Source: Chitinophagaceae bacterium (GTDB lineage: Bacteria > Bacteroidota > Bacteroidia > Chitinophagales > Chitinophagaceae). From it: a DNA stretch of 40,145 nt. The position numbers and the translations under genes are program-made. Below are positions 1 through 40,145 of this stretch, piece after piece (the first letter of the stretch is position 1; every line of letters begins with the position of its first letter). The notes beneath the pieces are model-generated. The model was not told where the DNA came from, searched no databases, and was given only the letters and a program-made list of their open reading frames with translations. The stretch lies in the NCBI GenBank assembly GCA_947453295.1, contig CANGGD010000008.1, positions 1-40,145 of the forward strand. The letters run 5' to 3'.

Positions 1-159
1 ATAACCTTCTTTGAAGTCCTCATTTCTTAAAATTACTTCAGGAGCAACTTTAAATTCGTATTGTAGTCCTCTGCTTTGTAAATGTTTTCGGATATGAAAA
101 ATAAAATCTGAAATTACTTCCTGATGAAGAGGGATGTTGTATCCAGATATCTGGCTCAT
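1..159 (-). CDS. hypothetical protein, N-terminal 53 codons only (runs off left edge)
   Basis: Open minus-strand frame from ATG at 159-157: MSQISGYNIPLHQEVISDFIFHIRKHLQSRGLQYEFKVAPEVILRNEDFKEGY; not in ORF track because truncated. Confidence 0.55.
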   Translation of the reverse strand, partial: MSQISGYNIPLHQEVISDFIFHIRKHLQSRGLQYEFKVAPEVILRNEDFKEGY

Positions 160-427
160 ATATTTAATTATTAATTTGCTAGAGAATTAAAATTGGATTA
201 AACTGATTTATTAAATTTAATACAAATTTATATGACAATTAATTTTGCTTTTTCAAATATGTAAAATTGTCACAATGCCCTAAAAAATTCAGCACTGCAG
301 GAAATCATCCCAACAAGAAAATTATTTTTTAGAAATCAAACAGATTTGATTTTTTGTAGACAAATTACTTACGCTCTAATTATCAGCGGTCGCAGAACGA
401 TGCTAGAAAAATACTATTAAACCATTA

Positions 428-1060
428 TCATAATTTCCTAAATGTTAGATTAATCCTTAGATTTAAAATTTTAGATGTTTTAGGTATTTGATGTTGCCAA
501 AAATGCTGAGTTGTTCCCTTCATTAATAAAAAAGATCCATTAGTTAGATTGATATCAATTTTTTTTAAGTCTTTATTTTTTATATGCTTTAGTTGAAAAG
601 TTCTTGTTGCTCCAAAACTCACCGAGCCAATAACTGGGTTTTCTCCTAACTCTTTTTCATCATCTGCATGCCAACCCATACTATCATTTCCATTTCTATA
701 ATAATTCAACAGAACACTTGTGAAATTTACATTGCTAAGTGCCTCAATTCGTGATTTTATGAAAAGCAATTCTTCATTCCATGGGATTGGATTTAATACA
801 ATGCGAGAATAAGAATATTTTTTTTGTTCATCTCCATAAAAAGCTGTTAGTCTAGGTTGATTTATCTTTTTACCGAAGATCGATATTGCATATTGCTGCC
901 AATTAATTTTTTCTATTAATTTTTGTAATAAATTCTCACTCTCCAGAGCAGTAAAGAAGTTTTCACATAAAGTTATATCTGCATCAGGTAAATCATATTT
1001 GGTTATGTTTGGAGAAATTGAAGTGTCTTTCTGTTTTGTTGTTTCAAACAAATTCTTCAT
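428..1060 (-). CDS. AlkB-like 2OG-Fe(II) oxygenase (alkylated DNA repair)
   Basis: Motifs NYYRNGNDSMGWHADDEKELG (HxD), SFGATRTFQLKH and RINLTFR; first ATG at 1060 (ORF track begins at an upstream TTG). Confidence 0.88.
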   Translation of the reverse strand: MKNLFETTKQKDTSISPNITKYDLPDADITLCENFFTALESENLLQKLIEKINWQQYAISIFGKKINQPRLTAFYGDEQKKYSYSRIVLNPIPWNEELLFIKSRIEALSNVNFTSVLLNYYRNGNDSMGWHADDEKELGENPVIGSVSFGATRTFQLKHIKNKDLKKIDINLTNGSFLLMKGTTQHFWQHQIPKTSKILNLRINLTFRKL

Positions 1061-1085
1061 GATAGTTTTAATTGGGTTATACAAT

Positions 1086-2735
1086 CTATCTCTTTGCAAT
1101 TTTATTTCCTGTATTTCGTTGTCGGCTACATTTAAAACGAAGGATTGTTTTACTCCTCAGTGCGCTGTGTTTTGTTGTACGCGAATTCATTCTTTTTCTC
1201 CACATTCTAAAACTCGATGGTAAGGAATGATTTCTCATGAAATCAATAACATCTTTTTCTTTCAATCCAAACTGAAATTCTATAGCTTCAAATGGTGTAC
1301 GATCTTCCCAAGCCATCTGAATAATTCGGTCTTTATCTTGTTCATTAAAAAATGAAGAGGCAGTAATTTTTTTTTCTACTTCTTGTTTTGAATTTTTAAA
1401 TTGATCAATTTTATTTTCTAACATTAATTTGATTTTATTTTTTTTATAGCTTAACCATAATTTTCTATATAATCCATTTTTATCGTATTCGTTGGTTTGT
1501 TTTTCAATATTAAATACACTTGCGCCTCTGGGATTATTACCCACTCCAGCTATATAAGCCCAGTTGCACCAATTACTACTTACATCATAATCTATTAACT
1601 GTTTTTCAAAATAGGCAGCTCCATAACGCCAATCTAATTTTAAATCGTGACATAAATAACTCGCAACATTTTGTCTGCCTCTGTTGCTCATAAATCCGGT
1701 CTGATTCAATTCATTCATATTAGCATTGATAAAATCATTAGTTGTTTGACTATTACACCAACTTTGAAATACTTTTACTTCGTGTTGGTTGACAATTATC
1801 TGACTTTTTTTTATTCCATTTATAATAAAATACTGATAGGGATATTTTTGCATCATAAATACAAAATAATCTCTCCATAATAATTCAAATACTAACCAAT
1901 ATGTAGATTCGTTTGCACAATTTGTTTTTTCATATTTTTTTATTTCATGATAAATGACCACAGGCGATAAACAACCCATTGCCAACCACGCTGAAAATTT
2001 GGATGAATAATTTTCTCCAATCAAGCCATTTCTTGTATTCTTGTATGATGCTATAGAATGAGTCTCATTTAAATACACATTTAGTCTTTTTTTTCCTGTT
2101 GTCTCTCCCCCATTATATTTTATGGCAGCACGAGAATCAAATAAAAAGTTTGAATCTTCTAAATCAAAAAGAAATGATAAATTAATTTTTTCGATTGGTG
2201 GAGATGAGATATTTATTGGCTCTGGATAAACCGCTCTTATTTTTGCTTTTCTTTCAACCTGAATTTTAAAATCAGTAAAAACATCTGGTATTTGTTTTAT
2301 TTCAAACGGCAAATCTTGTGTTTTATACAAATTGGCTGTTTCATAAACTTCTAAAACACAACTCAATTTTTCTACTGCTTTTGCAACTTTTTTTTGAGTT
2401 GCAATTTCTTCATATCCAACTTGTTTCTTTGTGTATATTTTTTGAGCCTTATACTTTTCTGCAATTTTTAATAGCTCCTCTTCAGGATTACCATACACAA
2501 CTAATAGTCCTGATCCTTTTGTACGTAAATTATGATCTAAGTCGATTATAGATTCTTTCAAAAACTTTTTCCTATGCTTTCCAATTTTTTTGAAACCAAA
2601 TTGGGTTGTTGTAAAATGTGACTCATCTATACAATATATGGGTATAACCTCATCACTTTCAGAAATTGCCTGATACAATGTTTCATTATCAAGCAATCTT
2701 AAATCTGTTGTAAACCATACAATAGTTCGTTTCAT
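1086..2735 (-). CDS. DASH-type cryptochrome/photolyase fused to C-terminal TIGR03643/DUF2805-like domain
   Basis: N-term KRTIVWFTTDLRLLDNETL, FAD-domain WRDYFVFMMQKY, NRGRQNVASYLCHDLKLDWRYGAAYFE, CNWAYIAGVGNNPR; C-term DRIIQMAWEDRTPFEAIEFQFGLKEKDVIDFMRNHSLPSSFRMWRKRMNSR...RFKCSRQRNTGNKIAKR. Confidence 0.9.
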   Translation of the reverse strand: MKRTIVWFTTDLRLLDNETLYQAISESDEVIPIYCIDESHFTTTQFGFKKIGKHRKKFLKESIIDLDHNLRTKGSGLLVVYGNPEEELLKIAEKYKAQKIYTKKQVGYEEIATQKKVAKAVEKLSCVLEVYETANLYKTQDLPFEIKQIPDVFTDFKIQVERKAKIRAVYPEPINISSPPIEKINLSFLFDLEDSNFLFDSRAAIKYNGGETTGKKRLNVYLNETHSIASYKNTRNGLIGENYSSKFSAWLAMGCLSPVVIYHEIKKYEKTNCANESTYWLVFELLWRDYFVFMMQKYPYQYFIINGIKKSQIIVNQHEVKVFQSWCNSQTTNDFINANMNELNQTGFMSNRGRQNVASYLCHDLKLDWRYGAAYFEKQLIDYDVSSNWCNWAYIAGVGNNPRGASVFNIEKQTNEYDKNGLYRKLWLSYKKNKIKLMLENKIDQFKNSKQEVEKKITASSFFNEQDKDRIIQMAWEDRTPFEAIEFQFGLKEKDVIDFMRNHSLPSSFRMWRKRMNSRTTKHSALRSKTILRFKCSRQRNTGNKIAKR

Positions 2736-4286
2736 TTATAAATCATTAATATGCTCTAAATAATAATCAGCCTGCTTTATAATTTCGGACCTTGCATCAT
2801 CAGACATTTTTCTCCATACGTTGTACATCATACTTACTCTTGGATTATTATACAATTTATCTTCGTGACTCTCATAAAATTTCCAATATAAGCTGTTAAA
2901 GGGGCAAGCTTTTTGACCTGTTTTTTTAGTATGATCGTAATGGCAGTCATTACAATAACTACTCATTTTATTTATGTAACTGGCAGAACTTATGTAAGGC
3001 TTTGTACCAACGATGCCCCCATCTGCAAACTGACTCATGCCTCTTGTATTTGTGATTTCAACCCACTCAATTGCATCAATATAAATACCCAAATACCATT
3101 CATCTACTTTTACAGGATTTATACCTGCAAGCAAGGCAAAGTTTCCTGTAATCATTAATCGTTGTATATGATGCGCATATGCGAATTCGATAGACTGTAC
3201 AATAGAATTTTTCAAACAATTCATCTTCGTTTTTCCAGTCCAATACCAATCTGGTAAATCATTTTTATGCTCAAAGAAATTAAGTGTAGCATATTCTGGC
3301 ATTTTTAACCAATAAACACCGCGCATATATTCGCGCCATCCAATAATTTGTCTCACAAATCCTTCTAACTGATGATATTCTATTTTTTGTGGATTTTTAA
3401 AATACGATTCTATGGCACTTTCTACCACTTCCCTTGGTGTGATTAATTTTGTGTTCAGAGAAAAAGATAATCTTGAGTGATATATTGACCATTCATTTGG
3501 TGCCATTGCATCTTGAAAGGTTCCAAAAAATGGCAAACAATGTTCAACAAAAAAATCAAGTAAGGTTAATGATTGTAATCTGTTAACAGGCCAGATAAAG
3601 TTTTTACTATTTACTACACCAATAGTGTGTATGTTCGACTTTATGATTTCATTTTCTATTTGAGAAAGATCGTTAGAAAATAAACATGGACTTATGGGTT
3701 TATGTGACTTTGGTAATTTTTTTCGATTGTCTTGGTCAAAATTCCATTTTCCAAATAGAGGCTTATTATCAGCATCAATTAAAATTTGATGCTTTTTACG
3801 CATGTATCTATAGAAAGTTTCCATTAATAATTTTTTGTTATTAGGAAACAATTCTCTGAGTTCATGTCTTGAAGTTAAAAAATGTTCAGAATCAAATACT
3901 TTTACTGATACTTTTAATTTACTGCAAAGCGTTTTCAAATGTATGTCTACACGATATTCATCCGGTTCTTGGTATTCAAATTTTGTGAACTTGTGTTTAT
4001 TGATTAGCTCGATACAATTTTCATCAAATCGATGAAAATTATTTTCGTCATTTAGTTTTAAATATATTAATTGATGATTTTTATTTTGTATCTCCTGAGC
4101 GAAATTTCTCATGGCTGCAAAAAATCCGATTACTTTTTGAATGTGATGTTTTACGTAATCAGTCTCACTTTTCACTTCCATCATGACATAAGTAACATCA
4201 TCATCAACTGTATTGAACCAACTATGTTGAATATTAAGCTGGTCGCCCAAAATCAAGCGTAAGGTTTTTTGCTTTTGTGTACTCAT
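2736..4286 (-). CDS. cryptochrome/photolyase family protein, FeS-BCP / prokaryotic (6-4) type
   Basis: N-term LRLILGDQLNIQHSWF, C-term cysteine cluster YCNDCHYDHTKKTGQKACPFNSLYW, GNFALLAGINPVKVDEWYLGIYIDAIEWVEITNTRGMSQFADGG. Confidence 0.92.
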   Translation of the reverse strand: MSTQKQKTLRLILGDQLNIQHSWFNTVDDDVTYVMMEVKSETDYVKHHIQKVIGFFAAMRNFAQEIQNKNHQLIYLKLNDENNFHRFDENCIELINKHKFTKFEYQEPDEYRVDIHLKTLCSKLKVSVKVFDSEHFLTSRHELRELFPNNKKLLMETFYRYMRKKHQILIDADNKPLFGKWNFDQDNRKKLPKSHKPISPCLFSNDLSQIENEIIKSNIHTIGVVNSKNFIWPVNRLQSLTLLDFFVEHCLPFFGTFQDAMAPNEWSIYHSRLSFSLNTKLITPREVVESAIESYFKNPQKIEYHQLEGFVRQIIGWREYMRGVYWLKMPEYATLNFFEHKNDLPDWYWTGKTKMNCLKNSIVQSIEFAYAHHIQRLMITGNFALLAGINPVKVDEWYLGIYIDAIEWVEITNTRGMSQFADGGIVGTKPYISSASYINKMSSYCNDCHYDHTKKTGQKACPFNSLYWKFYESHEDKLYNNPRVSMMYNVWRKMSDDARSEIIKQADYYLEHINDL

Positions 4287-4288
4287 TA

Positions 4289-4426
4289 TTATCTTTTATT
4301 TCTGCATGCATCACTACAATACTTTACCATGTCCCAATTTTTCTCCCATTTTTTTCGCCATGAAAATGGTCGGTTGCACACAATACAAATTTTAGTGGGG
4401 AGGTTTTCTTTTTTAACTGCTTTCAT
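4289..4426 (-). CDS. DUF2256-type small zinc-ribbon protein (45 aa)
   Basis: Read from minus strand: [45 protein letters not shown]; CxxC...CxxxC with the [23 protein letters not shown] signature; absent from supplied ORF track (below size cutoff). Confidence 0.88.
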
Positions 4427-4445
4427 CAAATGGTATACATATTTT

Positions 4446-5087
4446 TTAATTTATTTCAACAGGCATCTTATCAGTTTTAGCATATGACAACTTTGCTATT
4501 TTGTTGGAAGTGTGATAACTGTCTAAGCCTGATATTGTTATTGTTTCTGCTTTCTCTATGTCTATTGCACCATCTTGCAACAAACAATATTCAGGAACTA
4601 TGGCTTGAATTACCTTTCCGATAATCAAAATCGTATTATTTATTTTCAATTCGTGTTTTTCAACATATTCTACACCATATTTGATGAAACTTTCCTTTAC
4701 GTAAGGAGCTGAAATACCAGTGATAAACTCAGGAGTTAAACCAGTTGCATCAAATTCTGAAATATTTTTAGGATAGCGAGCAGATGTTTGATGTGCTTGT
4801 TTAAAAATATTTTTATTAATGTGATTGATCGTATAATACTTTGTCTCTAAGATATTTTCCAATGTATGACGCTCTGTTATATTTGGTCTGCTGATAAATC
4901 CAATCAAAGCCGGATTTGATCCAAGATGAGTTACAGAGCTAAAAATAGATAGGTTGATATTTTTATTTTTATCAATGGTTCCTATTAAAGATGCGCTTTT
5001 AAATCCTGTCAGCGAATTCATAAAAGCTGCTCTATATTGAGCTTCCATGTTTAAGATATCGCCATCCGATAAGTATTTAGAATGCAT
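4446..5087 (-). CDS. flavin reductase family protein (FMN-binding split barrel)
   Basis: ALEAQYR-like start ([55 protein letters not shown]...ERHTLENI). Confidence 0.85.
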
Positions 5088-5114
5088 ACGATTGAAGTTT
5101 TTTAGTAATTGTCA

Positions 5115-5137
5115 AACAAATTTGAAATCAATTTGTT
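5115..5137. promoter_or_regulatory. inverted repeat AACAAATT-N7-AATTTGTT upstream of photolyase operon
   Basis: Perfect 8-bp arms read directly; lies 28-50 bp upstream of the flavin reductase ATG. Confidence 0.4.
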
Positions 5138-5269
5138 CTGTAATTTAATAGCAATTAGAAAGGCCATATGAAACAGGCATTGTTGTAAGACAGAATGTTT
5201 TATTATTTTTTTATTTGATTTTACATCCAAAATCAAACTTTTCATCTTCAATGTTGTTATAAATTGTCA

Positions 5270-6202
5270 ATGAAACCGATAATTGAAGTAAGTCAACTTT
5301 GTAAAAATTTCAAGCATTTTACTGCTGTAAATAATCTAAATTTCACCGTTTATAAAGGGGATGTATTTGGTTTTCTAGGAGAAAATGGAGCAGGAAAATC
5401 TACAACAATTAGAATGTTGCTTACTTTAATTGAGCCAACCTCTGGGAATATTAATTTATTTGGAGAAAACCTCCAAAAAAACAGAAAAGAGATATTAAAT
5501 AAAGTAGGTGCTGTAATTGAAAAACCTGACTTGTATAAATATTTGTCTGCTTTTGATAATTTGAACCTATTTGCAAAAATGAGCAGACTTAAATTATCTA
5601 AAAATGTTTTATTGGAGCAACTCGATCTAGTTGGATTAGCAGACAGATGGGACAGCAAAGTAAAAACGTTCAGTCAGGGTATGAAGCAACGTTTAGGTAT
5701 TGCAGTTGCATTGGTTCATAATCCAGAGTTGATTGTTTTAGACGAACCTACAAATGGACTAGATCCTCAAGGCATAGCCGATATTAGAAACCTCATTCTA
5801 AAACTCAGTCATGAGCGAGGTAAGACAATTCTAGTTTCATCTCATCTTTTGAGTGAAATAGAAATCATTGCGAATAGAATGCTTATTATGCATAAAGGGA
5901 AAAAAATAGTTGAAGGGGATGTCAACAGCCTACTCGACCCATCTAAAACAATCGTAAAAATTGAAACAGCAAACAATCAGAATGCATTTGAGCTTCTTTC
6001 CAATTCAATTTGGTCGGAAGATTTAAAAATTATCGATGAGCAAATTCTTTTGAAAATTGCAAAAAAGGATGTTCCTAATTTAAATAAATTTTTAATTCAA
6101 CATAGCGTTGATGTTTACTTGATTCAGCCACTCCATTCGCTTGAAAATTATTTTTTGAACCTTACTAAATCTACAGCGCATGTTGAGTCTTTTACAAATT
6201 GA
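5270..6202 (+). CDS. ABC transporter ATP-binding protein
   Basis: Walker A GENGAGKST, signature FSQGMKQRLGIA, Walker B LIVLDEPTNGLDP; ATG at 5270. Confidence 0.95.
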   Translation: MKPIIEVSQLCKNFKHFTAVNNLNFTVYKGDVFGFLGENGAGKSTTIRMLLTLIEPTSGNINLFGENLQKNRKEILNKVGAVIEKPDLYKYLSAFDNLNLFAKMSRLKLSKNVLLEQLDLVGLADRWDSKVKTFSQGMKQRLGIAVALVHNPELIVLDEPTNGLDPQGIADIRNLILKLSHERGKTILVSSHLLSEIEIIANRMLIMHKGKKIVEGDVNSLLDPSKTIVKIETANNQNAFELLSNSIWSEDLKIIDEQILLKIAKKDVPNLNKFLIQHSVDVYLIQPLHSLENYFLNLTKSTAHVESFTN

Positions 6203-7073
6203 GTTATATAAAATATACAGAAGACCCAGAACGTATATTGCTTTTGCTGCAATTACTGCAATTGTTTTGATATTTCAGTTTGCCTTCAAATCCGATGGAC
6301 AAAGCTATATGAATTTGATGCTGCAAAATGTTCAGGATAATTTTGAATTGGACAAATCGAAAGCTATCAATGGTTATTTCATGTGTTATATCATATTAAA
6401 CACCTTGTTGGTTCAAGTTCCAATATTAGTGGCATTAATAGCAGGAGATGCAATTTCCGGAGAAGCAAATATGGGAACACTTAGATTAATTGTGACGAAA
6501 CCTTTTAGTCGCACTCAACTAATTATTGTGAAGTTTTTAGCTTCATTTATTTTTACAATTATTTTATTGGTGTGGATGGCAATTTTAGCATTGTTTGTGA
6601 GTTTATTGATTTTTGGATCAGACGATTTGTTGATTTTTAGAGTAAAGGGTGAAGAATCGCAGATTTTACAAATTACCCAAGATGATATATTGTGGAGATA
6701 CTTTGCTGCATTTGGCTATGCCACAATTGCATTAACTGTAATTGCATCGCTAGGTATCTTACTTTCTGTATTTGCCGAAAATTCAATTGGTCCAATTGTT
6801 GCAACTGTATGTATTGTGTTGTTTTTTACAATTGTATCCAACATTAATGTTCCTATTATTGATAAAAATATAAAGCCCTGGTTATTTACTTCTTATTTGG
6901 TTGGATGGAAAGGATTTTTTTACATTGGAATTGATGCTGAAGGTCAACCCATAAAAGGCTCTGTTGAAAATTGGATGGCAATCAGAAACAGTTTGTATAT
7001 TTTAATTGCCCACATAGGTTTTTTTCTTGGAGCAGCTATTTACTCATTTCGAAACAAGGACATACTTTCCTAA
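6180..7073 (+). CDS. ABC-2 type transporter permease
   Basis: IAGDAISGEANMGTLRLIVTKPFSRTQLIIVKF followed by multiple TM segments; overlaps upstream ATPase ORF. Confidence 0.9.
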   Translation: MLSLLQIELYKIYRRPRTYIAFAAITAIVLIFQFAFKSDGQSYMNLMLQNVQDNFELDKSKAINGYFMCYIILNTLLVQVPILVALIAGDAISGEANMGTLRLIVTKPFSRTQLIIVKFLASFIFTIILLVWMAILALFVSLLIFGSDDLLIFRVKGEESQILQITQDDILWRYFAAFGYATIALTVIASLGILLSVFAENSIGPIVATVCIVLFFTIVSNINVPIIDKNIKPWLFTSYLVGWKGFFYIGIDAEGQPIKGSVENWMAIRNSLYILIAHIGFFLGAAIYSFRNKDILS

Positions 7074-7081
7074 ATAAAATC

Positions 7082-7780
7082 ATGAAAAATAAAACAATTT
7101 ATATTCTATTCTTTTTTATTCTTGTTCAGCAAATTACTGCTGGTCAAAATATTAATGTATTAGTAGCCAACGCAAAATCAAAAATCGATCAGGTAAAAGA
7201 TTATAAAGCTTCAGGAAAGATGAAAACTAATGTTAGCTTTTTAAAACTACCAATAGCAAACGTAATGTTGTATTTTAAAAACCCCAATAAGTTTAAATTA
7301 AAAAGCGAGAAAGGTGTTTCATTTGTTCCCAAAGGATCATTGAATATTAATCTTAATAGCATATTTACCGAAACGGATTATACAATTATCGATGCTGGTA
7401 CTGAAAAAGTAGATAATATTCCTGTAAGAGTGGCAAAACTTTTGCCAAATGATGATAATAACGATTTAGTGTTAACTACTCTTTATATTGATCCTATTCA
7501 ACTTTTAATTTTAAAAAGTAAAACAACGACAAAAGAAAATGGTACATATGAATTGAAGATGAATTACCACAAATATTCAAAATATGGTTTACCAGATAAA
7601 ATATTATTTTCATTCAATACTAAAGATTATAAATTACCAAAAGGAATAACTTTTGATTTTGATGATAGAACAAGTAAATCTTCGATCCCAAAAACTGAAA
7701 AAAACAAAAAAGGTGAATTAGAAATTTTGTTCTCAAATTATGAAATTAATAAGGGAATATCAGACGACATGTTTAAATAA
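7082..7780 (+). CDS. LolA-like outer membrane lipoprotein-sorting family protein
   Basis: Signal peptide MKNKTIYILFFFILVQQITAGQ; ATG at 7082 is more plausible than ORF-track start 6971; YFKNPNKFKLKSEKG motif. Confidence 0.65.
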   Translation: MKNKTIYILFFFILVQQITAGQNINVLVANAKSKIDQVKDYKASGKMKTNVSFLKLPIANVMLYFKNPNKFKLKSEKGVSFVPKGSLNINLNSIFTETDYTIIDAGTEKVDNIPVRVAKLLPNDDNNDLVLTTLYIDPIQLLILKSKTTTKENGTYELKMNYHKYSKYGLPDKILFSFNTKDYKLPKGITFDFDDRTSKSSIPKTEKNKKGELEILFSNYEINKGISDDMFK

Positions 7781-7836
7781 TTAATGTTTAACTGTATCGT
7801 TGTGTTTGATTTTTTAATTTAAATAAAAAACTAAAT

Positions 7837-8535
7837 ATGCTAAACTATCTTGTAATTGGAGCTTCTAGTGGAATTGGTGAAGAAATTGCAAAGCAACTAG
7901 CTGAAACTGGTAATTATGTAACTGCTACCTATAACAGTAAAATTCCTGTATATACAAATTCTAATATTCAATACCATCAATTGAATGTATTAGATGAAAT
8001 CATTTCTTTGGATTTTTTACCTGAGAATCTAGATGGTGTTGTATATTGTCCGGGTAGTATTAACCTAAAACCATTTGAAAGAATTAAACCCGAAGATTTT
8101 GAATTAGATTTTAAACTTCAGGTGACAGGTGCTATAAAAATTTTGCAACTTGTTTTACCAAGATTAAAAAAATCTGCAAATGCTTCTGTCGTTTTATTTT
8201 CTTCGGTTGCAGCCCAAACAGGATTTAGCTTTCATACACAAGTAGCTGCATCGAAGGGTGCAATTGAAGGATTAACAAAAGCACTTGCAGCTGAGTATGC
8301 TCCAAAAATAAGAGTGAATTGTATAGCGCCATCTTTAACCGATACACCTTTGGCCGCATCACTTATCAACAATGAACAAAAATTGGAAGCCAATTCATTA
8401 CGACATCCACTAAAAAGAATTGGACACACCAAAGACATTGCTAATATGGCAATATTTTTATTGTCTGATAAATCAAGTTGGATAAGTGCACAGATTATGC
8501 ATGTAGATGGAGGCATATCTTCTTTAAAAAGCTGA
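7837..8535 (+). CDS. SDR family oxidoreductase
   Basis: Rossmann GASSGIGEEIAKQLAE, SSVAAQTGFSFHTQVAASKGAIEGLTKALAAEYAPKIRVNCIAPS. Confidence 0.93.
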   Translation: MLNYLVIGASSGIGEEIAKQLAETGNYVTATYNSKIPVYTNSNIQYHQLNVLDEIISLDFLPENLDGVVYCPGSINLKPFERIKPEDFELDFKLQVTGAIKILQLVLPRLKKSANASVVLFSSVAAQTGFSFHTQVAASKGAIEGLTKALAAEYAPKIRVNCIAPSLTDTPLAASLINNEQKLEANSLRHPLKRIGHTKDIANMAIFLLSDKSSWISAQIMHVDGGISSLKS

Positions 8536-8558
8536 TGGTTAACACTTTAGTTTTGATT

Positions 8559-8942
8559 CTACTTTTTCTTATTCCTGCATGCAATTGAATTTCCTAAAAC
8601 TGCACCTATTAAGGCTGATGGCAAGGTTAATACTGTATAAATTATAATCTCTATTCCAAGTAAATTATGTGTTATTGTAGAAAAATTAATGTCATATATT
8701 ATTCTTATAAAAACAGAAAGTATTATTCCGGCATAAACAAGTAATCCAACTTTTGAAGCCTTTCCTTTTGAAAAAACACAAATTAAAAACGCAATGATAA
8801 ATGCGCCAACAGTCATTGATAATGCACACGCCTCAAAAGAAGACAAGTTCAATATTTTTATTTTTTCATACTCTAGATTAAAATTATAGGAAAAGCTACC
8901 CAGAATGAAACCTGCAAAAAGGCCTGTGATTTTTGTTTACAT
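8559..8942 (-). pseudogene. small membrane protein with in-frame TAA at codon 2
   Basis: Frame from ATG 8942: M*TKITGLFAGFILGSFSYNFNLEYEKIKILNLSSFEACALSMTVGAFIIAFLIC...; continuous with ORF-track 8559-8852 (TTG start). Confidence 0.5.
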
Positions 8943-9060
8943 TTTAAATTGATTTCAAAATCAATAAAAATATTATTGCTCTAATTAAAGTTTAGAAATA
9001 ATGTTAATTTTTATTTATAGATCTAGACTGAAGTATGATGAATTGTCTTGGACACAAATA

Positions 9061-9483
9061 TCATCTACATCCATTGGATGAATTCAAATTAATTTCTTCA
9101 AATTGAAATAATACTGGTGTACATGTTCCTTGAAAAATCTCTTGTCTATTACACTTAAATTCCTTTCCAATAGAAATTTGAAGAGAATCTATAAAATGTT
9201 GGGATGGATTTATACTACCATTAATTGTGAGTGCTGATGTATCTGACCAATTTTTGAAAATATAATTACTCTTTATATTGCTGTCATTAGGTTCAAATAC
9301 AAACATTATTTTTTTAGGATCAATAGGGCAATTGTTTTCATTGATGGGTGCATTGTTTATTGAAATAATAATTGCTTTTCCTTCATATTTTTTATAGCTG
9401 CAATCACTTCCAATGTGAATGTTTTTGTTACATTAAGTAATGACGAAGATCAATAGGAATATAATTTTATTGAACTGTTTCAT
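9061..9483 (-). pseudogene. hypothetical lipoprotein with in-frame TAA inside the signal peptide
   Basis: Frame from ATG 9483: MKQFNKIIFLLIFVIT*CNKNIHIGSDCSYKKYEGKAIIISINNAPINENNCPIDPKKIMFVFEPNDSN...; TAA at 9433-9435; continuous with ORF-track 9061-9306. Confidence 0.6.
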
Positions 9484-9513
9484 CTTTCTAAAAAATAATT
9501 ATTAATAATAAAA

Positions 9514-10821
9514 TTAAACTGATTCTTTTAATGAAATAAAAAATTCGTCAAACAATCTTATTGTCTTATCTAAATCTGAATACGTTAAGGCATTATTTAA
9601 GAACCAGCTTTCATAAGCAGAAGGTGGCAAGTAAACCCCATTCTTTAACATGAAGTGAAATAATTTGTTGAATAATGGTATATCTGCTTTTGCAGCAGTT
9701 GAAAAATCAACAACATCATGATTGCAAAAATGTACACTTATCATACTGCTGAATAAATTGATGCGAAAATCTATTTCATGATTTTGTAATACAGCTTCAA
9801 TGCCCTTTGCTAAATAATTAGTTTTCTCATTTAATTCATCATAAATATTGGGATGCTGATTTAATTCATTTAATAAAGTAAATCCTGCAATCATTGCAAT
9901 GGGATTGCCACTTAATGTTCCAGCTTGATAAACATTTCCAAGTGGTGCAATATGTTGCATTATTTCTTTCTTTCCACCAAATGCACCTACTGGCATTCCG
10001 CCCCCAATTACTTTTCCGTAGGTTACTAAATCTGCCGATATATTTAAAGCTTCCTGAGCCCCACCCCTTCCTAATCTAAATCCAGTCATTACCTCATCAA
10101 AAATAAAAACAATTCCTTCCCTATTACAAATCTCTCTCAGGCCTTGCATAAAACCATTTTTAGGCAGTATACATCCCATGTTGCCAGCTACAGGTTCAAT
10201 TATGATCGCTGCTATTTCATTTTTATTTTCACTCACTAATTTTTCAACAGCATCTAAATCATTATACGCACAAGTTAAAGTGTCATTACTTACACCACCT
10301 GTAATACCAGGAACAGTTTGAATATTAAAAGTTGCCATACCACTTCCTGCTTTTACCAAAAAAGAATCAGCATGTCCATGATAGCACCCTTCAAATTTTA
10401 TAAATTTATTTCTTCCAGTGTATCCTCTTGCTAAACGTAATGCACTCATACAAGCTTCTGTGCCACTGCTTACCATTCTGATTAAATCAACATTTGGCAC
10501 CATGCTTTTTATAAGTTCTGCCATTTCAATTTCTAATTCAGTTGGTGCGCCAAATGAAGTTGAATAAATTGCCTTTTCTTGAATAGCATTTACGATGGGT
10601 TCATGGGCATGTCCTAAAATCATTGGCCCCCATGATGCGATGTAATCAATATATTCATTTCCATCTGCATCATATAAATAAGCGCCTTTTGCTTTTTGAA
10701 TAAATAACGGTGTGCCGCCAACGCTTTTAAAAGCTCTAACAGGTGAATTCACTCCACCAGGAATTGATTCTTGAGCTCTATCAAATAGCTCTTTACTTTT
10801 TTGAGTATTATACATTTTCAA
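9514..10821 (-). CDS. hemL: glutamate-1-semialdehyde 2,1-aminomutase
   Basis: [66 protein letters not shown]. Confidence 0.97.
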
Positions 10822-10828
10822 ATATATT

Positions 10829-11803
10829 TTAGTGTAATAAATTCACGGCATCTTTTGCAAAATAAGTAGCAATAAGATCTGCGCCGGCTCTTTTAATAGA
10901 TGTTAGGGATTCGATGATTGCCTGTTCTTCATTAATCCATCCTCTTGCTGCGGCAGCTTTTATCATTGAATATTCACCGCTGATATTATAAGCACTTACC
11001 GGAACATCTACCGCATTTTTTACTTCTCTGATAATATCCAAATAAGCTAAAGCGGGCTTCACCATTACAATGTCGGCACCTTCTTCCACATCCATAATTG
11101 TTTCTTTAATTGCTTCAATCCTATTAGCATAGTTCATTTGATATGTTTTTTTATCGCCAAAACCAGGAGCTGAATCTAATGCATCTCTAAATGGACCATA
11201 AAAGCAAGATGCATATTTTGCACTGTAACTCATAATGCCCGTATTGATGAAATTATTTTCTTCCAATGCTTGTCTGATTGCTCCTATTCGTCCATCCATC
11301 ATATCGCTTGGTGCTACAAAATCGGCGCCTGCTTCTGCATGACTCAAACTCATTTTTACCAATGCTTCTACTGTTTGATCATTAACAATCTGGCCATTTA
11401 ATACAATACCATCATGGCCATACGAAGAATAAGGATCTAATGCTACATCGGTCATCACAACCATTTCTGGCACTGCCTCTTTTATCTCTTTTATGCTTCT
11501 CTGCATTAATCCACTTTTATTCCAAGACTCTTTACCAGTATTATCTTTAACCTCATCTTTTGCCTTTACAAAAAGCAACACAGATTTAATTCCCATTGCC
11601 CAAAGTTCCTTCACTTCTTTAACAGTTAAATCTAAAGATCGGCGGTAATAATTAGGCATTGATGCAATTTCAGTTGAATTGTTTTTTCCTTCATCTATAA
11701 AAAGCGGTGCAATAAAATCATTAGGCGTTAAAATTGTTTCTGCAACTAGTGATCTTATAGAGGCCGATTGTCTTATAATTCTGTTTCTTCTTTGTAAATA
11801 CAT
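10829..11803 (-). CDS. hemB: porphobilinogen synthase (delta-aminolevulinic acid dehydratase)
   Basis: [55 protein letters not shown]. Confidence 0.97.
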
Positions 11804-11822
11804 TGTTATATTTTTTAAATAT

Positions 11823-12752
11823 TTAAATACACCATTCTTTGGGTTGTGATAATATTTTGATTAATTTTTCTTCTTCTGAATTAGGTGAATGAATATGATT
11901 ATAATCAAACCTAACGGTTGGGGGCAAACTCATTAATATGCTTTCTGTTCTACCGTTTGTTTTTAATCCGAAAATAGTTCCTCTGTCGTGAACTAAATTA
12001 AACTCAACATAACGACCTCTTCTTATTTCTTGCCAATATTTTTGAGAAGGTGTGTATGGTAATGATTTGTTTTTATTTACAATGGGTATATAAGATTCGA
12101 TAAACCCATATCCGCAAGATTTGGCAAAATCAATCCAGAATTCGATTGACTTATTTTCATTTGGTCTTTGATGATCATAAAATATACCACCTATCCCTCT
12201 TCTTTCATTATTTCTGTGTGTATTCACAAAATAATCATCGCATTCTTTTTTAAATCGAGGATAAAATGAATCATCATATTGATCACATATATTTTTATAC
12301 GTCTTGTGAAAATGAACTGCATCCTCATCAAATAAATAATAGGGCGTTAAATCTGTACCTCCACCAAACCAGCGATCTATTACTTCCTCTTTTTCATTAT
12401 ACAATTCAAACATTCTATAATTACAATGAACAGTTGGCACCATTGGATTAGTTGGATGAATAACTAAACTTAAACCACATGCAAACCATTTTTCACCATT
12501 AATATTCAATTGCGTTTGCATTGTTTTTGTAACATCACCATAAACTATTGAAGTATTTACTCCGCCTTTTTCAAAAACATTTCCATTAGCTATTACTCTT
12601 GTTTTACCTCCCCCACCTTCTGGTCGTTGCCATACATCTTCAATGAATTTGGATTTTCCATCAGCAATTTCCAATGCATTACAAATATCATCTTGCAGTT
12701 GATGAATAAAAACAATCCATTGTTCTTTAACTGAATTAGTTGGCATGTTCAT
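11823..12752 (-). CDS. hemF: oxygen-dependent coproporphyrinogen-III oxidase
   Basis: RPEGGGGKTRVI, WFGGGTDLTPYYLFDEDA, RRGIGGIFYDH, WQEIRRGRYVEFNLVHDRGTIFGLKTNGRTESILMSLPP. Confidence 0.97.
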   Translation of the reverse strand: MNMPTNSVKEQWIVFIHQLQDDICNALEIADGKSKFIEDVWQRPEGGGGKTRVIANGNVFEKGGVNTSIVYGDVTKTMQTQLNINGEKWFACGLSLVIHPTNPMVPTVHCNYRMFELYNEKEEVIDRWFGGGTDLTPYYLFDEDAVHFHKTYKNICDQYDDSFYPRFKKECDDYFVNTHRNNERRGIGGIFYDHQRPNENKSIEFWIDFAKSCGYGFIESYIPIVNKNKSLPYTPSQKYWQEIRRGRYVEFNLVHDRGTIFGLKTNGRTESILMSLPPTVRFDYNHIHSPNSEEEKLIKILSQPKEWCI

Positions 12753-13789
12753 TAATTTTCGAATTGATGATTCTTTACTGCATCTACAAATGCTTTGGCG
12801 TGGCTAACTAGAACGTTAGGTAAAATGCCATGTCCTAAATTTGCGATGTGATTTCCTGGACCAAAAGCATTCATCATTTTTTTTACTTCCTTCTGTATTT
12901 CAGAAATTGGACCTAGTAATCTTGCAGGATCAAAATTTCCTTGCAGCGTAATATTTTTGCCAGCAAATTGTCTGGCTAATTGCGGCTTGATGCACCAATC
13001 AATTCCTAGTCCTGCAGCTCCGGTTGCAGCCATAGAATCTAAACTATGCCAAGCGCCTTTTGCGAATACAATAACCGGTGCTTCATCTTTTAATGCCGCA
13101 ACAATTTGTCTGATATATTTTAATGAAATGTTTTCAAAATCATCAGGGCTTAATAAACCACCCCAGCTATCAAAAATCTGAACCGTGTCTGCTCCGGCAG
13201 CAATCTGTCCTTTTAAATAGGCAATAGTTGTATCTGTAATCATTTGCAATAGTTGATGCGCTAATGCAGGTTGCGTATAACAAAACTCTTTTGCCTCATC
13301 AAAAGTTTTAGATCCTTTACCCTGCACCATATAACATAATAAAGTCCAAGGTGCGCCGGCAAAACCAATTAATGGAACCCGATTATTTAATTCTTGTTTA
13401 ATTAATTTAATTGCATCAAAAACATAGCCTAGAGTTTCATTCACATCAGGCACAATAATTCTATTTAAATCATTTGTTGTTTTAATTGGATCTGGCAGAA
13501 TTGGTCCTTTTGATTCAACCATTTGCACTTCTAAACCCATTGCTTGTGGAACTACTAAAATATCTGAGAAAAGAATTGCAGCATCAACGCCAACAATATC
13601 TACAGGTTGTAAAGTGATTTCACAAGCTAGTTCTGGAGTTTGGCATCTTTCAAAAAATGAATATTTTTTTCTCAACACCATATATTCTGGAAGATACCTT
13701 CCGGCTTGACGCATCATCCAAACAGGAGTTCTTTCGGTTTGTTCGCCCCTTAATGTTTTTAAAATCAAATCGTTTTTTAAACTGCTCAT
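12752..13789 (-). CDS. hemE: uroporphyrinogen decarboxylase
   Basis: [60 protein letters not shown]. Confidence 0.97.
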
Positions 13790-13798
13790 TATCGCTTT

Positions 13799-14518
13799 TT
13801 AATTGTTGTTAAAATATGCTGTTGCTTTTTCTATGATCATCTCTTTAGATGGAAAATCACTCATAATTATTTTGTTTGTTACATAGCTTTCTATTGTTGC
13901 CTTGGTAGTATCTCCAATAGAAAACAAAACCACTTCAGCATCAATAACATTATTTGAAAAAAAACTATGCACTGCACTTGGGCTAAAAAAAACAATGCCA
14001 TCAAAATTGGAATCTATTTTTTTTGGGGTGTGAACTGTTGAATATACAAGTAGTTCAGTAAAATGAACCGAATGCTTATTTAGCATTGCTGGTAGTGAGT
14101 CTAGTCTTTGGTCTCCTGCAAAAAAATAAATAGGATACTCATTTCTGTTTTGAATTATTTTTTCACAAAGCTCTGATGAGTTTTTTGCAGTTGCAATAAT
14201 TGATTCATTGCCCCAAAAATCAATTATCAAATCTTTTGTAGTACCTGAAAGACAATAAAAGCGCCAATCTGTTGCAAGATTAATTTGATTGGTAACGGCT
14301 TCAACAGCATTCATGCTTGTAAAAATGGCGATGATTTTTTGAGTTGAAAGTGTTTTTATTTCATTAATAATATTGGGGCTTAGGATAGGTGTAGTTTCAA
14401 TAAAAGATGCGATTTCTATATTAATATTTGACACAGCAGCTTTCTGAATAATGGCATCATTCAATGGGCGGGTACATAAAATATTAATATTATTTTTTTG
14501 CATCTCTAATGGTTTCAA
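13799..14518 (-). CDS. hemD: uroporphyrinogen-III synthase
   Basis: IAIFTSMNAVEAV, DGIVFFSPSAVHSFF, FSIGDTTKATIE; position inside hem operon; overlaps hemC start region. Confidence 0.85.
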   Translation of the reverse strand: MKPLEMQKNNINILCTRPLNDAIIQKAAVSNINIEIASFIETTPILSPNIINEIKTLSTQKIIAIFTSMNAVEAVTNQINLATDWRFYCLSGTTKDLIIDFWGNESIIATAKNSSELCEKIIQNRNEYPIYFFAGDQRLDSLPAMLNKHSVHFTELLVYSTVHTPKKIDSNFDGIVFFSPSAVHSFFSNNVIDAEVVLFSIGDTTKATIESYVTNKIIMSDFPSKEMIIEKATAYFNNN

Positions 14519-15416
14519 TTATTTCAGCACCTCCCATTTTTAGTATCTCATTAGCTGCATCAATGCCAATTGTTTCGGAGGCTGATATATTTTTTTTCAA
14601 TTCTATTTCAAATTTATTTTTTCCATCTACAGAAAAAACAGTGCCTTTCAAAATGAGTTGATCGTTATAAATTAAAGCTAAAGCGCTGATTGGGGTTGTG
14701 CAACCGCCTTGTAAAGTTTTCAAAAAATCTCGTTCTGCTTTTGTACAGATGGCTGTAGGTAAATGATTTAATGGTAATAAAGCGGATTGGAGATGATGAT
14801 CACTTTCTCTACAAACAACTACCACTGCACCTTGCGCCGGAGCAGGAAGCATCCAATCTAAATCAACATGATTGGGTGGCAACAATTCAATTCTTTCCAA
14901 ACCTGCTTTTGCAAAAATGGCACCATTCCAATTGCTATCTTCTAATTTTTTTAATCGAGTATTTACATTACCTCTTAAATTCTCTATTTTATGATTCGCA
15001 TAATGATACAACCACTGCGCTTTTCTGCGGATGCTACTTGTTGCAATGATAGCATCTACATTTTTATCAAATAAAAAATCTGTACTGTTTTTAAAAACCA
15101 ACACATCCTTATAAGAAGCTCTTTCTAAAACAGCCGCCTGAACAATTCCAGAAGCCAATTGAGTTGGGACATCTTTCATAGAATGAACTGCAATATCAAT
15201 TCTATTATTTAATAAGGCTACATCTAACGATTTGGTAAAAATTCCTTGAACACCCATTTGATAAAGTGGTGTAATTAAATCTTCATCGCCTTCGCTTTTG
15301 ATAAATACCAATTCACTTTCAACACCCTTGCTCTGCAAAAGATTTTTTACAGTATTAGCTTGCCATACCGCTAATTGACTATCTCTTGTTCCAATACGTA
15401 TCACTTGATTGGCCAT
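14490..15416 (-). CDS. hemC: hydroxymethylbilane synthase (porphobilinogen deaminase)
   Basis: IRIGTRDSQLAVWQA, DIAVHSMKDVPTQL, IATSSIRRKAQ, LRGNVNTRLKKL, LQGGCTTPISALA. Confidence 0.97.
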   Translation of the reverse strand: MANQVIRIGTRDSQLAVWQANTVKNLLQSKGVESELVFIKSEGDEDLITPLYQMGVQGIFTKSLDVALLNNRIDIAVHSMKDVPTQLASGIVQAAVLERASYKDVLVFKNSTDFLFDKNVDAIIATSSIRRKAQWLYHYANHKIENLRGNVNTRLKKLEDSNWNGAIFAKAGLERIELLPPNHVDLDWMLPAPAQGAVVVVCRESDHHLQSALLPLNHLPTAICTKAERDFLKTLQGGCTTPISALALIYNDQLILKGTVFSVDGKNKFEIELKKNISASETIGIDAANEILKMGGAEIIETIRDAKK

Positions 15417-15418
15417 TA

Positions 15419-16642
15419 TTAATTTTTTGAGTTTTCAATTATATATTCATTAATTGCCTCAATGTAATTACATCCAACTTGTTGACCATTGCGCATTTTT
15501 ACTGCTGTATTCTTAACTATTTTTTCAATTTTTTGATTATCATCTTTTTCTGAGTAGTTAAATTCAATAGTAAACAATTTATTAGCGCTCATTTCATTTA
15601 ATTTCTCTTTAACTGCTTTAATAGCAGGAGCAAATCTTCTGGCTTGAAGCCAATCTAGAAATTCAGAAGTATATGAATCTATTATTGATAAAGCTTTAGG
15701 TATTTCGTTTTGTCTTTTTAATAAAGTATCATCATTTATTTTAGATAAGTCATCGACATTAGCAAGCATAACATTAGCTAAAGTGGAAGTATCTGGATTA
15801 ATGTTATTGGGAATAGACAAGTCTATCATTATTTTTTTTGAATCAGAAAAAATATCTGATTTTGAAATGATGGGTTCAGAAGCATTTGTTGAAACGATGA
15901 TAATATCAGCATCATTGACCACATTTTTTAGTTCTGAATATGGAGCATGAAAAACATTCATTGTTGCCGCTAATGCTGCAGCCGTTTCATCTGTTCTATT
16001 TAATAATGTAATGTGATTAGTTCCTAAATAGTCAATCAAATTCTTACAGGTATTCGTTCCAATTTTTCCTGTTCCTATTAAAGCGATTTTTTTAGTATGA
16101 ATATCTGTAACATTATTTTTTATAAACTGAATGGCAGCAAATGAAACAGAAACAGTGCCGCTACTAAGTTCGGTTTGGTTCTTTATAGATTTTGAAGATT
16201 GTAAAACTGTATTTATTAATCTTTCTATGAAAGGGCCAATATGATTTCTATCTTTTGAAAATTTAATGGCAGTTTTTAATTGACCAACAATTTCATAATC
16301 ACCTAATATTTGAGAATCTAACCCTGCTGCTACAGAAAATACATGCTTAATGGCTTCGATATCTTTTTTGATATAAGCATATTCTATAAAAGTTTCTTTT
16401 TGACCAGTTGTTTGACTGCATAACAAATCAATTAGCGTATTTGCATTATTTGCCAAACCATAAATCTCGGTTCTGTTACAGGTACTTAAAACGAAAAATT
16501 CGTCGATTCCAAATTGATGTGCTGATTGTATCAATAAATCATATTGTTCTTGATTTATTGAGAATATGCCTCTTTTGGAAGCATCTGTTTTTTTATAGTT
16601 AATTCCTATTGCGAAAAAATATCTTGAGTGTATAGAATACAA
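15419..16642 (-). CDS. hemA: glutamyl-tRNA reductase
   Basis: VLSTCNRTEIYG, GLDSQILGDYEIVGQLK, GTVSVSFAAIQF, GTGKIGTNTCKNL. Confidence 0.96.
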   Translation of the reverse strand: MYSIHSRYFFAIGINYKKTDASKRGIFSINQEQYDLLIQSAHQFGIDEFFVLSTCNRTEIYGLANNANTLIDLLCSQTTGQKETFIEYAYIKKDIEAIKHVFSVAAGLDSQILGDYEIVGQLKTAIKFSKDRNHIGPFIERLINTVLQSSKSIKNQTELSSGTVSVSFAAIQFIKNNVTDIHTKKIALIGTGKIGTNTCKNLIDYLGTNHITLLNRTDETAAALAATMNVFHAPYSELKNVVNDADIIIVSTNASEPIISKSDIFSDSKKIMIDLSIPNNINPDTSTLANVMLANVDDLSKINDDTLLKRQNEIPKALSIIDSYTSEFLDWLQARRFAPAIKAVKEKLNEMSANKLFTIEFNYSEKDDNQKIEKIVKNTAVKMRNGQQVGCNYIEAINEYIIENSKN

Positions 16643-16661
16643 TTGAATTTATTTAGGATTT

Positions 16662-16669
16662 CAAAGGTA
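16662..16669 (-). promoter_or_regulatory. candidate -7 box TACCTTTG for hemA operon
   Basis: Matches Bacteroidetes TAnnTTTG; 19 bp upstream of hemA ATG; no convincing -33 seen. Confidence 0.45.
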
Positions 16670-16710
16670 ATCTGCTCACAAAAAATTACCTTATAATAGT
16701 ACTTTAAAAT

Positions 16711-16760
16711 TGTCACAACACTGTCATATTTATTTTATTAAAAATGACAATTCTATGACA
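16711..16760. promoter_or_regulatory. nested dyad: TGTCA-N6-TGTCAT / ATGACA-N6-TGACA between hemA and hemH
   Basis: TGTCA 16711-16715 pairs with TGACA 16756-16760; TGTCAT 16722-16727 pairs with ATGACA 16744-16749; both pairs share centre 16735.5. Confidence 0.55.
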
Positions 16761-16789
16761 CATAAAGCATATTAGAATTGAGTATAGTT

Positions 16790-16797
16790 TATCTTTG
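16790..16797 (+). promoter_or_regulatory. candidate -7 box TATCTTTG for hemH-hemJ
   Basis: TAnnTTTG match 21 bp upstream of hemH ATG. Confidence 0.5.
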
Positions 16798-16818
16798 CTA
16801 ACTGAATCATAAAATCAC

Positions 16819-17871
16819 ATGAACAATAATAAAAAAAGAGCAATAATCTTAATGAATTTGGGATCTCCAGATTCTACTTCGGTAAAAGATGTAAGAAAGT
16901 ACTTGAATGAGTTTTTAATGGATGGGAAAGTTATTGATATTCCTTATGCATTAAGAACAATTTTGGTAAAAGGCATTGTTGTTCCTTTCAGAGCACCAAA
17001 ATCAGCTGAGGCGTATAGTACCATCTGGACAGATAAAGGTTCTCCACTCATTCAAAACACAAAAGATTTACAACAAGCTGTTCAAGAAAAATTAGAAGAT
17101 CCAATTTTTATTGCGATGAGATATGGTAACCCTTCTCCTAAATTTGCTTATGATCAAATTATGGAGCATCATCCTGACGTAGAGGAAGTGATTTTGTTTC
17201 CATTATATCCTCATTTCGCAATGAGTAGTTATGAAACTGCTGTGGATTACATGAAAGAGATTCATGAAAAATATCAATACAAATTTAGTTTAGCTACCAT
17301 CAAGCCTTATTTTAATAATCCCAGTTATATATCCGCTTTAGCAGATTCTATGAAACCTCATTTATCTCAAGAGTACGATAAGATTTTATTCAGTTATCAT
17401 GGTATTCCTGCAAGGCATGTGAGAAAAAGCGATACTACTGGTTGTCATTGTTTGAAAGTGAATGATTGTTGTAATACTCCATCAAAGGCTCACGAAACGT
17501 GTTATCGTCACCAGGTTTTTACCACTACAAAGCTGGTTACAGAAAAATTGCAAATCCCAAATAGCAAGTTTGATGTTTCTTTTCAATCAAGATTAGGAAG
17601 TGGGTGGCTTCAACCTTTTACAGATATTCGTTTAAATGAATTACCAAAAGAAGGTGTAAAAAAATTATTGATTATTTGTCCAGCTTTTGTGAGTGATTGT
17701 TTAGAAACACTTGAAGAAATTGAAGAAAGAGGCAAAGAGATTTTTATAGAAGCCGGCGGAGAATCTTATCACATGATTCCATGTATGAACACAAATCCAT
17801 CATGGGTAAATACAATTGTAAAATTTATTTCTGAATACACAGATGGCAACAAAGAAATGATTTTAATTTAA
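16819..17871 (+). CDS. hemH: ferrochelatase
   Basis: AIILMNLGSPDS, FSYHGIPARHVRKSD, FQSRLGSGWLQPFTD, CPAFVSDCLETLEEI. Confidence 0.97.
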   Translation: MNNNKKRAIILMNLGSPDSTSVKDVRKYLNEFLMDGKVIDIPYALRTILVKGIVVPFRAPKSAEAYSTIWTDKGSPLIQNTKDLQQAVQEKLEDPIFIAMRYGNPSPKFAYDQIMEHHPDVEEVILFPLYPHFAMSSYETAVDYMKEIHEKYQYKFSLATIKPYFNNPSYISALADSMKPHLSQEYDKILFSYHGIPARHVRKSDTTGCHCLKVNDCCNTPSKAHETCYRHQVFTTTKLVTEKLQIPNSKFDVSFQSRLGSGWLQPFTDIRLNELPKEGVKKLLIICPAFVSDCLETLEEIEERGKEIFIEAGGESYHMIPCMNTNPSWVNTIVKFISEYTDGNKEMILI

Positions 17872-17880
17872 TTAGTTTCA

Positions 17881-18411
17881 ATGAATTTATATTTAAAAAC
17901 ACTGCATATTATTTTTATTGTAACCTGGTTTGCAGGAATTTTTTATATGCCAAGGTTGTTTATTTATAATACTGAAGCAAATGATCGTCCTGATATAGAA
18001 AAAAAAGTTCTCCAAAATCAATTTCAAATAATGATGAAAAGGCTTTGGTATGGAATTACTTGGCCTTCTGCAATAATTACGTTGATTTTAGGTCCGCTTG
18101 TGTGGTATGAGTTATACGACTTTTATATGTTTGATTGGCTAATAATCAAATTGTGTTTTGTAGTGGGTTTATATGTTTATCAGTTTTCACTTCATTATAT
18201 TTTTAAGCAACAATTAAAAGGTGTTTTTAAATATACATCTCAGCAATTAAGAATTTGGAATGAAGTCGCTACTTTGTTTTTAGTGGCTATCGTTGCGCTT
18301 GTTGAGATGCAATCAACCCTCAACATGCTATGGTTATTAATAGCGCTGTTGATATTAATGTTTGTACTATTCAGTGCAATAAGAATATATAAATTACTCC
18401 GCAAGGATTAG
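17881..18411 (+). CDS. hemJ: HemJ-type protoporphyrinogen oxidase (UPF0093/CopD-like membrane protein)
   Basis: LHIIFIVTWFAGIFYMPRLFIYN, W-x-I-K-LCFVVGLYVYQ; directly downstream of hemH. Confidence 0.85.
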   Translation: MNLYLKTLHIIFIVTWFAGIFYMPRLFIYNTEANDRPDIEKKVLQNQFQIMMKRLWYGITWPSAIITLILGPLVWYELYDFYMFDWLIIKLCFVVGLYVYQFSLHYIFKQQLKGVFKYTSQQLRIWNEVATLFLVAIVALVEMQSTLNMLWLLIALLILMFVLFSAIRIYKLLRKD

Positions 18412-18515
18412 TTTTCGATTTCATTCAACAAAAAAATAGCCTTTTAAATAATAATCTGTTAATATCTTCGTTTTAGAACAGCATTTTAAAAATTTATAAA
18501 CATTAAATATCCTGT

Positions 18516-19154
18516 ATGAAAAAGTTTTTGAGTTTAAACCTTGTAATGATAATAGTTGTGGCAAGTTGTTCAAAGCAAAATATACAAGATATTGTTGTTG
18601 ACAATCAAAGCGCTAAAAATACTCCTGATAATATTACAGCAACAACAGTATCAAATATTACGGCTACAACATTTACAACTTATTTGATTAGAAAAGGGAA
18701 TCATTATTGTGATCAGAGTTCATTAAAATCAGTATCAACTTCAGAAATGAAATTTATTGCCAGGTTTGACACAAGTGCAATTTATACTAGTGTTAATCCG
18801 GTAAATCAGTACGACATAAATAAATTGTATGGTTTTTCAGAAGGTTTCGATAATCAATATAATAGTGCGAGAATTGGGTGGCGTTGGAGTGACGGGGCGC
18901 TTAGATTGTTTGGATATGTTTATAAAACAGGGGTTCGCTATTCGCAAGAGATAACTTCTATTCCTTTTAATACTGACATTACGTGTTCAATAAAATTAAG
19001 CGGCAACACCTATCTTATTGCTGCAAATGGAGTATCTGTTTCACTTCCAAGAGGTTTAAGTTCAACGAAAGCCAGTGGGTTTCAACAATATCCATATTTT
19101 GGTGGAGATGAAGTGGCTCCCAAGAACATAACTATCAAAATCAGAAACCTTTAA
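18516..19154 (+). CDS. hypothetical lipoprotein
   Basis: Lipobox MKKFLSLNLVMIIVVASC; no confident domain call. Confidence 0.7.
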   Translation: MKKFLSLNLVMIIVVASCSKQNIQDIVVDNQSAKNTPDNITATTVSNITATTFTTYLIRKGNHYCDQSSLKSVSTSEMKFIARFDTSAIYTSVNPVNQYDINKLYGFSEGFDNQYNSARIGWRWSDGALRLFGYVYKTGVRYSQEITSIPFNTDITCSIKLSGNTYLIAANGVSVSLPRGLSSTKASGFQQYPYFGGDEVAPKNITIKIRNL

Positions 19155-19354
19155 CTTATCAAAGGGTGTTTCATTAACAGAAGAATGATGTCAAAACATT
19201 AATTCTTATCTAGAAACATTAAACTGAATGTAATTTTTTTTACCCCTATTGAATATTTTTTAATGAATAACTGATTTTTTTTCACTAATTCAATCTATTA
19301 AAATCACAACTCTATCAAATTAGAATGTTTTCTATATAAATAAATTAGGTTAAC

Positions 19355-19362
19355 TATTTTTG
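19355..19362 (+). promoter_or_regulatory. candidate -7 box TATTTTTG upstream of T9SS protein
   Basis: TAnnTTTG match; ATG at 19403. Confidence 0.35.
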
Positions 19363-19402
19363 AGGATAATAAATTCCACATCTTAAATTTTTAATCTTAT
19401 TT

Positions 19403-22375
19403 ATGAGAAAATTATTTATTTGTCTTTTAGCTTTTTTCTTGAGCATACAAACTTATGCTACAACATATTATTGGATTGGCGGTACATCCGGCAATTGGAA
19501 TACATTTTCTAATTGGTCATATTCTAGCGGGGGTTCTGCTGCTAGTTTTTATCCTGCAAGTAATGATGCTGTAATATTTGATAATGGCCAATCAATAACT
19601 GTTAGTTATGATTTGGCGGGAAATGATATTGGTTTTTCCTCTTTCTCAGTAAAAAATAATACGCAGTTAACATTAGTGAATACAATTAATCTAGCTGCAG
19701 GAAGTGCAAGAAGTTTTACCATAAATAATGGAGCATCCACTTCCTATTATGAAGTTGTAGAAGCCGGTTCTTCACTTTCATTAAAAAGCAATACAAATAC
19801 AATATTTAGTTTAGGTAGCGATAACCTAAGTAGTGGAAGAATGGTATTCAATGGGAAGATTTATTGTATTATTCAAGATAATCTCAATACAAATTATGGG
19901 CCTCGTTTAAATGCTACTTTAGATTCAATGATTATAAACAATCTCTATTACATTGGCCCATCAATAACATCTGTAGGAATCAATCCTGTTGGAAATAAGT
20001 TTAGATTTGGTCCTAATAGTGTTTATCAAATAGATAAGGATGGAGGAATTTATTTATTTGGAAAATGGGAAAGTGGTTCACTCATTAAAATAACTGGAAC
20101 GCGTAGCTCTTTTCCTTTGTACTGGAATGGTTTTTATCCCGCTAATTATCAATTAGGCGGATTTGAAATAGATGCTCCTAATGCGAGCGCCTCTGCAATT
20201 ACTAACATTAATATCCCATCTAGTAATGGACTAATCTTTCAAAACGATTTTAAGATAACAAATCTTGGAACTAGTGCAGGTATTATACTAACAAGTATTC
20301 CAAACATAACTGTAAAAGGCAATATGCTCCTCAATAATGGGAAAGTTAGCTTGGCTAATAGTTCTACTTCTGCAGGAATAATTTCCATAAATGGAAATCT
20401 TGTTGTAGGATCTGGAGCAATTGTTGATTTACAGGCACAAAGCGCTGCATTAAATTTAAAAGTTGGAGGAAACATTACCATTGATGGCACTATTACTGAA
20501 TTGGGTACTTCAACAAACAGTTCATTAGAATGCAATGGGAATAGTTCACAAAGCATAAGTGTTGGAGGTACGATTTCTAATGATGTGTCTTTATCAATAA
20601 ATAATTCAAGTGGCGTTGTTGCATTAACAGACATAGCATTATCAACAGGCACCAATGCAAAATTGAATCTTGTATCTGGAAATTTGAATGCATTAACCAA
20701 TAATAAAATAATTTATGTAAGAAATTCTTCAATAGATGCAATAAATGGAGGGGTAGTTAATTCGCATATTATTGGAAAATTAAAAAGAGCATCCAATTCA
20801 ATTGGGAGTTATGATTTTCCGGTATCAGATAATGAAACGGATATGGCGAAAGCTACAATTAATGTAAATAATACAAATGTTAGTGATTGGACAATCGAGT
20901 TCATTAGAAACAATCCTAATAGTACCCTAGGCCTTCCTGCTAATATTATTTCGGTAGTGCCTTACAGATGGGATATTTTAAAATCAGGTAGTGCTGAAGC
21001 ATCCCAAATAAATTTAAAATATGGATCTATAACAAATAATGGTATTTTAAATCCTTCGTCAACAAAAATTTTAAGATGGAATACTACAGCATGGGAATCA
21101 CTGGGTGGTACTACTGATAATATAGGAGGAATCAATTCTGCAAATGCAACTATATCTAATTTTGGTTCATTTAGTTTGGGAAATGCAAACAGTGCATCAC
21201 CAATTCTTTCTGCCAATAGTTTAAGTTCATTTGGCAGCATTTGTTTAAATGCTGAAGCGGGTCCTAATTCTTTTGTTATAAACGGCGACAATTTAACAAC
21301 AACATCAATTACAATTGGACCATTAACTGGATTTAGTTTTTCATCCACTTCGAATGGCAGTTATACCAATACGTTAGTTATTAATCAGACAGGTGGTAGT
21401 TTATCACCTACAACAGTGTACGTAAAATTCACCCCTACAGTAGTTCAATCTTACAATGGAAATATTCCGGTTTCTGGTGGAGGAGCAGCATCTATTAATG
21501 TAGTAGTAACAGGTGAAGGAGTAAGTCAGACAACACCGTCCTTTACACCTATTGCAGCTATTTGTGCAGGAAGTCAATTAAATGCCTTGCCAACAATTTC
21601 AAATAATAATATAAATGGGACATGGTCGCCAGCCTTGAATAATTTGCAAACAACAACCTACACATTCACACCAGCAGGAAATCAATGTGCTACTACAACA
21701 ACAATGAGTATTAGTGTAACTCAGCCTACTGTTCCTTCTTTTACACCCATTGCATCTATTTGTGCAGGAAGTCAATTAAGTGCCTTACCTACAATTTCAA
21801 ATAATAATGTAAATGGTTCTTGGTCACCAGCCTTGAATAATTTGCAAACAACAACCTACACATTCACACCAGCAGGAAATCAATGTGCTACTACAACAAC
21901 AATGACGATTAGTGTAAGTCAGCCTACTGTTCCTTCTTTTACACCTATTGCATCTATTTGTGCAGGAAGTCAATTAAGTGCCTTGCCTACAATTTCAAAT
22001 AATAATGTAAATGGAACATGGTCACCAGCCTTGAATAATTTGGAAACAACAACCTACACATTTACACCAGCGGCAAATCAGTGTGCAAGTACAACGACAA
22101 TGATGATTAGCGTAAGACCTTCTCCATGCAACAATACTTTCTTATTTCCTAATCCTTCAAATGGGAATTTCACCATCAATATTCCATCAGAGTTTGGTAC
22201 TGAAGAAAAAACTATTTTGATATTCGATGCTAAAGGTGCGTTGGTTTATCAGGAAGATTTTACAAAACCTTCGATAGATATTTTTAACAATAAATTCAAC
22301 AGTGGAATATATTTTGTAAAGATTTCTAATAAATCAGGTGCGTTAATAAAGACTGGAAAAATTATGATTCATTAA
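19403..22375 (+). CDS. T9SS type A sorting domain-containing secreted repeat protein
   Basis: Signal peptide MRKLFICLLAFFLSIQTYATTYYWIGGTSGNWNTFSNW; C-term FPNPSNGNFTINIP...KGALVYQEDF...FNSGIYFVKISNKSGALIKTGKIMIH. Confidence 0.92.
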   Translation: MRKLFICLLAFFLSIQTYATTYYWIGGTSGNWNTFSNWSYSSGGSAASFYPASNDAVIFDNGQSITVSYDLAGNDIGFSSFSVKNNTQLTLVNTINLAAGSARSFTINNGASTSYYEVVEAGSSLSLKSNTNTIFSLGSDNLSSGRMVFNGKIYCIIQDNLNTNYGPRLNATLDSMIINNLYYIGPSITSVGINPVGNKFRFGPNSVYQIDKDGGIYLFGKWESGSLIKITGTRSSFPLYWNGFYPANYQLGGFEIDAPNASASAITNINIPSSNGLIFQNDFKITNLGTSAGIILTSIPNITVKGNMLLNNGKVSLANSSTSAGIISINGNLVVGSGAIVDLQAQSAALNLKVGGNITIDGTITELGTSTNSSLECNGNSSQSISVGGTISNDVSLSINNSSGVVALTDIALSTGTNAKLNLVSGNLNALTNNKIIYVRNSSIDAINGGVVNSHIIGKLKRASNSIGSYDFPVSDNETDMAKATINVNNTNVSDWTIEFIRNNPNSTLGLPANIISVVPYRWDILKSGSAEASQINLKYGSITNNGILNPSSTKILRWNTTAWESLGGTTDNIGGINSANATISNFGSFSLGNANSASPILSANSLSSFGSICLNAEAGPNSFVINGDNLTTTSITIGPLTGFSFSSTSNGSYTNTLVINQTGGSLSPTTVYVKFTPTVVQSYNGNIPVSGGGAASINVVVTGEGVSQTTPSFTPIAAICAGSQLNALPTISNNNINGTWSPALNNLQTTTYTFTPAGNQCATTTTMSISVTQPTVPSFTPIASICAGSQLSALPTISNNNVNGSWSPALNNLQTTTYTFTPAGNQCATTTTMTISVSQPTVPSFTPIASICAGSQLSALPTISNNNVNGTWSPALNNLETTTYTFTPAANQCASTTTMMISVRPSPCNNTFLFPNPSNGNFTINIPSEFGTEEKTILIFDAKGALVYQEDFTKPSIDIFNNKFNSGIYFVKISNKSGALIKTGKIMIH
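21539..22114 (+). repeat. three tandem 198-bp (66-aa) in-frame repeats; third is truncated/diverged at its 3' end
   Basis: SFTPIAsICAGSQLsALPTISNNNvNGtWSPALNNLqTTTYTFTPAgNQCAtTTTM.ISV starting at 21539, 21737, 21935. Confidence 0.95.
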
Positions 22376-22965
22376 AACTTATTTCGTTTTAAGAATTTTT
22401 TATTGAGTACTTGAGAAAGATAAGCTGCGCCAGCACCAACGATTGCACCAGCTAATACATCAGATGGATAATGTACGCCAAGATGCATTCTCGAATAGCC
22501 AACTGCACCAGCCCACAAATAAGCAGGAGTTATAACATACCATTTAGGAAATGCTAAACTTAATGAAGTTGCGGTTGCAAATGCATCAGATGTGTGACCA
22601 GATGGGAAAGATGGACTTCCTGCATTGGATAGTTTTTCTATGAAAGGATATTTTGTAAAAGGCCTTGGTCTGTTTACAATATACTTTAAGCTTGAGGAAA
22701 CAATGGCTGAGATCAAAATTGATTCACCAATAATAATTGCCTTTGATTGAAGGGTGCTATCTTTTTTATATCTGCTACATGCAAATAATGCTAATGGAGT
22801 AGCGACGCTAATTGGTGTAACTGAAGATGAAATCAATTTAAAACTATTATCCAACAATTTATTTCTCTGTTGATTAATAGATTTGAGGAGATTGATATCC
22901 AGATTTTGAGCAACAGAAAAACTTACACTGGATGCACAAAATAAAAAAAGAAAAAAGGTTTTCAT
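22372..22965 (-). CDS. PAP2-family phosphatase
   Basis: KYIVNRPRPF, SFPSGHTSDAFA, SRMHLGVHYPSDVLAGAIVG; signal peptide from MKTFFLFLF (ATG at 22965). Confidence 0.93.
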   Translation of the reverse strand: MKTFFLFLFCASSVSFSVAQNLDINLLKSINQQRNKLLDNSFKLISSSVTPISVATPLALFACSRYKKDSTLQSKAIIIGESILISAIVSSSLKYIVNRPRPFTKYPFIEKLSNAGSPSFPSGHTSDAFATATSLSLAFPKWYVITPAYLWAGAVGYSRMHLGVHYPSDVLAGAIVGAGAAYLSQVLNKKFLKRNKF

Positions 22966-22966
22966 T

Positions 22967-24415
22967 TTATGAGCAAGCATTAATAACAAGATTTTTTACA
23001 TCTGCGAAGTTTATTCTTTCTTGTAACATAGTATCTCTGTAACGAATAGTAACGGTATTGTCTTCTTTAGTTTGATGATCTATTGTTACACAAAAAGGCG
23101 TTCCAATGGCATCCATTCTTCTATATCTTTTACCAATGGCATCTTTTTCTTCATAGAAACAATGAAATTGTTGCTTACAATCATGCATTAATTGAGAAGC
23201 GATTTCGGGCAATCCATCTTTTTTCAAGAGTGGTAAGATAGCTAATTTAATAGGTGCAATTTTTGCAGGAATTTTCATGACTACTCTACTATCTTCTGTT
23301 CCGTCTTCTTTATTCCATTTTTCTTCTGTATAGGCAAGAGATATAACGGTTAAAAACAAACGATCTAAACCTACTGAAGTTTCTACAACGAATGGAGTGT
23401 AATTCCCGTATGGTTTTCCTTCGGCATTGAGGTCATTATCAAAGTATTGGATTTTCTTTTTACTATAAGTAGCATGTTGAGTTAAATCAAAATCTGTGCG
23501 ACTATGTATGCCTTCTAATTCTTTCCAACCGAAAGGGAATTCAAATTCTATATCTAAAGCTGCATCTGCATAATGAGCCAATTTCACATGATCATGATAG
23601 CGTAATTTTTCTGCAGGAATACCAATACTTTCGTGCCATTTTTTTCTGGTTTCTTTCCAAAAATTGTACCACTCCATTTGTGTGCCTGGTCTTACAAAAA
23701 ATTGCATTTCCATTTGCTCAAATTCGCGCATACGAAAAATAAATTGACGGGCAACGATTTCATTTCTAAATGCTTTTCCTGTTTGAGCAATACCAAAAGG
23801 GATTTTCATTCTCCCTGTTTTTTGAACATTTAAGAAGTTAACAAAAATACCTTGTGCAGTTTCAGGTCTTAAATAAATAGTATCAGATTCTTCTGCGACA
23901 CTTCCAATTTGTGTACTGAACATTAGATTAAATTGACGTACATCTGTCCAGTTACATGTTTTGCTGATGATGCATTTTATTTTATTGTTATCGATTAAAG
24001 TTTTTAATCCTGCCAAATCATCAGCAGCTAATAAACGATCCATTTCAATGAGAATAGCTTCGCCTGCAGTTTTATCCAATGTTTCTGAATACGCTTCTAT
24101 CAAATGATCAACGCGATATCTTTTATTGCTGTCTTTATTATCAATCATGGGATCGCTAAAATTATCAACGTGTCCGCTTGCTTTCCAAACAGTTGGATGC
24201 ATAAAAATAGCGGCATCAATACCTACGATATTATCGTGTAATTGAGTCATGCTTTTCCACCATTCGTCGCGGAGATTTTTTTTAAGTTGCGCACCCATTT
24301 GGCCATAATCGTAAACTGCGCTTAGTCCGTCGTATAATTCAGAGGATTGAAAAATAAATCCATACTCTTTACAATGAGAGATAATTTCTTGAAAGTTGTT
24401 GATTTCGTTTGCCAT
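22967..24415 (-). CDS. glyS: glycine--tRNA ligase (single-subunit type)
   Basis: HCKEYGFIFQSSELYDGLSAVYDYGQMGAQLKKN, YLRPETAQGIFVNF, FGIAQTGKAFRNEI; start MANEINNFQ at 24415. Confidence 0.96.
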   Translation of the reverse strand: MANEINNFQEIISHCKEYGFIFQSSELYDGLSAVYDYGQMGAQLKKNLRDEWWKSMTQLHDNIVGIDAAIFMHPTVWKASGHVDNFSDPMIDNKDSNKRYRVDHLIEAYSETLDKTAGEAILIEMDRLLAADDLAGLKTLIDNNKIKCIISKTCNWTDVRQFNLMFSTQIGSVAEESDTIYLRPETAQGIFVNFLNVQKTGRMKIPFGIAQTGKAFRNEIVARQFIFRMREFEQMEMQFFVRPGTQMEWYNFWKETRKKWHESIGIPAEKLRYHDHVKLAHYADAALDIEFEFPFGWKELEGIHSRTDFDLTQHATYSKKKIQYFDNDLNAEGKPYGNYTPFVVETSVGLDRLFLTVISLAYTEEKWNKEDGTEDSRVVMKIPAKIAPIKLAILPLLKKDGLPEIASQLMHDCKQQFHCFYEEKDAIGKRYRRMDAIGTPFCVTIDHQTKEDNTVTIRYRDTMLQERINFADVKNLVINACS

Positions 24416-24421
24416 AGGGGG

Positions 24422-24429
24422 CAAAGATA
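24422..24429 (-). promoter_or_regulatory. candidate glyS -7 box TATCTTTG
   Basis: TAnnTTTG match only 6 nt from the glyS ATG; no clear -33 TTG. Confidence 0.4.
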
Positions 24430-24467
24430 GAAAAATAGGGAGTTAAAAGTAAGAATAGAGATGTAAA

Positions 24468-24497
24468 ATTCGCCCACCATTTAAATGGTGGGCGAAT
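24468..24497. repeat. REP-like palindrome copy 1, 30-bp perfect: ATTCGCCCACCATTTAAATGGTGGGCGAAT
   Basis: Perfect self-reverse-complement centred at 24482.5. Confidence 0.95.
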
Positions 24498-24598
24498 GGG
24501 ATTTGGTGAAAATCATCCAATATAATCCATTTAAAAACAAAAAATCTCTGTACCTATCAACAACCAACTCATTATCTACTTGTTTATTTTACATTCTT

Positions 24599-25000
24599 AT
24601 GTCAAATTCCTTTTACAACGTTTGGATTCATGCCGTTTTTGCAACTAAAGACCGACAGCATTTGATTTCGCTAGACCTTGAGGAAGTTCTATACCCATTT
24701 TTATACGACGAATTCAGTCAACTTGGCTGCAAGTTGAAAATAGTTAATGGTCTCACTGATCACATACATTGCTTATTTATGCTGGATGCAAAAAAATCTT
24801 ATGCTGAAGTAATGAAGCAAATAAAAGGTACATCTTCACATTACATCAACGAACACAATTTTATTTTTGAAAAATTTGCCTGGCAGAAAGGTTATGCTGT
24901 ATTTTCAGTAAGTCATTATGATGTTGAATCTGTTTACGAATTCATCAAAAAACAAAAAATGAAAAAGGAAAGTTTAGAAGAAGAGGGAATAAAATTATAA
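24599..25000 (+). CDS. Y1 (HUH) IS200/REP-associated tyrosine transposase-like protein
   Basis: MSNSFYNVWIHAVFATKDRQ, HUH motif DHIHCLF, C-terminal SHYDVESVYEFIKKQ; ATG 24599. Confidence 0.88.
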   Translation: MSNSFYNVWIHAVFATKDRQHLISLDLEEVLYPFLYDEFSQLGCKLKIVNGLTDHIHCLFMLDAKKSYAEVMKQIKGTSSHYINEHNFIFEKFAWQKGYAVFSVSHYDVESVYEFIKKQKMKKESLEEEGIKL

Positions 25001-25012
25001 TCAAAACAAAAC

Positions 25013-25032
25013 CCCACCATTTAAATGGTGGG
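25013..25032. repeat. REP-like palindrome copy 2, 20-bp core CCCACCATTTAAATGGTGGG
   Basis: Perfect palindrome, 5' flank AAACAAAAC, 3' flank CGAAT. Confidence 0.95.
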
Positions 25033-25133
25033 CGAATAAATTTTTTTCTCCTATTTCATAGCTTTTAAAACGTATTGTTTAAGTGCTTTTTATCTTTTTA
25101 AAATAATTCAATTTGAGGATTATTGCAGAAAAG

Positions 25134-25643
25134 ATGCATACAGACCATAACATACTAAACAGAATTTTACTCATTAGGGGTAAAAAGGTGATGATAGACC
25201 GAGACCTCGCCGAACTCTATGGAGTAACTACAAAACGACTGAATGAACAAGTGAAGCGAAATACTACCCGATTTCCTGAAGACTTTATGTTTCAATTGAC
25301 GCTGGAAGAGAAAAATGAACTGGTCGCAATTTGCGACCGGTTCAAGATGCTTAAACATTCAACAGTTACACCATATGCTTTTACCGAACATGGTGCAGTA
25401 ATGCTTGCTTGCGTGTTAAATAGCAAAAGAGCTATCGAAGCCAATATCCGTATTGTAAGAATTTTTACTGCTATGAGGGAAATGACCCTTCACAATAATG
25501 AATTATTATTAAAATTGGGGAAGCTCGAACAAAAAGTAGATACTCATGATGAGAGTATTAATTTACTTTTCGAGGCGATTAAAAAAATGATTGAAACCCC
25601 ACCCAAAAAAAGAAACCGAATTGGCTTTATTCAAGATGAATAA
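25134..25643 (+). CDS. ORF6N domain-containing protein
   Basis: ILLIRGKKVMIDRDLAELYGVTTKRLNEQVKRNTTRFPEDFMFQLTLEEKNEL, AFTEHGAVMLACVLNSKRAIEANIRIVRIFTAMRE; ATG 25134. Confidence 0.93.
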   Translation: MHTDHNILNRILLIRGKKVMIDRDLAELYGVTTKRLNEQVKRNTTRFPEDFMFQLTLEEKNELVAICDRFKMLKHSTVTPYAFTEHGAVMLACVLNSKRAIEANIRIVRIFTAMREMTLHNNELLLKLGKLEQKVDTHDESINLLFEAIKKMIETPPKKRNRIGFIQDE

Positions 25644-25730
25644 AAATCTAAAACGGATATTTTATTCTGAAACTTTGAGATAAAAAAATTATTCCTGTAT
25701 TGATGATTAAATTTTTTTCTTCTAAACAAA

Positions 25731-25756
25731 ACCCCCACCATTTAAATGGTGGGGGT
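25731..25756. repeat. REP-like palindrome copy 3, 26-bp perfect: ACCCCCACCATTTAAATGGTGGGGGT
   Basis: Perfect palindrome, 5' flank AAACAAA, 3' flank GAAT; lies between convergent ORF6N and nrdJ. Confidence 0.95.
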
Positions 25757-25793
25757 GAATACGCTATTAAGAAATTAATCTAATTCTATTTTT

Positions 25794-28700
25794 CTAGCTA
25801 CATCCTAAACTATTACCGCAATTCAAACATTTGTAACATGTACCACTTCTTACTGTGATATGTCCGCATGTATTACAAGCTGGAGCATCTCCTTGCATTG
25901 ACTTATTTGCAGCATTGATTGCATCTAATGAAGAAGTTGCTTTTGCCGGACTTGCTTCTCTGTGAGATTTTGTTCCGTCTGTATTAGCAGTGCTTCCCAT
26001 TACTCTTACTTCACTTAATTCTGGTGCTCTGTCTCCAATAGTTGGAGTCGCATCGTCCCAATCTTCGTTGCCTAAATTACCTACTTCAGGCGTATCCAAT
26101 ACATGAACAAGATCTGTTCTGCCAAGATATTCATACGCCAATGAACGGAACATGAAATCTATTATTGAAGTGGTTGTTTTAATATTTGGATGATCTACTC
26201 TACCAGCTGGTTCAAAACGTGTGAATACAAATTTCTCTACATATTCTTCTAATGGAACTCCATATTGTAATCCAATAGAAATTGCAATTGCAAAGCAGTT
26301 CAGCATACTACGCATAGTAGCTCCTTCTTTTGCCATATCTATAAAGATTTCTCCTAAAGTACCATCATTGTATTCTCCAGTACGCAAGAATAATGCCTGA
26401 CCATTGATTTTTGCTTTTTGAGTAAAGCCTCTTCTTTTTGCTGGCAACGCTCTACGCTCAACAATCATAGCCAACTGACGCTTCAAAGAAGTATCAGCAC
26501 TATTTTGAACACGTTTGTTTACTTCTTCCAATAACTCATCAATGGTTAATTTACCCATATCAACAAAAGAACTGTCACCTAAAAGCGCTTCAGCTGCTTC
26601 ATCTGTAGCATCTGTGGTCTTTTTCTTTTTGTCTGATTTATTGCTTAATGGTTGACTTAATTTTGAACCATCACGGTAAAGCGCACATGCTTTTAATCCC
26701 AATTCCCAGCTTAAACGATATGAATCTGCTATTTCTTCAATAGTTGCTTCATTTGGTAGATTGATAGTTTTACTGATTGCACCACTTAAGAACGGTTGTG
26801 CAGCAGACATCATACGAATATGTCCGTGAGCATGAATGTAGCGTTGACCGGTTTGTCCGCATTTATTAGCACAATCAAATACTGATAAATGCTCATCTTT
26901 TAAATGTGGCGCACCTTCAACAGTCATTGTTCCACAAACATAAATATTTGCTGCTTCTATTTCATCATCATTAAAGCCCAATGCTTCTAATAAACTCCAT
27001 CCAAAATCGTTGTATTGAGCAGGTGTAAAGCCAAGTCTTTGTAAACAAGCTTCTCCTAAAGTGAACACATTGAACACAAAACCAATTTCAAAAGCACTGC
27101 CCATCGCCGCGTTTAGCTTTTCGATTTCTTCAGGTAAAAATCCCTTTGCAGCTAAAGTTTTATCATTAATGTAAGGCGCTCCTTTTAAAGTTGCATGCCC
27201 TTTGGCAAAATTTACGATTTCCTCTATTTCTTTTTCACTGTATTTTAAATTTCGAAGTGCTTGTGGTACACTTTGGTTGATGATTTTGAAGTAACCACCA
27301 CCACTTAATTTTTTAAATTTCACTAATGCAAAATCTGGCTCAACGCCTGTTGTATCACAATCCATTACCAATCCAATGGTGCCGGTAGGAGCAATTACAG
27401 TTGTTTGTGCATTACGATATCCGTATTTTTCTCCCAATTGAACAGCATCATCCCAAGCTTTGGTAGCGGCTTTCATTAAATAATCAGGACAATACTTAGC
27501 ATCAATACCACGAGGTTTAATTTCTAATTGTTCGTATGCATCTGTTGCATCATATGCAGCTGCGCGATGATTATGCATAACACGCAACATGTGTTTTTTA
27601 TTTTCTTCATATCTATCAAATGCACCAAGAAAACTAGCCATTTCAGCTGAAGTTTTATAAGCAATACCAGTCATGATAGCAGTAATAGCTCCGGCAATAC
27701 CTCTTGCTTGTTCACTATCGTAAGCAATACCGCTTACCATTAACATACTTCCAAGATTAGCATATCCCAAACCCAATGTTCTATAATCATAACTTAACTG
27801 CGCCACTTCTTTTGAAGGGAACTGCGCCATCAATACAGAGATTTCTAAAACCACTGTCCATAAACGACAAGTATGTTCAAATCCAGCTACATCAAAGGTG
27901 TTATTGGATTCATCAAAGAATCTACGCAAGTTTACACTCGCTAAATTACAAGCAGTGTTGTCTAAAAACATATACTCACTGCAAGGGTTAGATGCTCTTA
28001 TTGGCCCTCCTTCCGGACAAGTATGCCATTCATTAATAGTTGTATCATATTGTGTTCCTGGATCTGCACAACGCCATGCTGCGTAATTGATTTGATCCCA
28101 CAATTCTTGTGCTTTTACCGTTTTCATGGTTTGACCAGTACTTCTTGCCTTCAACTCCCAATCACCATTTTCATCTAACACTTTAAAAAATGAATTAGGA
28201 ATACGAACAGAATTATTACTGTTTTGACCGCTAACAGTTTTGTATGCCTCACCTTCATAATCACTAGGATATCCTGCAGCAATTAAAGCAGCCACTTTAT
28301 CTTCTTCTTTTAATTTCCAGGTAACAAATTCTACAATTTCTGGATGGTCTAAATCTAAACAAACCATTTTGGCAGCTCTACGGGTTGTTCCGCCGCTTTT
28401 AATAGCTCCCGCTGCACGATCACCAATTTTCAAAAAACTCATCAATCCACTGGATGTACCACCACCACTCAATTTTTCGTTTTCTCCTCTTATGCTGCTG
28501 AAATTTGTTCCTACCCCACTACCATATTTAAAGATGCGTGCTTCTCTAACCCAAAGGTCCATAATCCCACCTTCGTTTACTAAATCATCATCCACACTTA
28601 AAATAAAACAGGCATGAGGTTGAGGACGCTCGTAGGCAGAAGTTGATTTTTTTAATTGACCATCTTTTCCATCAACATAGTAATGACCTTGAGGCTTTCC

Positions 28701-29150
28701 AGTAATGCCATACACTTCATGCAAACCAGTATTGAACCATTGTGGACTATTAGGCACACAAGCTTGATTCAAAATACTATATACCAACTCATCATAAAAA
28801 ATCTGAGCATCTTTTTCTGTAGTGAAATAATTATTTCTTTCACCCCATACTCTCCAGCAATGTGCCATTCTATGTGCTACTTGTTTAGAAGTAGTTTCTC
28901 TTCCTGTTGAACCATCTGGTTGTGGTACACCTGCTTTTCTGAAATATTTCTGAGCTAGAATATCTGTAGCGATTTGACTCCATTGTTTTGGAACCTCTAC
29001 ATTATCCATTTGAAACACCACCTCACCACTTGGATTTTTAATCACTGAAGTACGATAATCGTACTCAAACATATCGTAAGGACTAACTCCTTCTTTTGTA
29101 AACTGACGCTTGAAACTCAGCGCTTGAGGGGTTTGTTTTTTTGCTGGCAT
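25794..29150 (-). CDS. nrdJ: vitamin B12-dependent (class II) ribonucleoside-diphosphate reductase
   Basis: [80 protein letters not shown]; C-term CNTCG...[14 protein letters not shown]. Confidence 0.96.
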   Translation of the reverse strand: [1118 protein letters not shown]

Positions 29151-29446
29151 ACTCTGTATTATTATATAAGTTAGTAAGTTATTAAAATCCCGATTTAATG
29201 GTCAACGAAAATATCCGATGTTAGCCATCTTTTTCTATGATAAATATCAACAAGATGTGGACAAAATATGTTAATAATTTCGGAGTTAAGATGCGGGTTG
29301 AATTTGACGAGTTTTGCACTTTTTGTGGAAAGATTAAATTTTTTTGTTGTAATTATTTGTCGTATCAATAGTAAAAAAGGTCCGTTTTAAATGATAAGTT
29401 TAACTTAGCATATCTTATTACAGATTTTACCTAAAAAATCAATTTC

Positions 29447-29899
29447 ATGAGAGCCGTTATACAAAGAGTTACGAATGCAGCTGTAACCATATCGGGTAAT
29501 GTTAAATCAAGCATTCAAAAAGGATTATTAGTTTTTGTTGGGATTGAAGATTTAGATTCAGCCGAAGATATTATTTGGCTGAGCAATAAAATTGTTAACC
29601 TGAGAATTTTTGATGATGCAAACCAAGTGCCTAATCTTTCTGTTAAAGAAATTGATGGGGATGTATTATTGGTAAGTCAGTTTACGCTGCATGCATTGAC
29701 AAAAAAGGGTAATCGTCCTAGTTATATTCATGCAAGCAAGCCTGATTTTGCAATTCCTGTTTATGAATCTTTTATTCAACAATTGGAAGCAGACATGGAA
29801 AAACAAATTTTCACCGGTACTTTTGGTGCAGATATGAAAGTTTCGTTACTCAATGATGGACCTATTACAATTTGGATAGACACAAAAAACAAAACATAA
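29447..29899 (+). CDS. dtd: D-aminoacyl-tRNA deacylase
   Basis: MRAVIQRVTNAAVTI, LLVSQFTLHALTKKGNRPSY, TGTFGADMKVSLLNDGPITIWIDTK. Confidence 0.96.
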   Translation: MRAVIQRVTNAAVTISGNVKSSIQKGLLVFVGIEDLDSAEDIIWLSNKIVNLRIFDDANQVPNLSVKEIDGDVLLVSQFTLHALTKKGNRPSYIHASKPDFAIPVYESFIQQLEADMEKQIFTGTFGADMKVSLLNDGPITIWIDTKNKT

Positions 29900-29917
29900 C
29901 TTTTAAAATTTCTTACA

Positions 29918-30256
29918 TTGAATCAATTAAACCTTACAGAATTACAAGCAAAAGTGGATGCATGGATTTGTTCCACTGGCGTAAGATATTTCAATGAGCT
30001 TACTAACCTTGGGATATTAATGGAAGAAGTAGGAGAATTAAGCAGACTGATGGTTAGGAAATATGGTGAACAATCATTTAAAGAATCTGATAAGGGTAAA
30101 GAACTTTCCGATGAAATGGCTGATGTACTATGGGTGTTAATTTGTTTGGCCAATCAAACAGGCGTTGATCTGAATGATGCCATGCAAAAAAACTTCGAAA
30201 AGAAAACAACAAGAGATGCAAACAGACATCAGAATAATGAAAAATTAAAAGGTTAA
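29918..30256 (+). CDS. MazG-like nucleotide pyrophosphohydrolase (TTG start)
   Basis: EEVGELSRLMVRKYGEQS, ELSDEMADVLWVLICLANQTGVDL; no in-frame ATG near the N-terminus. Confidence 0.9.
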   Translation: MNQLNLTELQAKVDAWICSTGVRYFNELTNLGILMEEVGELSRLMVRKYGEQSFKESDKGKELSDEMADVLWVLICLANQTGVDLNDAMQKNFEKKTTRDANRHQNNEKLKG

Positions 30257-30302
30257 TTCAATTGAAAGGCTACATCTGCTAACTTGCATTAAATTTTGAA
30301 CC

Positions 30303-31670
30303 ATGCAAAAACAATATTTTCTCTTTTTGATTTTTATTTTTCAATTTTTGTTTTTCAACTTTTCCAATGCGCAGCAAAACAAATCATTGATCAGTGGCCC
30401 ATGGGCAGGTAATGTAGAATTAAGAACAGCAGTCATTTGGGCAGAGGTTAATCAAACTGTAAAAAAAATTGCTCTCAATTACTACCCAGTTTACAACAAA
30501 AAAAACATCAAGTCTGTAGTATATAAAGGCGAATTGGGAAATGATTTTAATCCCATAAAAATTGAAGTTAATGGATTAGATGTGGGTACTAAATATGAGT
30601 ATTCGCTTGTGATTGACAACAAACCAACTTCGTTACCTTTCAATACTTCCTTTACAACAAAAGATTTATGGCAATATAGAAAACCCGCGCCCAACTTTAG
30701 TTTTCTTACAGGCAGTTGCGCATATTTTAATCAGCCTATTTATGACCGACCAGGAAAAGGATATGGAAGCGATTCCAGCATATTTGAAACAATGGCAAAA
30801 ACACCCGCTGATTTTCATGTGTGGCTTGGCGACAACTGGTACACAAGAGAAGTAGATTATTCTTCCCCTTGGGGTTTGAATTATCGTGCTTCACATGATA
30901 GAGCTGAACCTATTTTACAAGCATTTATGGCTAGTATGCCGCAATACGCAATTTGGGACGATCATGATTACGGACCCAATGATGCCGGCAAAAGTTATAT
31001 ATTCAAAAAAGAAAGCAGAGATGTTTTTAAAAAATACTGGCTTAATCCAAGCTACGGAGAAGATGAGAAAGGAATTTATTCAATAGTTAGTTATGGAGAT
31101 GTGGATTTGTTTTTATTGGATGATAGAACATGGAGAGCAGAATCTGAAATGCCAGATAGTATTAATAATGAGCCTAACAAATCAAAAACTTTTTTGGGTG
31201 CTCAACAAATGGATTGGCTGCAAAATTCATTATTGTTCAGCAAAGCCACCTTTAAAATTATTGTAACCGGAAGTCAAGTGCTTAATCCTTTGAATAAATA
31301 TGAATGCATGCAACACTATCCTTACGAATACAATCAACTCATAAATTTTCTTTCAAATCAAAAAATAAATGGTGTCGTTTTCCTTACTGGAGATAGACAT
31401 CATAGCGAAGTAATAAAAATGAATAGAGAGAACAATTATCCTTTATACGATATCACCGTTTCGCCCTATACATCAGGTGTTTCAAAGGTTTCCGGCAATG
31501 AATTAATAAACCCAAATCGTGAACTCAATACATTAGTTGAAGCGCAAAATTTTGGAAAAATTTCTTTCAGCGGAAACAAAGGAGAACGAAAAATGAATGT
31601 TTCATTCATTGGAATTAAAGGAGAAAATTTAGCCAATTGGATCATCAGCGAAAATGATTTGAAAAAATAA
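30303..31670 (+). CDS. PhoD-like alkaline phosphatase/metallophosphoesterase
   Basis: Signal peptide; GSCAYFNQ, DFHVWLGDNWYTREVDY, AIWDDHDYGPNDAG, VVFLTGDRHHSEV. Confidence 0.9.
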   Translation: MQKQYFLFLIFIFQFLFFNFSNAQQNKSLISGPWAGNVELRTAVIWAEVNQTVKKIALNYYPVYNKKNIKSVVYKGELGNDFNPIKIEVNGLDVGTKYEYSLVIDNKPTSLPFNTSFTTKDLWQYRKPAPNFSFLTGSCAYFNQPIYDRPGKGYGSDSSIFETMAKTPADFHVWLGDNWYTREVDYSSPWGLNYRASHDRAEPILQAFMASMPQYAIWDDHDYGPNDAGKSYIFKKESRDVFKKYWLNPSYGEDEKGIYSIVSYGDVDLFLLDDRTWRAESEMPDSINNEPNKSKTFLGAQQMDWLQNSLLFSKATFKIIVTGSQVLNPLNKYECMQHYPYEYNQLINFLSNQKINGVVFLTGDRHHSEVIKMNRENNYPLYDITVSPYTSGVSKVSGNELINPNRELNTLVEAQNFGKISFSGNKGERKMNVSFIGIKGENLANWIISENDLKK

Positions 31671-31676
31671 AAAGAA

Positions 31677-32153
31677 ATGACAACTCAATACTTTAATTAT
31701 AACAAACAAAAAACTATTCAAGCGCTACGCTATCATTTTATTAGCAGAAAAGAAATAAAAATAATGATCATTTTAGTGAACGTCTTTTCTATTTTGTCGG
31801 CTGGATTATATTTCTATGACAAAATATCGCCTACTGCATTTTTATTAAGTTCAGCACTTTGGTTGTTAATGATGTTTATGTTCTGGTTTTTATTACCAAC
31901 CATTGTATTTAAAAAATCGCCTTCTTTTAAACAACGACTAAAAGTTTCTATTAACGATGATAGTTTTATACTAGAAAATGATAGTGGTCAAAAAAGATGG
32001 GAATGGAGTGTTTTCAGCAATTGGATTGAAAGTCCGCATTTCTTTCATTTATATTTTAATGCCACTAGTTTTTTTCTGATTCCAAAAGATTGTTTTGAAG
32101 GAGATGCTGAACATGAAGCAAGAAATCAATTCAAAGAAAAAATAAAAAAATAA
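31677..32153 (+). CDS. YcxB-like membrane protein
   Basis: Two TM segments then soluble VSINDDSFILENDSGQKRWEWSVFSNWIESPHFFHLYF. Confidence 0.55.
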   Translation: MTTQYFNYNKQKTIQALRYHFISRKEIKIMIILVNVFSILSAGLYFYDKISPTAFLLSSALWLLMMFMFWFLLPTIVFKKSPSFKQRLKVSINDDSFILENDSGQKRWEWSVFSNWIESPHFFHLYFNATSFFLIPKDCFEGDAEHEARNQFKEKIKK

Positions 32154-32212
32154 ACTTTGTAAATTTTAATAGGTCTTATTCTCCTAAATTTTTAAAATGT
32201 AAAATTGTTTTT

Positions 32213-33313
32213 ATGGAAAGAATATTAAAACAGATCATTTTTATTTTTTTAATCGCCATTTTATATTCCTGTAAAAAATCCAATACAACAGTTTCAACAA
32301 TTCCATCAAACCAAGATGTAATTTATTTTCCACCTGTTGGTTCTGCTGTATGGGACACAACTAATCCTACTTCATTAAATTGGAATGTAACCGAATTAAA
32401 TAATCTGTATCCATACCTTCAAAGCAAAAACACCAAAGCCTTCATCATTTTAAAAAATGGAAAAATTGTTGTTGAGAAATATTTTGGCAGTTTTACAACT
32501 GATAGTCTATGGTACTGGGCTTCTGCGGGAAAAACAATGACTGCTTTCTTGGTAGGTATTGCACAACAAGAAGGATTAATTAATATCAATAATCGCACCT
32601 CTCAATATATAGGCACGGGTTGGACATCAGCCCCTTTAATTAAAGAGAATCTAATCACAGTAAAAAATCAGTTAACCATGACAAGTGGTTTGGATGATGG
32701 TGTTGCAGATCCGGATTGTACTTTGCCTTCTTGTTTATTATATAAAGCAGATGCGGGTTCTAGATGGGCATATCATAATGCAGCATATACAGTGCTGGAC
32801 TCTGTAATTATCAATGCCAGCGGGTTGAGTTATAATGCCTTTTTCCAGCAAAAAGTTAGAAATAAAATTGGAATGAAGGGATTCTGGTACAAAACAACCA
32901 ATTCTAATAATGTACTTTATAGCAATGCCAGAAGTATGGCAAGATTTGGTTTGTTGTTATTAAATAAAGGCAAATGGGACTCTACCTATATTCTTAGAGA
33001 TACAAATTATTTTAATCAACAAATTACAACTTCGCAAAACCTCAACATGAGCTATGGTTATTTAACCTGGTTAAACGGAAAAGGCAGTTTCATGGCACCT
33101 ACTTTGCAGAATGTGTTTTCTGGAAACATCATTCCTAATGCCCCAACAGACTTATATGCTGCTTTAGGAAAGAATGATCAGAAAATTTATGTAATACCCT
33201 CGCAAAAATTAGTGGTTATTAGAATGGGAGAATCAGCAGGAACAGTTCAGTTTGCTTTATCTGGATTTGATAATGAATTATGGGGAAAGCTTAAAACAAT
33301 TATCAAGTATTAA
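32213..33313 (+). CDS. serine hydrolase, beta-lactamase class C-like, lipoprotein
   Basis: Lipobox ILYSC, SxxK as SAGK (WASAGKTMTAF), YHN (WAYHNAAYTVLDSV). Confidence 0.88.
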   Translation: MERILKQIIFIFLIAILYSCKKSNTTVSTIPSNQDVIYFPPVGSAVWDTTNPTSLNWNVTELNNLYPYLQSKNTKAFIILKNGKIVVEKYFGSFTTDSLWYWASAGKTMTAFLVGIAQQEGLININNRTSQYIGTGWTSAPLIKENLITVKNQLTMTSGLDDGVADPDCTLPSCLLYKADAGSRWAYHNAAYTVLDSVIINASGLSYNAFFQQKVRNKIGMKGFWYKTTNSNNVLYSNARSMARFGLLLLNKGKWDSTYILRDTNYFNQQITTSQNLNMSYGYLTWLNGKGSFMAPTLQNVFSGNIIPNAPTDLYAALGKNDQKIYVIPSQKLVVIRMGESAGTVQFALSGFDNELWGKLKTIIKY

Positions 33314-33371
33314 ATAAATAGAGGGTAAACATTAAAAGTTTAAGGTAAAACATTTACTTATCTTAAATCAT

Positions 33372-33806
33372 CTAACTAAACAATTCCTTCTCCATAATAT
33401 GATGAGATAGCCCCACTTCTTCAAATTCATCGCTATTTACCTTATATCCAAATTTCTCATAAAATCCTATGGCTGTATCTCTTGCATGCATGACCATATA
33501 TTTATACCCTTTATCCTTGGCTATATTTTCAGCAAATGACATTATAGAAGCACCAATACCTTTACCTTGCACACTGTCATGAACAGCCATCTGCCTTAGT
33601 CGGATTTTTTGCATACCTATATCAGACAAAATACAACAGCCAATAATGTCTTCTTCATCAAAGGCGGCTATTAAAATCTCGTTTTTTTCTTTTTCCAGCT
33701 CTTCAGTATCAAAACTTAACCCCAATGGCTTTCTTAAAACCTCTTCTCTAAGTTTTACCATCTGTTGATATTCCGCCGAACCATGATCAATCTGCTTTAA
33801 TCCCAT
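33372..33806 (-). CDS. GNAT family N-acetyltransferase
   Basis: LRQMAVHDSVQGKGIGASIMSFAENIAKDKGYKYMVMHARDTAIGFYEKFGYK. Confidence 0.93.
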   Translation of the reverse strand: MGLKQIDHGSAEYQQMVKLREEVLRKPLGLSFDTEELEKEKNEILIAAFDEEDIIGCCILSDIGMQKIRLRQMAVHDSVQGKGIGASIMSFAENIAKDKGYKYMVMHARDTAIGFYEKFGYKVNSDEFEEVGLSHHIMEKELFS

Positions 33807-33932
33807 AGTTTTAATATTTGAATTCTACTTCAGTCAAAATTAAATATACAGCAATTCTCGTTGTTTTTTTGTTGAATTACTATAAAATTGACCTATTGTT
33901 AAAAAATATATGGCTTTAATTTGTGAAATCGC

Positions 33933-33961
33933 TTGTTATTAGCTCAAAAAGTATATTTTTG
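33933..33961 (+). promoter_or_regulatory. candidate acpP promoter TTG-N18-TATTTTTG
   Basis: TTG at 33933-33935 and TATTTTTG at 33954-33961 match Bacteroidetes -33/-7 arrangement; ATG at 33990. Confidence 0.6.
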
Positions 33962-33989
33962 CATCTGTTATTAACCAAACCTTACTACC

Positions 33990-34226
33990 ATGTCAGACGT
34001 TGCAACAAGAGTAAAGAAAATTATTGTTGACAAATTAGGTGTTGATGAAGCTGAAGTTACTTCAGAAGCTTCTTTCACTAATGATTTAGGTGCCGATAGC
34101 TTGGACACCGTTGAATTAATTATGGAATTTGAAAAAGAATTTAATATTTCTATTCCTGATGAACAAGCTGAAACCATCACAACTGTTGGTCAAGCTGTTA
34201 GTTACTTGCAAGAAAACGCTAAGTAA
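33990..34226 (+). CDS. acpP: acyl carrier protein
   Basis: [45 protein letters not shown]. Confidence 0.97.
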
Positions 34227-34258
34227 TCATCTTTTCTTAATTTTTACAGGCAAATCGT

Positions 34259-35512
34259 ATGGATTTAAAAAGAGTAGTCGTTACTGGATTAGGTGCACTA
34301 ACTCCTATTGGCAAAACTGTTGATGAATATTGGCAGAATCTTGAAAATGGGCTGAGTGGTTGTGACCTTATTCAACAATTTGACGCTTCTAAGTTTAAAA
34401 CCCGATTTGCTTGTGAAGTTAAAGACTTTGATCCCACAAACTATCTAGACAGAAAAGAAGCACGCAAAATTGATCGCTATTGTCAGTTTGCATTAATTGC
34501 AAGCGATGAGGCTGTTAAAGATGCCGGCATTAGTAAAGAAAATGTAAACCCAGACAGAGTCGGGGTTATTTTTGCTAGTGGTATTGGCGGACTTATCACC
34601 TTCCAAGAAGAAGTCTTAAATTTTGCTGCCGGAGATGGCACTCCTCGTTTCAATCCTTTCTTTATTCCTAAAATGATTTTGGACATCGCTGCCGGACAAA
34701 TTTCTATGCGTCATGGTTTTCGTGGTCCCAATTACGCAGTGGTTAGCGCTTGCGCTTCCTCAACAAATGCCATCATTGATGCATTTGATAATATTCGTCT
34801 CAATAAAGCTGATATTATTATAACTGGCGGAAGTGAAGCTGTTATTAGTGCTGCTGGTGTTGGCGGATTTAATGCAATGAAAGCATTGAGCGAAAGAAAC
34901 GATGATCCAAAAACAGCGAGCAGACCATTTGATAAAGATAGAGATGGTTTTGTAATGGGTGAAGGAGCTGGAGCTTTAGTTTTAGAAAGTCTAGAACACG
35001 CTTTAGCTAGAGGCGCAAAAATTTATTGCGAAATTGCTGGAGGTGGCGCTACTGCCGATGCACATCATATCACCGCACCTCATCCAGAAGGATTAGGCGC
35101 AAATAATGTTATGAAAGTTGCACTTCAAGATGCAAAAATGCAACCAACAGAAATAGATTATATTAATGTTCATGGAACTTCTACCCCATTGGGTGACATT
35201 GCTGAATCAAAAGCAATTTTAAATGTCTTTGGAAACCATGCCTATAATTTAAACATAAGCTCAACAAAAAGTATGACAGGCCATTGTTTAGGAGCAGCTG
35301 GTGCATTAGAAGCACTTGCTTGCATTATGGCTGTTACCAAAAATATCATCCCGCCAACTATCAATCATTTTACAGATGATCCGGATTTAGATCCTAATTT
35401 AAATTTTACATTTGAAAAAGCTCAATACAAAACTGTAAATGCAGCATTGAGTAACACCTTTGGATTTGGTGGACATAATGCCTCTGTCATTGTGAAAAAA
35501 TATAACACCTAA
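34259..35512 (+). CDS. fabF: beta-ketoacyl-ACP synthase II
   Basis: VVTGLGALTPIGKTVDEYW, VSACASSTNAI, VHGTSTPLGDIAE, STKSMTGHCLGAAGALE, NTFGFGGHNA. Confidence 0.97.
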   Translation: MDLKRVVVTGLGALTPIGKTVDEYWQNLENGLSGCDLIQQFDASKFKTRFACEVKDFDPTNYLDRKEARKIDRYCQFALIASDEAVKDAGISKENVNPDRVGVIFASGIGGLITFQEEVLNFAAGDGTPRFNPFFIPKMILDIAAGQISMRHGFRGPNYAVVSACASSTNAIIDAFDNIRLNKADIIITGGSEAVISAAGVGGFNAMKALSERNDDPKTASRPFDKDRDGFVMGEGAGALVLESLEHALARGAKIYCEIAGGGATADAHHITAPHPEGLGANNVMKVALQDAKMQPTEIDYINVHGTSTPLGDIAESKAILNVFGNHAYNLNISSTKSMTGHCLGAAGALEALACIMAVTKNIIPPTINHFTDDPDLDPNLNFTFEKAQYKTVNAALSNTFGFGGHNASVIVKKYNT

Positions 35513-35570
35513 TTCATTTTCCTCTCTTTGTATTAAAAGATTTAAATTTGGGGAAACAATTAATTTTATT

Positions 35571-36281
35571 TTGGCTTCCCTTCTATCCATTTTTCAACCT
35601 AACAAACAACTTTCCTCTTTTAAGAAACAACTTAAGAATGTTGTTGGTTTTACACCCAATAATATTATGCTTTATAAAACAGCTCTAAGCCATAGATCTA
35701 TTAGAGAAGGGGCTGATGAAAACAATGAAAGACTTGAATTTTTAGGAGATGCGGTACTGGGTTCGGTTATTGCTCATTACTTATTTAGAAAATATCCTTA
35801 CAAAGGCGAAGGTTTTCTTACAGAAATGAGAAGTAAAATGGTAAATCGCCAAAAGCTAAATGAAATTGCCTTAAAAATGGGGTTGAAGAAAATTACAATC
35901 TACAATAAGTTTGATGGAGCATTAAAAACATCACAAATATTTGGGAATACTCTTGAAGCTTTAGTTGGTGCAGTTTATCTTGATAAAGGCTACAATAAAA
36001 CACAAACTTGGGTAGAAAAATACATTATACTTCCACATCTTTTCATGGATGACTTAGAAGTAATTGACATTAACATCAAAAATAAATTATACGGTTGGGC
36101 AAATAAAAATGGAAAGAATGTTGATTTTGCAACAATAGATGAAAGCTTGGAAAACGGAAGAAGATTATTTACAATTGCTGCAACACTAGACGGAGAAATT
36201 ATTGCACAAGCAAAAGCTTTCAACAAAAAAGATGCTAGTCATTTGGCTGCTCAAATTGCTATTGAAAAATTGGGGTTATAA
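35571..36281 (+). CDS. rnc: ribonuclease III (TTG start)
   Basis: ERLEFLGDAVLGSVIAHYLF, GNTLEALVGAVYLDKGY, C-terminal dsRBD; acpP-fabF-rnc order. Confidence 0.95.
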   Translation: MASLLSIFQPNKQLSSFKKQLKNVVGFTPNNIMLYKTALSHRSIREGADENNERLEFLGDAVLGSVIAHYLFRKYPYKGEGFLTEMRSKMVNRQKLNEIALKMGLKKITIYNKFDGALKTSQIFGNTLEALVGAVYLDKGYNKTQTWVEKYIILPHLFMDDLEVIDINIKNKLYGWANKNGKNVDFATIDESLENGRRLFTIAATLDGEIIAQAKAFNKKDASHLAAQIAIEKLGL

Positions 36282-36326
36282 AAAACTATTTTTGATGCCT
36301 TGTTTTAAACAAAAATATAGATGCTT

Positions 36327-37367
36327 ATGAAATTTGGTATTATAGGAAGCGGAAGTTGGGGAACAGCCTTAGCAAAAATAATTTCTGATAATGGTCAACA
36401 AATAAATTGGTGGATTAGAAGTAATGATACCATAGAACAATTCATTGAAAAAAAGCACAACCCCAAATATCTTCCTGGCGCAACCATTAAACTTGAAAAC
36501 ATTTCTTTCAGCAGCAACCTTATTCAAGTAATCAATGAAAGTGATATTTTAATTGTAGCGGTTCCCTCTGCATTTGTTTCTGATTTATTTTCATCATTAC
36601 CTGCAAACATTTTAGATGGAAAAAAAATTGTTTCCGCCATTAAAGGCATTCTTCCAAATGAGAATTTATTGTTCAATGATTTTTTAACGCAATACTTCAA
36701 TCTTCCTTTACAAAATTATTTCGCCATATTGGGGCCTTGTCATGCAGAAGAAGTTGCCGATGAAAAACTTTCCTATTTAACTATTTCTGGCAGTCATGAA
36801 AATGATTGCATTGAAATTGCAAAATGCTTTTCTACTCATTATTTAAAAACAATTGTCAATAAAGATATTTATGGTGCTCAGTATGCAGCTATTCTAAAAA
36901 ACATTTACGCATTAGGAGCAGGTATTGCACATGGATTAAATTATGGCGATAATTTTTTGAGTGTTTTAATTGCCAATAGTGCCGATGAAATGGCAGGCTT
37001 CCTCCGAAAAGCAGGTATCATTAATGCAGAGGTTGGTTACATTGAACATAATAAAAAATTATTCGAACAACAAACGCATCATAACTACGCAGCTTCTGTT
37101 TATTTAGGTGACTTATTAGTTACGTGCTACTCTTTGCATAGCAGAAACAGAATGTTTGGAACTATGATTGGCAAAGGGTACTCCATCAAAAATGCGCAGT
37201 TAGAAATGAATATGGTGGCTGAAGGGTATAATGCAAGTAATTGCATGTTTGTTATCAATAAAAAAATAAATGCCGAAATGATAATTGCTGAAACTATTTA
37301 TAAAATCTTATGGGAACGGCTACCCGCTAAAGAAGGATTTAAAATAATTGAACAGTCATTGATGTAA
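36327..37367 (+). CDS. gpsA: NAD(P)H-dependent glycerol-3-phosphate dehydrogenase
   Basis: KFGIIGSGSWGTALAKII, GPCHAEEVADEK, LKNIYALGAGIAHGLNYGDN, SRNRMFGTMIGKG. Confidence 0.96.
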   Translation: MKFGIIGSGSWGTALAKIISDNGQQINWWIRSNDTIEQFIEKKHNPKYLPGATIKLENISFSSNLIQVINESDILIVAVPSAFVSDLFSSLPANILDGKKIVSAIKGILPNENLLFNDFLTQYFNLPLQNYFAILGPCHAEEVADEKLSYLTISGSHENDCIEIAKCFSTHYLKTIVNKDIYGAQYAAILKNIYALGAGIAHGLNYGDNFLSVLIANSADEMAGFLRKAGIINAEVGYIEHNKKLFEQQTHHNYAASVYLGDLLVTCYSLHSRNRMFGTMIGKGYSIKNAQLEMNMVAEGYNASNCMFVINKKINAEMIIAETIYKILWERLPAKEGFKIIEQSLM

Positions 37368-37374
37368 TGGTTGA

Positions 37375-38094
37375 TTAACCATATATTTCCAAATGAATAT
37401 CTTTTTTATCATACCCCATCGCCATAATTCTTTGCTTGGCTTCATCAATCATTTCCTTCCAACCACATAAATAAAATTCTGCTGCAGGTTTTGTAATACA
37501 CAACGATTCATAAATAGCATGTACATATCCTTTTCTTCCCTCCCATTCTTCTTTTGATAAAGTTGGATAATAATGGAATTGTAGCATAGATTGCTCTAGT
37601 GATGTTAACTCTGAAGTGTACAATAGATTTTCTTTTTTTCGGGTGCCAAAAATCAAATGTATTTTTTGATAAGTTATTTTTTGTTCTTGAATATATTTAA
37701 CCATACTTCTAAAAGGGGCAATTCCTGTTCCTGTACAAATGAAAAATAATTCCTTTTCAATAGGTAATTGCAAAGTAAAAACTCCCTGAGGTCCTCTAAG
37801 CGTAAGTTCACTGCCAACTGATATTTCTTTAAATAGATAGGGTGTTCCTAATCCGTTGGGATTTAAAACTATTAATAATTCAAAAACATTTGTCCCATCT
37901 GGTGATGATGCTATAGAATAACTTCTCCATCTCTTATTGGGCTTCTCATGTATAGGTAAATCCAATGTTACAAATTGGCCGGGTTTAAAATCAAAAACCT
38001 CCAAGGAAGGGATTGTTATCCAAAATCTTTTTGTATCAGCCGTTTCATCTTCTATTCTAATAACTTTTCCTGTAATCCATGGTTGTAAAGACAT
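37375..38094 (-). CDS. ferredoxin--NADP reductase-like FAD/NAD-binding oxidoreductase
   Basis: KRWRSYSIASSPDG, LRGPQGVFTL, FICTGTGIAPFRSMVKYI, FYLCGWKEMIDEAKQRI. Confidence 0.9.
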   Translation of the reverse strand: MSLQPWITGKVIRIEDETADTKRFWITIPSLEVFDFKPGQFVTLDLPIHEKPNKRWRSYSIASSPDGTNVFELLIVLNPNGLGTPYLFKEISVGSELTLRGPQGVFTLQLPIEKELFFICTGTGIAPFRSMVKYIQEQKITYQKIHLIFGTRKKENLLYTSELTSLEQSMLQFHYYPTLSKEEWEGRKGYVHAIYESLCITKPAAEFYLCGWKEMIDEAKQRIMAMGYDKKDIHLEIYG

Positions 38095-38156
38095 ATACTT
38101 TATTTTTAGTAAGATACTAAATAATACTTTTAATTTTAAATTTTATAGGGAGGAGT

Positions 38157-38164
38157 TATCTTTG
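38157..38164 (+). promoter_or_regulatory. candidate mfd -7 box TATCTTTG
   Basis: TAnnTTTG match 21 bp upstream of ATG 38186. Confidence 0.45.
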
Positions 38165-38185
38165 CGTACTTCTTAAATTGAGTGA

Positions 38186-40145
38186 ATGAATCTCGAAGTG
38201 CTGTTGAATTTTTATAAAAATGATTCTCGTTGTTTACAAATAGCGAGTAGGATTGTACTGCCCGAACCTCAGCATCTGCTTTTTTCTGGTGTTGAAGGTA
38301 GCTCTTTAGAATTTTTTATTGCTGCTTTACATGCCAACGAAAAACTATCACAATTAAATCATTTAATTATTTTGAGAGATGCTGAAGAAGCCGCTTACTT
38401 TCAAAATTCATTAGAAAATATTACAAAGGCACTTGATATTTTTTATTTCCCTTCTTCTTTTAAAAATAAAAGGAATTATCAATTACTGAATAGCAGTCAC
38501 GTAATGCTCCGAACAGAAGCACTTACTAAAATTGTTGCAGGTGGGAATAAAAAAATTATTGTTACCTATCCAGAAGCCATATACGAAAAAGTAGTTTTAT
38601 CTAAAACATTATCAGATAATATTATTAGCATTAAACAAGCCGATGAATTGGATGTTAATGGCATACTTCAACGTTTTGTAGACTATGGATTTGTTAGAAC
38701 AGATTTCGTTTACGAACCCGGACAATTTGCCATACGAGGAGGGATTTTAGATATTTATTCTTTTGGAAATGAAAAGCCATATCGAATTGAATTGTTTGGA
38801 AACGAAGTAGACAGCATCAGAATCTTCGACCCCGAAAATCAATTAAGTGAAAGAAAATTATTGCAAGTAAATATCATTCCAAATGTAGAAACTCAATTTG
38901 AAAGTGGTGAAAAAGTATCGTTGTTGAATTTTCTTTCTGATCAAACAGTTATTTGGGCAAGAGATTGGAATTACATCAAAGAGAAAATTGAACAAGAAGA
39001 AGAAAATCTGGAACTCTTTTTAGAACAATTAAAAACTAAAAAAGTAGATGATACTCAACAAGAAGAATTAACAGACATACATTTCAAAACTGCTGTTTCT
39101 AAAGAAGATTTTGTAAACATTCATTTAATTGAACAGCAAATCCAAAAGAAGCATTTCATCGAAATTGGTAAAAAACAAGCCTTTCAAATTAATAATAAAA
39201 ATGCTGAACGGATTGAATTTAACGCTAAACCACAGCCATCATTCAACAGACAATTTGATTTACTCATAAAGAACTTACAGGATTTCGAAAAAGAAAAATA
39301 CAACATTTTCATTTTTGCAGAAAATCCAAAGCAATTGGAAAGACTGCATATCATTTTTACAGATTTGAAAGCAGAAATTCAAGTCACTCCTATTCCAACT
39401 GCAATCCATGAAGGTTTTATTGATGAGAATAATAAATTGGTTTGTTATACGGATCATCAGGTATTTCAACGATACCACAAGTACAAAGTAAAACAGGCCT
39501 TTAACAAGAACAAAGCCCTTACTTTAAAAACCCTTAGAGAATTACAACCCGGAGATTATGTTTCACATATTGATCATGGAGTTGGTGTCTATAGCGGATT
39601 GCAAAAAATTGAAGCAAATGGTCGTTTACAGGAAGCTGTTAGAATTCAATATAAAGATGGCGATTTATTGTATGTAAATATTTCATCTCTTCATAAAATA
39701 AGCAAATACAGTGGTAAAGAGGGCTCTGTGCCTAAAATGAATAAACTGGGTAGCGATGTTTGGATAAAACTAAAAGAAAAAACAAAGAAGCAAGTAAAAG
39801 ATATTGCTACAGATCTTATAAAACTGTATGCGCAAAGAAAAAGTCAGCTTGGGTTTCAACACAGTCCTGATAATTACATGCAAACCGAATTAGAAGCTAG
39901 CTTTATTTATGAGGATACTCCCGACCAAGCAAAAGCTTCTGAGGATGTAAAAAAAGATATGGAAAAAGAATCTCCCATGGACCGATTGGTGTGTGGGGAT
40001 GTTGGTTTTGGAAAAACAGAAGTGGTAATTAGAGCTGCATTTAAATCATGTTGTGATGGTAAACAAGCTGCTATTTTAGTGCCTACAACAATATTGGCTT
40101 ATCAGCACTATAAAACATTTAAAGAAAGATTAAGAGATTTTCCTG
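38186..40145 (+). CDS. mfd: transcription-repair coupling factor, N-terminal part (runs off right edge)
   Basis: Frame from ATG 38186: MNLEVLLNFYKNDSRCLQIASRIVLPEPQHLLFSGVEGSSLEFFIAALHANE...; RPGDYVSHIDHGVG-like, KISKYSG, EDTPDQAKASEDVKKDMEKESPMDRLVCGDVGFGKTEV (Walker A); missing from ORF track because no stop in window. Confidence 0.95.
   Translation, partial: MNLEVLLNFYKNDSRCLQIASRIVLPEPQHLLFSGVEGSSLEFFIAALHANEKLSQLNHLIILRDAEEAAYFQNSLENITKALDIFYFPSSFKNKRNYQLLNSSHVMLRTEALTKIVAGGNKKIIVTYPEAIYEKVVLSKTLSDNIISIKQADELDVNGILQRFVDYGFVRTDFVYEPGQFAIRGGILDIYSFGNEKPYRIELFGNEVDSIRIFDPENQLSERKLLQVNIIPNVETQFESGEKVSLLNFLSDQTVIWARDWNYIKEKIEQEEENLELFLEQLKTKKVDDTQQEELTDIHFKTAVSKEDFVNIHLIEQQIQKKHFIEIGKKQAFQINNKNAERIEFNAKPQPSFNRQFDLLIKNLQDFEKEKYNIFIFAENPKQLERLHIIFTDLKAEIQVTPIPTAIHEGFIDENNKLVCYTDHQVFQRYHKYKVKQAFNKNKALTLKTLRELQPGDYVSHIDHGVGVYSGLQKIEANGRLQEAVRIQYKDGDLLYVNISSLHKISKYSGKEGSVPKMNKLGSDVWIKLKEKTKKQVKDIATDLIKLYAQRKSQLGFQHSPDNYMQTELEASFIYEDTPDQAKASEDVKKDMEKESPMDRLVCGDVGFGKTEVVIRAAFKSCCDGKQAAILVPTTILAYQHYKTFKERLRDFP

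Follow-up and report, generated by a model that had tools for sequence, protein, structure and literature searches.

A Cry-DASH Reading Frame Continuous with a DUF2805 Domain in a Conserved Photorepair Gene Cluster of a Chitinophagaceae Bacterium

Results

A Gene Partnership and a Fused Frame

The analysis of a 40,145-nucleotide stretch of Chitinophagaceae DNA (the window) revealed a partnership between the DUF2805 family and photorepair genes that is well supported at the level of gene order and genome distribution. In the window as assembled, the DUF2805 domain is read as the C-terminal part of a cry-DASH protein (Table 1). As this fusion is tied to the length of a single A8 run, it is the conserved gene partnership, not the fusion, that is of lasting interest.

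Table 1. Positions of the features in the window
Feature	Position	Strand	Evidence or remark
AlkB-like 2OG-Fe(II) oxygenase (PF13532), downstream	428..1060	minus	probable start ATG 1060
Fused ORF, 549 aa (cry-DASH, linker, DUF2805)	1086..2735	minus	ATG start
DUF2805/TIGR03643 domain, residues 469-539	1119..1331	minus	Pfam PF10985: E 3.5e-32, 111 bits (cut-off 22.5); NCBIfam TIGR03643: 108.6 bits (cut-off 66.55)
Linker, residues 431-467, Lys/Glu-rich	1335..1445	minus	sequences of relatives do not align to it
Internal in-frame ATG (M438)	1422..1424	minus	would yield a stand-alone 112-aa DUF2805
A8 run (T8 on the plus strand)	1438..1445	minus	one base less or more breaks the fused frame
Cry-DASH part, residues 1-430	1446..2735	minus	TIGR02765: 516.5 bits (cut-off 317.05)
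ATG spanning the codons TTA TGG of cry-DASH	1456..1458	minus	alignment and translations
DPRP photolyase-related protein (PF04244), 516 aa	2736..4286	minus	E 2.9e-74
DUF2256 (PF10013), 45-aa zinc-finger-like protein	4289..4426	minus	E 9.4e-23; 80.5 bits, above the cut-off of 25
Flavin reductase-like protein (PF01613)	4446..5087	minus	Pfam
SDR-family oxidoreductase, divergent; often a neighbour of DUF2805 elsewhere	7837..8535	plus	Pfam

The Two Domains of the Fused Frame

The translation of the assembled sequence from 2735 to 1086 contained no internal stop, in agreement with the original prediction of a single unbroken frame running from cry-DASH into DUF2805. Judged by the profile searches, the N-terminal part is a true cry-DASH, as it scores above the curated subfamily cut-off and has both the antenna and the FAD domains. 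The crypto_DASH profile (TIGR02765) was matched at positions 1-428 of 431 by residues 2-428, while the Pfam domains DNA_photolyase (PF00875) and FAD_binding_7 (PF03441) were found at residues 4-165 (E 3.3e-35) and 283-440 (E 8.2e-37), respectively. The top solved structures matching this part, all of them cry-DASH proteins or related photolyases, were 6kii_A (E 4e-116), 1np7_A (E 4e-114), and 2ijg (E 2.5e-106). The match to the cry-DASH family extends over its whole length, but the window protein has about 120 additional C-terminal residues carrying DUF2805. The cry-DASH of V. cholerae repairs cyclobutane pyrimidine dimers (CPD) with a preference for single-stranded DNA (PMC5241685).

The C-terminal segment had been assigned to TIGR03643/DUF2805 from the letters alone, and the HMM search bore this out with significant matches exceeding both curated cut-offs. 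The PF10985 profile was covered completely (1-71 of 71) and the TIGR03643 profile at positions 2-72 of 72. Whereas DUF2805/TIGR03643 usually occurs as a stand-alone small protein, here it lies inside the 549-aa frame as assembled. The GC content of the linker between the two domains is 17%, compared with 30-35% on both flanks.

Dependence of the Frame on the A8 Run

The residues ...LWLSY are followed on the coding strand by AAAAAAAA (window 1438-1445). When this run was changed in silico to A7 or A9, the frame was divided into a cry-DASH of 436 or 433 aa, respectively, and a free DUF2805 of 112 aa, which is also the length of the DUF2805 ORF in the relatives L067-L071. In the A7 version, the stop of cry-DASH and the start of DUF2805 overlap as TAATG. 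From its alignment with the relatives, we infer that the ATG within TTA TGG corresponds to the point where DUF2805 begins in most relatives of the genus; in the window, the frame opened by this ATG reaches a stop after four codons (MVKL).

Homopolymer reliability was assessed within the window, where the ORFs contain 16 other A8/T8 runs, three of them in the cry-DASH part, none of which visibly disrupts the frame. The contig carries long intact ORFs. Another long homopolymer lies in the linker at window 1367-1375 (A9 on the coding strand); with a change in its length, DUF2805 would likewise no longer be in frame with cry-DASH.

Two further origins of the junction were considered and rejected. 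Conserved programmed frameshifting in the family does not fit the aligned relatives, which have neither a common A-run nor a slippery site. A chimeric contig is unlikely, since the flanking gene order is matched in relatives such as L077; the DNA is also continuous across the junction, with 74-93% protein identity to relatives on both sides. The junction is thus either a lineage-specific fusion or a sequencing or slippage effect.

Rarity of the Fusion

A true cry-DASH scoring above the cut-off was found in 11 of the 93 genus genomes, and DUF2805 adjoins it in all 11. The ten genomes other than that of the window have separate, neighbouring ORFs for the two proteins. In eight of these, the ORFs overlap by 16 nt and DUF2805 starts in a different frame within TTA TGG near the end of cry-DASH; the remaining two show a short gap (L072) and a 31-nt overlap (L076).

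DUF2805 was surveyed in relatives (present in 29 of 60 genomes), the genus (50 of 93), the order (172 of 369), and the phylum (113 of 396), these overlapping sets holding about 300-320 genomes with DUF2805 in total. These surveys also cover the search for fusions across the Bacteroidota proposed with the original prediction. Among the matches listed, which for the order are all but about 20, no second cry-DASH-DUF2805 fusion was found, and every DUF2805 open frame except that of the window was shorter than 190 aa. The 80 named loci drawn by DUF2805 similarity likewise contained no fusion. The claim that the fusion implies direct physical cooperation is therefore not supported: the fusion was seen once, ten relatives keep two ORFs, and it depends on one base. 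A DUF2805-zf-NADH-PPase-NUDIX protein has been reported (PMC6856373); in this further DUF2805 fusion, a Nudix hydrolase takes the place of a photolyase.

The Photorepair Gene Cluster of the Window

The DPRP gene lies directly upstream of the fused ORF with zero gap. The DUF2256 ORF, located between the flavin reductase and DPRP genes, is missed by ORF lists with a 60-aa minimum. The AlkB-like ORF is open from the TTG at 1099. The order of flavin reductase, DUF2256, DPRP, cry-DASH, DUF2805, and AlkB-like genes is kept in genus relatives. We take VCA0809 of V. cholerae to be of the DPRP type. This (6-4) photolyase contains a [4Fe-4S] domain and is induced by blue light, under which it is highly expressed (PMC9852545, PMC5241685). 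Two photorepair ORFs of Synechococcus sp. PCC 7335 overlap by 11 nt and are co-transcribed (PMC9649867). That operon resembles the present cluster in its overlapping photorepair ORFs but differs in that both partners are photolyases, and the passages describing it make no mention of DUF2805.

Association of DUF2805 with DUF2256 and DPRP

The co-occurrence of the three families was examined by Fisher tests, the p values of which ignore phylogeny. In the genus, DUF2805 and DUF2256 occur together in 48 genomes (totals 50 and 51; p 3e-20), and DPRP is absent from 10 of the 50 genomes with DUF2805. In the phylum, DUF2805 is found together with DUF2256 in 90 genomes (totals 113 and 125) and with DPRP in 92 (totals 113 and 133; p 7e-37), while DUF2256 and DPRP share 112 genomes (totals 125 and 133; p 7e-61).

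The genes within 4.5 kb of DUF2805 were examined in the 80 loci mentioned above, a sample biased toward window-like sequences. Photolyase/cryptochrome genes were present in 37 loci, DPRP in 31, SDR in 27, and flavin reductase in 12. The expectation that DUF2805 is usually a stand-alone protein near photolyase genes agreed with these data, as a photolyase/cryptochrome or DPRP gene lay within this distance in 40 of the 80 loci; the other half had none. Photolyase-family genes are the most frequent recurrent neighbours of DUF2805 in the Bacteroidota, and further recurrent ones are FolE, TspO, glutathione peroxidase, MOSC, AlkB-like genes, and an unassigned family resembling SRPBCC proteins. The functional link, drawn from gene order and co-occurrence, would point at least as much to DPRP and DUF2256 as to cry-DASH. 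DUF2256, which was absent from the original prediction, is the more striking partner.

DUF2805 is also present on plasmids of Vibrio, Acinetobacter, Pseudoalteromonas, and Nostoc, where its neighbourhoods are looser; it was not found in the phages searched. On an Acinetobacter plasmid, it stands beside DUF2256 and pieces of a DPRP-like ORF. In the Acinetobacter nosocomialis plasmid record (L167:8397-9923), the DPRP-like sequence is split into three ORFs and is thus probably broken in that record. In the genus g41 of the family f25, a divergent DUF2805 copy was observed (mostly about 69-79 bits), and several of these genomes have neither a canonical copy nor DPRP. A protein of about 149 aa, unannotated and matching no Pfam family, is encoded directly upstream of DUF2805, mostly in marine flavobacteria (L118:9526-9972 and 13 other loci).

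Nature of the DUF2805 Domain

The alignment of 80 DUF2805 sequences showed 17 invariant columns, R, K, and W among them, and near-invariant R, K, and H residues. The DUF2805 domain of the window is 93% identical to its nearest relative over 85 aa (dN 0.037, dS 1.58), while cry-DASH is looser in the same comparison (dN 0.16, dS 0.96). By these substitution rates, DUF2805 is under strong purifying selection, and the dN and dS values of the fused domain give no sign of decay.

In the AlphaFold model, the fusion has four helices between residues 465 and 517 (pLDDT about 90), followed by a poorly defined basic tail; the full-length model has a poor region at residues 300-413 and is uninformative on contacts between the domains. 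The Pfam family NirdL-like_HTH matched 31 of the 80 members weakly (best E 0.011). Foldseek found no match with E <0.5 in the PDB or among viral models (best PDB E 2.7), its sub-threshold matches including 2cyy (P. horikoshii PH1519) and GcrA 7ye1, and the sequence search against solved structures gave no relative. DUF2805 is predicted to be a small, basic, HTH-like helical domain. As the sequence and fold searches yielded weak HTH leads alone, DNA binding by this domain is an inference of moderate strength. The earlier suggestion of a DNA- or RNA-binding or regulatory partner of the cryptochrome is retained in part: the HTH-like core and the basic residues make nucleic-acid binding plausible. 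No functional report on DUF2805 or DUF2256 was found in the open-licence papers searched.

Discussion

Our best guess, held with about as much belief as doubt, is that DUF2805 binds nucleic acid as an accessory of a photorepair cluster that responds to light. The genes from flavin reductase to AlkB-like would then form one co-transcribed photorepair operon. Normally, DUF2805 has a gene of its own there, which usually overlaps the end of cry-DASH. Here, the two frames are joined at the A8 run and, as assembled, would be translated as a single chain, while a start at the in-frame ATG could still produce DUF2805 on its own. The basic, HTH-like protein may bind DNA and act in trans with the photolyases of the operon and with DUF2256, helping the photolyases to engage DNA through access to lesions or through local concentration. 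The linker of about 37 residues would tether DUF2805 to cry-DASH in the fused chain. It should be noted that a gene partnership alone is no demonstration of protein contact. As a tentative and rather doubtful elaboration, DUF2805 and DUF2256 could constitute a two-protein accessory module of DPRP/FeS-type photolyases and their cry-DASH neighbours, serving lesion access or the assembly of a photorepair complex. The polypeptide of the window would then be a natural fusion of enzyme and accessory.

Concerning the frame itself, a serious possibility, which we consider somewhat less than probable, is that the cell makes two proteins and that the A8 run was miscalled in sequencing or in the consensus, is polymorphic, or is a site of slippage. 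The products of the A7 and A9 versions, the TAATG overlap, the separate genes in the other ten genus genomes, and the uniqueness of the fusion among the matches listed all favour two proteins, but the visibly intact frames at the other A8/T8 runs speak against it, and the long ORFs of the contig argue against a sequencing error. This explanation is not mutually exclusive with the accessory role. The main functional rival, which seems unlikely to us, is that DUF2805 is a small transcription factor controlling photorepair genes under light or oxidative stress. Its HTH-like core, the lack of an enzymatic domain, and its clustering with the light and stress genes FolE, TspO, and glutathione peroxidase are consistent with such a regulator; the clustering may resemble LitR-type regulons, which contain phrB, cryB, and folE (PMC9758184). 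However, DUF2805 has no sensor domain, often lies within same-strand, operon-like runs with enzymes, and at many loci has no photolyase genes nearby. An action on RNA or nucleotides instead of DNA repair is improbable. The Nudix fusion mentioned above, a NudC-like ORF near DUF2805 on the Acinetobacter plasmid, and the grouping of DUF2805 with translation genes in a marine metagenome network (PMC3597751) point in this direction, but photolyase-family genes are the top recurrent neighbours in the Bacteroidota.

Gene order links DUF2805 and DUF2256, two very small families of unassigned function, to light-dependent DNA repair genes, and so does their near-identical genome distribution in the genus. 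If the two families are accessories, as the preferred explanation proposes, bacterial photoreactivation would involve more than single enzymes.

Several other genes were observed in the neighbourhoods. Directly downstream of DUF2805, photolyase-like proteins of 364-386 aa are encoded at L083:6033-7190 and L084:6226-7317. These match FAD_binding_7 only, with no PF00875, and perhaps belong to the uncharacterised family described beside the FeS-BCP photolyase in PMC9239080. A bacteriorhodopsin-like gene (PF01036; L075:485-1198) lies in the region around a photorepair operon, and a gene of L087 clusters with it. By its appearance, the gene at L068:621-2642 is a putative lycopene cyclase gene.
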